A stretch of 64,000 bases of DNA from assembly GCF_000264455.2 (NCBI RefSeq), contig NC_017956.1, positions 2,958,001 to 3,022,000 of the forward strand, given 5' to 3'. Origin of the DNA: Tistrella mobilis KA081020-065. GTDB taxonomy: Bacteria; Pseudomonadota; Alphaproteobacteria; Tistrellales; Tistrellaceae. Positions 1 through 64,000 of the stretch are shown here, piece after piece (within the stretch, counting starts at the first letter, position 1; every line of letters begins with the position of its first letter). Made by a program: the position numbers and the translations under genes. The notes under the pieces were generated by a model. The model did no database searches and had not been told where the DNA came from. It worked only from the letters and a program-made list of their open reading frames with translations.

Positions 1-2
1 CG

Positions 3-1313
3 CGTGCGCTCGAAGCCCAGATCGCCGCCCGTGTCCGCAAGGGCGAGGCCGAAGCCGCCGAAAAGCTGATCGGCTCGGCCGAGGTTCAGAAGCTCTTCGA
101 CCGCCCGGCGCTCGACCAGGCGCGCATCCGCGTCGCCTCGCTGCTGCTGATGCAGGGGCAGATCGCCCGCGCCTATGAACTGGCCGGCCCCGCCGCCGAC
201 CGTTCGGCCGCGATCGTGCCCTATGGCCACTGGACCGCGGGTCTCGCGGCCTGGAAGCTCGGCCGTGCCGAAACCGCGCGGCGGCATTTCGAACTCTTCG
301 CCCGCACCGCCGGCCTCTCGGCCTGGAACGAGGCCGCCGGCGCCTTCTGGGCAGCGCGGACCAACATGGCGCTGGGCGATTTCGACACCGCGCAGACCTG
401 GCTCGACCGGGCGGCCCGGCAGCCGCTGACCTTCTATGGCCAGATCGCGCGGGCGATGCTGGGCGCGCCCACCGGCGATGTCTGGCAGCCCTCGCTCGCC
501 GGCGGCGTGACGCCGGGCCTGCGCCGGGCGCTGCTGCAGAACGAGGGGGCCCGCCGGGCGCTGGCCCTTTCCCAGATCGGCGAATACGACCGTGCCGCGG
601 GCGAGGTGGAGCTGGTCGCGGCCGCAGCCGCCCCCGAAGAGGCGCCGGCCGTGGTCGAACTGGCCGAGCAGGTGAACGCGCCCGAGGCCGCCACCGTGAT
701 CGGCCGCAAGGTCGCCGCCGCCTCGGGCATGCCCGATGTCGCCTCGATCTTTCCGGTGCCGGACTACACGCCCCGCGGCGGCTTCTCGGTCGACCGGGCG
801 CTGCTCTATGCGCTGGCCCGCAAGGAAAGCAATTTCAACCCGCATGCCGTCAGCCCCGCGGGCGCCCGCGGCCTGATGCAGCTGATGCCGGGCACGGCGC
901 AGCTGGTGGCCAACAGCCTGGGGCTGGGCGGCGGGCTGTCGCTCAACCGGCCGGACGTGAACCTGCAGCTGGGCCAGGCCTATCTCCGCCGGCTGATGGA
1001 CGAGCCCTATATCGGCAACAATCTGGTCAATGTGCTGGTCGCCTATAATGCCGGCCCGGGCAATCTGCGCCGCTGGCAGGACGGCCGCGGCATCTCTGCC
1101 GACGATGATCCGCTGTTCTTCGTGGAAACCATCCCGGTCGCCGAGACCCGCGACTTCCTTGAGCAGGTGCTGACCAATCTCTGGATCTATCGCAACCGTC
1201 TGGGCCAGACCTCGCCGTCGCTGGCGGCCCTGGCGGAGGGCGACTGGCCGTCTTACGAGACCATCGACGGCAATGTTGGCAGCGACAACGCCGCCATCGC
1301 CTCGCGCCGCTGA
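3..1313 (+). CDS. Soluble lytic murein transglycosylase, 5'-truncated by window edge
   Basis: This protein cleaves the MurNAc-GlcNAc bond of peptidoglycan in the periplasm to give 1,6-anhydro products. The reading frame is open from base 3 with no stop, so the gene begins before the window; the first in-window ATG at 150 is internal. The visible N-terminal half is alpha-helical and Ala/Arg-rich, like the superhelical U/L domains of the Slt70 family. The C-terminal catalytic domain (about nt 770-1200) has ALARKESNFNPHAVSPAGA, with the KES glutamate as the expected catalytic acid, then GLMQLMPGTA and later VAYNAGPGN, the standard SLT motifs. The fold assignment is firm. The paralogue (Slt versus MltE-like) cannot be fixed without the N-terminus. 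Confidence 0.9.
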   Translation, partial: RALEAQIAARVRKGEAEAAEKLIGSAEVQKLFDRPALDQARIRVASLLLMQGQIARAYELAGPAADRSAAIVPYGHWTAGLAAWKLGRAETARRHFELFARTAGLSAWNEAAGAFWAARTNMALGDFDTAQTWLDRAARQPLTFYGQIARAMLGAPTGDVWQPSLAGGVTPGLRRALLQNEGARRALALSQIGEYDRAAGEVELVAAAAAPEEAPAVVELAEQVNAPEAATVIGRKVAAASGMPDVASIFPVPDYTPRGGFSVDRALLYALARKESNFNPHAVSPAGARGLMQLMPGTAQLVANSLGLGGGLSLNRPDVNLQLGQAYLRRLMDEPYIGNNLVNVLVAYNAGPGNLRRWQDGRGISADDDPLFFVETIPVAETRDFLEQVLTNLWIYRNRLGQTSPSLAALAEGDWPSYETIDGNVGSDNAAIASRR

Positions 1314-1453
1314 TCCACAACAGCTCCGGGGGCCGGGCGTCGAGCCGGTGTCGTTCAGAGGGACGGCGCCGGTTTTTCATTGGCCGGGCCGCAATTTGCG
1401 AAGCACCGCCCTGCAGGCATCGCACTTGCCTTCACAGCCGGCCCGGGCGTAGT

Positions 1454-1470
1454 TTGCAAACGACTCGCAA
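1454..1470. promoter_or_regulatory. Candidate Fur-type box upstream of exbB
   Basis: The 17-mer TTGCAAACGACTCGCAA has TTGC/GCAA ends and resembles the alphaproteobacterial Fur consensus (TTGCGAATnATTCGCAA-like, from memory). It sits inside a wider perfect inverted repeat, GTTTGCAA (1452-1459) and TTGCAAAC (1471-1478). It lies about 70 bp before the preferred exbB start. Its position in front of a TonB-energising operon fits iron repression. Binding is inferred. Confidence 0.4.
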
Positions 1471-1542
1471 TTGCAAACCACAAACGGCCGGTGCCACATG
1501 CTGCGATGTGCGCCGGTCCTCGCTCGAGGCAGTGCCCACCCG

Positions 1543-2499
<957 letters not shown>

Positions 2500-2503
2500 C
2501 CCC

Positions 2504-2962
2504 ATGGCCGCGAGATTGGACGACGGCGACGATCTGACCGAATCGCACGAGATCAACGTCACGCCCTTCATCGACGTGATGCTGGTGCTGCTGATCATCT
2601 TCATGGTCGCAGCCCCGCTGGCCACCGTCGACGTGCCGGTCAACCTGCCCACCTCCACGGCCACGCCGCAGCCGCGCCCCGCCAAGCCGGTCTTCCTGAC
2701 CATCAAGCAGGATCTGAGCCTGGCGCTCGGCGAAGAGGCCGTGCCGCGCGATCAGCTGAAGGCCGCACTCGACAAGGCGACGCAGAACAACCCCGACGAG
2801 CGCATCCTGCTCCGCGCCGATCAGAGCGTCGATTACGGCCAGCTGATGGGGGTGATGAACGAGCTGCGGACCGCCGGCTATCTCAAGATCGGCCTGGTCG
2901 GCCTTGAATCCGCCACCGCCGCGGCCGCGGCCGCCGGGCAGCAGCAGGCCGCCGCCAGATGA
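2504..2962 (+). CDS. exbD: TonB-system energizer ExbD (biopolymer transporter)
   Basis: ExbD is the single-span partner of ExbB that couples proton flow to TonB. The 152-aa protein has a short cytoplasmic tail, then one transmembrane helix containing INVTPFIDVMLVLLIIFMVAAPL, where the membrane-embedded aspartate of PFIDV is the conserved proton-carrying residue. A periplasmic ExbD/TolR domain (RADQSVDYGQLMGVMNELRTAGYLKIGLV) follows. The C-terminus is an Ala/Gln run. Its stop overlaps the tonB ATG by 4 nt, indicating translational coupling. Confidence 0.93.
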   Translation: MAARLDDGDDLTESHEINVTPFIDVMLVLLIIFMVAAPLATVDVPVNLPTSTATPQPRPAKPVFLTIKQDLSLALGEEAVPRDQLKAALDKATQNNPDERILLRADQSVDYGQLMGVMNELRTAGYLKIGLVGLESATAAAAAAGQQQAAAR

Positions 2963-3804
2963 GCGCCGGCGCCGACATGCTGCACGGCCCCGGCGCGATG
3001 CGCTGGGGGGCCGCCGGGCTGGTGATCCTGGCGCTGCACGGCGGCGCCCTGCTGGTCGCGGCCGCCCCCTGGGAGATGACCCCGCCGCCGCCGCTGCCGG
3101 AAGCGGCGGTGATGATCGATCTCGCCCCGCTGCCGGCCGCACCGCCCTCGCCCGCCCCCACCCCGCCGCAGGAGGCCGCCCCCGATCCGGCGCCGGCCCC
3201 CGAGCCCGAGGTGGTGGAGCCCGACCTGCCCGATCTGCCGCCGCCACCGCCCGTGCCGGTGCCGGACCCGGAACCCCTGCAGGTCGCACCGAAGCCCAAG
3301 CCCAAGCCCAAGCCGCCGGCACCGCCCAAGCCCCGGGTCCAGACCCCGCCCAAGCCCGTGCCGCCCAAGGTGCAGAAGCCGGTAGAGCAGCCGCCCGAAA
3401 CCGTGCCCGAGAACGCGACCGCCCAGGCATCGGGCGCCCCGGCCGCACCGACACAGTCGTCGGCCCCGGCCGGTCCGCCCACGCCCGCAGCGCCTGCCTC
3501 GTACATGACCACCGATGCCGCGCGCAGCTGGCAGGCGGAGATGTTCGCCCATCTGGAACGCCATCGCCGCTATCCGCGCCAGGCCCAGCTGCGCAACCAG
3601 CAGGGCCAGGTGACGCTGCGCTTCAGCATCGACCGCGAGGGCCATGTGCTCGCCTCGTCGATCGAGCGCCCGTCTGGCAATGCGCTCTTCGACCGCGAGA
3701 CCCTGGCGATGATGAAGCGCGCCGATCCGCTGCCGCCGCCGCCCGACGACATCCCGTCGACGGAACTCACCTTCGTGGTGCCCGTCATCTTCTCTCTGCG
3801 CTGA
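2959..3804 (+). CDS. tonB: Energy transducer TonB
   Basis: TonB spans the periplasm and transmits ExbBD energy to outer-membrane receptors such as the one at 29.0-31.5 kb. The 281-aa protein has one N-terminal membrane helix (GLVILALHGGALLVAAAPW). A very long Pro-rich stretch follows, with Glu-Pro and then Lys-Pro repeats (PKPKPKPKPP) at about residues 60-150. The C-terminal TonB domain at about 190-281 has RHRRYPRQAQLRNQQGQVTLRFSIDREGHV. It starts within the exbD stop (ATGA). Confidence 0.95.
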   Translation: MSAGADMLHGPGAMRWGAAGLVILALHGGALLVAAAPWEMTPPPPLPEAAVMIDLAPLPAAPPSPAPTPPQEAAPDPAPAPEPEVVEPDLPDLPPPPPVPVPDPEPLQVAPKPKPKPKPPAPPKPRVQTPPKPVPPKVQKPVEQPPETVPENATAQASGAPAAPTQSSAPAGPPTPAAPASYMTTDAARSWQAEMFAHLERHRRYPRQAQLRNQQGQVTLRFSIDREGHVLASSIERPSGNALFDRETLAMMKRADPLPPPPDDIPSTELTFVVPVIFSLR

Positions 3805-3817
3805 GCGCCGTCCTGGA

Positions 3818-3870
3818 CCTCCGCCCCCGGTCGGGCTAGCCTTCTCGGCCCACCCGACCACCGGCGGAGG
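3818..3870 (+). promoter_or_regulatory. Hairpin covering the moaB ribosome binding site
   Basis: CCTCCGCC (3818-3825) can pair with GGCGGAGG (3863-3870), and GGTCGGG (3829-3835) with CCCGACC (3853-3859), leaving a small internal loop. The 3' arm contains the only GGAGG upstream of the moaB ATG at 3881. It lies 13 bp after the tonB stop, so it could work as a tonB 3'-end structure, an RBS-sequestering element, or both. No U-run follows. Confidence 0.45.
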
Positions 3871-3880
3871 ACCGACCCCC

Positions 3881-4420
3881 ATGCCCGGCCGCATCGACGA
3901 GAGCCGCCCGTTTCTGGCCGTCAACATCGCCCTGCTGACGGTCTCCGACAGCCGCACGCCCAAGACCGACACCTCCGGCGACCTGCTCGCCGGCCGCATC
4001 GCAGAGGCCGGCCACAACCTCGCCGCCCGGCTGATCCTGCCCGATGACGAAGACCGTCTGGCCGCACAATTCGCCGCCTGGGCCGCAGATCCCGAAATCG
4101 ACGTCGTGATCTCGACCGGCGGCACCGGCGTCACCGGCCGCGACGTCACCCCGGAAGCCCTGCGCCGGGTGATCGAGAAGCCGATCGAGGGCTTCGGCGA
4201 GCTGTTCCGCTGGCTGTCCTTCGCCAAGATCGGCACCTCGACGGTCCAGTCCCGCGCCCTCGCCGGCGTGGCGAAAGGCACCTATTTCTTCGCCGTGCCC
4301 GGCTCCACCTCGGCCTGCCGCGATGCCTGGGACGAGATCCTGGTCCTGCAGCTCGACAACCGTCACCGCCCGTGCAATTTCGTCGAGCTGATGCCGCGGC
4401 TGCGCGAACACGAAGCCTGA
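3881..4420 (+). CDS. moaB: Molybdenum cofactor biosynthesis protein B (MoaB/Mog family)
   Basis: Members of this family bind molybdopterin and adenylylate it during molybdenum cofactor synthesis. The 179-aa protein has the MoCF_biosynth fold: LLTVSDSRTPKTDTSGDLLAGRIAEAGH at the start, then the molybdopterin-binding signature VVISTGGTGVTGRDVTPEAL, and AVPGSTSACRDAWDEIL near the end. The length fits MoaB. It lies downstream of tonB on the same strand but behind a 76-bp gap with a strong hairpin. No other moa genes are in the window. Confidence 0.92.
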   Translation: MPGRIDESRPFLAVNIALLTVSDSRTPKTDTSGDLLAGRIAEAGHNLAARLILPDDEDRLAAQFAAWAADPEIDVVISTGGTGVTGRDVTPEALRRVIEKPIEGFGELFRWLSFAKIGTSTVQSRALAGVAKGTYFFAVPGSTSACRDAWDEILVLQLDNRHRPCNFVELMPRLREHEA

Positions 4421-4495
4421 TCGCGGGCTTCACAGCCGGGCATTGCCCCCGTATAGTGCAGCGATGTTCCCGTTATGTTCGCGGGGAGGTCGCCC

Positions 4496-5704
4496 ATGGA
4501 CCCCTTCAAACCCCTGACCCGACGGCCCGGCCAGCGCCAGGCCGAGGCCGATCGTGCGGCCGCCGCGGCACGGCTCGGTCTCGACCCGCATCGCGGCCGG
4601 GGTGCCGTCAGCAATCGCGACGGCCGCTTCGAACGTTTCAGCCACCAGGCCGCCGATGACGGCTGGGGCCGTCCCGAGGCGGAGGACGCTTCCGACGCGG
4701 AGGCCACGTCGAAGGCGCCGGCCGGCGCGCGCCGCAGAACCGAACTGCGCGGCGTGGTCGCGCGCACGGCTCTTGCCCGCAACGACAGCCCCGACATCCC
4801 CTTCGATGCCTCGATCAACCCCTATCGGGGCTGCGAGCACGGCTGCATCTACTGCTATGCCCGGCCGAGCCATGCCTATCTCGGCCTCTCGCCCGGGCTC
4901 GATTTCGAAACGGTGATCGAGGTGAAGCGCGGCCTGGCCGAGGCGCTGATCCGCGACCTGTCGAAGCCCGGCTATGTTCCGTCCACGATCACCATCGGCG
5001 GCAATACCGACCCGTATCAGCCGGCCGAAAAGACCGAGGGGTTGACCAGGGCGGCGATCGAGGTGCTGACCCGGCATCGCCACCCCTTCGCGATCATCAC
5101 CAAATCGGCGCTGGTGCTGCGCGATCTGGACCTGATCGCGCCGGCCGCCGCCGCGGGACTTGCCCAGGTGGCCGTCTCGGTCACCACGCTGGATGCCGGC
5201 CTCGCCCGCGCCATGGAACCCCGCGCCGCCACCCCCGGCCGGCGGATCGACGCGATCCGCGGCCTGGCCGCAGCCGGCGTACCGGTGACCGTGATGGCGG
5301 CACCGCTGGTCCCCGGCCTCACCGATCACGAATTGGAGGGCATTCTCGCCGCCGCGGCAGAGGCGGGCGCGGTGCGCGCCGGCTGGATCATGCTGCGCTT
5401 GCCGCGGGAAATCGCCGGCCTGTTCGAGGAATGGCTGCGCCTGGAACGCCCGGCCCGGGCCGAACGGGTTCTGGCCGCCGTACGCGCCACCCGCGGCGGT
5501 GCGCTCTATGACAGCGGCTTCGGCCGGCGGATGACCGGCACCGGCATCGAGGCGAAGCTGATCGCCGACCGCTTCCGCCTCGCCTGCCGCAAGCTTGGCC
5601 TCAACCAACGCTCCTACAAACTCACCACCGCCCTGTTCACCCCACCGGCCCGCCCCACAAAAGCGGAGCGTGCGGGCCAGATGGATCTGTTCGGGCGGGG
5701 GTAA
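4496..5704 (+). CDS. Radical SAM protein, PA0069 family
   Basis: This is a 402-aa protein of the Elp3-like radical SAM superfamily, known mainly as the PA0069/SplB-like family; its reaction is unknown to me. The [4Fe-4S] motif is CEHGCIYC, a CX3CX2C, preceded by the NPYRGCEHGC context typical of the family. ITIGGNTDPYQPAEK follows as the SAM-binding beta-2 region. An upstream ATG at 4475 is in frame, but GGGGAGG at 4483-4489 sits six bases before the ATG at 4496, which is therefore preferred. It stands alone between moaB and a convergent operon. Confidence 0.85.
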   Translation: MDPFKPLTRRPGQRQAEADRAAAAARLGLDPHRGRGAVSNRDGRFERFSHQAADDGWGRPEAEDASDAEATSKAPAGARRRTELRGVVARTALARNDSPDIPFDASINPYRGCEHGCIYCYARPSHAYLGLSPGLDFETVIEVKRGLAEALIRDLSKPGYVPSTITIGGNTDPYQPAEKTEGLTRAAIEVLTRHRHPFAIITKSALVLRDLDLIAPAAAAGLAQVAVSVTTLDAGLARAMEPRAATPGRRIDAIRGLAAAGVPVTVMAAPLVPGLTDHELEGILAAAAEAGAVRAGWIMLRLPREIAGLFEEWLRLERPARAERVLAAVRATRGGALYDSGFGRRMTGTGIEAKLIADRFRLACRKLGLNQRSYKLTTALFTPPARPTKAERAGQMDLFGRG

Positions 5705-5711
5705 GCGCGCG

Positions 5712-7367
5712 TCACTGCGGCCGGTCTGCCGCCCGCCAGACCGCCATCTGCCGGCTGCGGAAGGGCTGGACATAGACGGGGGGCCAGCCGGGTGCGCCCC
5801 GGGCATCGATGCGTCCGGCGATGATGCCGCCGGGGTTGTCCGACGCCCAGCGGGTGATGTCGCCATCGGCGGGGAATTCGGTCACCGGCGCCGTCAGCCG
5901 GCCCTGGAAATCGAGCATGCCGTCATGGCTGCCGCCGACGAACACCACCGGCCCGCCATCCGCGGCCACCAGCCGGGCGACCTCCTGCGCCGCCGGCCGG
6001 ATGTCGAAGGCCCGGAAGGGGCCGAGCCCGCCATAGACGGTCAGCATCACCAGCACGCCCACCCAGGCAAGCGCCGCCCGCTTCAGCGCCGCGGCCGGGT
6101 CGAGATCGGGCGAGGCGTAGATCGCCGCCGCCACCACCGCCAGCCCCGCCACCAGCGCCACCGCCAGCGGCCCCCAGGCGATGACGGTCCCGGACATACC
6201 GGCCAGCCGCCCCACCACAGGCGGCAGGGCGGCAATGATGCCCGCCACCACAACCAGGGCCGCCGGCAGCAGCCAGGTCCGGCGCAGCCAGCGGTTCAGC
6301 GGCCGCATCGGCGCGCCGTCGGCCATGCGGGCCAGCAGCAGCGCCACCGGCCCCAGCGCCGGCAGCAGATAATGGATCTGCTTGGCGCTGACGAAGCTCA
6401 TCGTGAGGAAGGCGCCGGCGGCGACCACCAGGCACAGGCGGCTGCCGGCATCGGGCCGGCCCAGGCTGGCGCGCAGCCGGCGCCAGAAGGCCGGCACCAC
6501 CAGGAAGGGCAGCAGCATCGCGGGCAGGATCGCCGGATAGAACCACCAGGGCCGGGCATGGTCGAAAGCCTGCACCACCCGGCCGGCGGTCTGGCCCCAC
6601 AGCAGCATGCGCGCGAATTCAGGCCCGCCCGCCAGCGCCGCCGGCAGGGCCCAGCCCAGGATCAGGACGATGCCGATCGCCACGGCCCCCAGCCCCTGCA
6701 GGGCGAAGCGCTTCCAGCCATGCGGCGGCACCCGGCCCGCCCAGAGCGGGGCCGCGATCAGCGCCGGCAGCACGAACACCGCCGCCACCGGCCCCTTGGC
6801 CAGCAGGCCGATGCCCAGCCCCAGACCGGTCACCACCATGTCCCGCGGCAGGCCGCGATGGGCCAGATCATGCAGGCCGATCAGGGCGATCGTCACCCCC
6901 AGCGCCACCGGCACGTCGAACATCACCATGGTGGCGAACAGCGTGACCGGCCCCATGCCCACCAGCAGCGGCAGGGCAAGCGGTGCCACCCCCGGCCGTT
7001 CGGGCCACAGCCGGCGGCCCAGCGCATGGGTCGCCCACAGCAGACCGGCGGCAAACCCCACCGGCACCAGCCGTGCGGCGGTTTCCGACACGCCCGCCAC
7101 CGCCCAGACCAGGCGGATCGCCCAGAACAGCAGCGGCGGCTTGTGGGTATAGCCCTGGCCGTCCAGATGCGGCACCAGCAGGTTGCCGGCGCGGGTCATG
7201 TCCCAGGCAACCGTCAGATAGCGGGTCTCGTCCACCGGCAGCGGCGGGCGGAACAGAATGGCGGTCACGCCCAGCACCAGCAGCATGGCCGCCGCCAGCG
7301 CAAGATCGGCCGCAGCCGTCCGGGCCAGACCCGGACGGGCGGCATGTTCCGTCGTGGTGGTGGTCAT
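5712..7367 (-). CDS. Glycosyltransferase family 39 membrane protein (ArnT-like)
   Basis: This is a 551-aa polytopic membrane enzyme expected to transfer a sugar from a polyprenyl-phosphate donor to an envelope acceptor on the periplasmic side. About 11-12 hydrophobic helices are visible. The first periplasmic loop has PPLPVDETRYLTVAWDMTRAGNLLVPHLDGQGYTHKPPLLFW, where DE is the GT39 (PMT/ArnT) catalytic acidic pair and YTHKPPLLFW is strongly ArnT-like. The start overlaps the LAB_N gene stop by 4 nt. It is the last gene of a GT2-LAB_N-GT39 operon, the usual arrangement for lipid A or undecaprenyl sugar modification. Calling it arnT would need the Ara4N genes, which are absent here. Confidence 0.88.
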   Translation of the reverse strand: MTTTTTEHAARPGLARTAAADLALAAAMLLVLGVTAILFRPPLPVDETRYLTVAWDMTRAGNLLVPHLDGQGYTHKPPLLFWAIRLVWAVAGVSETAARLVPVGFAAGLLWATHALGRRLWPERPGVAPLALPLLVGMGPVTLFATMVMFDVPVALGVTIALIGLHDLAHRGLPRDMVVTGLGLGIGLLAKGPVAAVFVLPALIAAPLWAGRVPPHGWKRFALQGLGAVAIGIVLILGWALPAALAGGPEFARMLLWGQTAGRVVQAFDHARPWWFYPAILPAMLLPFLVVPAFWRRLRASLGRPDAGSRLCLVVAAGAFLTMSFVSAKQIHYLLPALGPVALLLARMADGAPMRPLNRWLRRTWLLPAALVVVAGIIAALPPVVGRLAGMSGTVIAWGPLAVALVAGLAVVAAAIYASPDLDPAAALKRAALAWVGVLVMLTVYGGLGPFRAFDIRPAAQEVARLVAADGGPVVFVGGSHDGMLDFQGRLTAPVTEFPADGDITRWASDNPGGIIAGRIDARGAPGWPPVYVQPFRSRQMAVWRAADRPQ

Positions 7368-7708
7368 CCGGCCGATACCGCGATATCGGCCGGCTGGCGC
7401 GACGCAGCCGCTTCCTTGCGGATCAGCACCAGATTGCGCAGATAGACAAGCAGCCCCATGCCCTGGCCGGCGATGAACACCGGGTCACCCCGCTTCACCG
7501 CATAAACGAACAGCAGCGCCCCGCCGCCCAGGCTGAAATACCAGAACAACACCGGGATATAGCTGCGCCGGCGCCGTTCACTCGCCACCCACTGCACGAT
7601 GAACCGCGCGGAAAACAGCGCCTGGCCGGCGAAGCCCACAATCAGCCACAGGTCGAACCAGTCATCCGAAGGGGTGATGGCATCAAGGATTGCGCCAAGC
7701 AGGGTCAT
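7364..7708 (-). CDS. Lipid-A-disaccharide synthase N-terminal-like (LAB_N) membrane protein
   Basis: This is a 114-aa protein with about three membrane helices and the family signature FSARFIVQWVASERRRRSYIPVLFWYFSLGGGALLFVYAV. LAB_N proteins resemble the N-terminus of some LpxB proteins but lack its catalytic part. They are typically found between a GT2 polyprenyl-phosphate glycosyltransferase and a GT39 transferase, as here, and are thought to help move or modify lipid-linked sugars. It is coupled on both sides by 4-nt overlaps (7705-7708 and 7364-7367). Confidence 0.88.
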   Translation of the reverse strand: MTLLGAILDAITPSDDWFDLWLIVGFAGQALFSARFIVQWVASERRRRSYIPVLFWYFSLGGGALLFVYAVKRGDPVFIAGQGMGLLVYLRNLVLIRKEAAASRQPADIAVSAG

Positions 7709-8607
7709 GCTGCGGCTTCTCCGCTGCTGATCGCCGCCCGGGATGCCGCCGGTTCGGCGGCCGCAGACGGCTTCTGAAGGGCAAACCCGGCCGGCCCGGC
7801 AGACAGGGGGGCCATGGCAGACGGGGCAGGCATGGCCAGCGCGCGGCCGATCGGGTCCAACGGCCGCAGCCGGTGCTGCAGCCAGGCGACCCCGGCCAGA
7901 TCCACGATGCCCTGCAGGGCGCGGGTCAGGGTGCGGTATTTGGACCGCCCGCCCCGGCGGCGGCGATCCGTCACCTCTACCGACACGACCCGGCCGCCGG
8001 CGGCGGTCACCAGGCTCGGCATGAAACGATGGGCATGGTCGAACAGCGGCAGCGACAGCAGGTCGTCGCGCGCAATCACCCGCAGCCCGCAGCCGCTGTC
8101 GGGGGTGCCGTCCTGCAGCACCCGGCTGCGGATGCCGTTGGCGACCCGCGACACCAGCTTGCGCCAGGCGCCATCCGCCCGGCCCTTGCGGTGGCCGGCC
8201 ACCATCACCCCGCGCGCGGGCCCGCCCGCCTCGATCATCCAGCGCCGGATCAGCCGGGCAAGATCGGCCGGGTCGTTCTGGCCGTCGGCATCCAGCGTGG
8301 CGATCACCCGCCCGCGCGCCGCACGAAACCCGGTGGTCATGGCCGCACTCTGGCCGCGGCCGCGATCATGGGCGATCGCGACCAGCCGCGGATCGGCCGA
8401 GGCCGCAGCGGCCAGCAGACGGTCGGACCCGTCGCTGCTGCCATCGTCGACGGCGATGATCTCGTAGCCGCCGGCCAGGATGTCCGGCGTCGCGAAGGCC
8501 CGGTGAATCTCGGCGATCAGGGGCAGGATGGCGGCCGCCTCGTCGCGGACCGGCAGCACCAGGCTGATCAGCGGAGCGGCGGAAACCGGATTACGGCTGG
8601 GGAGCAT
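7705..8607 (-). CDS. Family 2 glycosyltransferase (polyprenyl-phosphate sugar transferase)
   Basis: This 300-aa cytoplasmic GT-A enzyme probably loads a sugar onto undecaprenyl phosphate for the downstream GT39. It has the GT2 start LISLVLPVRDEAAAILPLIAEI, the nucleotide-binding IIAVDDGSSDGSD, and the metal-binding DADGQNDPADLARLI, where dolichyl-phosphate mannosyltransferases usually have DADLQDPP. The ATG at 8607 has GAGG eight bases upstream and is preferred over an in-frame GTG at 8649. It is the first gene of the operon with the LAB_N and GT39 genes. Confidence 0.88.
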   Translation of the reverse strand: MLPSRNPVSAAPLISLVLPVRDEAAAILPLIAEIHRAFATPDILAGGYEIIAVDDGSSDGSDRLLAAAASADPRLVAIAHDRGRGQSAAMTTGFRAARGRVIATLDADGQNDPADLARLIRRWMIEAGGPARGVMVAGHRKGRADGAWRKLVSRVANGIRSRVLQDGTPDSGCGLRVIARDDLLSLPLFDHAHRFMPSLVTAAGGRVVSVEVTDRRRRGGRSKYRTLTRALQGIVDLAGVAWLQHRLRPLDPIGRALAMPAPSAMAPLSAGPAGFALQKPSAAAEPAASRAAISSGEAAA

Positions 8608-8687
8608 GGCTGGGCCTCGCTCGCTATGGGTTCGGATCGATGCCGGCACGGCATCCTGGTCCGCATGACCCTAGGCTTGTGCCCTTA

Positions 8688-8757
8688 CCCTGTGCTTACA
8701 CCACCCTGTGCTTACACCACCCCTCCTTGTCTTGCGCCCCCCTCCTTGTCTTGCGCC
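8688..8757. repeat. Two adjacent tandem duplications in a short intergenic region
   Basis: A 16-bp unit ccctgtgcttacacca occurs twice head to tail (8688-8703, 8704-8719). Directly after it, ctccttgtcttgcgcc occurs twice with a 19-bp period (8723-8738, 8742-8757). The block fills the gap between the histidine kinase stop (8765) and the GT2 start, so it lies in the promoter/leader region of the glycosylation operon. Confidence 0.85.
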
Positions 8758-8764
8758 GCCCGAC

Positions 8765-10219
8765 TCATCCCCGGCCGGGTGGCGGGAAGCGCAGGCGGAA
8801 CCGCGCCCCGCCTTCGGGTGCATCCTCGACGGTGATCCCGGCGCCATGGGCATCGGCGATGCGCTGCACGATCGCAAGCCCCAGCCCGGCGCCGTCGCCG
8901 CGCCGCCGGTCGGCCCGCCAGAAACGTTCGAAGATCCGGGCCCGGCGATCGGGCGGAATGCCGGGGCCGTTGTCGTCCACCAGCAGCTCCGGCCCTTCGG
9001 CATCGCCGGTCGGCGCCGGCACCAGTCGGACGGTGACGGTGCCGTCTTCGGGGATACAGGCCAGCGCGTTTTCCACCAGATTGCGCAGCAGCCGGGCCAG
9101 CGGTTCGGCCCTGCCCTGCACCGGCACCGGCCGCTCGGCACCATCCAGCGCCAGGCTGCGGCCACGCTGCACGGCCAGCGGCGCCAGTTCGGCCAGCACG
9201 TCCCGCGCCACCGCGGCAAGATCGGCCCGATCCCCCGGCGCCACCGCCAGCGTGTCGACCTCGGCCAGCCGCAGCAGCTGATCGGCCAGCCGCGACAGCC
9301 GGTCGAAATCGGGGGTGATCCGCGCCGCCTGATCGCGGGGCAGGGTCGCCTCGATCCGCGCCCTCAAGGCCGCGATCGGCGTGCGCAGCTCATGCGCCGC
9401 ATCGGCCACGAACACCCGCTGGGTTTCCAGCGCCCCATCCAGCCGGTCCAGCGCGCCATCGATCGCGGCGACCAACGGTGCCACCTCCCGCGGCAGGTCG
9501 CCACCCTCCGCGCCCCCGCCCAGGCGAACCCCGCTGGTCGCGGGTCCGATCCTGGCCGCACTGGCGGACAGCCGTCTCAGCGGCGCCAGTGCCGATCGGA
9601 TCGTCCAGAGCGTCACCCCGATCAGCACGGCAAACGACCCGATCACCCACCAGGCGGCGTTTTCCAGAAACTCTTCGATCAGGCTGTCGGCCAGCACGTC
9701 CGGATGGTCGTTGCCCTGGCCCACCTGCAGGATCAGCGGCCGGCCGTCGACCTGCACCCGGAAACCGGTGCCGGTGACCGGGCGCCCGGCGGCCTCGCCG
9801 CGGAAGGGCCGCCCCAGATCGCCCAGCCCGTGCGGATCGGCATCGGCGGAGGTGCGGCTGTCTTCGGCCGGCAGCAGCTCGCTCAGCGGCGCCCGAACCC
9901 CGGCCGAGCCCAGCAGAAAGGTGCCGGCCTCGTCGAGCAACGCAAAGGCCTCGTTGCCCGCCGGATCGGCATAAAGTGCTGCGATCGCGGCCGGCGGATC
10001 GAAAACCGGATCGCCCCCGGCCCCGATGGTCATGTACCGCAGCACCTGGCGGGCCTGGGTCTGCAGCGACTGGTCGTCCAGATCGCCGCGAACATCCTCC
10101 AGTTCCAGCACCAGCGCCGCCAGCATGGCCGCCAGCACCACCAGCGCCGCCAGTGCCGCGCGGACCGCGACCCTCCGGCTCAGCGACCAGCCGCGATCAT
10201 ACGCTTCAGGCCCCGCCAT
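8765..10219 (-). CDS. Membrane sensor histidine kinase (OmpR-class partner)
   Basis: This 484-aa kinase autophosphorylates and passes phosphate to the regulator encoded just upstream. In order: a first membrane helix near residues 15-40 (AVRAALAALVVLAAMLAALVLELE), a periplasmic sensor of about 120 residues, a second helix (AAWWVIGSFAVLIGVTLWTIRS), HAMP, and the H-box DAAHELRTPIAALRAR. The N-box region LARLLRNLVENALACI, G1 VDDNGPGIPP and G2 GDGAGLGLAIVQRI follow. The start at 10219 overlaps the regulator's 3' end by 14 nt; a longer in-frame extension upstream would cover the regulator gene and looks non-coding. The architecture resembles QseC/TctE-type kinases; the signal is unknown. Confidence 0.9.
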   Translation of the reverse strand: MAGPEAYDRGWSLSRRVAVRAALAALVVLAAMLAALVLELEDVRGDLDDQSLQTQARQVLRYMTIGAGGDPVFDPPAAIAALYADPAGNEAFALLDEAGTFLLGSAGVRAPLSELLPAEDSRTSADADPHGLGDLGRPFRGEAAGRPVTGTGFRVQVDGRPLILQVGQGNDHPDVLADSLIEEFLENAAWWVIGSFAVLIGVTLWTIRSALAPLRRLSASAARIGPATSGVRLGGGAEGGDLPREVAPLVAAIDGALDRLDGALETQRVFVADAAHELRTPIAALRARIEATLPRDQAARITPDFDRLSRLADQLLRLAEVDTLAVAPGDRADLAAVARDVLAELAPLAVQRGRSLALDGAERPVPVQGRAEPLARLLRNLVENALACIPEDGTVTVRLVPAPTGDAEGPELLVDDNGPGIPPDRRARIFERFWRADRRRGDGAGLGLAIVQRIADAHGAGITVEDAPEGGARFRLRFPPPGRG

Positions 10220-10910
10220 CGACGCCCTCTCCGCCGTCCAGCAGATAGCCAAGCCCACGCAATGTGTGGATGCGCACGGCCGATCCGGCGCCCTCCAGCC
10301 GCTTGCGCAGCCGGTGGACCAGCACTTCCAGCGTGTTGGCGCTTGCCGCGTCGTCGAAGCCATAGACCGCGGCTTCGGCCGAATCCTTGGGCACCACCCG
10401 GCCCTGCCGGCGCAGCAGCACCTCCAGCAGCGCGGTTTCGCGCCGGCCCAGCGCCACCAGCCGGCCGCCGACCCGGGTCTCGCGCCCGACCGTGTCGAAC
10501 GACAGGTCGCCGCAGGTGATCGCCAGGCCCAGCGCCCCGCCCGGCCGGCGCATCAGCGCCCGGACCCGCGCCACCAGTTCGGGCATGGCGAAGGGTTTGG
10601 GCAGATAGTCGTCCGCCCCGCCATCCAGCCCCGCCACCCGGTCCTGAACGCCGTCGCGCGCGGTCAGGATCAGCACCGGCACGGCGATGCCCTGCCCCTG
10701 CCCACGCCCCCGCCAGCGGCGCACCAGCTCCAGCCCGTCGACATCGGGCAGGCCCAGATCCAGCACCACCACGTCGAAACTGGTCACGGCCAGCGCCGCC
10801 TCGGCGCCCTCGCCATCCTCCACCCGGTCGACCGCGAAGCCGGCCGCGGTCAGCCCCATCACCACGCCTTCCGACAGGCGGTCATCGTCTTCGACCAGCA
10901 GCACCCGCAT
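10206..10910 (-). CDS. OmpR/PhoB-family response regulator
   Basis: This is a 234-aa DNA-binding regulator. The receiver domain (1-115) has the acidic pair VEDDDRL, the phospho-acceptor aspartate in DVVVLDLGLPDVDGLELV, the Thr of LILTARDG, and the Lys of DDYLPKPFAMPEL. The C-terminal winged helix (about 130-225) has RETALLEVLLRRQGRVVPKDSAEAAVYG, with EVLVHRLRKRLEGAGSAVRIHTLRGLGYLL as the recognition helix and wing. It overlaps the kinase start and is transcribed first. It could control the neighbouring envelope glycosyltransferase operon on the same strand, but that is inference. Confidence 0.92.
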   Translation of the reverse strand: MRVLLVEDDDRLSEGVVMGLTAAGFAVDRVEDGEGAEAALAVTSFDVVVLDLGLPDVDGLELVRRWRGRGQGQGIAVPVLILTARDGVQDRVAGLDGGADDYLPKPFAMPELVARVRALMRRPGGALGLAITCGDLSFDTVGRETRVGGRLVALGRRETALLEVLLRRQGRVVPKDSAEAAVYGFDDAASANTLEVLVHRLRKRLEGAGSAVRIHTLRGLGYLLDGGEGVDGGA

Positions 10911-10942
10911 GGCGGTTCCCGCCCCTCTCCGCCGTCAGCCCC

Positions 10943-11908
10943 TCAGCCCTCGGCCAGCCATTCGTCGATCAGCCGGCGGGCGATCGAAATCCGGTTGGGC
11001 AGGCTGACCGGCGACAGTTCCGGGTCCTTCAGCTCGTCGCGCTGCACCCAGATCGCGTCTTCCAGCTCGTGGCGATCGACGTCCAGCGGCCCGCCTTCCA
11101 GAATCTCGGCCCGGAAGCCGACCATCAGCGAGGCCGGGAACGGCCAGGGCTGGCTGTGGCGATAGGTCACCTTCCCGATCTTCAGGCCCACCTCTTCGGC
11201 GATCTCGCGCCGGACGCATTCCTCCAGGCTCTCGCCCGGTTCGACGAACCCCGCCAGGGTGGAATACATGCCCGCCGGAAAGCGCGGCTGGCGGCCCAGC
11301 ACGCACCAGTCGTCCTTGTGCGCCAGCATGATCACCGCCGGGTCGGTGCGCGGGAAATGATCGGCGCCGCAGCCGGTGCAGTGGCGGACATGTCCCCCCT
11401 GCTCCGACCGGGTGGGGGCGCCACAGACGCCGCAGAACCGGTGGCGGCTGTGCCAATAGGCCATCGCCCTGCCATAGGCGACCAGGGCCGCCTGCTGCGG
11501 ATCCAGCGTCGCGGCCGCCTGGCGCAGATCGATCGGGATCGCGGCCGCCGCCTCCATCGCCGGGTCGTCCATGGGCAGACGGCCGATCAGCCCGGGCAGA
11601 TCCTCCACCCGGGTCACGTCCACCGCAAAGACCGGCCGGCCGTCCATGTCGCCCAGAAAGACCGGCGGGTCTTCCAGCAGGTCGCCGGCCGCATCGACCA
11701 GCCGGCCCAGTTCGGCCAGCAGCGCCATGGTCATGCCGCCCGCCGTGGGCGCGACGATGGTCTGGTCGCGCCAGATCAGCACGCTGCGCGCTTCCGGGGC
11801 GGCGGCGCGGGCGGCGATCCAGTCCGGATCCCGACGGTGACGTCCGGCGCGATCGATGCGCAGGCCGGCGAGCACATTGGGGCGGTCGGGATCATGCGGG
11901 TCGTACAT
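10943..11908 (-). CDS. nudC: NAD(+) diphosphatase / NAD-decapping Nudix hydrolase NudC
   Basis: NudC hydrolyses NADH and removes NAD caps from RNA. The 321-aa protein has an N-terminal NUDIX-like domain, a zinc ribbon with FCGVCGAPTRSEQGGHVRHCTGC (CX2C-X14-CX2C pattern), and the catalytic Nudix box GFVEPGESLEECVRREIAEEVGL. The SQPWPFPASLMVGF signature downstream defines the NADH pyrophosphatase subfamily. The ATG at 11908 has AGGA upstream. It is divergent from the SRP RNA-dnaX unit. Confidence 0.94.
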   Translation of the reverse strand: MYDPHDPDRPNVLAGLRIDRAGRHRRDPDWIAARAAAPEARSVLIWRDQTIVAPTAGGMTMALLAELGRLVDAAGDLLEDPPVFLGDMDGRPVFAVDVTRVEDLPGLIGRLPMDDPAMEAAAAIPIDLRQAAATLDPQQAALVAYGRAMAYWHSRHRFCGVCGAPTRSEQGGHVRHCTGCGADHFPRTDPAVIMLAHKDDWCVLGRQPRFPAGMYSTLAGFVEPGESLEECVRREIAEEVGLKIGKVTYRHSQPWPFPASLMVGFRAEILEGGPLDVDRHELEDAIWVQRDELKDPELSPVSLPNRISIARRLIDEWLAEG

Positions 11909-12052
11909 CGGGGTCGTCCTCGGACTTTGGCGGAACGTTGCGGCTCTTCACGGCAATGGCGGGAACGATAGCACCATCGCCCGGGGCTGTCCCGCCGCCG
12001 GCACGCCGCCGCATCCGCCGGCCCCGCCTCCCGCGGATGCTGCACAGCGGGC

Positions 12053-12081
12053 TTGCAAACCAGGGGCCTCATCCCCATAGT
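12053..12081 (+). promoter_or_regulatory. Sigma-70-type promoter of the SRP RNA
   Basis: TTGCAA (12053-12058) and CATAGT (12076-12081) are separated by exactly 17 bp. The predicted start near 12088 agrees with the 5' end of the folded SRP RNA at about 12091. Confidence 0.55.
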
Positions 12082-12090
12082 GACCCGCGG

Positions 12091-12182
12091 AAGGCTGGCG
12101 CGGACGGAGAGCCTCGCCAACCCGGTCAGGGCCGGAAGGCAGCAGCCGTAACGAGTTGCGATCCGGGTCGCTGTCCAGCCTT
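12091..12182 (+). ncRNA. ffs: Signal recognition particle RNA, small bacterial type (4.5S)
   Basis: The SRP RNA binds Ffh and scaffolds co-translational membrane targeting. The conserved apical domain GGTCAGG...CCGGAAGGCAGCAGCC at 12124-12147 is unmistakable. The outer stem closes with AAGGCTGG (12091-12098) against CCAGCCTT (12175-12182), giving a 92-nt hairpin RNA. It lies about 107 nt before dnaX, its usual place in alphaproteobacteria. Exact ends are inferred from pairing. Confidence 0.93.
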
Positions 12183-12214
12183 CCACCTCACTTGCCAGCC
12201 TTCCACCTCGCTTG
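12175..12214 (+). repeat. Tandem 20-bp duplication of the SRP RNA 3' end
   Basis: The 20-mer at 12175-12194 (beginning ccagccttcc) is repeated at 12195-12214 with one mismatch. The first copy's 5' end forms the 3' strand of the SRP RNA closing stem, so a second potential closing strand follows immediately. Confidence 0.85.
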
Positions 12215-12288
12215 TCTTCGCCTGCCTGCTTCGATCCCTCTTCCGGGCCGCGCCGCCCTCTTCCCAGAGATCCCGACCGGAACCCGGC

Positions 12289-14370
12289 ATGACCGCATCC
12301 GACATCGCCGCAGAGCCAGCCCCGACCGCAGATGCGGCCGGCGGCGCCACGGCGACGGGATCGGCTGCAACGGGGACACCCGTCGAATACCGCGTTCTCG
12401 CCCGCAAATACCGCCCCCGCACCTTTGCCGAGCTGATCGGCCAGGATGCCCTGGTCCGCACGCTGACCAATGCGATCGAGACCGGCCGCCTGGCCCATGC
12501 CTTCCTGTTGACCGGCGTGCGCGGCGTGGGCAAGACCTCGACCGCGCGGATCATCGCCCGGGCGCTGAACTGCACCGGCCCCGACGGCAGCGGCGGGCCG
12601 ACGCCCGCACCCTGCGGGGTGTGCGAGAACTGCCGGATGATCGTCGAAGACCGCCATGTCGACGTGCTGGAGATGGACGCGGCCAGCCGCACCGGCGTCA
12701 ACGACATTCGCGAGATCATCGAGGGCGTGCGCTACCGCCCGGTGGGCGCGCGGTTCAAGATCTACATCATCGACGAGGTCCACATGCTCTCGACCAGCGC
12801 GTTCAACGCGCTGCTCAAGACGCTTGAGGAACCGCCGGCGCATGTGAAATTCATCTTCGCCACCACTGAATTGCGCAAGGTGCCGGTGACGGTGCTGTCG
12901 CGCTGCCAGCGCTTCGATCTGAAGCGGGTCGAGCCCGAGGTGCTTTCCGCCCATTTCTCCCGCATTGCCGGGATCGAGGGGGCGGAGATCGACGACGCGG
13001 CCATGGCGCTGATCGCGCGGGCCGCCGACGGTTCGGTGCGTGACGGCCTCTCTCTGCTCGACCAGGCCATCGCCCATGGGGCGGGCCGCGTCACCGAACA
13101 TCAGGTGCGCGACATGCTGGGCCTGGCCGACCGGGCGATCGTGGTCGACCTCTTGGACCGGACATTGTCGGGCGATGTCGCCGGTGCGCTCGCGATCATG
13201 GACGATCAGGCCCGTGCCGGTGCCGATCCGGCGGTGATCGTGGAAGACATGCTGGCGCTGGTGCATCTGATGACCCGCGTCAAGCTGGCCGGCGCCGAGG
13301 GCAAGGGCCCGGTGCTGACCGCCGCCGAGCGTGATGCCGCTCACCGCATTGCCCAGCGTCTGGGCATGGCTCATCTGGGCCGCGCCTGGCAGATGCTGCT
13401 CAAGGGTCTGGGAGAGGTGCGCCTCGCCCCCGTGCCCCAGGCTGCGGCCGAGATGGTGGTGATCCGTCTGGCCCATGCCGCCGACCTGCCCGACCCGGCC
13501 GAGCTTGCCCGGATGCTGAAGGATGCCGGGACGGGTGGCCCCGCGGGTGGTGGCCCGGGGGGGCCCCCGCCCCGCCCTAGCCCGGCCGCCGGGGCGTCTC
13601 AAGCGCCGACCCCGGCGGCGCCAGACCGGCGCCCCCCCGAACCGCCCCGCGCGGCTCCCCCGCCGCCACGCCCGGCTCCGCCGCCCCGTCCGGTGGAGAC
13701 ACCACGTCCGGTCGAGGCAGCGAAACCCGCGCCGGCTCCTGCGGCCAGGGTGCCCGCGCCCAGGCCCGAACCGGCCGCCGAACCCGAACAGCTGCTGCCC
13801 GACGAGATCCGCACCCGGCTCGATCGCTGGCGCGAGATCATCGATCTGCTGCGCCGGCATCGCGAGATCCGGATCGTGCCCGAGCTGCGGGCCGCCGCCC
13901 ATGTCGCCGAGATCACCGTCACCGCGGCCGAGCGCCGGCTGGTGCTGGCCTTCGAGCCGGGGACCGATGGCGGGCTCGCCACGAAACTGCAGGATCTGTT
14001 GAGTCGGATCGACGATACCCCCTGGCAGGTGCTGGCGGCCGGCGCCCTCAACGATCCGGCGCTCACCGCCGCCGCGCGGGCGACGCCGACGCTGGTGCAG
14101 TACGACGAGATGCGCAACCGGCGCATGCTGGCGCTGGCCCGCCGCCATCCGATGGTCGAGGCGGTGTTCGCGGCCTTCCCCGGTGCGACGCTCGAAGCCG
14201 TCACCCCGATCTTCGCCGCCGGCGCCGCCGCCGACGAGAGCGGCGGTCAGACCGAGATCGAACGCCTGGATGCCGAGATGTTCGACGGCGTCTTCGACGA
14301 AGAGGCCTATGGGGCCGGCGACGAGGATGCCGCGGGGGCCGACTACGACGCCCGGTTTGCCGATTTCTGA
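12289..14370 (+). CDS. dnaX: DNA polymerase III subunit gamma/tau
   Basis: The clamp-loader ATPase and replisome organiser, 693 aa from the ATG at 12289; the open frame upstream crosses the SRP RNA and is not coding. The AAA+ module has Walker A TGVRGVGKTSTAR, zinc-ligand cysteines around CGVCENC, Walker B YIIDEVHML and sensor SRCQRF. From about residue 415 a Gly/Pro/Ala-rich linker precedes the tau-specific C-terminal domains. At 13557-13563 seven G residues lie in the phase G GGG GGG. A -1 shift there meets TAG at 13578, predicting a 430-aa product, close to the 431 aa of E. coli gamma. Downstream is ybaB, as usual. Confidence 0.95.
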   Translation: MTASDIAAEPAPTADAAGGATATGSAATGTPVEYRVLARKYRPRTFAELIGQDALVRTLTNAIETGRLAHAFLLTGVRGVGKTSTARIIARALNCTGPDGSGGPTPAPCGVCENCRMIVEDRHVDVLEMDAASRTGVNDIREIIEGVRYRPVGARFKIYIIDEVHMLSTSAFNALLKTLEEPPAHVKFIFATTELRKVPVTVLSRCQRFDLKRVEPEVLSAHFSRIAGIEGAEIDDAAMALIARAADGSVRDGLSLLDQAIAHGAGRVTEHQVRDMLGLADRAIVVDLLDRTLSGDVAGALAIMDDQARAGADPAVIVEDMLALVHLMTRVKLAGAEGKGPVLTAAERDAAHRIAQRLGMAHLGRAWQMLLKGLGEVRLAPVPQAAAEMVVIRLAHAADLPDPAELARMLKDAGTGGPAGGGPGGPPPRPSPAAGASQAPTPAAPDRRPPEPPRAAPPPPRPAPPPRPVETPRPVEAAKPAPAPAARVPAPRPEPAAEPEQLLPDEIRTRLDRWREIIDLLRRHREIRIVPELRAAAHVAEITVTAAERRLVLAFEPGTDGGLATKLQDLLSRIDDTPWQVLAAGALNDPALTAAARATPTLVQYDEMRNRRMLALARRHPMVEAVFAAFPGATLEAVTPIFAAGAAADESGGQTEIERLDAEMFDGVFDEEAYGAGDEDAAGADYDARFADF
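13557..13596 (+). other. Candidate programmed -1 frameshift signal in dnaX
   Basis: The zero-frame codons are CCG GGG GGG CCC, so bases 13557-13563 form a homopolymeric X XXY YYZ heptamer. Four bases later CGCCCCG (13568-13574) can pair with CGGGGCG (13590-13596), a 7-bp GC stem in the position of a stimulatory structure. The -1 frame reads Ala-Pro-Ala-Pro-Pro and stops at TAG 13578-13580. Transcriptional slippage on the G7 run is an equally possible mechanism. Confidence 0.5.
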
Positions 14371-14468
14371 CCGCGCATCGCCCAAGGGTGCCGCGCGGGG
14401 CTGGCGCCGGCCGCCCCCCGCCTTTATATAGCAGCCAACATCCGATCCCGACCCGAGGAGCCCTTGTG

Positions 14469-14792
14469 ATGCGCAACATCGGCCAGTTGATGAAGCAGGC
14501 CCAGAAGATGCAGTCGAAGATGGCCGAGATGCAGGAGCAGCTCGCCAAGGTCGAGATCTCCGGCCAGTCGGGCGGCGGCATGGTCACTGCGGTGATGACC
14601 GGCAAGTCCGAGCTGCGTAGCCTGAAGATCGATCCCAAGCTGGTCGATCCGGAAGAGGTCGAGATGCTGGAAGACCTGATCGTCGCGGCGGTGAACGACG
14701 CGAAGAAGAAGGTCGAGACCTATGTGAACGACGAGATGCAGAAGATGACCGGCGGGCTGAACATCCCCGGCATGGGCAACCTGCCCTTCTGA
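14469..14792 (+). CDS. YbaB/EbfC family nucleoid-associated protein
   Basis: This is a 107-aa dimeric DNA-binding protein that coats the nucleoid. Family features are the opening helix MRNIGQLMKQAQKMQSKMAEMQEQLAKVEISG, the beta hairpin GGGMVTAVMTGKSELRSLKIDP, and a C-terminal helix ending GGLNIPGMGNLPF. An earlier in-frame ATG at 14388 lacks an RBS. GAGGAG at 14455-14460 suits the ATG at 14469 (the GTG directly before it is also possible). Here the expected next gene, recR, is displaced by about 3.8 kb. Confidence 0.93.
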   Translation: MRNIGQLMKQAQKMQSKMAEMQEQLAKVEISGQSGGGMVTAVMTGKSELRSLKIDPKLVDPEEVEMLEDLIVAAVNDAKKKVETYVNDEMQKMTGGLNIPGMGNLPF

Positions 14793-14808
14793 TCCCGTCG
14801 GCAGACCC

Positions 14809-15615
14809 ATGACCGATACCGGCGGGGCCGCCTATGTCGAGACCCCGCCGCCCCCGGCCCTTGGCGGGCTGGTCCGGGCGGTGTGGTCGTCGCGGGCCGC
14901 CGCCGGGCCCGCGGCCCCGTTCCGGGTTCTGCCTGATGGCTGCATGGATCTGATCCTGGCCTGGGGTGGCGGCGCCGATCCCGAACTCATTCTGGCCGGC
15001 ACCGATCCCGTCGCCCGGATGGTGGACCACCGGCCCGGCCGGCAGCGTCTGGGCCTGCGCTTCCGCCCGGGCTGTCTCGGCGCCCTGATCGACTGTACCC
15101 CCCGCGATCTTCTCGGCCAGTCGCCCGATGCGGCCCCATTGCTGCCGCAGCCCTTGCGCGACGCCGCCCGGCACCTGCTTGACCGCCCCGATGATGCCCG
15201 GTCCCGCCGGGCACTCGCCGCAGCACTCGCGGGCCTGGCCGAAACCCGCCGCCGCCACCTGCCCGGCCCGGCACTTGCGGCCGCACTCGCAGCCCTTGAC
15301 GCCCCGGCGCTTGTCGGTCAGACAGCCACTGCCCACGGCTTCGGACAGCGCCGCTTCGACCGCGCCATCCGCCGCGCCACCGGCCTCTCCCCCCGCCACC
15401 TCGCCCGGATCTTCCGCCTGCAGCGGCTGCTCACCGCCGTAATGGCCGATCCGACTATTTCTCTCGCAGAATTAGCCGTTTCGGCTAATTTCGCCGACCA
15501 GCCGCACATGACCCGCGAAACCCGCGCCCTCACCGGCCTCTCCACCGGCCGGCTGCTGGCGGAGCTGGGTGTCCGAAAGCTTCAAGACGCCGCCCCCGTC
15601 CTGGGGGCAGACTGA
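14809..15615 (+). CDS. AraC-family transcriptional regulator with DUF6597-like N-terminus
   Basis: This 268-aa protein has an N-terminal ligand-sensing half with RVLPDGCMDLILAWGG and RMVDHRPGRQRLGLRFRPG, typical of the 'DUF6597 domain-containing transcriptional factor' group. The C-terminal HTH_18 AraC domain has GLSPRHLARIFRLQRLLTAVM and SLAELAVSANFADQPHMTRETRALTGLSTGRLL. The targets are unknown. The VOC gene 27 bp downstream is the most likely partner, since such regulators often sit beside glyoxalase-like genes. It begins the insertion between ybaB and recR. Confidence 0.85.
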   Translation: MTDTGGAAYVETPPPPALGGLVRAVWSSRAAAGPAAPFRVLPDGCMDLILAWGGGADPELILAGTDPVARMVDHRPGRQRLGLRFRPGCLGALIDCTPRDLLGQSPDAAPLLPQPLRDAARHLLDRPDDARSRRALAAALAGLAETRRRHLPGPALAAALAALDAPALVGQTATAHGFGQRRFDRAIRRATGLSPRHLARIFRLQRLLTAVMADPTISLAELAVSANFADQPHMTRETRALTGLSTGRLLAELGVRKLQDAAPVLGAD

Positions 15616-15642
15616 TCCGGTATCCAACCCCGGAGAGAGCCC

Positions 15643-16044
15643 ATGACCCCCGCCACGCTCGGCTATGTCATCCGCCATGTCCCCGACGTCGCCCGCAGCG
15701 CCCGCTTCTACGAAGCCGTCTTCGGCCTCACGGCCCGGCTGATCCATGAAAGCGGCAGCTATATCGAACTCGACACCGGCACCACCACCCTCGCCTTCGC
15801 GACCCCGGGCCTGATCCGCAATCTGGGCGTCGACCCCGGCACCGCCGGCAAAGCCCCGCCCTTCGGCAGCGAACTGGCCTTCGTGGTCGCCGATGCCGAG
15901 GTGGAGGCCACCGTCGCCCGTGCCGTCTCGTCCGGCGCCACGCTCGCCGTCGCCCCCGTCCGCCAGCCCTGGGGCCAGCTGGTCGCCTTCCTCCACGACC
16001 CCGACGGCCTGCTGATCGAGGTCTGCGGCCCGGTGGGCGGCTGA
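15643..16044 (+). CDS. VOC family protein (glyoxalase/bleomycin-resistance fold)
   Basis: This is a 133-aa, single-domain vicinal-oxygen-chelate protein. It begins GYVIRHVPDVARSARFYEAVFGLTARLIHESGSYIELDTG and ends WGQLVAFLHDPDGLLIEVCGP, where HDPDG..IE is the family's second metal-ligand region. The substrate cannot be read from sequence. GGAGAGAG lies before the ATG. It probably shares a transcript with the AraC-type gene in front of it. Confidence 0.85.
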   Translation: MTPATLGYVIRHVPDVARSARFYEAVFGLTARLIHESGSYIELDTGTTTLAFATPGLIRNLGVDPGTAGKAPPFGSELAFVVADAEVEATVARAVSSGATLAVAPVRQPWGQLVAFLHDPDGLLIEVCGPVGG

Positions 16045-16057
16045 ACCAGCCGGGCGA

Positions 16058-16132
16058 ACAGGCATGACACGCACGGATAAAACCCTTTATTCTGAAAGGC
16101 TGTTTGCTTTCTGGAGCCTGTGTCATGCCTGT
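16058..16132. promoter_or_regulatory. 13-bp perfect inverted repeat enclosing a start codon
   Basis: ACAGGCATGACAC (16058-16070) is the exact reverse complement of GTGTCATGCCTGT (16120-16132). The 49-nt loop is AT-rich and contains a nested CCTTT/AAAGG hairpin and the RBS GGAG. The 3' arm carries the ATG (16125) of the next gene. The element begins 13 bp after the VOC stop. Confidence 0.7.
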
Positions 16133-17264
16133 CGTGGCCGACGCGTCGATGGCCGATCTCATGCCCGCGCCTGGTGTAGCGCCGGACTGGATCGCGCTTG
16201 AGTCCGAGCTGCCCTGGCTGAACGACCTCGCCGGCTGCCCGCACGATCCCGTTCATCATGCCGAGGGGGATGTGCTGGTTCACACCCGCATGGTGGTAGA
16301 GGCGCTGACGGCATCCGACGCCTGGGCACGGCTGCCCGAGATGGACCGTCTCTGCGTCTTCGCAGCCGCCCTGCTCCACGACATCGCCAAGCCTGCAACC
16401 ACCCGCATCGATGCCGATGGCCGGGTGTCGCAGCCAGGCCATTCCCGCAAGGGCGCGATCATGGCCCGGGCGATCCTCTGGCGGATGGGGCTGCCTTTCG
16501 CCCTCCGCGAGCGGATCTGCACCCTGATCCTGCACCACCAGATCCCGCTTTTCCTGATCGAGAAGGACCCGCTGGAAGCGCGGCGGCGGGCGATCGAGAT
16601 CAGCCTCGGCGCCCCGAACCATCTGCTGGCGATGCTGGCCGAGGCCGATGCCCGGGGCCGGATCTGCCGCAACCCGCAGCGCCTGCTCGACAATATCGAG
16701 CTGTTCCGCGAGCTGTGCACCGAGGCCGCCTGCCTTGAGACCGCCTTCGCCTTTCCGGACGACCACAGCCGGGTGCGGTTCTTCGAAACCCGCGGCACCG
16801 ATCCGGGACATGTCCAGCACGACGATACCCGGCTGACGGTAACGATGCTTGCCGGCCTGCCCGGCGCGGGCAAGACGAGCTGGCTGAAGCGCGCCCGGCC
16901 GGAACTGCCGGTCGTGGGGCTGGACGAGATCCGCACCGGCTTCGGCGTCGATCACGGCGAGATCGAGGGCCGGGTTCTGCAGGAAGCGAAAGCCCGGGCG
17001 AAGGCTCATCTGCGGGCCGGCACCGATTTCGCCTGGAGCGGCACCAATATCGGCCGCGAGGCCCGCGGCCAGTGGATCGGCCTGTTCCGCGCCTATGGTG
17101 CGCGGGTGCGCATCGTCTATGTCGAAACCGACGAGCCCGGGCTGCGCCACGGCAACCGCAGGCGGGCCGGCCGGGTCCCCGATCCGGTGATCGACCGGAT
17201 GATCAGCCGCTGGGAAATCCCGGATCGGACCGAAGCGCACGAAATCGCGGTGGTGCTGCGCTGA
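16125..17264 (+). CDS. HD-domain phosphohydrolase fused to P-loop polynucleotide-kinase-like ATPase
   Basis: This 379-aa two-domain protein has an N-terminal HD domain: VLVHTRMVVEAL, ALLHDIAKPATTRIDADG (the HD pair) and LILHHQIPLF supply metal ligands. The C-terminal P-loop NTPase has MLAGLPGAGKTSWLKRA (Walker A), VVGLDEIRTGFG, a lid-like segment and RIVYVETDEPGLRHGNRRRAGRVPDPVIDRMISRWEIPDRTEAHEI, the tail seen in bacterial Pnkp-like kinases. HD plus kinase is reminiscent of nucleic-acid end-healing enzymes (phosphatase plus 5'-kinase) or of tRNA-repair proteins. RNA or DNA end processing is therefore an inference. The ATG at 16125 has GGAG eight bases upstream but lies inside the inverted repeat. 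Confidence 0.8.
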   Translation: MPVVADASMADLMPAPGVAPDWIALESELPWLNDLAGCPHDPVHHAEGDVLVHTRMVVEALTASDAWARLPEMDRLCVFAAALLHDIAKPATTRIDADGRVSQPGHSRKGAIMARAILWRMGLPFALRERICTLILHHQIPLFLIEKDPLEARRRAIEISLGAPNHLLAMLAEADARGRICRNPQRLLDNIELFRELCTEAACLETAFAFPDDHSRVRFFETRGTDPGHVQHDDTRLTVTMLAGLPGAGKTSWLKRARPELPVVGLDEIRTGFGVDHGEIEGRVLQEAKARAKAHLRAGTDFAWSGTNIGREARGQWIGLFRAYGARVRIVYVETDEPGLRHGNRRRAGRVPDPVIDRMISRWEIPDRTEAHEIAVVLR

Positions 17265-17294
17265 GCCGCGACAGACGCACAGTCTGCCCGCCAG

Positions 17295-17367
17295 ATGTCA
17301 TGACATTCATGCCGCCCAGCCATCCATCTGCCGGGCTTGTACGGCAGCCGTGGCCGCCCGACATGTC
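17295..17367. promoter_or_regulatory. Two short palindromes upstream of dps
   Basis: A perfect 12-bp palindrome ATGTCATGACAT (17295-17306) and an 8-bp palindrome GACATGTC (17360-17367) lie in the 180-bp gap before the Dps gene. They share a GTCATGAC/GACATGTC flavour and could be operator halves. No regulator is assigned. Confidence 0.3.
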
Positions 17368-17444
17368 AGGGGCGGGACAGGCCGGAACCGGCCCATGTCC
17401 CGGCGGATTTCCCCTCCAGACCCGGAACACGGAGCCCGAGCATC

Positions 17445-17948
17445 ATGCCGAAGAAAACGCCCGCCGCCGACCTCGCCACCCCGTCCGATCTCGGCGGCAA
17501 GAATGCCCGCGGAGTGGCCGAGGTGCTGAACGCCATTCTGGCCGACAGCTTCGCGCTCTACCTCAAGACCAAGAATTTCCACTGGCACGTGTCGGGCCCG
17601 CATTTCCGGGACTATCACCTGCTGCTCGACGAGCAGGCGACCCAGATCCTGGGCACCACCGACCAGATCGCCGAGCGGGTCCGCAAGATCGGCCACACCA
17701 CGCTGCGCTCGATCGGCCACATCTCGAAACTGCAGTCGATCAAGGACAACGACGCCGAGTTCGTATCGGCCCGCGACATGCTGACGGAGCTGCGCGAGGA
17801 CAATCTGGCCCTGGTGAAGCAGCTGCGCGAGGCTAAGGAGATCGTCGACGAAGCCAAGGACAACGCCACCTCCGGCATCCTGGACGAGTGGACCGATCTT
17901 GCCGAGCAGCGCGCCTGGTTCCTGTTCGAGGCCGCGCGCGAGGGCTGA
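17445..17948 (+). CDS. dps: Dps family ferritin-like DNA-protection protein
   Basis: This 167-aa dodecameric ferritin stores iron and consumes H2O2 while protecting DNA. The Dps signature LYLKTKNFHWHVSGPHFRDYHLLLDEQATQI holds the inter-subunit ferroxidase ligands (His of FHWH, further His and the Asp/Glu of DEQ). The Lys/Ala N-terminal tail may contact DNA. An earlier in-frame ATG at 17337 would lie in the presumed promoter; the ATG at 17445 gives the family's usual length. Palindromes upstream suggest stress or iron control. Confidence 0.92.
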   Translation: MPKKTPAADLATPSDLGGKNARGVAEVLNAILADSFALYLKTKNFHWHVSGPHFRDYHLLLDEQATQILGTTDQIAERVRKIGHTTLRSIGHISKLQSIKDNDAEFVSARDMLTELREDNLALVKQLREAKEIVDEAKDNATSGILDEWTDLAEQRAWFLFEAAREG

Positions 17949-17955
17949 ACCCGGC

Positions 17956-18492
17956 TCAGACGCTGACCTTCGCCCGCCGGAGCAGGCGGCGGAGCCCGTC
18001 ATCGTCCAGATCCGCCACAGCCAGCATCGCCGCATAAGGGTCGCCTTCCAGACCGAGCACCGCCGCGAAGGCGGGCTCGGTCTTGAGGCCTCGGTTGCGC
18101 GCGCCGATCACCTGCCGCCGCAAACCCGGCCCGCCGAGGGCGAGCAGCCGGCGCTCCGCCTCGAAATGGCGCCAGCCCGGCTGCTCCGCCACCGGCAGCG
18201 GGCTGCCGAAGATTTCGACCGGCCAGCCGGCCGAGACGAAGCGCACCACCACCGGTCGGCCGTCGCCGCACCAGCGATGCACCGAAAAGCCGGGCAGGTG
18301 GCGGAAATCGGCCCAGGCCACCGCCGCCAGCGCCTCGGGATCGGGGGCATGGCACAGCAGGTCGATATCGCTCTCCGCCCGGTCGAGGCCAAGCGGCGGC
18401 GTGCCGGCCGGATGCGGATCGAAGCCTTCCAGACGGCCGGGACAGCCGATCCGGCGCAGGGCTTCCTGATAGGGCGGACGTTGTCGGATCAT
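17956..18492 (-). CDS. DUF4269-like nucleotidyltransferase-fold protein
   Basis: This 178-aa protein has [26 protein letters not shown], matching the GT(I/P)P(I/L)G(I/L)D...SD(L/I)DIIC motif of DUF4269, a family with a nucleotidyltransferase-like core. The Asp-X-Asp pair is present. Its activity is unknown. The frame extends to 18654, but AGGA lies eight bases before the ATG at 18492, and the longer version would cover the recR promoter region. It runs opposite to both neighbours, converging with dps 7 bp away. Confidence 0.7.
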
Positions 18493-18644
18493 GCCCCGAT
18501 CCTGCAATCCCGCCCTCTCGCCGTCCAGCGCCACGCACTGCCGCAGGCCTAGGAAGCGGCGGAAGACTGACCTATAGTCGGCATCCGCCCGCCCCGACGC
18601 GACCCGCCCCCCCGACACGCCCCACCCCGGACCCACGAGACCCC

Positions 18645-19244
18645 ATGGCCGCACCCGAGATCGAGAAGCTCGTGACCCTGCTCGCCCGCCTGCCGGGGCT
18701 GGGCCCGCGCTCGGCCAGGCGCGCGGCGCTGACCCTGCTGAGACGGCGCGAGGCGCTGATGCTGCCGCTGGCCGACGCGCTGGCCAAGGCGGCGGCCGAG
18801 GTCAAGAGCTGCACGATCTGCGGCAATCTGGATGCCCGCGACCCCTGCGGGGTCTGCGCCGACGAGCGGCGCGACCCGGCCCAGCTCTGCGTGGTGGAAC
18901 AGGTGGCGGATCTCTGGGCGATGGAGCGCGCCGGTGCTTTCCGCGGCCGGTATCACGTGCTGGGGGGCACGCTCTCGGCGCTCGACGGCATCGGTCCCGA
19001 CGAACTCGGCATCCCGAAACTGGCGGCACGGGTCGCGGAAGGCGGCGTCACCGAGGTGGTGATGGCCCTCCCCGCCACCGTCGACGGCCAGACCACCGCC
19101 CATTACATCGCCGACCGGCTGGCGGAAGCGGCGCCCGAGGCCAACATCACCCGCCTCGCCCATGGCATGCCGGTGGGCGGCGCGCTCGACTATATGGATG
19201 ACGGCACCATTCAGGCGGCGCTCAAGGCGCGCCGGCCGGTCTGA
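18645..19244 (+). CDS. recR: Recombination mediator RecR
   Basis: RecR works with RecF/RecO to load RecA on gapped DNA. The 199-aa protein has the N-terminal HhH ([17 protein letters not shown]), a C4 zinc finger [16 protein letters not shown], and a TOPRIM domain with [39 protein letters not shown] and ending in the Walker-B-like [15 protein letters not shown]. All are canonical. It normally follows ybaB directly; here a five-gene block intervenes. A TATAGT at 18573 may be its own -10. Confidence 0.96.
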
Positions 19245-19260
19245 GGGAACGCCCGCGCCG

Positions 19261-20571
19261 ATGGCCCGCCTGCTGCTGCTCACCGCCGGAACCGAGGGGG
19301 ATGTCCGCCCCTTCGTCAATCTGGCGACGCGGCTGGTGGCACGCGGTCACGAGGTGGGGCTGGCCGCCCCCGCAGGCGATGCGGAGATGGTCGCCGAAAG
19401 CGGCGCGCAGCATCTGAAACTCGCCATCGATTTCCGCGACATGGCCCGGCAGGGGCAAGCCCATGCCGCCGGCCTGCCCGGGCTGATCGACCGGCTGACC
19501 CGTACCCACACGCTTACCGGGGCCGGCACGCTGACCCGCGTTGCCGACGCGCTGTTCGAGACCACCGCCCGCGGACGCAGCTTCCGGCCCGACGCGATCA
19601 TCGCCCATCCGAAATATACCGGCGCCGCCGATCTGGCCCAGGCGCTGCAGGTGCCCTGGGCGCAGGTGGCGCTGCTGCCCTGCATCGCCCCGACCGCCGT
19701 AGTGCCCAATGCCGCCCTCTTTGCCCGCGACATGGGCCCCTGGGCGAACCGGGCGAGCTATTGCCTCACCCCCCTGCTCGCCCGGCCGCTGGCCGGCCGC
19801 ACCGATCGCTGGCGGGCGGACATCCTGGGCCTGCCCCCCAGGCGCAAGGCGCCGCCGCCTGCGGCCCGGCTGGTGCTCAACGCCTTTTCCGCGGCCCTGC
19901 TGCCGCGTATCGACGACTGGGGGCCCGAGGTCGTGACCACCGGCTTCTGGCGTGCGGAAGACGACGCGGCGGCCGATGCCGGCCTGCCGATCGAGGCGGC
20001 GGCCTTCGCCACCCGCGCAACCGCCCGCAGGCGGCCGCTGATCCATATCGGGTTCGGCAGCATGAGCGGGGTGGACGGCAACGGCGTCGCACGCTCTCTG
20101 GCCCGCGCGATCGAGCGCGCCGACGTGGCGGCGCTGGTCACCACCGGCTGGGGCGGGATCGACGGCCGGGCGCTGGACCGCCTGGCCGGCGACCGGGTGC
20201 TGGTGCTGGACCGCATGCCCCATGCCCGGGTCTTCCCGCATGTCGATCTGGTGGTTCATCACGGCGGGGTGGGCACGCTGGCGAGCGGGCTGATGGCCGA
20301 CCGCGCGGCGGTGATCTGCCCCTGGGGCGCCGATCAGCCCTTCTGGGCGGCCCGGGCCGTGGACGGCGGCTATGGCCTGCGCGGGCCCGGGCTGCGCCAG
20401 CTGGCGGCGGGGGGGCTGGGCACCGGCGACCGGCTTGGCCGCACGATCCGCCGCGCGCTCCGCCACGGCCCGCTGACCGACACCGCCCGCCGGATCGGCC
20501 GCAGGCTGCGCGCCGAGGATGGCGCGCATGCGGCGATGCTGGCGATCGAGGATATGCTGCGCAGCAGGTGA
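19261..20571 (+). CDS. GT1-type glycosyltransferase (UGT/erythromycin CIII-like)
   Basis: This 436-aa GT-B enzyme probably moves a sugar from an NDP-sugar to a lipid or small hydrophobic acceptor. The N-terminus RLLLLTAGTEGDVRPFVNLATRLVARGHEV and the C-terminal donor motif FPHVDLVVHHGGVGTLASGLMADRAAVICPWGADQPFWAARAV (HHGG.GT) match bacterial UGTs such as sterol/rhamnolipid/MGT-type transferases. The ATG at 19261 follows recR by 16 bp; the longer frame from 19162 lies in recR. It converges with the metalloenzyme gene at 20574. Confidence 0.87.
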   Translation: MARLLLLTAGTEGDVRPFVNLATRLVARGHEVGLAAPAGDAEMVAESGAQHLKLAIDFRDMARQGQAHAAGLPGLIDRLTRTHTLTGAGTLTRVADALFETTARGRSFRPDAIIAHPKYTGAADLAQALQVPWAQVALLPCIAPTAVVPNAALFARDMGPWANRASYCLTPLLARPLAGRTDRWRADILGLPPRRKAPPPAARLVLNAFSAALLPRIDDWGPEVVTTGFWRAEDDAAADAGLPIEAAAFATRATARRRPLIHIGFGSMSGVDGNGVARSLARAIERADVAALVTTGWGGIDGRALDRLAGDRVLVLDRMPHARVFPHVDLVVHHGGVGTLASGLMADRAAVICPWGADQPFWAARAVDGGYGLRGPGLRQLAAGGLGTGDRLGRTIRRALRHGPLTDTARRIGRRLRAEDGAHAAMLAIEDMLRSR

Positions 20572-20573
20572 GG

Positions 20574-21704
20574 TCAGGCGGCGACGCAACCGCAGGCGGC
20601 GCTGCGGATGCGGACCAGCGAGCCCGCGCGGCCGGTCGCGGCCGTGCCGGCGATGATGTCATCGGCCCGCGGCCCGAAAATGTGCTGGCCGCGATCGCCC
20701 AGAATCGTGATCGCCGGGCAGACGATGTCCAGGTGATACTGGGTGTGGGGTGTCAGCCCCAGGCCGATATGAATGGTGCCGGTCCGGCCGCCATAGAGTT
20801 CGTTGATGGCGGTGTTGGCGTCGTAGAGTTCCAGTGTGCAGTTCACCGCGAAGCCGAACTCCCACATGATCCGATAGCGGCTGTCGACGTCGAACATCCG
20901 CTCCAGCATCTCCACCGCCGGCGCCGCTTCGGGCGTCAGTGCCTCCAGCCGGACGATATGGCCGCGTTCGATGGTGGCGAGCATCGGCCCGCGCTGCATG
21001 GCCGCCAGGCGGCTGTGGATCCGCGCCTGATCGGCCGGATGATAGCTGGGGGCGCCATTGTGCAGGATCGGATAGCCCTCGATCACCATCTGCCCGTCGA
21101 TGCCGAGCGAGAGGTCGGCGCTGTAATCATAGACGTCCAGCGGCAGGGCGCTGACTTCACCCGACGGCGCCAGCTGCTGCTCTCCCCAGCCGAGGAAACC
21201 GGCCTGCTCGTTCCAGACGTACCTGTCCGACATGTGGTCGAAGCGGGCGCGGGTGCCGTAGCGCGGATCAACGATCTCCATGAAGGCCGACTGCTCGGCC
21301 GTCGCGAAGAACTGATCGACCAGCTCCTGCTGGGCGGCCGGGTCGGTCGCCTCGATCATCCGGATGCCGTGGGCCAGCTTGTCCATGTCGGTCGGCGTCG
21401 AATTGCAGGCCAGCGCCAGAAGCTTGCGCCGGGCGCCGATCGTGCCGGCCGGCGGCGACTTGTAATAGACGTCGGGAGAAATGACCAGGATATGCGCCGT
21501 CTCGGGCATCTGGTCCAGAATCTCGGAGAAGGACTGCCCCTTCTCGTAGAACAGCGTCATGTCACCGGCATAGCCGCCGCCACCCCGCCCCAGCCGGACC
21601 TCGAAACGATCGGCTGCCGACCGGTTGGTGACGAAAACGAAGGTGGCGCCCTCCGGGTCGCCGAACTGCCGCATCGCGGTCGGGTCGATGATGATCCGGT
21701 CCAT
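20574..21704 (-). CDS. M29 aminopeptidase/NicX-fold metalloenzyme in a peptide-associated cassette
   Basis: This 376-aa protein has an unfamiliar N-terminal half. Its C-terminal half keeps the ligand pattern of the M29 aminopeptidase (AmpS/AmpT) fold: Glu183 in LAPSGEVSALP, Glu282 in WEFGFAVN, His312 in GTIHIGLG, and His324/Asp326 in YHLDIV. In M29 enzymes these bind two metals. The related NicX-type ring-cleaving dioxygenases use a similar His/His/Asp set for Fe(II), so peptidase or oxygenase activity are both possible. The RBS AGAGG precedes the ATG by six bases. Upstream on the same strand lie two hairpins and a 16-codon gene with a strong RBS, suggesting the peptide is the substrate. The C-terminus ends AACGCVAA. 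Confidence 0.7.
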   Translation of the reverse strand: MDRIIIDPTAMRQFGDPEGATFVFVTNRSAADRFEVRLGRGGGGYAGDMTLFYEKGQSFSEILDQMPETAHILVISPDVYYKSPPAGTIGARRKLLALACNSTPTDMDKLAHGIRMIEATDPAAQQELVDQFFATAEQSAFMEIVDPRYGTRARFDHMSDRYVWNEQAGFLGWGEQQLAPSGEVSALPLDVYDYSADLSLGIDGQMVIEGYPILHNGAPSYHPADQARIHSRLAAMQRGPMLATIERGHIVRLEALTPEAAPAVEMLERMFDVDSRYRIMWEFGFAVNCTLELYDANTAINELYGGRTGTIHIGLGLTPHTQYHLDIVCPAITILGDRGQHIFGPRADDIIAGTAATGRAGSLVRIRSAACGCVAA

Positions 21705-21748
21705 TGCCCACCTCTTGCCTGATCACATGACATGCAAGTCTTCATCAA

Positions 21749-21812
21749 GTGGCGTGGTGCGACACGCTGCGTGCGCGCACCACGCCACCCCGCATCCGTC
21801 AGTCAACGGATG
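21749..21812 (-). promoter_or_regulatory. Pair of hairpins between the 16-aa peptide gene and the metalloenzyme
   Basis: GTGGCGTGGTGCG (21749-21761) pairs perfectly with CGCACCACGCCAC (21776-21788), a 13-bp stem with a further CACG/CGTG pairing in its loop. CATCCGT (21793-21799) pairs with ACGGATG (21806-21812). No U-run follows on the minus strand, so this looks like an attenuation or mRNA-stabilising structure rather than a simple terminator. Confidence 0.7.
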
Positions 21813-21826
21813 AGAAGGCCGCTGGA

Positions 21827-21877
21827 TCAGCCCAGCAGGCTGCCGAGATAGTCGGCATTCTTCTTACGGTTCTGCAT
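21827..21877 (-). CDS. Small peptide gene, MQNRKKNADYLGSLLG (candidate RiPP-like precursor)
   Basis: Seventeen codons including TGA encode a 16-residue peptide with a basic N-terminus (NRKK) and a Tyr-Leu-Gly-Ser-Leu-Leu-Gly tail. AGGGAG sits seven bases before the ATG, one of the best RBSs in this segment. An AT-rich tract (21960-22000, containing TATGAT on the minus strand) can serve as promoter. It is followed by two strong hairpins and then the M29/NicX-fold gene. High peptide expression with attenuated enzyme expression is the normal layout of peptide-modification loci. Coding status is inferred; no homologue is recognised. Confidence 0.55.
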   Translation of the reverse strand: MQNRKKNADYLGSLLG

Positions 21878-22026
21878 GACACGTCTCCCTTGGTTGAGAG
21901 ACCGGAGGACCCCATCCATCCGGTCGACTTGATGGTTTCATGGGAGACGGACTCATTCAACTAACAAAAGAATCATAATTATCATGTGCAACCGTAATGG
22001 GAATGTCATCGATCGGTCGGATGGGT
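21878..22026 (-). promoter_or_regulatory. AT-rich leader/promoter region of the peptide gene
   Basis: This 149-bp gap between the beta-helix gene and the peptide start is far richer in A+T than its surroundings, especially 21955-22000 (aatcataattatcat). On the minus strand TTGCAC (21991-21986) and TATGAT (21977-21972) are visible but not at ideal spacing. It most likely holds the promoter. Confidence 0.4.
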
Positions 22027-23781
22027 TCAGGTAGTGCCCGCTGGATAGGCGGCAATCCGGTTCGTGCCCACCATGCTGGTCGTCGGCGACGGCAGGTCGA
22101 GCCCCGGGGCCCCTTCATAGCCATCAATGAGATTGCCATCGATCAGACAGCCGGTGCCTGTCACCCGGATACCGGGGAAGGGAGCCGCAGCAGTTCCCGA
22201 ACGCCGCACGACATTGCCAGTCACCTGGCAGTCGTCCGCCCGGACATAAAGCCCATGCTCCACAGAGTTGGCGATGAGGTTGTTCGAGACCTGGACGCCC
22301 GAACCATGGATCAGAATGGTGGGACCATGCCGATAGGTGGTCGGGCTGGCCAGATCACAGGTCCACTGGCAGTTGGTGATCGCACCATTGATCGCCTTGC
22401 TCGCCGTGGGTGTACCTTCGGGCACCGTTTCGACCAGCGTTTCATAGCCCCGATAACCTGTCACGCCGGTGATCCGCATATCGCCCATCGGGCCGTGATA
22501 GAAACGGCGGCAATCATCAGCATAGCAGTCGGCGATCAGCCCGCCCTTCAGGGCATCGGAAAGCCCCGCGACCATGATGCAGGTGGACGAGCGGTCAAAG
22601 AGCCCGCCACCATTTACCTTTTGAATGGTCTGAGCGGTGGCGCCCCAGGCTTCGGGGGTAATGACTTGCGGATCAATCGGCGGTGGTGTTTCGTCGGTCT
22701 CGCTCTCTTCCTCGCTCGCGTCTTGTATGATGTACATGTCCGGTGCCGCACGGTCATAAAGAACACCATCAGCCCCGACGACATAAAGCATGTTGTCCTC
22801 AAGACCGGTGGGGGCGGTTCCTGCCCGATAGACCACGATGTCACCGACCTCGAACGCGTCGAGCCCCGTGGTCTGGGTGGTCACGGAGGACGTCAGTACC
22901 ACGTCGACCTGCTGCCGGGGGCCACCACAACCATGGAAGCGGTTGGCGATGAAATTGAACCCGCGGATCGTGACGTCATTGGTCGTGGACTTCGCCGCCG
23001 GATGGATCACGATCCCATAGCGGCACGAGCTGAAATGGGTCCGGGTCACGAGGAAGTTGCGGCCGAAGCCGACAATTCCCATGCGCATATTGTAGAAGCG
23101 ACAGAAGGCGAACTCACTGTCCAGGTCGGCCCGGCCTGTGGTGTTACAGAGCACGAAGCCGATGGTCCGCGCCCCATACCCGTTGACCGATGTCGAGATG
23201 CCGTCGGGCAGGGGCGCACTGCCGTCGATCCAGCCTTCGAAACTGATGCCCGTGACCCAGATGCGCGTGGATGACGCGCGGGTGAACATGACCTTGAGAT
23301 TCTCCCCCGCCTTGATCACCGGCCGGTCCCAGCCCTCGCCTTCCCCCTTCAGCTGCGTGGTTGTCGGGATGTGGACGGTACGGTCCAGCGTGATGGTACC
23401 GCTGAAGACGACGACACCACCGAATCCCGCGGCATTGATCGCCCGCTCGATCTGCGCCGCCGCGTGGGGGATCGTTACCGTCGTGGCGCCATTCGCCCTG
23501 ACATTGCCGATACCGTACCAGGCCGTCCGCACCGGCCCCTGATCGATCCGGCGCCAGACCCCGATCCGGGTATCGGTGTCGGAGTTGACGCAGTCGAAGA
23601 CCATGCCCTCGTCGATCCTGTCGGCATACGGGCCGGTCGGGACTTCAAGACGAAAGGTGCCGCCGCCATCATCGTCGTAGACGTGATATCCGGCGACGAT
23701 CGCCACGTCGCCCGGGCTCGGCAGGGCCCCCACAGGCGGCTGCTGCATCGCGGCGACGGTCTGATAGGTGAAAGTGGCCAT
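22027..23781 (-). CDS. Right-handed beta-helix (pectate-lyase-like / tailspike-like) protein
   Basis: This 584-aa protein starts MATFTYQTVAAMQQPPVGALPSPGDVAIVAGYHVYDDDGGGTF, a capping module seen before beta-helix repeats in phage tailspikes and surface proteins. It continues with many short beta-strand turns (ISFEGWIDGS, VTIRGFNFIANRF, ITNCQWTC, VSNNLIANSVEHGLYVRADDCQVTGNVVRRSG, IRVTGTGCLIDGNLIDGYEG) typical of parallel beta-helix proteins. No signal peptide is visible. AGGAGG precedes the ATG. Base composition and codon use are clearly less GC-rich than in neighbouring genes, indicating transfer. Whether it degrades a polysaccharide or is a phage remnant is open. Confidence 0.7.
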   Translation of the reverse strand: MATFTYQTVAAMQQPPVGALPSPGDVAIVAGYHVYDDDGGGTFRLEVPTGPYADRIDEGMVFDCVNSDTDTRIGVWRRIDQGPVRTAWYGIGNVRANGATTVTIPHAAAQIERAINAAGFGGVVVFSGTITLDRTVHIPTTTQLKGEGEGWDRPVIKAGENLKVMFTRASSTRIWVTGISFEGWIDGSAPLPDGISTSVNGYGARTIGFVLCNTTGRADLDSEFAFCRFYNMRMGIVGFGRNFLVTRTHFSSCRYGIVIHPAAKSTTNDVTIRGFNFIANRFHGCGGPRQQVDVVLTSSVTTQTTGLDAFEVGDIVVYRAGTAPTGLEDNMLYVVGADGVLYDRAAPDMYIIQDASEEESETDETPPPIDPQVITPEAWGATAQTIQKVNGGGLFDRSSTCIMVAGLSDALKGGLIADCYADDCRRFYHGPMGDMRITGVTGYRGYETLVETVPEGTPTASKAINGAITNCQWTCDLASPTTYRHGPTILIHGSGVQVSNNLIANSVEHGLYVRADDCQVTGNVVRRSGTAAAPFPGIRVTGTGCLIDGNLIDGYEGAPGLDLPSPTTSMVGTNRIAAYPAGTT

Positions 23782-23871
23782 TGGCCTCCTGCTCCTGGGA
23801 TGGAAGGCGCCCCGTCGGCACCTTCGGCATCGCCCAGCATGGCAAGCGGCGTCCGTCTTCCCGATTCGTCT

Positions 23872-23895
23872 TCTGTTGCAACATGTTGCAACAGA
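23872..23895. promoter_or_regulatory. 24-bp perfect palindrome between rmuC and the beta-helix gene
   Basis: The half-site TCTGTTGCAACA (23872-23883) is followed by its exact reverse complement, with no spacer. It lies 91 bp upstream of the beta-helix start and 11 bp beyond the rmuC stop. Both flanking genes are read on the minus strand and no U-run follows, so an operator or partition-like binding site is more likely than a terminator. Confidence 0.75.
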
Positions 23896-23906
23896 CCGGC
23901 GCACCC

Positions 23907-25064
23907 TCAGCCGGCCTCGTCCTCCGTGCCCCGGTCGCCCAGCTGCAGGGCGTCGATGCGCTCCGCCCGGCGGGCGGCCCGGTCGGCCGACAGGCGGACG
24001 CCGCGCAGATCTTCTGCCGCCTGTTCGAAATGGCGGACCAGCTTGGCCGCCCGGTCGTCGAGCCGGGCCAGATCGTCGAGCAGGGCGGTGACCTGGGCCC
24101 GGATCTCGGCCGCCTGCTCGCGCACCCGCACATCCTTGAGTATCGCCCGGATGGTGGTGAGCGTCGCCATCAGCGTGGTGGGAGAAACGATCCAGACCCG
24201 GGCGCGGAAGGCCTTTTCCACCACGTCCTGAAAATTGCCGTGCAGTTCGGCATAGACGGCTTCCGAGGGCAGGAACATCACCGCGCCGTCCGCCGTTTCG
24301 CCGGGGATCAGATAGCGTTCGGAAATCGCCTTCACATGGGCCATGACCGCCGTGCGGAAGGCGCGCGCCGCCTCGGTCCGCCGGGCGTCGCTGTCGGCCT
24401 GGCGGAGCAGATGGAAGCTTTCCAGCGGAAATTTGGCGTCGACGACGATCGGCCCCGGCGGATGCGGCAGATGGATCAGGCAGTCGGCGCGGCGGCCGTT
24501 TGACAGTGTCGCCTGCATCGCATAGGCGCCGGGCGGCAGCATCTGGCCGACCAGATCGGCAAGCTGGACCTCGCCGAAGGCGCCGCGGGCCTGTTTGTTG
24601 GCCAGGATGTCCTGCAGCCCGACCACCTTCTGTCCCAGATCGGCGATGTTGCGCTGAGCCTGATCGATCACCGCCAGCCGGGCGCGCAGATCCGCCGTCG
24701 CCTGGGCGGCACGGGTGCCTTCCAGATCGAAGCGATGCTCCAGCCGGGCCGACAGCGTGGTCAGGCGGGCATCCACCGTCTCGGCGATCATCCGCTCCTG
24801 GGTCTGAAGCCGGGCATCCACCTGCGCCTGCTGGGCGGCAAGGGCCGCCACCACCTGCTCCATCCGCCCCGCCTGCTGGGCCTGGGCGCGGGCCAGATCC
24901 CCCGCCAGCCGTTCCAGGATCTCCGCCTGGTCGAGGGCGGCATCCTCGGCCGCACGGGCCCGGCGGGCGGCCGCCGCCGCAACCCAGCCGCCGGCGACCA
25001 GCACCACCAGCAACAGGGCTGCGATGGCGAGCGGAACGGGGTCGAGGGTGGCGAAATCAGGCAT
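23907..25064 (-). CDS. rmuC: DNA recombination protein RmuC
   Basis: RmuC limits DNA inversions and has a PD-(D/E)XK-like nuclease fold. The 385-aa protein has an N-terminal membrane anchor (PLAIAALLLVVLVAGGWVAAAAA), a long coiled coil (about 35-160), then the RmuC domain with GAFGEVQLADLVGQMLPPGAYAMQ, IVVDAKFPLESFHLL, ERYLIPGETADGAVMFLPSEAVYAELH and ARVWIVSPTTLMATLTTIRAI. The length is typical. It is transcribed away from def. Confidence 0.93.
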   Translation of the reverse strand: MPDFATLDPVPLAIAALLLVVLVAGGWVAAAAARRARAAEDAALDQAEILERLAGDLARAQAQQAGRMEQVVAALAAQQAQVDARLQTQERMIAETVDARLTTLSARLEHRFDLEGTRAAQATADLRARLAVIDQAQRNIADLGQKVVGLQDILANKQARGAFGEVQLADLVGQMLPPGAYAMQATLSNGRRADCLIHLPHPPGPIVVDAKFPLESFHLLRQADSDARRTEAARAFRTAVMAHVKAISERYLIPGETADGAVMFLPSEAVYAELHGNFQDVVEKAFRARVWIVSPTTLMATLTTIRAILKDVRVREQAAEIRAQVTALLDDLARLDDRAAKLVRHFEQAAEDLRGVRLSADRAARRAERIDALQLGDRGTEDEAG

Positions 25065-25202
25065 CGGCGGGTCGTCTCCCGGATGAAACAGGGCCCGGAC
25101 GGGTCGCCGGGGGCGGGATCATGCGCCGGCACGGGCCCCGGTACAAGCGACCTGCACCCCCGCGCGCAGCCCCGATGCAGGGCTGGCCGGCGCCGGGCGA
25201 TC

Positions 25203-25231
25203 TTGACCCCGCGATGTCGCCGTAATACCTA
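25203..25231 (+). promoter_or_regulatory. Sigma-70-type promoter for def-fmt-truA
   Basis: TTGACC (25203-25208) and TACCTA (25226-25231) are 17 bp apart, about 35 bp before the def ATG. The overlapping TAATAC offers an alternative -10. Confidence 0.5.
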
Positions 25232-25263
25232 ACCCTTGAACAGAATTGGAGTCGTGACCTCTC

Positions 25264-25818
25264 ATGGCCATCATGCCCATCCTCACCGCGCCCGATCCGC
25301 GCCTGACCAAGACCGCGACCCCGGTCGCGCGCGTCGACGACGACGTGCGCCGGCTGATGGACGACATGCTCGAGACCATGTATGCCGCCGAGGGGATCGG
25401 GCTCGCGGCGCCGCAGGTGGGCGTGCTGCAGCGGGTGATCGTGATCGACGTCTGCTGGGGCCGCGAAGGCAAGGAGCCGACGCCGCTCTTCATGGCCAAT
25501 CCTGAAATCGTCTGGGTCTCGGACGAGGACAAGACCTATGAAGAGGGCTGCCTGTCGCTGCCCAGCCATTATGCCGATGTGGTGCGGCCGGCCGCCGTGC
25601 GGGTGCGCTATCTGGACCGTGACGGCGCCGTGCAGGAAATCGAGGATGACGGCCTGCTGGCGGTCTGCGTCCAGCACGAGATCGACCATCTGGACGGGGT
25701 GCTGTTCGTCGACCATCTGTCGTCGATCAAGCGCAACATGATCCTGCGCAAGCTGGTCAAGGCCCGCCGCCTGGGCAACGACAAGCCCGAGAAGGCGCCG
25801 ATCACCGCCGCAGTCTGA
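25264..25818 (+). CDS. def: Peptide deformylase
   Basis: Removes the formyl group from nascent protein N-termini. The 184-aa protein carries all three motifs: [10 protein letters not shown] (motif 1), EEGCLSLPS with the metal-binding Cys (motif 2), and QHEIDHLDG with the HEXXH zinc/iron site (motif 3). An in-frame ATG three codons later is also possible. It heads the def-fmt-truA cluster, coupling deformylation with formylation by Fmt. Confidence 0.96.
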
Positions 25819-25860
25819 ACCTCCCCTCTTCCATCGAACCGAACCGGATCCGCGCGCCCG

Positions 25861-26829
25861 ATGAGCACCGACACCCCCGCCCGCGCCCCGCACCGGGCGC
25901 GCGTCGTTTTCATGGGCACGCCCGATTTCGCCGTCCCCTCGCTCGATGCCCTGGTTGCCGCCGGGCACGAGGTGATCTGCGTCTATACCCAGCCGGCCCG
26001 GCCGGCCGGGCGCGGCCAGAAGCTGCAGCCCACCCCCGTGGCGGCCCGGGCGGAAGCGCTGGGCATCCCCGTGCGCACCCCGGCGACGCTGCGCGATCCG
26101 GCCGACCGCGCGGCTTTCGCCGATCTTGGCGCCGATATCGCGGTGGTCGCGGCCTATGGGCTGATCCTGCCCCGGCCGGTGCTGGATGCGCCGGCCCATG
26201 GCTGCATCAACGTCCATGCCTCTCTGCTGCCGCGCTGGCGCGGTGCCGCGCCCATTCACCGTGCGCTGCTGGAAGGCGATGCCGAAACCGGCGTCACCAT
26301 CATGCAGATGGAAGCCGGGCTGGATACCGGGCCGATGCTCGCCACCTGCCGGGTGCCGATCGGCCCGCGGATGACGGCGCAGGAGCTGCATGACCGGCTG
26401 GCGGCCGACGGCGCGGCCCTGCTGGCCCGCACCCTGCCGGGGGTGCTGGACGGCAGCATCACTGCGGAACCGCAGCCGGAAGCCGGCGTGACCTATGCGA
26501 AAAAGCTGGAGAAGGCCGAGGGGCGGATCGACTGGACGGCCGATGCCGCGCGGATCGACCGGCTGGTGCGCGCCTTCACCCCCTGGCCCGGCGCCTTCTT
26601 CGATCTGGAGGGCGAAAGCCTGCGGCTGATCGAGGCGGCACCGTCCGATGCCGCGGTGCCGGCCGGCACCGTGGCGGGCACGCTGTTGGCCGACGGCCGG
26701 TCGGTCGCCTGCGGCGACGGCCGGGCGCTCCGGCTGATCCGCGCCCAGCGTGCCGGCCGCAAGCCCATGACCCTGGATGATCTGGCCCGCGGCTTTCCGG
26801 CGGTTGCCCCCGGCGCCCGGCTCGGCTGA
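25861..26829 (+). CDS. fmt: Methionyl-tRNA formyltransferase
   Basis: Formylates initiator Met-tRNA with 10-formyl-THF. The 322-aa protein has [17 protein letters not shown] at the N-terminus, the folate/catalytic motif [25 protein letters not shown] and AGLDTGPML, then a C-terminal OB-like domain ([25 protein letters not shown]). It starts 42 bp after def and overlaps truA by one base. Confidence 0.96.
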
Positions 26830-27659
26830 TGCAGCCGCCGCGGATGCAGCGCTGGAAGTTCACCGTCGAATATGACGGCACCGGCTATGTCGGCTGGCAG
26901 CGCCAGGACGGGCTGCCCTCGGTCCAGCAGGTGCTGGAAGAGGCGATCGAAGCCTATACCGGCAGCCCCTGCACGCTCCGCGCGGCGGGGCGCACCGATG
27001 CCGGCGTCCATGCCTCGGCCCAGGTGGTGCATGTGGATCTGCCCCGCGCCGACAGCCCCTTCACCACCATGTCGGCGATCAACCACTTCCTGAAGCCGGA
27101 AGCGGTGGCGGTGGTGGATGCCGAAGCGGTGCCGGACAGTTTCGACGCCCGTTTCACCGCCATCGGCCGTGGCTATACCTACCGGATCCTGAACCGCCGG
27201 GCACAGCCGGCGCTGGACCGCAACCGGCTGTGGCATGTGCCCTGGCCGCTGGATCTGGAGGCGATGACCACCGCCGCCGCCCGGCTGCTGGGCCATCACG
27301 ATTTCTCAAGCTTCCGATCCTCAGACTGCCAGGCGAAGTCGCCGATGCGCACGCTCGACGAGCTGACCATCCGGCGCGCGGGCGACGAGGTGCTGATCCG
27401 CACCCGCGCCCAGGCCTTCCTGCACAACCAGGTGCGGATCATGGTCGGCACGCTCGCCATGGTCGGCCGCGGCCGCTGGACGCCCGACGACGTCACAAGG
27501 GCGCTTCAGGCCCGCAAGCGCGCCGCCGCCGGCCAGACCGCACCGCCCCAGGGGCTGTGCCTGGACCTGGTCGCCTATCCGCCGCCGGAGCTTTGGGCCG
27601 AAATGGCGAGCCGCCGCCGGCTGCGACCGGCATCAGGAGACGAGGATGGCGGCGACTGA
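26829..27659 (+). CDS. truA: tRNA pseudouridine(38-40) synthase TruA
   Basis: Isomerises uridines 38-40 of the tRNA anticodon arm. The 276-aa protein has WKFTVEYDGTGYVGWQRQ, the catalytic aspartate in AAGRTDAGVHASAQV, YTYRILNR, and FLHNQVRIMVGTLAMVGRG. The ATG at 26829 overlaps the fmt stop; a second ATG at 26844 gives a more typical N-terminus. The last 85 bp overlap the 3' end of the convergent PepSY gene. Confidence 0.95.
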   Translation: MQPPRMQRWKFTVEYDGTGYVGWQRQDGLPSVQQVLEEAIEAYTGSPCTLRAAGRTDAGVHASAQVVHVDLPRADSPFTTMSAINHFLKPEAVAVVDAEAVPDSFDARFTAIGRGYTYRILNRRAQPALDRNRLWHVPWPLDLEAMTTAAARLLGHHDFSSFRSSDCQAKSPMRTLDELTIRRAGDEVLIRTRAQAFLHNQVRIMVGTLAMVGRGRWTPDDVTRALQARKRAAAGQTAPPQGLCLDLVAYPPPELWAEMASRRRLRPASGDEDGGD

Positions 27660-29044
27660 ACCGCCGCGCGGCGACAGGTCAGCCTGAGCCAGAGCGGCAA
27701 CGGCGCCACCAGTGCCGCCAGGATCATGGCCAGGATCGCCATCTCTCCCGGGGCCAGCCCGATCGAGGCGATCTCGCCCGGCAGCAGCTTCGGCCGGGCC
27801 GCCACCACGCCATAGACCCAGCTGCCATGGATGGCGGCCAGAAGCAGCCCCAGACAGGGCAGGATGGTGGCAAGAGCGCCCATCCGCACCCGACCCGGGG
27901 GGCCTCCGGCCTGCCGGCGGTCCAGCCGCAGCCAGGCCCCGATCAGCCCGGCCAGGATGCCGGCGCTGGTGAGCAGCCCCGCCACCAGCCACAGAATGCG
28001 GGTCGCCACGCCACCGAAGGTGCCGAAATGCAGCGGATCGGCGGTGTTCACCCAGCGCTGAAGCAAAGTGAGCCCGGCCGCATCGCGGATCTGAAGCACG
28101 GCGCCGGTCGTGGGGTCCAGGGCGACACCCTCGGTACCGTCGCGCAGCAGCACGCCATCCCCCCGGCCCGCCAGCACCAGCGGATGGCCCGGTCGGCGGG
28201 GCGGCATGATCGTGGTCACCACCAGCGCCGGAAAGGCCTCGGCAGCACGTGCTACGGCCAGATCGAGATCGATCAGGGGGGCCGCTGGTGCCGGCACCGC
28301 CGTGATTCCGGGCAGAGCCGGGCCTTCGGTGAAGCCCGTGCCGGCGGTATCGGCCGCCGTCTCGACCAGATACCAGACCCCGGTCAGACAGATCAGGATG
28401 CCGATCAGCATCGACCACACGCCCGCGAAACGATGGAGATCCGACCAGAACAGTCGGGCGCTCCGCCCCATGCGCAGGATCACCGCCGCCTGCCACCAGC
28501 GGCGGGTGGTGATCAGGCCTGTGACCAGCGCCACCAGCAGCGGCAGGGCCAGCGCCCCCACGATCAGCGCCCCGTGCACCCCGGTCACCCCGGGCACGAT
28601 ATAGAGCTGCTTGTGGAAGACCCTGAGCCAGAGATGCAGGTCCAGCCCGGCCTTCTGGGGGCCGGGCTCCCCCGTCCAGGGATCCACCGGCACCCGGCGG
28701 AGATCGCCTTCTCGCCCCGCCACCAGTGCCCAGGCCGGCCGGCGCAGAGCGTCCGGATCCATGGCGAGCCCCAGGATGCTGAGATCCGGATGGGCGGCGG
28801 CGACCCGGTCGTACAGCCCCTGCCACGACATCCGCGGCGTGCCGGCCGCCGGGGCCGCGACCCGCTTCGCCGGATCGCCCAGCCAGGCGAGTTCATGGCC
28901 GAAGACCGCCATCGTGCCCGAGAGGCAGATCACATAGAGCAGATAGCCGAGGACCAGCCCGATCCAGGCATGGATCCGGAACAGACCCTTGCGGCTGAAG
29001 AGGCCGATGCGGGCAGGACTGGCTGGGCGATCGATCGGCGGCAC
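27575..29044 (-). CDS. PepSY-associated transmembrane protein of the iron-uptake operon
   Basis: This 489-aa inner-membrane protein begins LFRIHAWIGLVLGYLLYVICLSGTMAVFGHELAWLGDP, the PepSY_TM signature. A periplasmic PepSY-containing loop follows, then further helices around GVTGVHGALIVGALALPLLVALVTGLITTRRWW, FAGVWSMLIGILICLTGVWYLVE and later. Such proteins follow TonB-dependent siderophore receptors and some act as ferric-siderophore reductases in the inner membrane; that role is inferred here. GTG start, 4 bp after the receptor stop. The 3' end overlaps truA convergently. Confidence 0.83.
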   Translation of the reverse strand: MPPIDRPASPARIGLFSRKGLFRIHAWIGLVLGYLLYVICLSGTMAVFGHELAWLGDPAKRVAAPAAGTPRMSWQGLYDRVAAAHPDLSILGLAMDPDALRRPAWALVAGREGDLRRVPVDPWTGEPGPQKAGLDLHLWLRVFHKQLYIVPGVTGVHGALIVGALALPLLVALVTGLITTRRWWQAAVILRMGRSARLFWSDLHRFAGVWSMLIGILICLTGVWYLVETAADTAGTGFTEGPALPGITAVPAPAAPLIDLDLAVARAAEAFPALVVTTIMPPRRPGHPLVLAGRGDGVLLRDGTEGVALDPTTGAVLQIRDAAGLTLLQRWVNTADPLHFGTFGGVATRILWLVAGLLTSAGILAGLIGAWLRLDRRQAGGPPGRVRMGALATILPCLGLLLAAIHGSWVYGVVAARPKLLPGEIASIGLAPGEMAILAMILAALVAPLPLWLRLTCRRAAVQSPPSSSPDAGRSRRRLAISAQSSGGG

Positions 29045-29048
29045 CGGC

Positions 29049-31493
29049 TCAGAACCTGAGCGTCAGCGAGCCGAGCACCGCGAAGGGCTGGCCCGGATGG
29101 GCGATCGACCGGTCGCTGGCGCGGACGATATAGTCCTCGTCGAACAGGTTGTAGAGGTTGAGCCCGACCCGGCCGCCGCCCCAGGCATACCAGAGCGCTG
29201 CATCGGTCACGATGTAGTCGTCGAGTTCGATGCTGGGGTCGAACTGGGCCGTGCTGGTGCCGGTATAGCGCACGCCGCCGCCCAGCCCCCAGCCATAGAG
29301 GTCGAGCCCGCCCGCGCGGTCGCCCTCCTGGAAGTCATAGGTCATCCACAGCCGCGCCTTGCGGCGGGGTACGCCGCCGAGCGGCTGGCCGACCGCGGCC
29401 GGATCGTCCGGATTGGACAGGGTCTCGGTCTCGGTGAAGGCGTAGTTCGCGATCACCTTCAGCCCGTCAGTGACCTGACCGGTCAGATCGAATTCGAAGC
29501 CACGGCTGCGCTCGCGCACATCCGCCAGATAGGCGGAGGCGCCGGTCGCGTTGTAGAGGGCATTGTCGAAGACCGCGACATTCTCTTTCTCGATCTGAAA
29601 GACCGAAACCGTGGCCAGAAGCTGCTCGTCGAAGAAGGCCGCCTTGGCGCCGACCTCGTATTGCAGCCCCTCCTCGGGCAGGATCGGCGAGCCGGAGCGA
29701 TCGAGAATGCCCGGCCGTTGCGGCAGGAAGGACTGGGTGACGCTGGCATAGACCGAATATTGCGGCGTCAGCCGGTAAAGCACCCCGGCACGGCCGGTGA
29801 AGGCGCCTTCCTCGATATCGGGGGTGGCGACGCCGTTGCTCTCATTGTCCTGGCGGAAGGTGTCGTAGCGCCCGCCGAGCAGAAGCTTCAGCCGGCCGTC
29901 ATCGAGCAGGGAGATCTGATCCTGAAGATAGAACCCGGCCCATTCGGTCGTGCCCTGCACCCGCTCGACGGCGAGATTGGCCGGCACCGGAAAATCGACC
30001 TGCGGATCATTTGAAATCGGGATGACCGGGCCGTTGACCCGCGACCGCCGGACGTCGGAGTCCTGACGGATCAGTTCGGCGCCAAGCAGCACTTCGTGGT
30101 CGACCGTCCCGGTCTGGAACGCCGCCGTGGCATCGAGCACGAACTGGATCTCGTCCTCGCGCCGGTCCTCGTTCTGGTAGCGCGTCGGCAGAAGCGAGCC
30201 CGTGGCGGTGTCGACCACACCCCGCGGCCGGAGCGCCTCGTTCTTCGAATCCGCACGATGGAACTGAAGCTGGTTGCGCAGCGTCCAGGTGTCGTCGAGG
30301 CGGTGGGTCAGCTGATAGGCGGCGGTGTAGTCGTCGATGGTGCGTCCGTCGAGGTCGGGATCGCCGAAAAAGGTCGACGGATCGACCAGCGGCCGGCCGT
30401 CGGTGCCGAGCGGGATGCCGGTGTCGTAGGGCTGTTCCTCGTGCACCACCGCAAGGTCGACCAGAAGCTCGGTGTCGTCATCCGGCAGCCAGAGCAGGCT
30501 GGGGGCCACGGCATAGCGGTCGACATCCATCTCGTCGCGGAACGAGCCGGCATCGGTATAGGCGGCGTTCAGGCGATAGAGCAGGTCGCGGTCGGTGGTC
30601 ACCGGCCCGGTCAGATCGACCGACGTGCGGAACAGCTCGTCGGTGCCGAGTTGCTGCTCCAGAACATAGGCCGCCTCGGCCTGCGGGCGTTTGGTGACGA
30701 CATTGACCACGCCGCCCGGCTCGAGCGCGCCGTAGAGGATGGAGGCCGGCCCCTTCAGCACCTCGACCCGTTCCACATTCACCAGATCGACCGCACCGGT
30801 CGACGTGGCCCGCAGCCCGTTACGCAGCAGGCCGGGCGATTCGAAACCGCGGATCATCGGCAGGACTTCGGACTGGGCGTTCAGCGTATTGCCGGCCTGC
30901 TGGACGCCGCTCACATTCTCGTAAACGTCCTTGAGGTTGAGCGACCCCTGATCCTCGATCACGTCGCGCGGCACCACCTGCACCGAGAGCGGGGTCTCCA
31001 GGATCGACGCATCGGTCTTGGTTGCGGTGAAGCTGCGGGTGGCGAGATAGCCCTCGACGGGGCCGGTCGCCGTCTCAACTGCCCGGCGGCTGCCGGTGAC
31101 GGTCAGCGGGTCGAGCCGGGTGGTCCCGTCGGATGGCGGGGCCGGCAGCAGGGTCACGGTGCCGTCCGCCTCGGTGATCCAGCCGATGCCGGTGCCGGCG
31201 AGCAGCCGGCCCAGCGCCTCGTCGACGCTGAACTGCCCCTGAACCGCGCCGCCCCGCCGGCCCGCGACCACCTCGGCCGCGCCGCTGACCTGAACCCCGG
31301 CCTGGCGGCCGAAGGCGGCCAGCGCCTCGTCCAGCGGCCGGGCCGGGATGTCGAAGGCGATCCGGTCCATACCGGCGGCCACCGCCACCGACGCCCCGGC
31401 CGTCAGGGCCATCAGCCCGACCGGCGCCAGCACCGTCATCAGCCCGAAGCCGACCCCGGCGGCGATCGTTACCCGCCCTGCCCCATCCCGCAT
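29049..31493 (-). CDS. TonB-dependent siderophore receptor with signalling (STN) domain, FecA/FpvA type
   Basis: This 814-aa outer-membrane receptor has, after the signal peptide, an STN domain (IAFDIPARPLDEALAAFGRQAGVQVSG...) that contacts the FecR-type regulator. A TonB box (LDPLTVTGSR) follows, then a plug with NLKDVYENVSGVQQ, MIRGFES and VERVEVLKGPASILYGALEPGGVVNVVTKRP, and a 22-strand barrel ending in SLTLRF with terminal Phe. The frame extends to 31532, but AGGAAGG ten bases before the ATG at 31493 fixes the start, and the longer form would cover the palindrome. The siderophore is not identifiable; the RGFES plug motif suits hydroxamate or catechol types. Confidence 0.92.
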   Translation of the reverse strand: MRDGAGRVTIAAGVGFGLMTVLAPVGLMALTAGASVAVAAGMDRIAFDIPARPLDEALAAFGRQAGVQVSGAAEVVAGRRGGAVQGQFSVDEALGRLLAGTGIGWITEADGTVTLLPAPPSDGTTRLDPLTVTGSRRAVETATGPVEGYLATRSFTATKTDASILETPLSVQVVPRDVIEDQGSLNLKDVYENVSGVQQAGNTLNAQSEVLPMIRGFESPGLLRNGLRATSTGAVDLVNVERVEVLKGPASILYGALEPGGVVNVVTKRPQAEAAYVLEQQLGTDELFRTSVDLTGPVTTDRDLLYRLNAAYTDAGSFRDEMDVDRYAVAPSLLWLPDDDTELLVDLAVVHEEQPYDTGIPLGTDGRPLVDPSTFFGDPDLDGRTIDDYTAAYQLTHRLDDTWTLRNQLQFHRADSKNEALRPRGVVDTATGSLLPTRYQNEDRREDEIQFVLDATAAFQTGTVDHEVLLGAELIRQDSDVRRSRVNGPVIPISNDPQVDFPVPANLAVERVQGTTEWAGFYLQDQISLLDDGRLKLLLGGRYDTFRQDNESNGVATPDIEEGAFTGRAGVLYRLTPQYSVYASVTQSFLPQRPGILDRSGSPILPEEGLQYEVGAKAAFFDEQLLATVSVFQIEKENVAVFDNALYNATGASAYLADVRERSRGFEFDLTGQVTDGLKVIANYAFTETETLSNPDDPAAVGQPLGGVPRRKARLWMTYDFQEGDRAGGLDLYGWGLGGGVRYTGTSTAQFDPSIELDDYIVTDAALWYAWGGGRVGLNLYNLFDEDYIVRASDRSIAHPGQPFAVLGSLTLRF

Positions 31494-31526
31494 ACCGTCG
31501 AACCCTTCCTCGTCGGAGACCATCTC

Positions 31527-31549
31527 ACGCAAATGCGGATCATTTGCGT
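31527..31549. promoter_or_regulatory. Fur/Irr-like palindrome in front of the siderophore receptor
   Basis: ACGCAAATG (31527-31535) and CATTTGCGT (31541-31549) are exact reverse complements around a 5-bp spacer. The element lies 34 bp upstream of the receptor ATG, separating it from fecR, and resembles GCAAAT-type iron boxes of alphaproteobacteria. This suggests a separate iron-regulated promoter for the receptor. Confidence 0.6.
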
Positions 31550-31606
31550 TCTCATCCCAACAACGGACGGCGCGATTTTTCTTTTCAGGAAAAATGACCG
31601 GGCCTC

Positions 31607-32587
31607 TCAGCCCCCGGCGGTGACCAGCGTCAGAAGCGGACCGAAGGCGCGGACTTCGCCGCCGACCGGCCGCATCATCGCCTTCAGCGCGCGCTGCGGA
31701 TCGCGCAGATCGTAAAGCCCGGTCACCCGGCGGGCGCCGAGTGCCGCATCGGTGATCACGATCCAGCCCGGCTGGTGGCGCCGCAATTCCGCCACCACCT
31801 CGGCGACCGTGGCATCGGAGACGAACAGCCGGCCATCCCGCCAGGCACCGACATCCTCGGGCGCCAGCCGCCCCCGGGTGACGGCGCCGCTTGCGGTATC
31901 GACCGCCAGCCGGTCGCCGGCCGCCAGCTGCTCCACACGCCTGCCCCTGGCCGGCGCCACCCGGACGGTGCCGCTCGCCACCTCGACCACCACCCGGCCG
32001 CCATCGGCAGCCACGTCGAAGGTGGTTCCGGTGACGGTGACCGCGACATCGCCCGCCCGGACGATGAACGGCCGGGCGGGATCGGGCATCACGTCGAAGA
32101 AGGCGCCGCCATCGATCAGGGTCACCTCGCGGCGGCCGTCGTCGAAGCGGCTGCGGATCGCGGTGCGGCCGTCGAGTTCCACCCGGCTGCCATCGTCCAG
32201 CACCACCCGGCGGGTCTCGGCCACACCGGTCGCGGCATCGGCGCCAAGACCGGCAAAGCCGCCCGGCCTGACGCTCGCGACCGCCACCATCGCAACGACC
32301 ACCGCCGCGGCTGCCATCATGGCCCGGCGCCGCAAGGCGCGGCGCGGGGGCACGACCCCGGTATCGCGAGCCACCGGTGCGGGACCGACCTGCACAGGCG
32401 CCCCCCGCAGGGGGCCCGCCTCCCCCAGATCCCGCCAGGTCGCACAGACCCGCGCCCAGGCGGCCTCATGCGCCGGATCGGACCGCCGCCAGGCCGCCCA
32501 TCCGGCCCGGATCGCCGGGTCGTCGGGCGCTTCCTGAAGCTGCAGCAGCCAGTCGAACGCCGCTTCCAGAACCGGATCCTCAGCCAT
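31607..32587 (-). CDS. fecR: FecR-family anti-sigma/signal transducer
   Basis: This 326-aa inner-membrane regulator relays the receptor signal to the sigma factor. It has an N-terminal DUF4880-like cytoplasmic domain (AFDWLLQLQEAPDDPAIRAGWAAWRRSDPAHEAAWARV), one membrane helix (AMMAAAAVVVAMVAVASV) and a periplasmic FecR domain (TRRVVLDDGSRVELDGRTAIRSRFDDGRREVTLIDGGAFFDV). The C-terminal STN-like domain is VAEVVAELRRHQPGWIVITDAALGARRVTGLYDLRDPQRALKAMM. The start is ambiguous between 32599 and 32587; both overlap the sigma gene stop. Confidence 0.9.
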   Translation of the reverse strand: MAEDPVLEAAFDWLLQLQEAPDDPAIRAGWAAWRRSDPAHEAAWARVCATWRDLGEAGPLRGAPVQVGPAPVARDTGVVPPRRALRRRAMMAAAAVVVAMVAVASVRPGGFAGLGADAATGVAETRRVVLDDGSRVELDGRTAIRSRFDDGRREVTLIDGGAFFDVMPDPARPFIVRAGDVAVTVTGTTFDVAADGGRVVVEVASGTVRVAPARGRRVEQLAAGDRLAVDTASGAVTRGRLAPEDVGAWRDGRLFVSDATVAEVVAELRRHQPGWIVITDAALGARRVTGLYDLRDPQRALKAMMRPVGGEVRAFGPLLTLVTAGG

Positions 32588-33125
32588 GACCGGCATCATC
32601 CGGCCCGATCGCCGCAGCGATCTGCATCAGGGCCCCGCGCACCATCCGATGGGCGGTCGGCACCGACACCCCCAGACGCGCGGCAATCTCGCCCAGCGTA
32701 TGGCCGCCGAACCGGTGCATCTCCACCGCCATGCGGATATCGGGCTCCAGCCGGTTCAGTACCGTCACGATCCGCGCCAGCGTGCGGCGATGGGTGACCT
32801 CTTCCTCGGGCGTGCGCGGCACAGCCGGCAGCATCCACCAGGGGGCGCCTTCGTCCTGGCTGCGGACCTCCACCGCCCGTCGGCGGCTCCAGTCCAGCGC
32901 CAGATTGCGCACGATCCGGTACAGATAGCCCAGCGGCTGATCCAGCGCCGCATCGGCCTGGCCTGCGGGTACGAAGCGCAGGAAGGCATCCTGCACGACA
33001 TCCTCGGCACGCGCGCGATCGCCGCCCGTGATCGACGTCGCATAGTCGATCAGGTCCGCGCGATGGGCCATGAACAGCGCCAGTTTGCCGTGATCTTGGG
33101 TCAATGCAGCCGCACCGGAAATCAT
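32580..33125 (-). CDS. fecI: ECF sigma factor, FecI type
   Basis: This 181-aa sigma-70 family regulator activates the downstream receptor operon when the siderophore is bound. Region 2 is visible as DYATSITGGDRARAEDVVQDAFLRFV...PLGYLYRIVRNLALDWSRRR. Region 4 is visible as VLNRLEPDIRMAVEMHRFGGHTLGEIAARLGVSVPTAHRMVRGALMQI. It is the first gene of fecI-fecR and overlaps fecR. A Fur-like site lies just upstream (33146-33164). Confidence 0.92.
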   Translation of the reverse strand: MISGAAALTQDHGKLALFMAHRADLIDYATSITGGDRARAEDVVQDAFLRFVPAGQADAALDQPLGYLYRIVRNLALDWSRRRAVEVRSQDEGAPWWMLPAVPRTPEEEVTHRRTLARIVTVLNRLEPDIRMAVEMHRFGGHTLGEIAARLGVSVPTAHRMVRGALMQIAAAIGPDDAGHG

Positions 33126-33145
33126 TCAGGGCTGAACCCTAGCCC

Positions 33146-33164
33146 GAATGCGAGTGCGTATCAA
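33146..33164 (-). promoter_or_regulatory. Candidate Fur box upstream of fecI
   Basis: On the minus strand the 19-mer TTGATACGCACTCGCATTC resembles the GATAATGATTCGCATT Fur sites found before fecI-type genes. It lies about 20 bp upstream of the fecI start. Confidence 0.45.
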
Positions 33165-33217
33165 TATCGAGTGGAATGCCCGTTTCACCATCCGGTCCCG
33201 GAACAAGGCCAGCGCAG

Positions 33218-33823
33218 TCAGAGCAGCCGGGCCAGCAGGATCGGCCAGAGAATCGCCATCAGCACGATCAGCGTCACCGCCCCGGAATTGAGGCCAAGGG
33301 TCAGCCGGGTCATGAACCATTCCATGCCGATCAGCGCCGCAAGCGCCAGGGTGGTGAGCAGGCCGGCCAGCGGCGCCGGCAGCACGCCGGCGGTCGCGAT
33401 CACCGCCACCATCACATAGACCTGAACCATCGACAGCCAGTTGCGGGCGACGACATAGGGCACGAAGCCCCGGTCGACACCGGTGCGCCGGGCCAGGATC
33501 AGCAACACCAGGGGAAAGCTCGCCCAGGCGAGGAGATCGACCAGAACATCCCCCAGCAGGCCGAAATGATCGGTGCCGGCGGCCATGGTCGCGATGACGT
33601 CGGCGGCGGCCTCTTCATCGGGCGACGGCGTGGCCGCCCCCTGGCCGGGCACAGGCAGGCTGTAGAGCAGCAGATAGCCGGGGATCGCCAGCAGCAGGGC
33701 CGTGAAGGAGTGCCAGAAACCGCCGACGTCGATCCGCAACAGCTCCAGCGCCCGCCGGTCGAAGCGGGCGAGGCCAAGGCCTCCGCGGATGCCGCGGAGC
33801 AGATCACCGCCCCCGGCGCTCAC
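33218..33823 (-). CDS. Hydrophobic membrane protein of unknown function
   Basis: This 201-aa protein has about five predicted helices: SFTALLLAIPGYLLLYSL, LLVDLLAWASFPLVLLILA, MVQVYVMVAVIATAGVLPAPLAGLLTTLALAALIGMEWF, and AVTLIVLMAILWPILLARLL at the C-terminus. It is vaguely Yip1-like and not recognised. GTG start overlapping the dapE stop by 4 nt (GTGA), so it is translated from the dapD-dapE transcript. No role in lysine synthesis is evident. Confidence 0.75.
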   Translation of the reverse strand: MSAGGGDLLRGIRGGLGLARFDRRALELLRIDVGGFWHSFTALLLAIPGYLLLYSLPVPGQGAATPSPDEEAAADVIATMAAGTDHFGLLGDVLVDLLAWASFPLVLLILARRTGVDRGFVPYVVARNWLSMVQVYVMVAVIATAGVLPAPLAGLLTTLALAALIGMEWFMTRLTLGLNSGAVTLIVLMAILWPILLARLL

Positions 33824-35001
33824 GCTCCGGCCGTGCCGGTCCGGGCGGGCGGCGTCGCCATGTAGTCGGCGATCACCCGCTCGTAGATGCGCGACAGCGC
33901 CTCCAGCGCCGCAACCGGCACCCGCTCGTCGGTCTTGTGCATGGTCTGGCCGATCAGGCCGAATTCGCAGACCGGGCAGTAATCCTTGATGAACCGGGCG
34001 TCCGAGGTGCCGCCGGTGGTCGAAAGATCGGGGTCGAGCCCGGTCTCGGCCTTGACCGCATGGGCCACCAGCGACGAGAACGGCCCCGGCTCGGTGACGA
34101 AGGCATCGCCGGTGATGCGGTAATCCATCTCCCAGCGCCCGCCGACCGCATCGAAACTGCGCCGCAACCAGGCTTCGAGGCTGGCCGGGGTGTGCAGATC
34201 GTTGAAGCGGATGTTGAAGCTCGCCTTCGCAATCCCGGGAATGACGTTGGTCGCCGGGTTGGCGATATCGATGGTGGTGACCTGCAGGCTGGAGGGCTGG
34301 AAATAGGGCGTGCCCTCGTCCAGCTCGTGCTCCACCACACCTGAAAGCATCTTCAGCAGCCGCGGCACCGGGTTGTCGGCGAGATGCGGATAGGCCACAT
34401 GGCCCTGCATGCCATAGACGGTCAGATGGCCGGTGACGCTGCCGCGCCGGCCGATCTTGATCATCTCGCCCAGCCGCATCGGGTTGGTCGGCTCGCCCAC
34501 CAGGCAGTGATCCATGCGCTCGGCCCGCTCGCGCATCCAGCCCAGCATCTTGACCGTGCCGTTGATCGCGTCGCGTTCCTCGTCGCCGGTGATGACCAGC
34601 GCGAGCCGGGGCTTGCCGCCGCCTGCGATATAGCGCGAGACCGCCGCCACGAAGGCTGCGATCGAGCCCTTCATGTCCACGGCCCCGCGGCCGTAGAGAT
34701 GGCCGTCGATCACCTCGGCGCCGAAGGGGTCGACCGTCCAGCCGGCGGCATCGCCCACCGGCACGACATCGGTATGGCCGGCATAGCCCAGCACCGGCAG
34801 ATCGCCGTCGCGATCGCCGATGCAGGCATAGAGATTGTCGACCGGATCCCAGCCCGGCTGTTCGAAGGGCAGCCGATGGCAGGTGAAGCCCAGCCCCTCG
34901 AGTGCCGCCTGGAGCACGTCGAGCGCGCCGGCATCGGCCGGGGTCACGCTCGGCCGGCGGATCAGGTCGCGGGCGAGGTCGAGGGTGTCGATGACGGCCA
35001 T
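33820..35001 (-). CDS. dapE: Succinyl-diaminopimelate desuccinylase
   Basis: Hydrolyses N-succinyl-LL-diaminopimelate in lysine/peptidoglycan synthesis. The 393-aa M20 metallopeptidase has the first metal ligand in VLGYAGHTDVVPVGD, the bridging Asp in YGRGAVDMKGSIAAF, the catalytic Glu in VITGDEERDAINGT, LVGEPTN, and FNIRFNDLHTP in the lid domain. The C-terminal STTGGTSDARFIKDY is dapE-typical. The large frame upstream crosses dapD and is not coding. It follows dapD by 50 bp. Confidence 0.95.
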   Translation of the reverse strand: MAVIDTLDLARDLIRRPSVTPADAGALDVLQAALEGLGFTCHRLPFEQPGWDPVDNLYACIGDRDGDLPVLGYAGHTDVVPVGDAAGWTVDPFGAEVIDGHLYGRGAVDMKGSIAAFVAAVSRYIAGGGKPRLALVITGDEERDAINGTVKMLGWMRERAERMDHCLVGEPTNPMRLGEMIKIGRRGSVTGHLTVYGMQGHVAYPHLADNPVPRLLKMLSGVVEHELDEGTPYFQPSSLQVTTIDIANPATNVIPGIAKASFNIRFNDLHTPASLEAWLRRSFDAVGGRWEMDYRITGDAFVTEPGPFSSLVAHAVKAETGLDPDLSTTGGTSDARFIKDYCPVCEFGLIGQTMHKTDERVPVAALEALSRIYERVIADYMATPPARTGTAGA

Positions 35002-35051
35002 GGGGCGGGGATCCGGTCTGGTTGGACGATCAGGGGCGGCGCGGCCGGCGA

Positions 35052-35918
<867 letters not shown>

Positions 35919-35992
35919 GTCGTCTCCCTCGGGACAGGTTGGGGGGCGCGCAGGCGCGCACGGATCGCAGTTTAGGCCGCGCGGGGCGGGTG

Positions 35993-36760
35993 TCAACGTG
36001 CGCTCCCATCCTGTTCTGCCGTATCCAGATGGGCGAGATAGGCCTCCAGCCAGAGCGACAGGTCCGGCGACACCCAGTCGATGTGATCGCCCTTCGATCC
36101 CAGCAGCGAGAACGGCTCTCCGGTATTGATCCAGACCGTGCGCATGCCCAGCGCCGCCGCCGGGGCGAGATTGCGGGCACTGTCTTCGAACAGCACCGCG
36201 GTCGCGGCGTCGACGCCGTAGCGGCTGCAGAACAGGTCGTAGACTTCGGGCGCAGGCTTGGGCACGAAATCGGCGGCGACGATGTCGAAGATCGCCTCGA
36301 ACCGGTCGACAATACCCATGCGGGTCAGGATGCGGTCGGCATGGGCGGTGGAACCGGCGGTGAACACCAGCTTGCGCCCCGGCAGCCGGTCGATCGCCGC
36401 CCCGAGTTCGGGCGCCGGCGGCAGCACCGAGACGTCGATGTCGTGGACATAGTTCAGATAGTCATGCGGATCCAGGCCGTGGCGGAGCATCAGCCCGCGC
36501 AGCGTGGAGCCGTGGGCGCGGAAATAATCGCGCTGGAGGGTCAGCGCCGCCTCGCGGTCGAGCGAAAAGCTCTCCATGATGAAGGCGGTCATCCGGCGGT
36601 GGACTTGATCGAACAGCCGCGAGCCAGCCGCATACAGGGTATTGTCCAGATCGAAGATCCAGGTATCGACATGGTCGAGCGCCGACCAGTCCAGGCCCGG
36701 TTTCAGAGCGACGGGCCCGAGCAGGCTGTCCTCCGGGGGTGTGGATGGGGTATGAGTCAT
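35993..36760 (-). CDS. HAD-family pyrimidine 5'-nucleotidase
   Basis: This 255-aa HAD phosphatase of the SDT1/PPA1-like pyrimidine 5'-nucleotidase family is frequent next to dapD in alphaproteobacteria. Motif I is [21 protein letters not shown] with the nucleophile Asp, motif [17 protein letters not shown], motif III the Lys of [15 protein letters not shown], and motif [18 protein letters not shown]. The ATG at 36760 has GAGGAA upstream. It is first in a cluster with dapD, dapE and the membrane protein. Confidence 0.9.
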
Positions 36761-36916
36761 CGGCTGCGGTTCCTCGAAGCGAAGGAGATCCTGCGCGGGC
36801 CCGCCGCCCGCACATCCCGGATACGACGTTAAGGCTTCCTTGACGCACGTTGGAGATATACTTGGCCACGTTCCTGGCGGAAGATCGGGGGACGAGGTTT
36901 TCGAGACAAGGGTCCG

Positions 36917-38593
36917 ATGTCCCGGCAGAGCGTGCAGACGCCAGAGCCCATTCGCAGTCTGAAGCAGGAACGCGACCGTTTCGTCGCGCTGGCCTTTACG
37001 GCTGCCGATATCCTGCTCGAACTGGACGAGGCACGGATCATCCGTTTCGTGGCCGGCGCCACCTCGGGCCTGCTGGGCCGTGACCAGGACCGGCTGATCG
37101 GCGTGGCGCTGGAAGAGCTGGTGGCGGAAGACGACCGGCGGATGGTCACCGCCGTGCTGGACCGCCCCGGCGTCGCCGGCCGCTTCGAAGCGGTGATGGT
37201 GCGGCTGGCCAACCCGCATTCCGCCGTCACGCGGCGCGCGATCGTCAGTGGCTATCGGCTGCCGGATCTGGGCGGCCATTATTTTCTGGCCCTGTCGCTG
37301 CCCAAATACATGGTCGCGACCGACGTGTCGACCGAGGCGCGCGACGTGGAGACCGGCCTGATCTCGGCCCGGTCCTTCGCCCAGATCGCCAAACATCGCC
37401 AGCAGGAAGCCAATGATATCGGCTCCAACTACGAGATGACCCTGCTGCATCTCGAACGGTTTGGCCTGCTGCGCCAGCAGCTCGACCGGTCGCTGACCGA
37501 CGAGTTCATGGCCAATCTGACCAGCCTGCTGCGCGCCAATTCGGTGGTGGGCGACAGCGCCGCCCGGCTGGATCAGGACACCTACAGCGTCATCCACGGC
37601 GCCGAGACCGATGTCGCCAAGCTCCGCGAACAGGTGAGCAAGCTGGCCCGCACCGTCGACCCGAAGGGCGATGTGCTGGGCCTGCGCATGGCGACCATGC
37701 CGCTGGACGGTGCGGAACTGGGTTCTACCGATGTCGCACGCGCGATCAGCTTCGTGGCCGAACAGCTGAAGGAACGCAAGCTGTCGGGCCGGATCAACAG
37801 CCTGCGCCGCCAGCATGGCGAGATGGTCGACGACACCGCCCGGCGGATTTCGGAATATCGCGGCATCATCCGCCGGAGGGATTTCCGGGTGGCGCTGCAG
37901 CCGATCGTGGATCTGGCTTCTCGTCAGGTTGAGCATTACGAGGCACTGCTGCGGCTGAAACGGGTCGATGAAAGCCCGTTCGAGGTGATCACTTTCGCCG
38001 AGCAGGCCGGCTTCATCGAGGAATTCGACCTCGCCATCTGCCGGATGGTGATCGACAAGATCAAGCGCGCCGAGCAGCGCAGCCAGGTGCTGCGGCTCGC
38101 GGTCAATCTGTCGGCGCGATCGATCGAGAGCGAGAGCTTCGTGATCGCCTTCAACAAGCTGCTGGCGACGCTGGGCCCCATGCGCGACCGGCTGATGTTC
38201 GAGGTGACGGAAACCGCGCGGATCGACGATCTGGGCCGCGCCAACGCCTTCCTGCAGGATCTCCGCCGCGCTGGCCACCGGGTCTGCCTGGACGACTTCG
38301 GATCGGGCCAGGCCTCGTTCCAGTATCTGCGGTCGCTGAAGGTCGATCTGGTCAAGATCGACGGATCCTATGTGCGCAACGCGTTGAAGACCGATGACGA
38401 CCGCAAGTTCCTGCGCGCGATCATTCAATTGTGCAACAGCCTGGGTATCATCACCGTCGGTGAAATGATCGAGAACGAAGCCACGGCCAATTTCCTGCGC
38501 TCCAACGGCGTGCAATACGGACAGGGGTATCTGTTCGGACGGCCATCCGTGGACATCTCGGACTTCCATGAACAGAATACCACACAAAAATAA
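36917..38593 (+). CDS. EAL-domain cyclic-di-GMP phosphodiesterase-like protein
   Basis: This is a 558-aa soluble signalling protein. Residues 15-135 look PAS-like (RFVALAFTAADILLELDEARIIRFVAGATSGLLGRDQDRLIG). Residues 140-300 are a helical or degenerate-GGDEF linker without a GGDEF signature. From about 320 the EAL domain has YEALLRLKR (EALLR), AVNLSARSI, FEVTETARIDDLGRA and CLDDFGSGQASFQYLRSLKVDLVKIDG. Key metal and catalytic residues (the E of EAL, the N of NLS, ET, DDFGSG, K) appear present, so activity is likely. No membrane segments. The globin-coupled chemoreceptor follows. Confidence 0.88.
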   Translation: MSRQSVQTPEPIRSLKQERDRFVALAFTAADILLELDEARIIRFVAGATSGLLGRDQDRLIGVALEELVAEDDRRMVTAVLDRPGVAGRFEAVMVRLANPHSAVTRRAIVSGYRLPDLGGHYFLALSLPKYMVATDVSTEARDVETGLISARSFAQIAKHRQQEANDIGSNYEMTLLHLERFGLLRQQLDRSLTDEFMANLTSLLRANSVVGDSAARLDQDTYSVIHGAETDVAKLREQVSKLARTVDPKGDVLGLRMATMPLDGAELGSTDVARAISFVAEQLKERKLSGRINSLRRQHGEMVDDTARRISEYRGIIRRRDFRVALQPIVDLASRQVEHYEALLRLKRVDESPFEVITFAEQAGFIEEFDLAICRMVIDKIKRAEQRSQVLRLAVNLSARSIESESFVIAFNKLLATLGPMRDRLMFEVTETARIDDLGRANAFLQDLRRAGHRVCLDDFGSGQASFQYLRSLKVDLVKIDGSYVRNALKTDDDRKFLRAIIQLCNSLGIITVGEMIENEATANFLRSNGVQYGQGYLFGRPSVDISDFHEQNTTQK

Positions 38594-38891
38594 GCGGTAA
38601 TTTATCTACGTATTTCTGCCGACCGTCTGCAAAGACCTCCGTCTTCATTTTCTAGCAAGTTTTCTGGTGTTAGATAGATCTCACCACCCTCATGAACGAC
38701 CACCCCTTCGCGCCTCGAGAACTGGTTGAGATCATCATGAATTGATCTCCTGGTGAGACTATGGGCAAATCGCCACAGCCGACGGTTTTCTCATGACATC
38801 GGTACATCGACCTTGTCATGTTGCGGCGTCGAACGATCTCAGCACCGGCCGATAGGGTAGACCTTCTAGTTGCGAGACGGGACCGGGCCCC
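38594..38891. other. AT-richer 298-bp intergenic region with inverted repeats
   Basis: No gene is supported here. GAGATCA (38728-38734) pairs with TGATCTC (38743-38749), and CATGACA (38792-38798) with TGTCATG (38814-38820). The region holds the end of the EAL transcript and the promoter of the chemoreceptor. Reverse-strand open frames lack RBSs. Confidence 0.5.
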
Positions 38892-40247
38892 ATGAGCCTC
38901 CAGACGCTTGACGACGATGAGCGCCGCCGCTGTGCGGCCTTTGACCTGACCGATGACGATCTGAACGCTCTGGCCGCGTACCGGCCGCGGGTTCAGCAGC
39001 GGCTTCCTGCCCTGCTGGATGCGCTGCACGTGCGTTTCGCACCCTGGCCCGAAATTCAGGCCGCGCTAAAGGATCCGGAGGTTCACGCCATTCGTCTGGC
39101 CCATTGGAGCCGGGCCGCCGGCGGCCAGATCGACAACGGCTTCGCCGCCTCGGCCCGCAGCCTCGCCTCGGCCTTCTACGACCATGGTGTGCCGGGCTAT
39201 GCGGTCGCGATCTGTCATTCCACGGTCTCGCGCGCCATCATCGAGGACATCTCCGCCACCGGAACCGGCGGCGGCCTGTTCGGCCACAACCGGCGCCGCA
39301 ACGGCGATGCCGCCTTCGCCACGGCCCTGTCGAAAATCGCCTGGCTGGATCTGGAACTTCTGCTGGAGACCTATGCCGAAGCCGAAGCGTCGAAGCGCGC
39401 CCAGGTGATCGAGGGGTTGGCCGGCAGTTTCGATCGCCAGATGGGGCGCGTGGTCTCGGCCATGGGCCAGGCGTCCCAGGATGCCGATGCCGCCAGCCGC
39501 CGCATGGCCGAGACAGCGGTCCGGGCGCTCGACGACGCGTCGAAGGCCGCGGACATCGCCCGTGATGCCGCCGGCAACGTCCAGGCCGTGGCCAGCGCCA
39601 CCGAGGAACTGGCGGCCTCGGTCGCCGAGGTCGGCAGCCGCGTGGCACAGTCTGCCGCCATGGCGACCCGCGCAGTGGAGGATGCAAAGCGCACCGATGC
39701 AGTGGTCCGCACCCTGGCCGAGACCGCCCAGCGGATCGACGAGGTGGTCACGCTGATCAGCAGCATCGCCCAGCAGACCAATCTTCTGGCGCTCAACGCC
39801 ACGATCGAGGCGGCGCGGGCCGGCGAGGCCGGCAAGGGCTTTGCTGTAGTCGCGGGCGAAGTGAAGACCCTGGCCAACCAGACGGCCACGGCGACCGACG
39901 ATATCGGCCGCCAGATCGCCCAGGTCCAGCAGGCGACGCGTGACGCCGTGGAGGCGATCAGCGCCATCACCAGCGGCATCGGCGAGATCGACGCCATTTC
40001 GACCTCGGTGGCCGCCGCCGTCGAGGAACAGGTTGCCACCACCCGCGAAATCGCCCGTGCCGTGGCCGATGCCGCCCGGGGCAATCACCGCGTGTCGGAG
40101 CTGATGGACGGGCTGCAAGCCGGATCCGGCACCAGCCGCGCCGCGGCCGGCGAAGTGAACACGGCCATGGCGATGCTGACCGACCAGTCGCAGCATCTGC
40201 GCCAGGCGGTGGACGCCTTCCTCGACGAGGTCCGCAAGACCTCCTGA
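38892..40247 (+). CDS. Globin-coupled methyl-accepting chemotaxis protein
   Basis: This 451-aa soluble chemoreceptor probably senses O2 or another gas. The N-terminal 160 residues are protoglobin-like: [33 protein letters not shown], then [23 protein letters not shown], whose histidines are candidates for the haem-proximal ligand, and [16 protein letters not shown]. There is no transmembrane helix. The signalling domain has [15 protein letters not shown] and the hairpin tip [52 protein letters not shown], fully canonical. No che genes are adjacent, so it must plug into a distant array. Confidence 0.9.
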
Positions 40248-40271
40248 CCGGTCGCAAACTCTGCTGCCGCC

Positions 40272-40314
40272 AAAAAAGAGAGGCGCCGATCCGTCGGCGC
40301 CTCCCTTCTTTTTC
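40272..40314 (+). terminator. Rho-independent terminator, probably bidirectional
   Basis: GAGGCGCCGA (40280-40289) and TCGGCGCCTC (40294-40303) form a perfect 10-bp stem with a TCCG loop, followed by a T-rich tract (cccttcttttt) and preceded by an A-run. It can end both the chemoreceptor (plus) and argB (minus) transcripts. Confidence 0.9.
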
Positions 40315-40343
40315 CAGCCCCGGAGCCCCGTCGCGATCAGCCC

Positions 40344-41261
40344 TCAGGCGTGGATCAGCGTGCCGATGCCGCGATGGGTGAAGGTCTCCAGCATCATGCC
40401 ATGGGCGACCCGGCCATCCAGGATCACCGCCGCTTCGGTCGAGCCCTCGACCGCGGCGATGCAGGTCTCGACCTTCGGGATCATGCCGCCGGTGATGGTG
40501 CCGTCGGCCATGTAGCGGCGGGCCTCGGCCACGCTCATATCCGAGATCAGATTGCCTTCCTTGTCGAGCACGCCCGGCACGTCGGTCAGCATCAGCAGCC
40601 GGCGCGCCTGGACGGCGGCGGCGATGGCGCCGGCCGCGGTGTCGGCATTGATGTTGAAGGTCTCACCCTTGGCACCGACGCCCACCGGCGCGATCACCGG
40701 GATCATGTCGGACTGGGCGATGGTGGTGATGACCTTGTCGTTGATCTCGGTCGGCTCCCCCACGAAGCCCAGATCCAGGATCCGTTCGATATTGCTGTCG
40801 GGGTCGCGCTTGGTGCGGCGCAGCTTCTCGGCCCGGATCAGGTTGCCGTCCTTGCCGCAGATGCCGATGGCGGTGCCGCCGGCCGCGTTGATCGCGCCCA
40901 CGATCTGCTTGTTGATCGAGCCGGCCAGCACCATCTCGACCACCTCGACCGTCGCCTTGTCGGTGACGCGCAGCCCGTCGACGAAGCTGGAGGTGATCTT
41001 CAGCCGCTCCAGCATCTGGCCGATCTGCGGCCCGCCGCCATGGACCACCACCGGGTTGATGCCCACCTGCTTCAGCAGCACGATGTCGCGCGCGAAGGTT
41101 TCGGCCAGGCTCTCGTCACCCATGGCATGGCCGCCATATTTGATGACGAAGGTGCTGCCGGAATGACGGCGCAGATAGGGCAGCGCGTCCGAAATCGTCG
41201 CGGCCGTCCGCAGCCAGTGCTTGGTGTCCGAGATCGAATTGGGGGTCTTGGAGGTGCTCAT
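40344..41261 (-). CDS. argB: Acetylglutamate kinase
   Basis: Phosphorylates N-acetylglutamate in arginine synthesis. The 305-aa protein has [43 protein letters not shown] (Lys and GGGP of the amino-acid-kinase fold), [48 protein letters not shown], and [40 protein letters not shown] lies ten bases before the ATG at 41261; the frame to 41393 is an unsupported extension. Downstream of engB as in many alphaproteobacteria. Confidence 0.95.
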
Positions 41262-41310
41262 GCGGCGGCGCTCCTGAAAGACTGCGGGTGGCAGGCCCAA
41301 GCTTCGTGAC

Positions 41311-41337
41311 GGCCGGCCCCTGAGGGGCCGGCCTTTT
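41311..41337 (+). terminator. Terminator-shaped hairpin between engB and argB, U-run on the plus strand
   Basis: GGCCGGCCCC (41311-41320) and GGGGCCGGCC (41324-41333) make a perfect 10-bp stem with a 3-nt loop, followed by TTTT on the plus strand. Both flanking genes are on the minus strand, so as a terminator it would act on antisense transcripts; on the minus strand it could only pause or stabilise. Confidence 0.55.
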
Positions 41338-41438
41338 CCAAGCCGGGACCATACGCCGAACCGGGCGGCGCGAAAACCGCCGGATGACGACAAAATGCGC
41401 GACGCCCCCGGAAAATGCGCGACGTCCGGGGCGATGGT

Positions 41439-42104
41439 TCAGCCGCCCTGATTGTTTTCGAGCAGCAGCCGGGCGATCGCGGCGCGCAGCGTCTCCATGC
41501 CGCGCATCTTGCGGCTGCTGGTGACGATGACCTCAGGATAGGCCGCCACATGGCGGCGCAGCTCGGTCTCGATCGCCTGCAGCCGCTTCGCCAGCACCGG
41601 CGCCTTTTCCTTGTCGGCCTTGGTCACGACCACCTGATAGCTCACCGCCGCATCGTCGAGCAGCTTGAACACCTCGCGGTCGTTCTCCTTCACGCCGTGG
41701 CGACCGTCGATCAGCACATAGACCCGGGCAAGATTGCTGCGGCCGCGCAGATACGAGAACACCATCTTCTGCCAGGCCTTGACCATGGCCTTGGGCGCCT
41801 CGGCATAGCCATAGCCGGGCATGTCGACCATCATCATCCGGTCGGCAAAGCGGAAGAAGTTGAGCTGCTGGGTGCGGCCGGGGGTGTTCGAGACGCGGGC
41901 CAGGTTGCCGCGCTCGGTCAGCGCGTTGATCAGGCTCGACTTGCCGACATTGGACCGGCCGGCAAAGGCGATCTCGGGCAGTTCGTCGGGCGGCAGATCG
42001 CGCAGGCTGGCAGCCCCCATCACGAAGGAGACGGGCCCGAGCAGGAGGGTCCGCCCGGCCTGTACGAGGTCGGGATCCAGCGCATCGGTTGCGAGATCGA
42101 TCAC
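41439..42104 (-). CDS. engB: Ribosome biogenesis GTPase EngB/YihA
   Basis: This 221-aa GTPase is needed for late 50S assembly. G1 is EIAFAGRSNVGKSSLINALTER, G2/G3 are seen in NTPGRTQQLNFFRF and MVDMPGYGYAEAPK, and G4 is VVTKADKE. GTG start whose first bases overlap the stop of a 44-codon upstream frame (GTGA). It sits between yidC and argB. Confidence 0.94.
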   Translation of the reverse strand: MIDLATDALDPDLVQAGRTLLLGPVSFVMGAASLRDLPPDELPEIAFAGRSNVGKSSLINALTERGNLARVSNTPGRTQQLNFFRFADRMMMVDMPGYGYAEAPKAMVKAWQKMVFSYLRGRSNLARVYVLIDGRHGVKENDREVFKLLDDAAVSYQVVVTKADKEKAPVLAKRLQAIETELRRHVAAYPEVIVTSSRKMRGMETLRAAIARLLLENNQGG

Positions 42105-42235
42105 GTCCGGTTCGGACGCAGCCCCCCCGAAACCGGAACCCCGGCCGCTTCCGCGGCCGGGGTCGGGGTGGTCGCAACGGTCTCCGGGGAGATGTCGGGA
42201 CCGCCGTCCCGCGTCTGATCTGGTCCGGCGTTCAT
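42101..42235 (-). CDS. Possible 44-aa leader ORF coupled to engB
   Basis: ATG at 42235 with GAGGAG eight bases upstream, encoding MNAGPDQTRDGGPDISPETVATTP... and ending in ...GLRPNRT. The stop overlaps the engB GTG by four bases. It is low-complexity (Pro/Ala/Gly/Thr) and resembles no family. It may be a real small protein, a translational leader for engB, or an N-terminal engB extension lost by frameshift. It lies in the 172-bp yidC-engB gap. Confidence 0.4.
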   Translation of the reverse strand: MNAGPDQTRDGGPDISPETVATTPTPAAEAAGVPVSGGLRPNRT

Positions 42236-42276
42236 CTCCGGCACTCCTCGGATGGTTCGGGTGATGGCGGACGTCG

Positions 42277-43983
42277 TCAGACCTTGACGCCCATCCGCCG
42301 CATGATCAGCCACTGCTGACCGATCGAGAGCAGGTTGTTCCAGGTCCAGTAGATCACCAGACCGGCGGGGAAGCCCGCGAACAGGAACAGGAACATCACC
42401 GGCAGGAACATCATGATCTTCGCCTGCGTCGGATCGGCCGGCGCGGGGTTCAGCTTCTGCTGAAGGAACATGGTGAAGGCCATGAGCACCGGCCAGATGC
42501 CGATCGCCAGGAAGTGCGGCGGGGTATAGGGCAGCAGGCCGAAGAGGTTGGTGATGTAGAGCGGGTCGGGTGCCGACAGGTCGTGAATCCAGCCGAAGAA
42601 GGGCTTGTGCCGCATCTCGATGGTCACGAACAGCACCTTGTAGAGCGCGAAGAAGACCGGGATCTGGACCAGGATCGGCAGGCAGCCGGCGGCCGGATTG
42701 ACCTTCTGCTTCTTGTAGAGGCCCATCATCTCCTGATTGAGACGGACCTTGTCATCCTTGTAGCGCTCGCGCAGCTTCACCAGTTCCGGCTGCAGCTTCT
42801 TCATCTTGCTCATCGCCACATAGGACTTGTTGGCAAGCGGGAAGAAGAGCGCCTTGGTGCAGAGCGTCAGGATCAGGATGGAGATGCCGAGATTGCCGAC
42901 GATGCTCTCGATCCAGAGCAGAACCAGGAAGATCGGCTTGGTCAGGAAGTAGAACCAGCCGAAATCGATCGCCAGGTCGAAGTTCTTGATGCCGAGTGCG
43001 TCGCCATAGCCATCCAGAACGTCCAGTTCCTTGGCGCCGGCAAAAACCCGCGACACGGTGCTGGCGGTCGCACCGGGTGCGACCTCGCGGACGCTGCCCA
43101 GATAGTCGACCTGATATTTGGGCGTGGTGCCGACCACCGAATGGCCGAAGCGTGCGGTCACCGCCTCGGACTGATCAGGAATCACGGCGGCCAGCCAGTA
43201 CTTGTCGGTGATGCCGAACCAGCCGCCGGTCGAGCTGGCCGAGACCGGCTGCTGCTGTTCGGCCAGATCCTTGTACTTGTATTCCTTGAGGGTGCCGTCG
43301 ACGACGCCGAGCGGACCTTCATGCAGGATGTAGTAGCCGAGCGTCTGCGGCGTGCCGCTGCGCGAGACCAGCGAATAGGGGTAGAGCGTGACCGCCGCGT
43401 CGCCGGTGTTCGTCACCTTGTCGGTGACGGTGAACATATAGTTGGCGTCGATCGCGATCTGGCGCTCGAACACCAGCCCCTGGCCGTTGTCCCAGGTCAG
43501 CGTCACCGGATGTTCAGGCGTCAGCGGCTTGTCGTCGGCCGGCGTCCAGACCGTCTCCGCGCCCGGCAGCTTCACGTCGTTGGATGAGGCGACCCAGCCG
43601 GTCTGGGTGTAATAGGCGGCCTTGGTGCCGAGCGGCGAGAGCAGCTCGATCCGCGGCGAGGTCTGATCGACCGTCTCGTGATAGTCGACCAGGGCGACAT
43701 CGTCGATCCGGCCGCCTTCCAGGCTGATCGAGCCCGACACGCGCGGCGCATCGATCTTCACCCGCGGATCACGGGCCAGCGCCGCTTCGCGGTCGAGCGG
43801 CGCGGGGGCCGCAGGCGTCGCACCGGGGGCCGAGGGCGCCGAGCCGCCGGCGGTCGCCGGGGCTTCGGTCGACACGGCTTCGGCAGGCTGCTGCGGCTTC
43901 GGCTGCGGGACCAGGAGGTAGTAACCGAAGAGGATCGCGATCATCAGGACCATCGCGATCATCAGGTTGCGCTGTTCAGGCAT
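42277..43983 (-). CDS. yidC: Membrane protein insertase YidC
   Basis: This 568-aa Sec-associated and independent insertase has a first helix [23 protein letters not shown] and a Pro/Ala linker. The large periplasmic domain (about 70-340) has [20 protein letters not shown] and [19 protein letters not shown]. The C-terminal five-helix core has [67 protein letters not shown], with the Arg in the groove region. Start at 43983 is preferred over 44019 because of AGGTGAGG. Overlaps yidD by 8 nt. Confidence 0.96.
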
Positions 43984-44392
43984 CGGCCTCACCTGATTTG
44001 CCGGCGCCTGGCTCAGCACCGGATCCGGGGCGCGGCGGCACCGGGTCGTAGCCCGACGTCCCCCACGGATGACACCTCAGGATCCGCCGGAGCGCCAGCC
44101 AGGCGCCATGGACGGGTCCGTGAAGCTGTACCGCCTCGATCGCATAGGCCGAACAGGTCGGCAGATGCCGGCATCGCGGCGGCAGATAGGGTGATATCAC
44201 AAGCTGATAGCCCCGGACGAAGACGATCATCAGCATGGCGAGGCCACGACTGACGATGCCCTGCCGGGGCTTGCGACCGGTGGCGCGGGAACCGCGATCG
44301 CCCGGGCCCGACCGACTCTCGTCATGGCCCGACCGACCTTCGGCCGGCACGACCGGACAGCCGCAACCGGCGTGATGGAGATGGCCGCTCAT
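43976..44392 (-). CDS. yidD: Membrane protein insertion efficiency factor YidD
   Basis: This 138-aa protein has its conserved core in the second half: [34 protein letters not shown] and [21 protein letters not shown]. YidD aids YidC-dependent insertion. The first 50 or so residues are an unconserved His/Arg-rich extension. It overlaps rnpA by 4 nt (ATGA) and yidC by 8 nt. Confidence 0.92.
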
Positions 44393-44886
44393 GCGTCGCC
44401 GTCTCCCGCCGGGCCTGCGGAAACCACAGCCCCGGCGGCCGGGGCCGGCCGCACCTTCCCGCCATCCTCTCCACCGCGCCGGGGGCGCCTGGGCCGCGGC
44501 GCCTTGCGCAGCGCTTCGGCAAGATCGGCCAGCAGGCGGTCATAGTCGCGGTCGACGGTCTGGGTGCGCGCGATCAGCACATAGTCATGCGCCGGCATCG
44601 CATCGGCGATGCAGGCATCGACCGCTGCGCGCAGGCGCCGGCGGGCCCGGTTGCGCGCCACCGAATTGCCGACCTTGCGGCTGGCGGTGAAGCCGACGCG
44701 GACCGAAATCCGTTCGGCGGCACGGGCATCGCGTTCGGCCGCCGTCCAAGGACGGGCCTGCACCACAACCCCCGGCGTCGCCCATTTCATCCCGCTGCGC
44801 GCAGCGGCAAGAAACTCACCGCGGCGCTTCAACCCGGCTGCACCCGCCTTCACCACCCGGCCCTCGAACGATCGGGGCCGCGCCAC
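44389..44886 (-). CDS. rnpA: Ribonuclease P protein component
   Basis: This 165-aa basic protein partners RNase P RNA in tRNA 5' maturation. [14 protein letters not shown] at the start and the RNR motif in [30 protein letters not shown] define the family. The start is uncertain: GTG at 44886 or GTGs at 44856/44853, with no clear RBS for any. The C-terminal Arg/Pro/Gly-rich tail is longer than usual. It lies 49 bp after rpmH. Confidence 0.93.
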
Positions 44887-44935
44887 CGCCGGAACCGAAC
44901 GGTCCGGGGTGCGCGGCCCGACGAAGACGGTCCGG

Positions 44936-45070
44936 TCAGGCGCTCAGGCGCTTGCGGCCGCGCGAACGACGGTTGGCCAGCACCTTGCGGCCGCCCACGG
45001 TCGCCATGCGCGACCGGAAGCCATGACGGCGCTTGCGAACGAGCTTGCTCGGCTGATAAGTCCGCTTCAC
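44936..45070 (-). CDS. rpmH: 50S ribosomal protein L34
   Basis: A 44-aa protein with the invariant [46 protein letters not shown] start at 45070 with GGAG eight bases upstream; the longer open frame to 45139 is leader. First gene of the rpmH-rnpA-yidD-yidC operon. Confidence 0.96.
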
Positions 45071-45189
45071 GGTAGGAACTCCATATCTGCTGTGACCGGC
45101 ACTGAGGCCCCGATACCGGCGCCTTTTCATGCGGGTCACGCACGCGCCGGGCGGGCCGCGCCTGCCGGCGAAACCCGAATAACCACGGG

Positions 45190-45218
45190 CTTATACGGGC
45201 ACGCCCCCTGCCTGTCAA
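45190..45218 (-). promoter_or_regulatory. Near-consensus sigma-70 promoter of rpmH operon
   Basis: On the minus strand TTGACA (45218-45213) and TATAAG (45195-45190) are separated by 17 bp, the best promoter match in the window. It implies a 5' leader of about 110 nt before rpmH. Confidence 0.8.
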
Positions 45219-45270
45219 TCGCAAGCGAGGGCCACGATCATCTGTTGCCGCGCGGTGGGTTGCCGAAGCC

Positions 45271-45765
45271 TCAGAAGTCCCCGCTCAGCAGCTGGGCACG
45301 CCGGCGGGCATGGTAGTCGGCATCGATCCGGCCGCGGGCAAGCAGGTCGTCCAGTTCGAACAGGCGGTCTTCCCGCATGCGCTCGTCGGCGCGGGCGGCG
45401 CGGGCGGCATGCAGGGCAAGCAGTTCCCGGCCCGAGAGGTCGGGCGCCGCCTGGGGCAGCGGCCGCATGGCGGTGAGCGGCGGGCAGAAATTGGCGGCAC
45501 GGCCGCGGCCGTCGCGGATCGCATAGCCATAGCCCGCGAAATGATCATCCGGATAGCGATAGGACCAGTGGCGCGCCTCGGCGCAGTCGCGATCCGCGGG
45601 TTCCAGCGACATCACCACCGGCCCCATGCCGTCGGCAGTGGGCTGGTCGCCGACATAATAGCGGTGCTCCACCCGCCCGAGGGTGGAGCGGGTGCCGAAA
45701 TCATGGGGCGAGCAGGCGGCGGTGACGAGGCCTGCAAGAAGGCCGGCGACGAGCCCCGGGCGCAT
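45271..45765 (-). CDS. Putative lipoprotein with SHOCT-like C-terminus
   Basis: This 164-aa protein begins MRPGLVAGLLAGLVTAACSPHDFG, a signal peptide with a lipobox ending in Cys18. The middle region (YYVGDQPTADGMGPVVMSLEPADRDCAEARHWSYRYPDDHFAGYGYAIRDGRGRAANFCPP) is not recognised. The end, REDRLFELDDLLARGRIDADYHARRRAQLLSGDF, resembles a SHOCT oligomerisation motif (LxxLxxxGxIxxxExxxxKxxLL). The start at 45765 has GGAG eight bases upstream. Function unknown; probably envelope-attached. Confidence 0.7.
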   Translation of the reverse strand: MRPGLVAGLLAGLVTAACSPHDFGTRSTLGRVEHRYYVGDQPTADGMGPVVMSLEPADRDCAEARHWSYRYPDDHFAGYGYAIRDGRGRAANFCPPLTAMRPLPQAAPDLSGRELLALHAARAARADERMREDRLFELDDLLARGRIDADYHARRRAQLLSGDF

Positions 45766-45940
45766 GGCGGTTCTCCAGTATGGACCGGTTGTGGGCCGAG
45801 TGTGGCGGCTTCGCCCGGTGCGGGCAAGTGCGGCGACTTGCCCTGGATCAAAGCGGGAGATGCTGCACTGCATCATGCTATCCTGGCGTTCAGGCGACGC
45901 GCCCATCCCCCCCTCACTTCCCGTGGACGACCGAGCGATC

Positions 45941-48679
45941 ATGACCAGACAGAGCCCCGGCCCCCTGACCATCGCCGAGACCGCCTGGCACGCGGTGCCC
46001 CCGGAGACGGCCCTCGCAGCCCTCAATGTCCGGGCCGACGGCCTGGCGGGCGACGAGGCCGCCAGCCGCCTGGCCGCGTTCGGGCCCAATCGCCTGGAGG
46101 CCAAGGCCGGGCGCAGCCTGATCGCCCGGATCGCCGGCCAGTTCCGCGACGTGCTGATCCATGTCCTGCTGGTCTCGGCCGCGATCTCCATCCTGCTCGG
46201 CCATTACGTCGATGCCGGGGTGATCCTGGGCGTGGTGGTGATCAACGCGGTGATCGGCTTCGTTCAGGAAGGCCGGGCCGAAAAGGCGCTGGCGGCGATC
46301 CGCGACATGATCGCACCCCGGGCGGCGGTACTGCGCGGCGGCGTGCGGGTGGGGGTGGATGCGGCCGAACTGGTGCCGGGCGATGTGGTGCTGATCGAGG
46401 CCGGCGACCGGGTGCCCGCCGATCTGCGCCTGCTGGATGCAGCCGGGCTGCATGTCGATGAAAGCGCACTGACCGGCGAGTCGGTGCCGGTTTCCAAATC
46501 CACCACCCCCACTCACCCCGAGGCCGCCCTGGCGGACCGCGTCTGCATGGCCTATTCCGGCACCATGACCACGGCCGGCCAGGCGCGTGGGCTGGTGGTC
46601 GCCACCGGCTCCGCCACCGAAATCGGCCGGATCGGCCGGATGATCGAGACGGTGGAGACGCTGGAGACCCCGCTGGTCCGCCAGATGGCCGGATTCGGCC
46701 GCCGGCTGTCGGCGGTGATCCTGGCGATGTCGGCCGTGGTCTTCGCGGTGGCGGTGGGCTTGCGCGGCTATGCCTTCGACGACGCTTTCATGGCGGTGGT
46801 GGGGCTTGCGGTGTCGGCCATCCCCGAGGGGCTGCCGGCGGTCATGACCATCACGCTCGCGATCGGCGTGCAGCGCATGGCCCGGCGCCGCGCGATCGTG
46901 CGCCGCCTGCCGGCGGTCGAAACCCTGGGCGCGATCGGGGTGATCTGTTCCGACAAGACCGGCACGCTGACCGCGAACGAGATGACGGTGCGCGACTGCG
47001 TGCTGGCCGAGGGGCGGCTTGCGGTCGAAGGCCATGGCTACGATCCCGACGGACGGGTTGCGACCGAGGCCGGCGAGGACCCCGCCACCGCGGCGGCGGC
47101 CGTGCTTGCCGATCTCGCCCTGGCCGGGCTGCTCTGCAACGACGCCCGGCTGTTCGCCGATGAAGAGGGCCGTTGGCGGGTCGAGGGCGACCCGATGGAG
47201 GCGGCCCTGGTGCGCCTGGCCGCCAAGGCCGGGCTCGACCCGGACCAGACCCGCGCCGCGCGGCCGCGGATCGGGCTGATCCCCTTCGACAGCCGCCATC
47301 GCTGGATGGCGAGCCTGCATGCCGGCACCGACGATCCCGGGCCGCTGCTCTGCGTGAAGGGCGCCCCCGAAGTGCTGATCGGCCTGTGCGAGGCGGAAGC
47401 CATCGGCATCGATGCCGGGATCGGCACCCGCCCGATCGACCGGCCGGCCTGGGAGGCCGAAGTCGAGGCCCTGGCGGGGCGCGGCCGGCGAGTGCTGGCG
47501 ATCGCTGCCCGCCGCCTGAGCGCAGGCGCCGGAATGCCCGCCGCGGGCGAGATCGGCCAGGGGCTGGTGCTGCTGGGCCTGGTCGGCATGATCGATCCGC
47601 CGCGCCCGGCGGCGGTGGAAGCGCTGGCCGCGGCGCGCAGCGCCGGCATCAAGGTCAAGATGATCACCGGCGATCATGCGGTCACGGCCGCCGCCATCGC
47701 CCGCGACATGGGCATGGACGTCACCCATCCGCCGGCGACCGGTGCCGAGCTGGATGCCGCCGATGCCGAGACCTTCGCGAAGCTTGCCCACGAGCGCCAG
47801 GTCTTCGCCCGGGTCAGCCCCGAACACAAGCTGCGGCTGGTGGAGGCCCTGCAGGCGAAAGGCGCCGTGGTCGCGATGACCGGCGACGGCGTCAACGACG
47901 CCCCGGCACTGAAGCGCGCCGATGTCGGCGTCGCCATGGGCAACAAGGGAACCGAGGCAGCCAAGCAGGCGGCGCAGATGGTGCTGGCCGATGACGATTT
48001 CGCCTCGATCGTGGCGGCGATCCGCGAGGGCCGCACGGTCTATGACAATCTGCGCAAGGTGATCGCCTGGACCCTGCCCACCAATGGCGGCGAGGCCATG
48101 GCGATCGTGGCCGCCATCATCCTGGGCCTGACCCTGCCGCTGACCGCGGTGCAGATCCTGTGGATCAACATGATCACCGCCGTGGGCCTTGGCCTGACGC
48201 TCGCCTTCGAGCCGACCGAGCCCGCCGCCATGCGCCGGCCGCCCCGCGCCGCCGATGCGCCGCTGGTGACGCCCTTCCTGTTCTGGCGGATCGGCTTCGT
48301 GTCCCTTCTGTTCGTCATCGGCACCTTCACCGTCTTCCATCTGGGCGAGGCGCGCGGGCTGGGGCTGGAGGGAGCCCGGACCCTGGTGGTGAATGCGGTG
48401 GTGGCGATGGAGATCTTCTATCTCTTCGCCGTGCGCTACATGGCCGGGCCCTCGCTGACGCTGACCGGCATCATGGGCACGCGGGCGGTGCTGACCGGCA
48501 TCGCCGTCACCGTCGCCGCCCAGGCCGCCTTCACCTGGTGGCCGCCGATGAACCGGCTGTTCCAGACCGTGCCGCTGGGCCCGGTCGAGATCCTGATCGC
48601 CACCGGCGCCGGTGTCTCCCTCTTCGCGGTGATCGAGATCGAAAAGCGCATCACGCGGCTGATAACCCGCCGGCACTGA
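45941..48679 (+). CDS. P-type cation-transporting ATPase (P2-type, Ca2+/Na+-like)
   Basis: This 912-aa inner-membrane pump has an N-terminal cation_ATPase_N domain (HAVPPETALAALNVRADGLAGDEAASRLAAFGPNRLE) and an actuator with DESALTGESVPVSKS. M4 is SAIPEGLPAVMTITLAIGVQRMARRRAIVRRLPAVETLGAIGVICSDKTGTLTANEMTV, with the phosphorylated Asp338. KGAPEVLI lies in the nucleotide domain, MTGDGVNDAPALKRADVGVAMG in the hinge, and the C-terminal cation_ATPase_C helices follow. PEGLP places it in the P2 (SERCA/PMR1/Na-pump) group; the exact ion is not determinable. It stands divergent from the lipoprotein gene. Confidence 0.9.
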   Translation: MTRQSPGPLTIAETAWHAVPPETALAALNVRADGLAGDEAASRLAAFGPNRLEAKAGRSLIARIAGQFRDVLIHVLLVSAAISILLGHYVDAGVILGVVVINAVIGFVQEGRAEKALAAIRDMIAPRAAVLRGGVRVGVDAAELVPGDVVLIEAGDRVPADLRLLDAAGLHVDESALTGESVPVSKSTTPTHPEAALADRVCMAYSGTMTTAGQARGLVVATGSATEIGRIGRMIETVETLETPLVRQMAGFGRRLSAVILAMSAVVFAVAVGLRGYAFDDAFMAVVGLAVSAIPEGLPAVMTITLAIGVQRMARRRAIVRRLPAVETLGAIGVICSDKTGTLTANEMTVRDCVLAEGRLAVEGHGYDPDGRVATEAGEDPATAAAAVLADLALAGLLCNDARLFADEEGRWRVEGDPMEAALVRLAAKAGLDPDQTRAARPRIGLIPFDSRHRWMASLHAGTDDPGPLLCVKGAPEVLIGLCEAEAIGIDAGIGTRPIDRPAWEAEVEALAGRGRRVLAIAARRLSAGAGMPAAGEIGQGLVLLGLVGMIDPPRPAAVEALAAARSAGIKVKMITGDHAVTAAAIARDMGMDVTHPPATGAELDAADAETFAKLAHERQVFARVSPEHKLRLVEALQAKGAVVAMTGDGVNDAPALKRADVGVAMGNKGTEAAKQAAQMVLADDDFASIVAAIREGRTVYDNLRKVIAWTLPTNGGEAMAIVAAIILGLTLPLTAVQILWINMITAVGLGLTLAFEPTEPAAMRRPPRAADAPLVTPFLFWRIGFVSLLFVIGTFTVFHLGEARGLGLEGARTLVVNAVVAMEIFYLFAVRYMAGPSLTLTGIMGTRAVLTGIAVTVAAQAAFTWWPPMNRLFQTVPLGPVEILIATGAGVSLFAVIEIEKRITRLITRRH

Positions 48680-48787
48680 TCCACCGGCGCAGACCGGGCT
48701 CGCGCGGCGATCACGGCAAGTTTATTGGCGGGCGGGTCGGGCGGTCGCTACATCTGGATGAGGGGCGACCATCCCGGCCGCCCGCCG

Positions 48788-49558
48788 ATGGACCCGCCGC
48801 CGATGACCATGTGCCGCAACCCCCGGGATCCCGAGACAGATGGCCGCCGCCCGCTGCTGCGCTGCCTGCCGCTCGCGATCCTGGTGGCTGCCCTGGCGCT
48901 GGCGCTGGCCGGCGGGCTGCATCATCAGCTGACGCTCGAGGCCCTGACCCGCCATCACGACCGGATCACCGGGCTGATCGAGACCCATCCGCTGGCGGCG
49001 ATCGCCGGCTTCTGCCTGGTCTATGCCGTGTCGGTCGCCATCTCGCTGCCGGGTGCTGCATTGCTGAGCCTGGCGGCGGGGGTGTTTTTCGGCGTGCAGC
49101 TGGGCCTCGCCATCGTATTGGTGGCGGCGACCGCCGGCGCGGTGACGGTCTTCCTCGCAGCCCGCGGCGCGCTCCGGCCGCTGATGCTGCGCCATACCGG
49201 CGCGAAGCTCTGCCGCATGGAGACCGGTTTCCGGCGCAATGCCACCAGCTATCTGCTGTTTCTGCGGCTGATGCCGGTCTTCCCCTTCTTCCTGGTCAAT
49301 GTCGCCCCGGCCCTGTTCGGCATGCGGCTTCTGCCCTATGCGGCGGTGACGCTGATCGGCATCGTGCCGGGGGCGCTGGTCTATGTGTCGCTGGGCGCGG
49401 GGCTGGGTCAGGTGATCGCCGAGGGCCGGGTGCCGGATCTGGCCGATCTGATGACCGTCGAGATCATGGCCGGGCTGTCGGGGCTTGCGGTGCTTGCCCT
49501 GCTGCCGGCTTTGGTGTCGCATGTGAAGGCCCGCCGCGCCGCACGGAGACGCCCATGA
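48788..49558 (+). CDS. TVP38/TMEM64 (DedA-like) family membrane protein
   Basis: This is an approximately 256-aa polytopic protein of the VTT/SNARE-associated family. It has LPLAILVAALALALAGGLHHQ, then AISLPGAALLSLAAGVFFGVQLGLAIVLVAATAGAVTVFLAARGALRP (the G-x-G re-entrant region), RNATSYLLFLRLMPVFPFFLVNVAPALFGMRLLPYAAVTLIGIVPGALVYVSLGAGLGQ and a final helix. The start is unclear; ATGs occur at 48758, 48788, 48803 and 48809 without a good RBS. Its stop overlaps the oxidoreductase ATG (ATGA), a pairing common in proteobacteria. Confidence 0.87.
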   Translation: MDPPPMTMCRNPRDPETDGRRPLLRCLPLAILVAALALALAGGLHHQLTLEALTRHHDRITGLIETHPLAAIAGFCLVYAVSVAISLPGAALLSLAAGVFFGVQLGLAIVLVAATAGAVTVFLAARGALRPLMLRHTGAKLCRMETGFRRNATSYLLFLRLMPVFPFFLVNVAPALFGMRLLPYAAVTLIGIVPGALVYVSLGAGLGQVIAEGRVPDLADLMTVEIMAGLSGLAVLALLPALVSHVKARRAARRRP

Positions 49559-51015
49559 CCAGCCCCGAGCGGATGCTCGACACCGACATCTGCGTGATCG
49601 GCGCCGGCGCGGCGGGGTTGAGCGTCGCCGCAGGCGCCGTGCAGATGGGCGCGCGCGTGGTGCTGGTTGAACGCAATCGCATGGGTGGCGACTGCCTGAA
49701 CGTCGGCTGCATCCCCTCCAAGGCGCTGATCGCACGGGCGCGGGCGGTGGCCGAGGCGGCGCGCTGGCCGGAGCTGGGTCTCTCCGGTGCCGCGCCCATG
49801 GTCGATTTCAGGGCAGTGAAGGACGGCATTGCGCAGGTGATCGCCGGCATCGCCCCGCATGATTCACCCGAACGCTTCCGCAGCCTGGGCGTCGAAGTGA
49901 TCGAAGCCGATGCCCGGTTTCTGGACCGCAACCGGCTGATGGCGGGCGACCGGATCGTCACCGCCCGGCGCTTCGTGATCGCCACCGGATCCCGCCCGGC
50001 CCTGCCGCCGATCGAGGGGCTGGAGCGGGTGGTGGTCCACACCAACGAGACCATCTTCAGCGACCGGATGCAGCCCGAACATCTGGTGGTGCTGGGCGGC
50101 GGGCCGGTGGGGGTGGAGATGGCCCAGGCCCATCGCCGGCTGGGATCGGCGGTCACCCTCGTCACCTCGGGCAGCCTGCTGCCGACCGAGGATCCGGAGC
50201 TGGTGGCGGTGATCCGCGCGCGCCTGCTGGCCGAGGGCGTGGTGGTGCTGGAACAGGCCCGCGCCGTGGCCGCCCGGCCACGAAGTTCCGGCGACGGGGT
50301 GCGGCTGCATCTGGCGGGATCCGCCGGTGCGGGGCAGGTGGTGGAGGGCGACCAGCTTCTGGTTGCGACCGGCCGCAGGCCGGTGACCGAGGGGCTCGAC
50401 CTCGCGGCAGCCGGCGTCGAGGTCGATGCCGGCGGCATCCGGGTCGATGCGCGGCTGCGCACCAGCAATGGCCGGATCTTCGCCATCGGTGACTGCATCG
50501 GCGGCATCGATGGCGCGGCACCGCAGCGCTTCACCCATCTGGCCGGTCATCATGCCGGCATCGTGATCCGCCAGGCGCTGTTCCGCCTGCCGGCCAGGGT
50601 GGAGACCCGGGCGGTGCCGCGGGTGATCTTCACCGATCCGGAACTTGCCCGGGTCGGCCCGACCGAGGCCGAGGCCCGCGCCATACATGGCGACATCCGG
50701 GTGCTGCGCTGGCCCTTCGCCGAGGTCGACCGCGCCCGCACCGAGGAGCGCACCGACGGGCTGGTCAAGGTTCTGGTCGGGCGCCGCGGCCGTATTCTGG
50801 GCGCCGGGATCGTGGGCGAAGGCGCGGGCGAGCTGCTGCAAAGCTGGGAACTGGCGATCCGCGAGAAGCTGAAGATCGGTGCCATGGCCGGGCTGATCAC
50901 CGCCTATCCCACCCGCGCCGAGGCCTCGAAACGCGCTGCCGGCCAGGCCTTCACCGAGCTGCTGTTCGGCAGCCGCAGCCGCCGTCTGGTGCGGCTGCTG
51001 CTGCGGCTGCCCTGA
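49555..51015 (+). CDS. FAD-dependent pyridine nucleotide-disulfide oxidoreductase (mercuric reductase/lipoamide dehydrogenase-like)
   Basis: This 486-aa class-I flavoprotein has an FAD-binding CVIGAGAAGLSVAAGAVQMGARVVLVE, the redox-active disulfide in GGDCLNVGCIPSKALI, an NAD(P)-binding LVVLGGGPVGVEMAQAHRRLGSAVTLV, and FAIGDCIGG. The dimerisation domain ends ITAYPTRAEASKRAAGQAF, lacking the His-Glu pair (HPT..E) needed by lipoamide dehydrogenase and also the MerA C-terminal cysteines. It therefore probably reduces another substrate. Translationally coupled to the TVP38 gene; a shared membrane-redox role is inferred. Confidence 0.87.
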   Translation: MTSPERMLDTDICVIGAGAAGLSVAAGAVQMGARVVLVERNRMGGDCLNVGCIPSKALIARARAVAEAARWPELGLSGAAPMVDFRAVKDGIAQVIAGIAPHDSPERFRSLGVEVIEADARFLDRNRLMAGDRIVTARRFVIATGSRPALPPIEGLERVVVHTNETIFSDRMQPEHLVVLGGGPVGVEMAQAHRRLGSAVTLVTSGSLLPTEDPELVAVIRARLLAEGVVVLEQARAVAARPRSSGDGVRLHLAGSAGAGQVVEGDQLLVATGRRPVTEGLDLAAAGVEVDAGGIRVDARLRTSNGRIFAIGDCIGGIDGAAPQRFTHLAGHHAGIVIRQALFRLPARVETRAVPRVIFTDPELARVGPTEAEARAIHGDIRVLRWPFAEVDRARTEERTDGLVKVLVGRRGRILGAGIVGEGAGELLQSWELAIREKLKIGAMAGLITAYPTRAEASKRAAGQAFTELLFGSRSRRLVRLLLRLP

Positions 51016-51033
51016 CCGCGAAGGGTGATCCTT

Positions 51034-52491
51034 ATGCCCGACAGCAGGCCCCGCCGCCGTTTTCGTCTGCCCTTCGTCGACAGCCTGTCGGGCCGGCTGC
51101 TGCTGCTGACCGTGATCTTCGTGATCCTGGGCGAGGTGCTGATCTATCTGCCCTCGATCGCCCGCTTTCGCCTGGTCTTCCTGGAGGCCCGGCTTGCCGC
51201 GGCCCATCTGGCCAGTCTGGCGCTGGAAGATCGCGACATGGAGGTGACGCCGGGGCTGGAGAAGGTGCTGCTCGACAATTCCATGGTTGTCGCCGTCACG
51301 CTCAGCCGCCCGGGCCGGCCGGATCTGATGCTGGGCGAGCTGGCGCCGGCCGCCCGGACCGTGGATCTGCGCCAGCAGACCCCGTTCACGCTGATCCGCG
51401 ATGCGCTCGACTGTCTGCTGAAAACCGAACCCCGGCTGATCCAGGTGATCGGCCCGGCGCCGATGGCGCCCGAGATGATGGTCGACGTGCTGTTCCAGGA
51501 ACGCGATCTGCGCGACGAGATGCGCGCCTATTCGATCCGCATCCTGACCCTGACCATCGTGCTGTCGGCGATCGTGGCCGCCCTGCTCTACGCAGCCATC
51601 GAACGGCTGATGGTGCGGCCCATGCGCCAGATGGCGGCCGCGGTGATCGCCTTCCGCGAGGCGCCGGAAGATCCGGCCCGGATGATGCCGACCTCGGGGC
51701 GCAGCGACGAAATCGGCATCGTGCAGCGGGAACTGGCGATGATGCAGCAGAGCGTGCGCCGGGCGCTGGAACAGAAAAGCCGGCTGGCGGGGCTGGGTGC
51801 AGCGGTCGCCAGGCTGAACCACGACCTGCGCAACCTGCTCTCGACCGCGCTGCTCAATGCCGACCGGATCGAGCGCGAGGCAAGCCCCGCGGTGCGCCGG
51901 CTGCTGCCGCCGATGATCACCGCGCTCGACCGGGCGATCACGCTTTGCGGCCGGTCCCTGGGCTTCGCCACCACCGAGACGCCGGCCCCCGACAGAACCC
52001 GGCTCGATCTGGCGCAGGTGGTGGACGAGGTGCTGGCGACCGTTGAACCCGACCCGCCGGCCGCCCCCGACGATCCGCTGCTGCCGGCCGCCGATCCCGG
52101 GCCGATCGCCCGGACCTGCGCCATACCGGCCGGCACCATGGTGTCGGCCGACCATGACCTTCTCTACCGGATCCTGGCCAATCTGGTGCGCAATGCGCTG
52201 GAGGCGATGCAGGCGACCACACCGCCGCCCGACGGCCACCGGCTGGTGGTTGCCATCGGCCGCGGCAGCGGGGACGAGATCGCGATCCGGGTCGACGATA
52301 CCGGGCCGGGCCTGCCGTCCAAGGCGGCCGCCCATCTCTTCGAGCCCTTCACCGGCTCAGCCCGGCCGGGCGGCACCGGGCTGGGGCTGGTGATCGCCCG
52401 CGATCTGGCCCGCGCCCATGGCGGCGATCTGACCCTGGACTCGACCGGGCCCGAGGGCACCCGCTTCACCCTGCACCTGCCGGTCAGGTAG
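51034..52491 (+). CDS. Orphan sensor histidine kinase with HAMP domain
   Basis: This 485-aa kinase has a first membrane helix LLLLTVIFVILGEVLIYLPSIARF, a sensor region of about 120 residues, a second helix ILTLTIVLSAIVAALLYAAIERLMV and HAMP. The H-box is LNHDLRNLLSTALLNADRIE (HDLRN, an H-box variant), with N-box ILANLVRNALEAM, G1 RVDDTGPGLPSKAA and G2 GGTGLGLVIARDLARAHGG. It follows the oxidoreductase by 18 bp. No response regulator gene is adjacent. Confidence 0.88.
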   Translation: MPDSRPRRRFRLPFVDSLSGRLLLLTVIFVILGEVLIYLPSIARFRLVFLEARLAAAHLASLALEDRDMEVTPGLEKVLLDNSMVVAVTLSRPGRPDLMLGELAPAARTVDLRQQTPFTLIRDALDCLLKTEPRLIQVIGPAPMAPEMMVDVLFQERDLRDEMRAYSIRILTLTIVLSAIVAALLYAAIERLMVRPMRQMAAAVIAFREAPEDPARMMPTSGRSDEIGIVQRELAMMQQSVRRALEQKSRLAGLGAAVARLNHDLRNLLSTALLNADRIEREASPAVRRLLPPMITALDRAITLCGRSLGFATTETPAPDRTRLDLAQVVDEVLATVEPDPPAAPDDPLLPAADPGPIARTCAIPAGTMVSADHDLLYRILANLVRNALEAMQATTPPPDGHRLVVAIGRGSGDEIAIRVDDTGPGLPSKAAAHLFEPFTGSARPGGTGLGLVIARDLARAHGGDLTLDSTGPEGTRFTLHLPVR

Positions 52492-52513
52492 CCCCGCCTC
52501 TGTCAGACGGATG

Positions 52514-53203
52514 TCAGACGGAGGCTACCCGGATCAGCATGAAGCCGTCATGGCCCTTCACGCCCACGGTCTGCAGCACCGTCGCCTCAAGCCGCGGATC
52601 GGCCGCGACCATGCCGGTGAAGCTGCGCACGCCCTGTACCGAGGCATCGCCATCGGGATCGGTGACCCGCCCGTCGCGCACCACATTGTCGGCCAGGATC
52701 ACCGAACCCGGCCTGACCAGCATCATCGACCAGTCGAGATAGACCGGGTTCGACGGCTTGTCGGCATCGATGAAGATCAGGTCGAAGGGCGGCTCGGACC
52801 CGTCTTCGACCGCAGCAGCAAGATCGGGCAGATGATCATGGGCCGGGCCCACGCGCAGATCGATCCGGTCCATCACCCCGGCGGCCGTGAGGTTGGCGCG
52901 CGCGACATCGGCATGATGCGGATTGAATTCCAGCGTCACCACCCGCCCCGCCGGCCCCAGCGCCCGTGCAAGATGCAGGGTGCTGTAGCCGCCGAGCGTG
53001 CCGATCTCCAGCACCCGCCGCGCGCCGACCATCTTCGCGACCATCCCCAGAAACCGGGCCTGAAGCGGCGAGACGTCGTGGGGCGGCAGGCCGGCTGCGG
53101 CATTGGCGGCAAGCGCCGCTTCCCCCGCCGGGTCCACCGGCAGCAGGTGGTCGGCAAACCAGAGGTCGACCGCCTGCCAGCGATCGGGGTCGGTCGAAGT
53201 CAT
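52514..53203 (-). CDS. SAM-dependent O-methyltransferase (family 3, caffeoyl-CoA OMT-like)
   Basis: This 229-aa class-I methyltransferase has ARRVLEIGTLGGYSTLHLARALGPAGRVVTLEFNPHHADVARANL (SAM motif I and the acidic loop), DLRVGPAHDHLPDL, and FDLIFIDADKPSNPVYLDWSMMLVRPGSVILADNVVRDGRV, where the Asp and Asn are metal ligands in this family. The substrate is probably a catechol-like small molecule, unknown. The stop region carries an 11-bp tandem duplication (52501-52522). Confidence 0.9.
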   Translation of the reverse strand: MTSTDPDRWQAVDLWFADHLLPVDPAGEAALAANAAAGLPPHDVSPLQARFLGMVAKMVGARRVLEIGTLGGYSTLHLARALGPAGRVVTLEFNPHHADVARANLTAAGVMDRIDLRVGPAHDHLPDLAAAVEDGSEPPFDLIFIDADKPSNPVYLDWSMMLVRPGSVILADNVVRDGRVTDPDGDASVQGVRSFTGMVAADPRLEATVLQTVGVKGHDGFMLIRVASV

Positions 53204-53233
53204 GGGGCACAGGCTCCGCGGGTGGAGAGAAGA

Positions 53234-54925
53234 TCAGGACCAGAAGGGATCGGCATCCTTCACGAAACGTTTCCAGGCGCTCACCCCCTTGCGCAGGGCC
53301 TCGTCCTGGCCGGCCGCATGGGCGCCCGCGATCATGCCGGCACCGAAGGCGAGCGCCGGCCGGGCCGACAGCTCTTCCAGCCGGGAGCGGGCGACGGCGA
53401 TGTCGTTCAGCAGGCCGAGCGCATCCTGCAACGCCTTCAGCCGCTTGCCGAAGCGGGTCGCCTGCTTCTGGTCGGTGGCGAGCCCGCCGAAGAACTCGCA
53501 GGCATAGCGCAGCTTCTTGACCTGGATGCGCACCTCGTGCCGGGCCTCGGGCGCCAGCTTGCCGAGACCGCGGCCCCGGCGCAGCACCTTGCGCAGCCGC
53601 TTGTCGAGCACGCGGGCCGCAAAGGCCCCCAGCGGCTCCAGACCGGGTGCCGGAGACAGGTGGACCACCGGCGCCTCCCCTGCCTCGGAGGTATCGGCAT
53701 CCCCGCCGGACAGCGCCAGCCCGTCGAAGGGCTCCGGCGCCACGCCGCCATCGGGCAGCCAGTGGCCGGCCTCGATCCAGGCGCCCAGCACCAGGGGCAG
53801 CCGGGCGAATTTCGGATCGTCGAGTGCCGCGGCGACGGCATCCCAGGCCGCGCGCCGGTCGTCTTCCACCGCACCGCGCAGCGCCGCGAGCGGGCCGGCC
53901 CCCAGCAGCTTTTCCGCCCCGGTCAGGGTTTCGCCCACAAAGACGTCGGCGTCGCGCGCCGGCCCCAGCACCGCCATCAGCCAGCCCAGCGCCGCCTTAA
54001 CGTGGCCCGGCGTCAGCAGCGCCGGATCGACACCCGGCGCCAGCGGGTCGGCGACGGTCGCCCCGGTCGCCTCGCCGAAAATCTCCTTGAAGGTGGACAG
54101 CGCCGATTTGAGCCGCCGGACGGAGACCCGCATCTGATGCACGCCTTCGGGCAGCCCCGCCCGCACCGCAGGCTCGTTGGCGACCAGCTGGCCCAGACAG
54201 GCGCGGGCGATCGCCCGGAAGCCCTCGGCCGCGGTCATGTCGGGGTCAAGCGCGACGGGGGCGGCCTTCTCGGCGGTCACCTCGTCCGCGGCAGCGGCCC
54301 CGGCGACCAGGGCAAAACCGCGCTCCGATTTGGGCGGCAGCAGCGGCTGCAGCCGCACCCGGTCGAGCAGGGTGAGCGCCACCAGATAGAGCCGGTCGGG
54401 CGTGCCCTCCAGCAGGCGGAGTTCGATTTCGGCAACCGGCAGCCGGTGTTCCGGGTCTTCGGCGTCGGCGATGCTGCCCTCGTCGATCACCAGTTCGACC
54501 GCCCAGCCGGCATCACCCAGCCGGTGCAGGCTGCGCCTGAGATCGGTGACGAAAACCGGCCTCAGCGCAGCGGCAAGTTCGGTCTCGGTGCCCAGTACCC
54601 CCAGCGGCGTGCCGGTCAGCAGCCGGAGGTCCGGCCGGTCGTCGGCCACCGCATCCTCGAATGCGTCGCGCCGGATCAGGGCCGAGCCCGCCGGCGGCTC
54701 CATCGCGCATTTCACCGACTGCACATGGCGCCGGCCGATGGTGACCACCTTCACCACCGCGCCGCGGTCATGAAGCTGCCTGTCTTCGGTATCGAAATAG
54801 ACCGCGCTCTGCGACCGGGTCACCGGCTTGGCAAGCCTGAGGTCACGCAGGGCGCGGTGCTGCCGGAGGCATTTCAGCCCCGCGGGATCGAGGGCGAATT
54901 TCAGCCCGAGTTCGACGCGATGCAT
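53234..54925 (-). CDS. CYTH and CHAD domain-containing protein
   Basis: This is a 563-aa protein. The N-terminal CYTH triphosphate-tunnel domain starts HRVELGLKFALDPAGLKCL (ExExK-like ELGLK) and continues with VYFDTEDRQLHDRGAVVKVVTIG and LVIDEGSI. The C-terminal CHAD domain (about 240-560) is helical with conserved His/Lys (GVHQMRVSVRRLKSALSTFKEI, RHEVRIQVKKLRYACEFF, KRLKALQDALGLLNDI). CHAD binds polyphosphate; CYTH members hydrolyse tripolyphosphate. A polyphosphate-granule role is inferred. The start at 54925 is used because the frame to 55159 covers the AT-rich promoter region. Confidence 0.9.
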   Translation of the reverse strand: MHRVELGLKFALDPAGLKCLRQHRALRDLRLAKPVTRSQSAVYFDTEDRQLHDRGAVVKVVTIGRRHVQSVKCAMEPPAGSALIRRDAFEDAVADDRPDLRLLTGTPLGVLGTETELAAALRPVFVTDLRRSLHRLGDAGWAVELVIDEGSIADAEDPEHRLPVAEIELRLLEGTPDRLYLVALTLLDRVRLQPLLPPKSERGFALVAGAAAADEVTAEKAAPVALDPDMTAAEGFRAIARACLGQLVANEPAVRAGLPEGVHQMRVSVRRLKSALSTFKEIFGEATGATVADPLAPGVDPALLTPGHVKAALGWLMAVLGPARDADVFVGETLTGAEKLLGAGPLAALRGAVEDDRRAAWDAVAAALDDPKFARLPLVLGAWIEAGHWLPDGGVAPEPFDGLALSGGDADTSEAGEAPVVHLSPAPGLEPLGAFAARVLDKRLRKVLRRGRGLGKLAPEARHEVRIQVKKLRYACEFFGGLATDQKQATRFGKRLKALQDALGLLNDIAVARSRLEELSARPALAFGAGMIAGAHAAGQDEALRKGVSAWKRFVKDADPFWS

Positions 54926-55269
54926 GGGGGCAGGTTTCCTGTGAGACCCGGAACGATTGGGGAGATGCGCCGGAACGGGCGCAGGCTGCGAGACCGGGCA
55001 GGGACCGCATGACACGCAAGCGATTATGCCTGCTGCCGGCCACGTCCGCCAGTGCACGCAATGGCGTCGAAGGGTCGCAGCCGGTGGTCGCAGAGCGCCG
55101 TATAATGGAAACATGCGACATAACGATGAGAATTTATTGACAAAATGTCGGGAAAACAATTTCGTCAGAGTGAGGTGTCCAATCGGACGCCGGCCAGCAC
55201 CGCCAGGACGGGGCGGTGCGATGCATCCGGCCGGGGCGGGTCGGGATGCCGGGTTTCATGGGAGCACCG
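54926..55269. other. 344-bp divergent intergenic region with AT-rich promoter segment
   Basis: This gap separates the CYTH/CHAD gene (minus) from the peptide ABC operon (plus). The stretch 55095-55165 is AT-rich and contains TATAAT (55101-55106), TTGACA (55137-55142) and an inverted repeat CGACAT/ATGTCG (55116-55121, 55145-55150). No clean promoter spacing is seen for either hexamer. No gene is supported. Confidence 0.5.
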
Positions 55270-57117
55270 ATGACGCAACTGAGCCGAGATCACCAGCTCG
55301 ACGGCCCCCTGCTCGACGTGCGCTCCCTGAGCGTCCGCTTCGGATCGAACCGGGTCGTGGACGACGTGTCCTTTGCGGTGGCGCCCGGTCAGACGCTCGC
55401 GATCGTGGGCGAAAGCGGATCGGGCAAATCGGTCACCTCGCTCGCGATCATGCGGTTGATCGACCACATGAACGGCACCATCGATCAGGGCGAGATCCGC
55501 TTCGGCCAGGGGGCGGATCCGGTCGACATCGCCCGCGCCTCCCAGGACGAGATGCGCCGGATCCGCGGCAAGGACGTCGCGATGATCTTCCAGGAGCCGA
55601 TGACCTCGCTCAACCCGGTCTTCACCGTCGGCGACCAGATCGCCGAGGTGCTGATGCTGCACGAGGGGCTGCCGAAATCCCGGGCGCTGACCGCAGCACG
55701 GGAGCTGCTGGAGATGGTCCGCCTGCCGGATGCCGCCGCGATGCTGAAGCGCTATCCGCATCAGCTGTCGGGCGGCATGCGCCAGCGGGTGATGATCGCC
55801 ATGGCGCTGGCCTGCCGGCCGAAACTGCTGATCGCCGACGAGCCGACCACGGCGCTCGACGTCACCATCCAGGCCCAGATCCTGTCGATCATCCGCGACC
55901 TGCAGAAGAAGCTGGGCATGGCGGTGATCTTCATCACCCACGATATGGGCGTGGTGGCCGAAATCGCCGACCGGGTGGTGGTGATGTGGCGCGGCCGCAA
56001 GGTCGAGGAAGGCCCGGTCGAAGAGATCTTCGCCCGCCCCGCCCATGCCTATACCCGGGCCCTGCTTTCGGCGGTGCCGGCGCTCGGCTCCATGACCGGC
56101 GAGCCCTTCCCCAAGCGCCTGCCGCTGACGGTGATGGATGGCGAGCAGTCGCGGGTGGTGGGCGTCGAGAGCATCCAGGACACCGCCCGCTATGATCAGG
56201 CGCCGATCCTGAGCCTGCGCGGGCTGGAAGCGCGCTTCGACGTGCGCCGCAACCTGCTTGGCCGGGTCACCCATCGGGTGCATGCGGTGGAAGGCGTCGA
56301 TCTGGATCTCTGGCCGGGCGAGACCCTGTCGCTGGTGGGCGAAAGCGGGTCGGGCAAGTCGACCATCGGCCGCACCATCCAGCAGCTTCAGGACCCGACC
56401 GGCGGCGAGGTGCGCTTCGAAGGCCGGCCGATGTCTGAGATGTCGGCCCATGAACGCCGCAGGCTGCGCCGCCAGGTGCAATACGTCTTCCAGGACCCCT
56501 TCGCCTCGCTCGACCCGCGCCGGACCGTCGGCTTCTCGATCGCCGAGCCGATCACCACCCACGGGCTGATCGACGGCGCGAAGGCCATCCGCAGCCGGGT
56601 CGCCGAACTGCTGGAACGGGTGGGGCTGAAGCCGGAATTCGCCGACCGCTACCCGCATGAATTCTCGGGCGGGCAGCGCCAGCGGATCTGCATCGCCCGC
56701 GCGCTTGCCTCGAAACCCCGGCTGATCATCGCAGACGAGGCGCTTTCGGCACTGGACGTCTCTGTCCAGGCGCAGATCATCAACCTGATGATGGAATTGC
56801 AGGCCGAAGAGGGGCTGGCCTATCTGTTCATCAGCCACGACATGGCGGTGGTGGAAAAGATCAGCCATCGGGTGGCGGTGCTCTATCTGGGCCAGATCGT
56901 CGAGATCGGCTCGCGCGCCGCGGTGTTCGAACGCCCGATGCATCCCTATACCCGCAAGCTGCTGTCGGCCGTGCCGGTCGCCGATCCGACCCGACGCCCC
57001 GACCGGCCGATGCTCGACGGCGAGATCCCGAGCCCGGTGCGCCGGGTCGGCGATGCGCCCCGGATCCTCTCCCTCACATCCGTGGCCCCCGACCACAAGG
57101 TCGCCGAAACGGCATGA
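55270..57117 (+). CDS. Peptide ABC transporter ATP-binding protein, fused double cassette (GsiA/DppDF-like)
   Basis: This 615-aa protein carries two complete NBDs. NBD1 has Walker [13 protein letters not shown], signature [11 protein letters not shown] and Walker [20 protein letters not shown]2 has [24 protein letters not shown] and [16 protein letters not shown]. In the second, the residue after the Walker B Asp-Glu is Ala instead of Pro, as is common. Each ends with an oligopeptide-transporter C-terminal region ([24 protein letters not shown]). GGGAG precedes the ATG at 55270. It energises the permease pair at 59.2-61.0 kb. Confidence 0.93.
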
Positions 57118-57234
57118 ACCGTGCCCGCATCAAGGGCCGGGGCCACGTCCTGACCAGCAGCCGACCCGATCTGCCCATCCGACCGGGCCGGCCCTGAGGC
57201 CAACGTCCACTCGCATTCCACGCGGAGACGACGC

Positions 57235-58773
57235 ATGAGACATCTCCAGACCACGAAACGCCTGCTGCTGGCCGCGGCGCTGGCGGCGGCCCTGCCCTTC
57301 GGCATGGCGGCATCCGCCTCTGCCGCCGGCACCCTGACGCTGTCTTCCCCCCAGGATCCCGGCAGCTGGGACCCGATCGACACCTTCCTGGTCAACTGGT
57401 CGTCGGTGGCGACCAACGTCTATGAAGGCCTGGTCTATCGCACGCCCGACCTGAAGATCGTCCCGGCGCTCGCCACCAGCTGGGAGGTTCTGGACGAGGG
57501 CAAGCGGCTGCGCTTCAAGCTGCGCGACGGCGTCACCTTCCATAATGGCGAGCCCTTCACCGCCGAAGCGGTGAAGTTCACCTTCGACCGCCTGCTGGGC
57601 GAGGAAGGCAAGAAGGGCCCGCAGCGTTCCAACTACGCGGTCATCGACCGGGTCAACGTCATCGACGACCACACCGTCGACCTGGTGCTGAAGCAGCCCG
57701 ATCCGGTGCTGATCACCAAGCTCGCCGGCTATGGCGCGATGATCGTGCCGCCGAAATATACCGCCGAGCATGATGAGGCCTACATCAACGCCCATCCGGT
57801 CGGCACCGGCCCGTTCCGCATGACCGCCTATGACCCCAAGGTCTCGGTCACGCTGGAGCCCTTCGCCGACTATTGGGACGGCGCGCCCGCCCTCGACAAG
57901 GTCACCTACCGCTTCATCGCCGAGCCCGCGACCGCGGTTGCCGAGCTTCAGGCCGGCCGCGTCGACGTGGTGATCCCGCCGACCATCCCGATCTCGATGG
58001 TCGACACCATCAAGGCCGATGCGAACCTGAACCTGGTCAGCGTCACCAGCCCCACGGTCTATGCGCTGCGCTTCAACACCCGCGACGGCATCACCGCCGA
58101 TCCGCGCGTGCGCAAGGCGATGATCATGGCGGTGGACCGCGGCACCATCATCGATGCCATCCTGGGCGGCCAGGCCAAGCAGATCGCCAGCTTCCAGTCC
58201 GAGCTGTCCTTCGGCTACGACCCGAACATGAAGCCGCTGCCCTTCGATCAGGCGAAGGCAAAAGAGCTGCTGACGGAAGCCGGCGTGAAGCCGGGCGCAG
58301 AGGTGCAGATCGACATCCGCGGCAACGACGCCACCTTCGCCGAGGTGTCGCAGGCGGTCGCCAGCTATCTGGGCATGGTCGGCATCAACGCCACCATCAA
58401 GCCTTACGAGACCAATGTGCTGCTGAACGACATCATCCCGCAGGGCAAGACCGGCGCGATGTTCCAGCAGAAATGGGGCGGCTGGACCCTCGACTACGAC
58501 AACACCGCCTATCTGATGTACCACACCGGCGAGCGCTGGAACCCCTATGACAGCGATCCCAAGCTGGATGCGCTGCTGGAGCGTCAGCGGTCGATGACCG
58601 ACCCCGCGGCACGCGAAAAGGTGCTGCACGGCATCGCCGCCTATGCGGCCGACAGGGCGCTGGAAATGCCGCTGTTCAACCTGAACGAAATCTACGGCGT
58701 CTCCAAGCGGGTGAAGGGCTTCGTGGCCCCGCCGGACAACCGCATCCGCCTGACCGGCGTGACGGTGGAGTGA
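57235..58773 (+). CDS. Peptide ABC transporter substrate-binding protein (SBP family 5)
   Basis: This 512-aa periplasmic protein has the signal peptide RLLLAAALAAALPFGMAASASAAG, then LTLSSPQDPGSWDPIDTFLVNWSSVATNVYEGLVY and the family signature LATSWEVLDEGKRLRFKLRDGVTFHNGEPFTAEAVKFTFDRLL. Later FNTRDGITADPRVRKAMIMAVDR is typical of DppA/OppA-like proteins. The ligand (di/oligopeptide or glutathione) is not fixed. A structured repeat array separates it from the permease genes. Confidence 0.93.
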   Translation: MRHLQTTKRLLLAAALAAALPFGMAASASAAGTLTLSSPQDPGSWDPIDTFLVNWSSVATNVYEGLVYRTPDLKIVPALATSWEVLDEGKRLRFKLRDGVTFHNGEPFTAEAVKFTFDRLLGEEGKKGPQRSNYAVIDRVNVIDDHTVDLVLKQPDPVLITKLAGYGAMIVPPKYTAEHDEAYINAHPVGTGPFRMTAYDPKVSVTLEPFADYWDGAPALDKVTYRFIAEPATAVAELQAGRVDVVIPPTIPISMVDTIKADANLNLVSVTSPTVYALRFNTRDGITADPRVRKAMIMAVDRGTIIDAILGGQAKQIASFQSELSFGYDPNMKPLPFDQAKAKELLTEAGVKPGAEVQIDIRGNDATFAEVSQAVASYLGMVGINATIKPYETNVLLNDIIPQGKTGAMFQQKWGGWTLDYDNTAYLMYHTGERWNPYDSDPKLDALLERQRSMTDPAAREKVLHGIAAYAADRALEMPLFNLNEIYGVSKRVKGFVAPPDNRIRLTGVTVE

Positions 58774-59179
58774 GTCGTTAGTTTAGTCCCTTGCCGGGCG
58801 GGTGCTCCGCACCCTTGGCCGCCGCCTCAATGGCGGCTTCGGTGGCCGGTTTCCGGCCACCGCCTGAACACGACTTGTGCCTGGGCACTTGCCGGGCGGG
58901 CGCTACCGCGCCCTTGGCCGCCGCCGCAATGGCGAGAGTCTGTTTGGCCCTCGCCGGGCGGGTGCTCCGCACCCTTGGCCGCCGCCGCAATGGCGAGAGT
59001 CTGTTTGGCCCTCGCCGGGCGGGTGCTCCGCACCCTTGGCCGCCGCCGCAATGGCGGCTGGGGCGCGAAGCACCCGGCTTTCGGGGCAGCACGGCGCCTG
59101 GCGACAAGTACCATCGCGGATCTGCCGGGCCTTCGGGTCCGGCGGGTCTTTCGTCGATCCATCCTCCGGAGGCTGACCC
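58774..59179 (+). repeat. Structured tandem repeat array between SBP and permease genes
   Basis: Four copies of a GCCGGGCGGGTGC-type unit begin at 58793, 58891, 58953 and 59014; the last three have a 61-62 bp period. Each has a hairpin, GGGTGC/GCACCC in copies 1, 3 and 4 and GGGCGC/GCGCCC in copy 2, a compensatory change. A second stem (GCCGCC/GGCGGC in copy 1) follows. Copy 1 also has GGTGGCCGG-TTT-CCGGCCACC (58841-58861). The rest of the gap (59065-59179) holds only the permease RBS GGAGG. Confidence 0.85.
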
Positions 59180-60103
59180 TTGGCCGGCTTTCTCCTCAAG
59201 CGCCTGTTGCAGGCGATCTTCGTCCTCTTCGCCGTGACGCTGACGGTGTCCTTCGCGATCCGCCTGACCGGCGATCCGGCGCTGATGCTGGCGCAGGGGG
59301 CGGGCAGCGTCACCCAGGAGGATCTCGACAACATCCGCCAGGCGCTGGGCCTGAACGAGCCCTTCCTGTCACAATATCTCGATTTCGTCACCGGCCTCGT
59401 CACCGGCGATCTGGGCCGCAGCTTCCTGGGCGGCACCTCGGTGTCTCTGCTGGTTTCCAAGGCGCTGCCGGCGACGCTGGCGCTGGCCTTCACCTCGATG
59501 ATCGTCTCGATCGCGCTCTCGATCCCGCTCGGCATCCATGCCGCGGTCAATCGTGGCCGGCCGGCCGATCAGGTGATCCGCATCCTGTCACTGACCGGCC
59601 TGTCTTTCCCGAATTTCTGGCTGGCGATCATGCTGGTGCTGGTCTTCTCGATCACGCTGCGCTGGCTGCCGCCCTCGGGCATGGACGGGATCCTGAGCTT
59701 CGTGATGCCCGCCGTCACCATGGGCATCATCCTGACCGCGACCAATGTCCGCCTGGTGCGCACCGCCATGCTGGAAACGCTCCGCGCCCAGTATGTCCAG
59801 GTCGCCCGTGCCAAAGGGTTGAGCGAGAGCAAGGTGCTCTACAAGCATGCGCTCAGGAACTGCGCCATTCCGCTGATCACCTATTTCGGCCTCCAGTTCG
59901 GCGGGCTGCTCGGCGGCATCGTGGTGATCGAGCGGGTGTTCAACTGGCCGGGCCTCGGCACGCTCGCCTTCGATGCCGTCGCCGGGCGCGACTATCCGGT
60001 GCTGCAGGCGGTGATCACCGTGCTCGCCCTGCTCATCGTCGCGATCAACCTGCTGGTCGACATCGCCTATGGCCTGGTCGATCCGCGCATCCGCACCCGC
60101 TAG
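59180..60103 (+). CDS. Peptide ABC transporter permease (DppB-like)
   Basis: This 307-aa inner-membrane permease has N-terminal FLLKRLLQAIFVLFAVTLTVSFAIRLTGDPA, LGLNEPFLSQYLDFVTGLVTGDLGRSF, and the EAA loop RTAMLETLRAQYVQVARAKGLSESKVLYKHALRNCAIPLIT that docks onto the ATPase. Six helices in total. TTG start at 59180 with GGAGG eight bases upstream and no in-frame ATG nearby. Followed by the second permease after 12 bp. Confidence 0.92.
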   Translation: MAGFLLKRLLQAIFVLFAVTLTVSFAIRLTGDPALMLAQGAGSVTQEDLDNIRQALGLNEPFLSQYLDFVTGLVTGDLGRSFLGGTSVSLLVSKALPATLALAFTSMIVSIALSIPLGIHAAVNRGRPADQVIRILSLTGLSFPNFWLAIMLVLVFSITLRWLPPSGMDGILSFVMPAVTMGIILTATNVRLVRTAMLETLRAQYVQVARAKGLSESKVLYKHALRNCAIPLITYFGLQFGGLLGGIVVIERVFNWPGLGTLAFDAVAGRDYPVLQAVITVLALLIVAINLLVDIAYGLVDPRIRTR

Positions 60104-60115
60104 GAGACGAGACCC

Positions 60116-60961
60116 ATGGCACGCGCCCGCACGCATAAAAGCGGCCCGCAGCTGGAGCTGGTCCTCGGCCTCCTGCTGGCCGGCGGCATGACCGCCGCGG
60201 TGCTGCTCTCGCCGCTGCTCTTCCCCGATGGCGGCGAGAAGATCAACCTGATGGCCCGGCTGACCCTGCCCTTCCAGACCTGGGCCCATCCGCTCGGCAC
60301 CGATCCGCTCGGCCGCGACGTGCTCGCCCGGGTGATCACCGGCGGCAAGATCTCGCTGCTGGTCGGCTTCACCTCGGTGGTGGGCGCGGTGGTGATCGGC
60401 GTGGTGATGGGCCTGGTCGCGGGCTATTACCGCGGCTTCTGGGACATGGTGGTGATGCGCTTCGCCGATGTGCAGCTGGCGCTGCCCTTCATCCTGCTCG
60501 CCATCACCTTCATCGCCATCGTCGGCGGCGGGCTCACCAACACCATCATCCTGCTGATCGCGGCCCAATGGGTGCAGTATGCCCGCCTGGTCCGCGGCTC
60601 GGTGCTTTCCCTGGTCGATCGCGAATTCATCCATGCCGCGCGCGCGATCGGCGTGCGGGACGTGAAGATCCTGTTCATCCATCTGCTACCCAATCTGGCG
60701 GGGCCGGTGGTGGTGCTGATGACCCTGAACGTCGCGACCAACATCCTGCTCGAAAGCTCGCTCACCTTCCTGGGCCTCGGCGTCGACCCGACCATTCCCA
60801 GCTGGGGCGGCATGCTCGCCGACGGCCGCACCTATCTGCAGAACGCCTGGTGGGTCAGCGTCTTCCCCGGTCTCGCCATCCTGCTGACCGTCCTGGGCCT
60901 GAACCTGCTGGGCGACTGGCTGCGCGACCGCCTGGACCCCACCGGCCGTACCCAGGCCTGA
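60116..60961 (+). CDS. Peptide ABC transporter permease (DppC-like)
   Basis: This 281-aa second permease has LVLGLLLAGGMTAAVLLSPLLFP, then HPLGTDPLGRDVLARVITGGKISLLVGF (the DppC/OppC N-terminal signature) and the EAA loop RGSVLSLVDREFIHAARAIGVRDVKILFIHLLPNLAGP. AGGAG lies before the ATG. Forms the heterodimeric pore with the preceding gene. Confidence 0.93.
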   Translation: MARARTHKSGPQLELVLGLLLAGGMTAAVLLSPLLFPDGGEKINLMARLTLPFQTWAHPLGTDPLGRDVLARVITGGKISLLVGFTSVVGAVVIGVVMGLVAGYYRGFWDMVVMRFADVQLALPFILLAITFIAIVGGGLTNTIILLIAAQWVQYARLVRGSVLSLVDREFIHAARAIGVRDVKILFIHLLPNLAGPVVVLMTLNVATNILLESSLTFLGLGVDPTIPSWGGMLADGRTYLQNAWWVSVFPGLAILLTVLGLNLLGDWLRDRLDPTGRTQA

Positions 60962-60998
60962 TCCACCTTCTGCTCTCCCGCCCTCTCCGGAGCCGGAC

Positions 60999-62756
60999 AT
61001 GACGCTGCTCATCGACCAGACCTTCGAGCGCACCCTCGACCGGCTGCTCGCCACCTACGCCACCCCCGACTGGCAGGGCGCCAGCCTGGATGCCTGGCTG
61101 TTCGAGGATGCCGGCCAGCGCCGCGCCGCCGAGGCGCGGTTCCGGGCGGCCGGTATCGATGCCCGGCTGCACCCGGCCTACAAGCCGCTGATCGGCTTCT
61201 TCATCGAGGACGCCCGCGCCAAAGGCCCCTTCACCCGGGTGGACCTCGGCTATCCGGTGGTGCCCGAGGCGGGCGAGAACCGCTTCCGGCTGGAGGCCTA
61301 TCCGCTGGCCGGCATGATCGGCGATGCCCGGCTGGATCTGGTGCCCGAAGCCGTGGCGCCGGGCACCATGCCCGTCTACCGGCTGCGGCTGGAAGCGGCC
61401 GACGGCAGCCTCACCGACCTCACCCTGCCCGCCCCCAACCATCTGGCGGAAGATCATGCAGGCGAAATGCGGCTGTCGCCGACCGGCTGGCTGAAACTGG
61501 CCCATCCCGATGGCCGGCGGATCGACCAGCGGCTGGAAACCGATTACGAGGCGCTGTTTCACCGCGCCATGGCGGTGATCGCGGCCTGGGACTGGGGCGC
61601 GGACGAACCCTTCTTCGAGACGCTTGAGATCCGCGTCGAGCTGCCCGGCGCCGATACGCGCCTGCCGGTCGGCGAGGAGGTGATCAGCCTGCACGAGGCG
61701 CTGCACGAGGAGCTGTATTTCTCGCTGCTGGAACATTTCCAGCGCCGGTCCGGCCGGCCGATCGGCGCCCGCGACCTTCAGCCCGGCCGGATCCTGCCCG
61801 AGATCCGCGGCTCTGACGGGCTGGTCCGGCTGGTCATCGAGACCCGGCCGCTGGATAGCGGCGAGGCCGACTGGCCCGACCAGCCGCTGCACGAGGCCGA
61901 AGCCCCCTTCGGCATGGCTCAGATCAGGGCCGAACTCGACCGGATCGGCGGCGAGGTCTTCGTCGCCGGCTCGCGCGCGGGCCGGCCGGTGCTCGCCCGC
62001 CATCGCCAGGGCAGCGATCATCCGGTGATGATCAGCGGCGGCCAGCACGCCAACGAGGTCTCGGGCGTCGCCGGTGCGATCCGTGCCGCCGCCCTGCTCG
62101 CCGATCGCCCGACCGCGCATTTCACCATCGCCCCGGTCGAGAACCCCGACGGCTATGCCATGCACCGCCGGCTGACCCGAAGCCAGCCCGACCATATGCA
62201 TCATGCGGCGCGCTACACCGCACTCGGCGACGACCTCGAGTATCGTGGCCAGACCGGGCCGCTCTACGAGGCTGCGATCCGGGTGGAGGCACGGGCGCGG
62301 ACCGGTGCCGACCTGCATCTCAACCTGCACGGCTACCCGTCCCATGAATGGACCCGGCCGCTGACCGGCTATGTGCCGCGCGGTTTCGAGATGTGGACGG
62401 TGCCCAAGGGCTTCTTCCTGATCCTGCGCCATCATCCGGGCTGGGAAGACCGCGCCCGCCGGCTGCTGACCCGGGTGACCGCCGAACTTGCCGACCTGCC
62501 CGAACTGGCCGCCCTCAACGCCCGGCAGATCGCGCTTTACGAAATCCACGCCGGCCGGCTGGGTTTCGAGATGATCGACGGCTTCCCCTGCATGGTCTCG
62601 GAACAGCCGGCCCAGGTGCCGGCGGTCACGCTGATCACCGAATATCCCGACGAAACCGTCTATGGCGCGGCCTTCCGCCTGGCCCATGAGGCCCAGAGCC
62701 GGGCGGTGCTGGCGGCCTATGATGCCTGGCAGGAGATCATGACCGGCGCCGACTGA
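60999..62756 (+). CDS. M14-family zinc carboxypeptidase-like protein linked to peptide import
   Basis: This is a 585-aa cytoplasmic protein without a signal peptide. The first 310 residues are not recognised. The M14 catalytic region has the zinc HXXE in MISGGQHANEVSGVAGA, VENPDGYAMHRRLTR (the N/R substrate-binding area) and the third ligand His in LHLNLHGYPSHEW. ITEYPDETVYG near the end is a candidate for the catalytic Glu. Its place at the end of the peptide importer operon, 37 bp after the permease, suggests it trims imported peptides. Much longer than simple carboxypeptidases. Confidence 0.83.
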   Translation: MTLLIDQTFERTLDRLLATYATPDWQGASLDAWLFEDAGQRRAAEARFRAAGIDARLHPAYKPLIGFFIEDARAKGPFTRVDLGYPVVPEAGENRFRLEAYPLAGMIGDARLDLVPEAVAPGTMPVYRLRLEAADGSLTDLTLPAPNHLAEDHAGEMRLSPTGWLKLAHPDGRRIDQRLETDYEALFHRAMAVIAAWDWGADEPFFETLEIRVELPGADTRLPVGEEVISLHEALHEELYFSLLEHFQRRSGRPIGARDLQPGRILPEIRGSDGLVRLVIETRPLDSGEADWPDQPLHEAEAPFGMAQIRAELDRIGGEVFVAGSRAGRPVLARHRQGSDHPVMISGGQHANEVSGVAGAIRAAALLADRPTAHFTIAPVENPDGYAMHRRLTRSQPDHMHHAARYTALGDDLEYRGQTGPLYEAAIRVEARARTGADLHLNLHGYPSHEWTRPLTGYVPRGFEMWTVPKGFFLILRHHPGWEDRARRLLTRVTAELADLPELAALNARQIALYEIHAGRLGFEMIDGFPCMVSEQPAQVPAVTLITEYPDETVYGAAFRLAHEAQSRAVLAAYDAWQEIMTGAD

Positions 62757-62781
62757 GGCCGCCCCCCGTCATTCCGGCCCC

Positions 62782-63636
62782 TCATCGCAGACCCAGATCG
62801 TCCAGCACCTGGCGGGTGATCTGACGGCGGCGGGTCTCCGCAGCCGGTCCCGTGCCGCGGGCCTCGCCCGTGGTCAGGATGCGCGAGATCCGCCCCGGAT
62901 GCGGCCGCATCACCACGATGCGGTCGCCCATCCGGATCGCCTCGTCGACGTCATGGGTCACCATCACCGCCGTCAGGCCTTCGCTCCGGATGATGCCGGC
63001 CACCTCGTCCTGCAGCCGACGACGGGTGATGGCATCCAGTGCCGCGAAGGGTTCGTCGAGCAGCAGGATGCGCGGTCGCGCGACCAGCGCCCGCGCCAGG
63101 GCCACCCGCTGCGCCTGCCCGCCCGACAGCTGCCCCGGCCAGGATCGGGCATGGGCGGAGAGCCCGACACGCGCCAGCTCCGCCCGTGCCCGCGCCAGCC
63201 GTTCCCGGCGCGGCACGCTGTGTGCGACCAGAGCATGGGCGACATTGTCCTCGACCCTGGTCCACGGGAACAGTCGGTGGTCCTGGAAGACGATGCCGCG
63301 ATCGGTATCGGGCCCGTCCACGAGCCGTCCATCGACGAGAATCCGGCCGGTGTCCGGTCGGTCGAGCCCCAGGATCAGCCGGAGCAGGGTGGATTTGCCG
63401 CAGCCCGAGGCGCCGACCACGACCAGTGTCTCGCCAGGGGCGGCCGCAAGCGAAATCCCCGACAGCACCTCGACCTCGCGGCCATCGAGCGGGAAGCGCC
63501 GCCCGACCCGGTCGAGATCGAGCGCCGCGCCGCGTGCCGCGACGACCGGCGGATGCGCAGTCGCCGCAGCATCGGCGGGATCCGCATCGGGCAGGGCAAA
63601 GAACGGAAAATCGATCGGACGGGTCTCGGACATCAC
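62782..63636 (-). CDS. ABC transporter ATP-binding protein, nitrate/sulfonate/taurine type
   Basis: This 284-aa single NBD has an N-terminal extension of about 35 residues, Walker A VVVGASGCGKSTLLRLILGL, Q-loop VFQDHRLFPWTRVEDNV, signature GQLSGGQAQRVALARALVARP, Walker B ILLLDEPFAALDAITRRRLQDEV and H-loop MVTHDVDEAIRMGDRIVVM. This is the SsuB/TauB pattern. Its ATG overlaps the upstream permease stop (ATGA). It converges with the M14 gene. Confidence 0.92.
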   Translation of the reverse strand: MMSETRPIDFPFFALPDADPADAAATAHPPVVAARGAALDLDRVGRRFPLDGREVEVLSGISLAAAPGETLVVVGASGCGKSTLLRLILGLDRPDTGRILVDGRLVDGPDTDRGIVFQDHRLFPWTRVEDNVAHALVAHSVPRRERLARARAELARVGLSAHARSWPGQLSGGQAQRVALARALVARPRILLLDEPFAALDAITRRRLQDEVAGIIRSEGLTAVMVTHDVDEAIRMGDRIVVMRPHPGRISRILTTGEARGTGPAAETRRRQITRQVLDDLGLR

Positions 63637-64000
63637 GACGTCCTCCTGAAAACGGACGGGCTCCTGAAAACGGACGGGCTCCTGAAAACGGATGGGCCGC
63701 TCACGGCCCCGGTCGGGTGTCGGGTCAGCAGGCGGGTCAGACGCCGGGCAAGCAGGGTCTGTGCGGTACCGAGAGCGCCGAGCAGCACCACGCCCAGGAT
63801 CACCACCTCCATCTGCATATGTTCACGGGCACCGCTCATCAGCCCGCCGATGCCGGGGCCGACCGTCATGAAGTATTCGGCACCGATGGTCCCGAGCCAG
63901 GCATAGATCAGGCCCTGATGCAGACCGGTGGCGATGGCCGGTGCCGCGGCCGGCAGGATCACCGACCCGAACCGCCGCAATGGGCCGAAGCGCAGCACGG
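63633..64000 (-). CDS. ABC transporter permease (SsuC/TauC-like), partial
   Basis: This is the C-terminal 121 or so residues of a binding-protein-dependent permease; the gene enters from beyond the right edge. FGSVILPAAAPAIATGLHQGLIYAWLGTIGAEYFM matches the segment following the EAA loop of SsuC-type permeases. MEVVILGVVLLGALGTAQTLLARRLTRLL is the last helix. The C-terminus ends in three PSVFR(S/R) repeats encoded by an 18-bp tandem repeat. Confidence 0.85.
   Translation of the reverse strand, partial: VLRFGPLRRFGSVILPAAAPAIATGLHQGLIYAWLGTIGAEYFMTVGPGIGGLMSGAREHMQMEVVILGVVLLGALGTAQTLLARRLTRLLTRHPTGAVSGPSVFRSPSVFRSPSVFRRTS
63643..63696 (-). repeat. Three tandem 18-bp units at the permease 3' end
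   Basis: The unit ctcctgaaaacggacggg occurs at 63643-63660, 63661-63678 and, with one change, 63679-63696. It is in frame, adds PSVFRS repeats to the permease C-terminus, and lies seven bases from the ATPase start, so copy-number change would alter the coupled gene's leader. Confidence 0.85.

Follow-up and report, generated by a model that had tools for sequence, protein, structure and literature searches.

Operators of dimeric helix-turn-helix repressors and activators are two-fold or tandem sites of about 20 bp at promoter distance. The palindromic element described here resembles them in its size of about 20 bp, in its promoter distance and in its recurrence before related genes, and is set apart by the set of genes that it accompanies, namely dispersed tail-spike-like genes and a RiPP precursor. 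A second parallel is offered by the head-spike genes of gene-transfer agents, which are unlinked accessory particle genes situated away from the particle cluster. The likeness lies in the scattered spike-like genes, which possibly share a regulator; the difference is that Phage_portal (PF04860) has no match either in the genome that holds the locus (G000; 6.5 Mb in 5 contigs) or in a congener (G001), so that there is no sign of a gene-transfer agent of this type. With respect to response regulators, a passage of PMC3960148 has members of the OmpR/PhoB family binding direct repeats; the boxes of that passage are like the present element in having two units one helical turn apart, whereas inverted symmetry fits the element at least as well and its orientation with the gene is not significant. 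Furthermore, TTGCAACA co-occurs with the words palindromic, operator and regulon in PMC1995591. Literature searches gave no match for the 16-mer or the 20-mer of the element, and no co-mention of Tistrella and tail spike.

We propose that the palindrome acts in cis, as the operator of a DNA-binding regulator that the genus encodes and that works in trans, and that it travels with beta-helix gene modules, a reading to which we assign a probability of roughly 0.7. A switch shared by several genes is its most likely role, ahead of a terminator or of a palindrome that arose by chance. The putative operator would consist of two 10-bp units, each approximately TGYTGCNRCA, within the overall pattern TGNNGC-N8-GCNNCA, a size that would suit a protein dimer gripping two successive helix turns. 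Given that the element lies 78-141 bp before the called start codon, it probably overlaps the promoter of each single-gene beta-helix module or lies immediately upstream of that promoter; the regulator would then set the timing of production of the tail-spike-like protein, and the element would come and go together with the module. Protein binding, control of transcription and the dimer model are what we infer; an operator is the simplest account because a two-unit site at promoter distance stands before unlinked, similar genes and a peptide precursor, is kept despite drift and is absent where the gene is absent. No regulator gene with a site of its own was found.

The features of the locus, in the coordinates of the window (the whole stretch of DNA that was analysed, 64 kb), are the following.

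22027-23781, minus strand: gene for a beta-helix protein with a tail-spike-like N-terminal domain (Pfam Beta_helix match above its cut-off; N-terminal profile A2)
23782-23871, minus strand: leader between the element and the start codon (identity comparison with G001)
23803-23825, minus strand: leader inverted repeat GAAGGTGCC/GGCGCCTTC, a possible 5′-UTR hairpin (fold)
23872-23895, no strand: 24-bp perfect palindrome, operator-like element before the beta-helix gene of the window (sequence, longest in the window, recurrence)
23874-23883, no strand: 10-bp unit TGTTGCAACA on the side of the beta-helix gene (sequence)
23884-23893, no strand: 10-bp unit TGTTGCAACA on the side of rmuC; both units make up the 20-bp core TGTTGC-N8-GCAACA
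23907-25064, minus strand: rmuC, next gene upstream, oriented alike (match to NCBIfam RmuC that stays below the cut-off)

As an earlier, sequence-only reading had described it, TCTGTTGCAACATGTTGCAACAGA is a spacer-less, perfect 24-bp palindrome that is richer in A+T than its surroundings (42% G+C vs 69% for the window). It is the longest perfect palindrome in the window, the runner-up having 9-bp arms, and it lies between two genes of the minus strand, 11 bp behind the stop codon of rmuC (which ends at 23907) and 90 bp from the start codon of the beta-helix gene (23781); the earlier reading gave 91 bp. Its 20-bp core is composed of two head-to-tail copies of the 10-mer TGTTGCAACA, which is palindromic by itself. 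The lack of a U-run noted by the same reading was borne out: a search of 23700-24000 for an intrinsic terminator, i.e., a stem followed by a T-run, gave no terminator-like match. The same interval holds no match to a sigma-70-type promoter, and no common -10 motif is visible in the base composition behind the sites.

The statement of that reading that such a palindrome is very unlikely by chance goes too far for a single window; what chance leaves unexplained is the recurrence of the core before the same kind of gene. Arms of at least 12 bp occurred in 8 of 200 windows simulated with a first-order Markov model, and the expectation with independent bases is 0.02 per 64 kb, or about 2 per genome; since 8 of the 200 Markov windows contain a palindrome this long or longer, a lone palindrome is modest evidence. 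Genome-wide, the 20-bp core with at most two mismatches has two sites in G000, in the window and on contig C4, vs none for the reversed control, and the 16-bp core with at most three mismatches has 8 sites in G000 and 7 in G001, the reversed control having one in each. The sites of G000 comprise three before beta-helix genes, one before an NHLP gene and four inside reading frames; those of G001 comprise three before beta-helix genes, one before a gene for a methyl-accepting chemotaxis protein (MCP) and three inside reading frames. Thus, the genome-wide search for similar sites that had been suggested shows them recurring in G000 before beta-helix genes and one NHLP gene.

The three beta-helix genes of G000 that have such a site, in the window, on C4 and at the C1b locus behind a SulP-type transporter gene, are divergent. 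Between the C4 site and the start codon of a second beta-helix gene there are 88 bp; the product of this gene resembles the window protein mainly in the N-terminal domain, with 22-34% identity to it among aligned N-termini. That the palindrome and its counterparts arose by chance, or that they are a structure associated with rmuC, we consider very improbable: palindromes of such length are found in 4% of random windows, but the element recurs at unlinked loci before the same kind of gene, which contradicts this explanation, and the 20-mer with at most two mismatches is absent from all 29 other class-level genomes, which lie outside the genus. As counterevidence, the sequence-only reading had named a palindrome that forms the 3′ end of rmuC where the beta-helix gene is missing; none was seen among these 29 genomes in the search for the 20-mer with at most two mismatches, a comparison that is indirect, all three genomes of the genus having the gene at rmuC.

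The promoter-placed sites of G000 are distributed over three replicons, each before an individual beta-helix or RiPP-precursor gene. A partition site, one of the functions considered earlier, is unsupported because the sites are tied singly to individual genes, beta-helix or NHLP, on three replicons. With TIGR03793, whose cut-off is 50.9, the NHLP gene that follows the G000 site scores 50.8 and a neighbouring NHLP gene 73.8; G001 has a relative of the former, preceded by a related site (L149). The region concerned (L029:6366-7920 on contig C3 of G000) is a cluster of NHLP-leader RiPP precursors near an ABC-transporter-like gene, and the palindrome lies about 125 bp before the farthest-upstream NHLP gene, as it does in the relative in G001. 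The site-like sequence of G001 before the MCP gene (L040:7967-7988, contig C4) scores 21.3 and lies about 30 bp before that gene; it has no counterpart in G000 and may be due to chance.

Profile A2, which describes the common N-terminal domain, matches 10 of 385 class-level genomes, three from the genus (G000, G001 and G034) and seven others; given that G034 is labelled as the same species as G000, the genus genomes do not represent three independent species. Across these three, a TGNNGC-N8-GCNNCA-like element is present 78-141 bp before the called start of 16 of 23 beta-helix genes, at 8 of 13 loci, and related NHLP genes carry it in two genomes. The genes counted are those matching profile A2 or Pfam PF12708, plus two G034 genes included by position (alr and tig loci); the G034 list was drawn up by A2 and position, without PF12708, and may be short. 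Left out were two weak matches (C2:592987 in G000, E 0.247; C4:4049738 in G001, E 0.293) and, at the tig locus of G001, a third beta-helix-like gene that has no profile match (L111, about 8454-9278). A clear copy, defined as a matrix score of at least 16, is found before 3 of 5 beta-helix genes in G000, 7 of 9 in G001 and 6 of 9 in G034. With a symmetric matrix applied to all counted genes, the 16 score at least 16.5 and the remaining seven at most 15.3. These seven genes without a clear copy, at five of the 13 loci, are a prophage gene and those of L114/L167, L168 and two tig-locus loci; among those counted as misses, the tig genes of G000 and G034 show a similar palindrome whose spacing is 6 bp, and L167 has a match of 15.3 at the start codon. 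The tig locus (L111, L116, L177) is variable: G001 has three beta-helix-like genes there, and G000 and G034 have one each.

The count of 16 of 23 is partly circular because most of the matrix sites are the training set, and held-out scores are the fairer test. When one locus at a time was left out, the held-out loci scored 20-34, with tig as the outlier (its tig-a site scores 21.1 in the training set and 11.2 held out); the alr site, which is outside the training set, scores 16.5. Of the seven upstream regions of modules in G034, five reach a score of 16.0 or more with the first site matrix (the window locus, ubiX, C4, C1b and L169, the first three being identical in sequence to training members), and the other two score 9.3 and 13.1. 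The 20-mer lies 92 bp (window locus), 87-88 bp (C4), 123-134 bp (C1b), 116 bp (ubiX), 99 bp (alr), about 97 bp (tRNA locus), 78 bp (L169) and 141 bp (tig-a, start uncertain) from the called start codon.

Beyond the genus, ten loci from the seven other class-level genomes lack the element, the best upstream score being 8.6 with the first matrix and the best score anywhere 9.6 with the symmetric one. Among 443,125 scanned bases, in loci chosen in part for their sites so that the density is biased, 12 places score above 16, ten before beta-helix genes, one before an NHLP gene and one before the MCP gene, and the best match inside a called gene scores 14.4. Scans with close patterns, which were narrower than the element and in which records very near the genome of the window may be left out, returned 34 stretches in a public genome collection and 13 in viral contigs; 44 of these 47 fall within an open reading frame according to a rough criterion, and the stretches look like chance matches. 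Thus, with no copy at the outside loci, no 20-mer with at most two mismatches in the 29 non-genus genomes and the public matches nearly all inside reading frames, the element looks genus-specific and tied to beta-helix modules. The operator that the sequence-only reading had offered as one option is accordingly the one supported, by the same element at a similar distance before several unlinked genes, kept in relatives and absent with the gene.

With respect to the symmetry of the site, 14 distinct sites that we brought into register align without gaps and have the invariant columns G3, G6, C7, C10, A11, C17, C20 and A21. Matches amount to 68.5 of 90 weighted positions when the sites are read as an inverted repeat vs 62.8 of 90 when they are read as a direct repeat, and both the inverted-repeat and the tandem 10-bp arrangements would fit. 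Covariation between the arms is weak relative to shuffles, of which 34 of 500 reach the score and 52 of 500 the percentage paired. At the C1b locus, compared over three genomes, the spacer has diverged and the arms are kept, with one T-A to C-G double change. As a tentative form of the operator, we consider a tandem direct repeat of two TTGCNRCA-like units 10 bp apart, on which an OmpR/PhoB-type response regulator would sit head-to-tail; the palindrome would then be incidental because each 10-mer of the window copy is self-palindromic. Such an arrangement is consistent with the invariance of the paired columns C7/C17, C10/C20 and A11/A21 over the 14 sites, with G6/G16 nearly so, whereas the slightly higher inverted-repeat count and the orientation relative to the gene argue against it. 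An orientation of the site with the gene, suggested by the invariant C10 and A11, failed a label-flip test: 9 of 13 sites score higher forward, and the true labelling ranks 77th of 512, which is not significant.

The joint absence of element and gene, which the sequence-only reading had proposed to check in relatives, holds at three loci, alr, ubiX and L169; the window module itself is present in all three genomes of the genus. At alr, the gene and the element are present in G001 and G034, and G000 has 7 bases instead, without the element. At ubiX, both are again present in G001 and G034, and G000 carries an unrelated insert without the element (L138:2353-3340, contig C1), a small one whose first gene weakly resembles an Xre/RES antitoxin; this locus looks like a hotspot for insertions. 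At L169, the gene and the element are present in G034, and another gene, without the element, occupies the locus in G000 and G001.

These alleles bear on a further explanation, raised earlier as an integration site, in which the palindrome is the left end or the target of recombination and the beta-helix genes are one-gene mobile cassettes, the site being used by a recombinase or transposase. We regard this as unlikely. At alr, identity with the empty allele ends at L112:8060, four bases past the upstream stop codon, and the palindromic stretch starts at 8062-8063, no more than three bases from the insertion's left edge; the right break lies about 12 bp past the beta-helix stop. This coincidence at the left edge speaks for such a role, as does the position of the element at five loci (rmuC, SulP, ubiX, alr and L169), where it follows an upstream stop codon within about 20 bp or overlaps it. 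At L114, a 2-kb beta-helix insertion absent from G000, a resemblance at the left edge was seen by eye and was unscored by the matrix. However, no element copy scored at the right ends of the three modules examined (L112, L114 and L036), and no target duplication was seen by eye, so that the element marks the left end only rather than both ends, as copies flanking a mobile cassette would. Moreover, the element stands before RiPP-precursor genes in two genomes, and its arms are kept in modules common to the three genomes while the spacers drift.

Conservation of the upstream part of the module, which is consistent with the preferred operator, is apparent from comparison with G001 and G034. The leader and element of the window are 95% identical to those of G001 and 98% to those of G034, close to the 96-98% of neighbouring genes, and the beta-helix gene is 85% and 93% identical, respectively; the upstream part is thus kept while the protein changes faster. 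The leader contains the inverted repeat at 23803-23825 directly before the ribosome-binding site. Taken together, the leaders that follow the element at seven loci show more structure than 81 upstream regions used as controls (one-sided p 0.0013), the controls having 100 bases each and the leaders other lengths; a further layer of control through the 5′-UTR may be indicated. Most of the other modules have well-folding leaders, too.

That the element itself acts as RNA, as a 5′-terminal hairpin of the beta-helix mRNA or a 3′-terminal one of the upstream mRNA, is quite improbable in our estimate. The structured leaders would be in line with such a role, as would the finding that four of six copies, namely that of the window and three from C1b, fold well, with z about -2 to -3. 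Yet the C4 and ubiX copies fold no better than shuffles (z +1.46 and -0.14), so that a stable hairpin is not a property of all homologous copies, and the upstream gene at C4 is divergent and hence provides no 3′ end there. The missing U-run and terminator match weigh against an RNA element as well, and an Rfam search of 23600-24100 at E up to 1 gave no match.

As for the proteins encoded by the modules, five of those scanned (C1b, alr, tig-a, the tRNA locus and L114) have PHROG matches to tail-spike, tail-fibre or EPS-depolymerase families; for the ubiX protein, the PHROG matches are to a tail-fibre family and to families of unknown function. The window and C4 proteins have no PHROG match; the window protein also has no phage match and the C4 module no plasmid match. 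The C1b protein matches 312 phage records, always at less than 60% identity and never over 80% of its length. Comparison of the N-terminal profile with solved structures gave seven matches, none significant, of which six, at E 0.03 to 0.1, are N-terminal parts of proteins that bear the name of tail spike, tail fibre or particle-associated glycoside hydrolase. A structure prediction for the window protein without an alignment had a mean pLDDT of 33.

It is conceivable, if speculative, that tail-spike genes of phages have been domesticated in the genus and now form movable one-gene modules with a common operator and a structured leader, so that the host could turn on a set of fast-changing spikes along with a RiPP-type peptide. 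If so, the proteins could serve in surface-glycan processing or interbacterial competition, or could arm a putative particle. Orphan beta-helix, tail-spike-like genes outside prophages are easily taken for phage debris, and a common operator kept before unlinked copies would mean that the host controls these genes as a set. If the operator is real, the 20-mer used as bait would offer a direct handle on the regulator and on the conditions under which the proteins are produced.

A tail-spike-like gene without the palindrome is present in a prophage region of G000 (L117, contig C1, 34000-53000) that is recognizable by matches to endolysin and virion-protein PHROGs. This prophage adjoins the place where G001 has a 1040-aa beta-helix gene behind tRNA-Thr (L113, L098).
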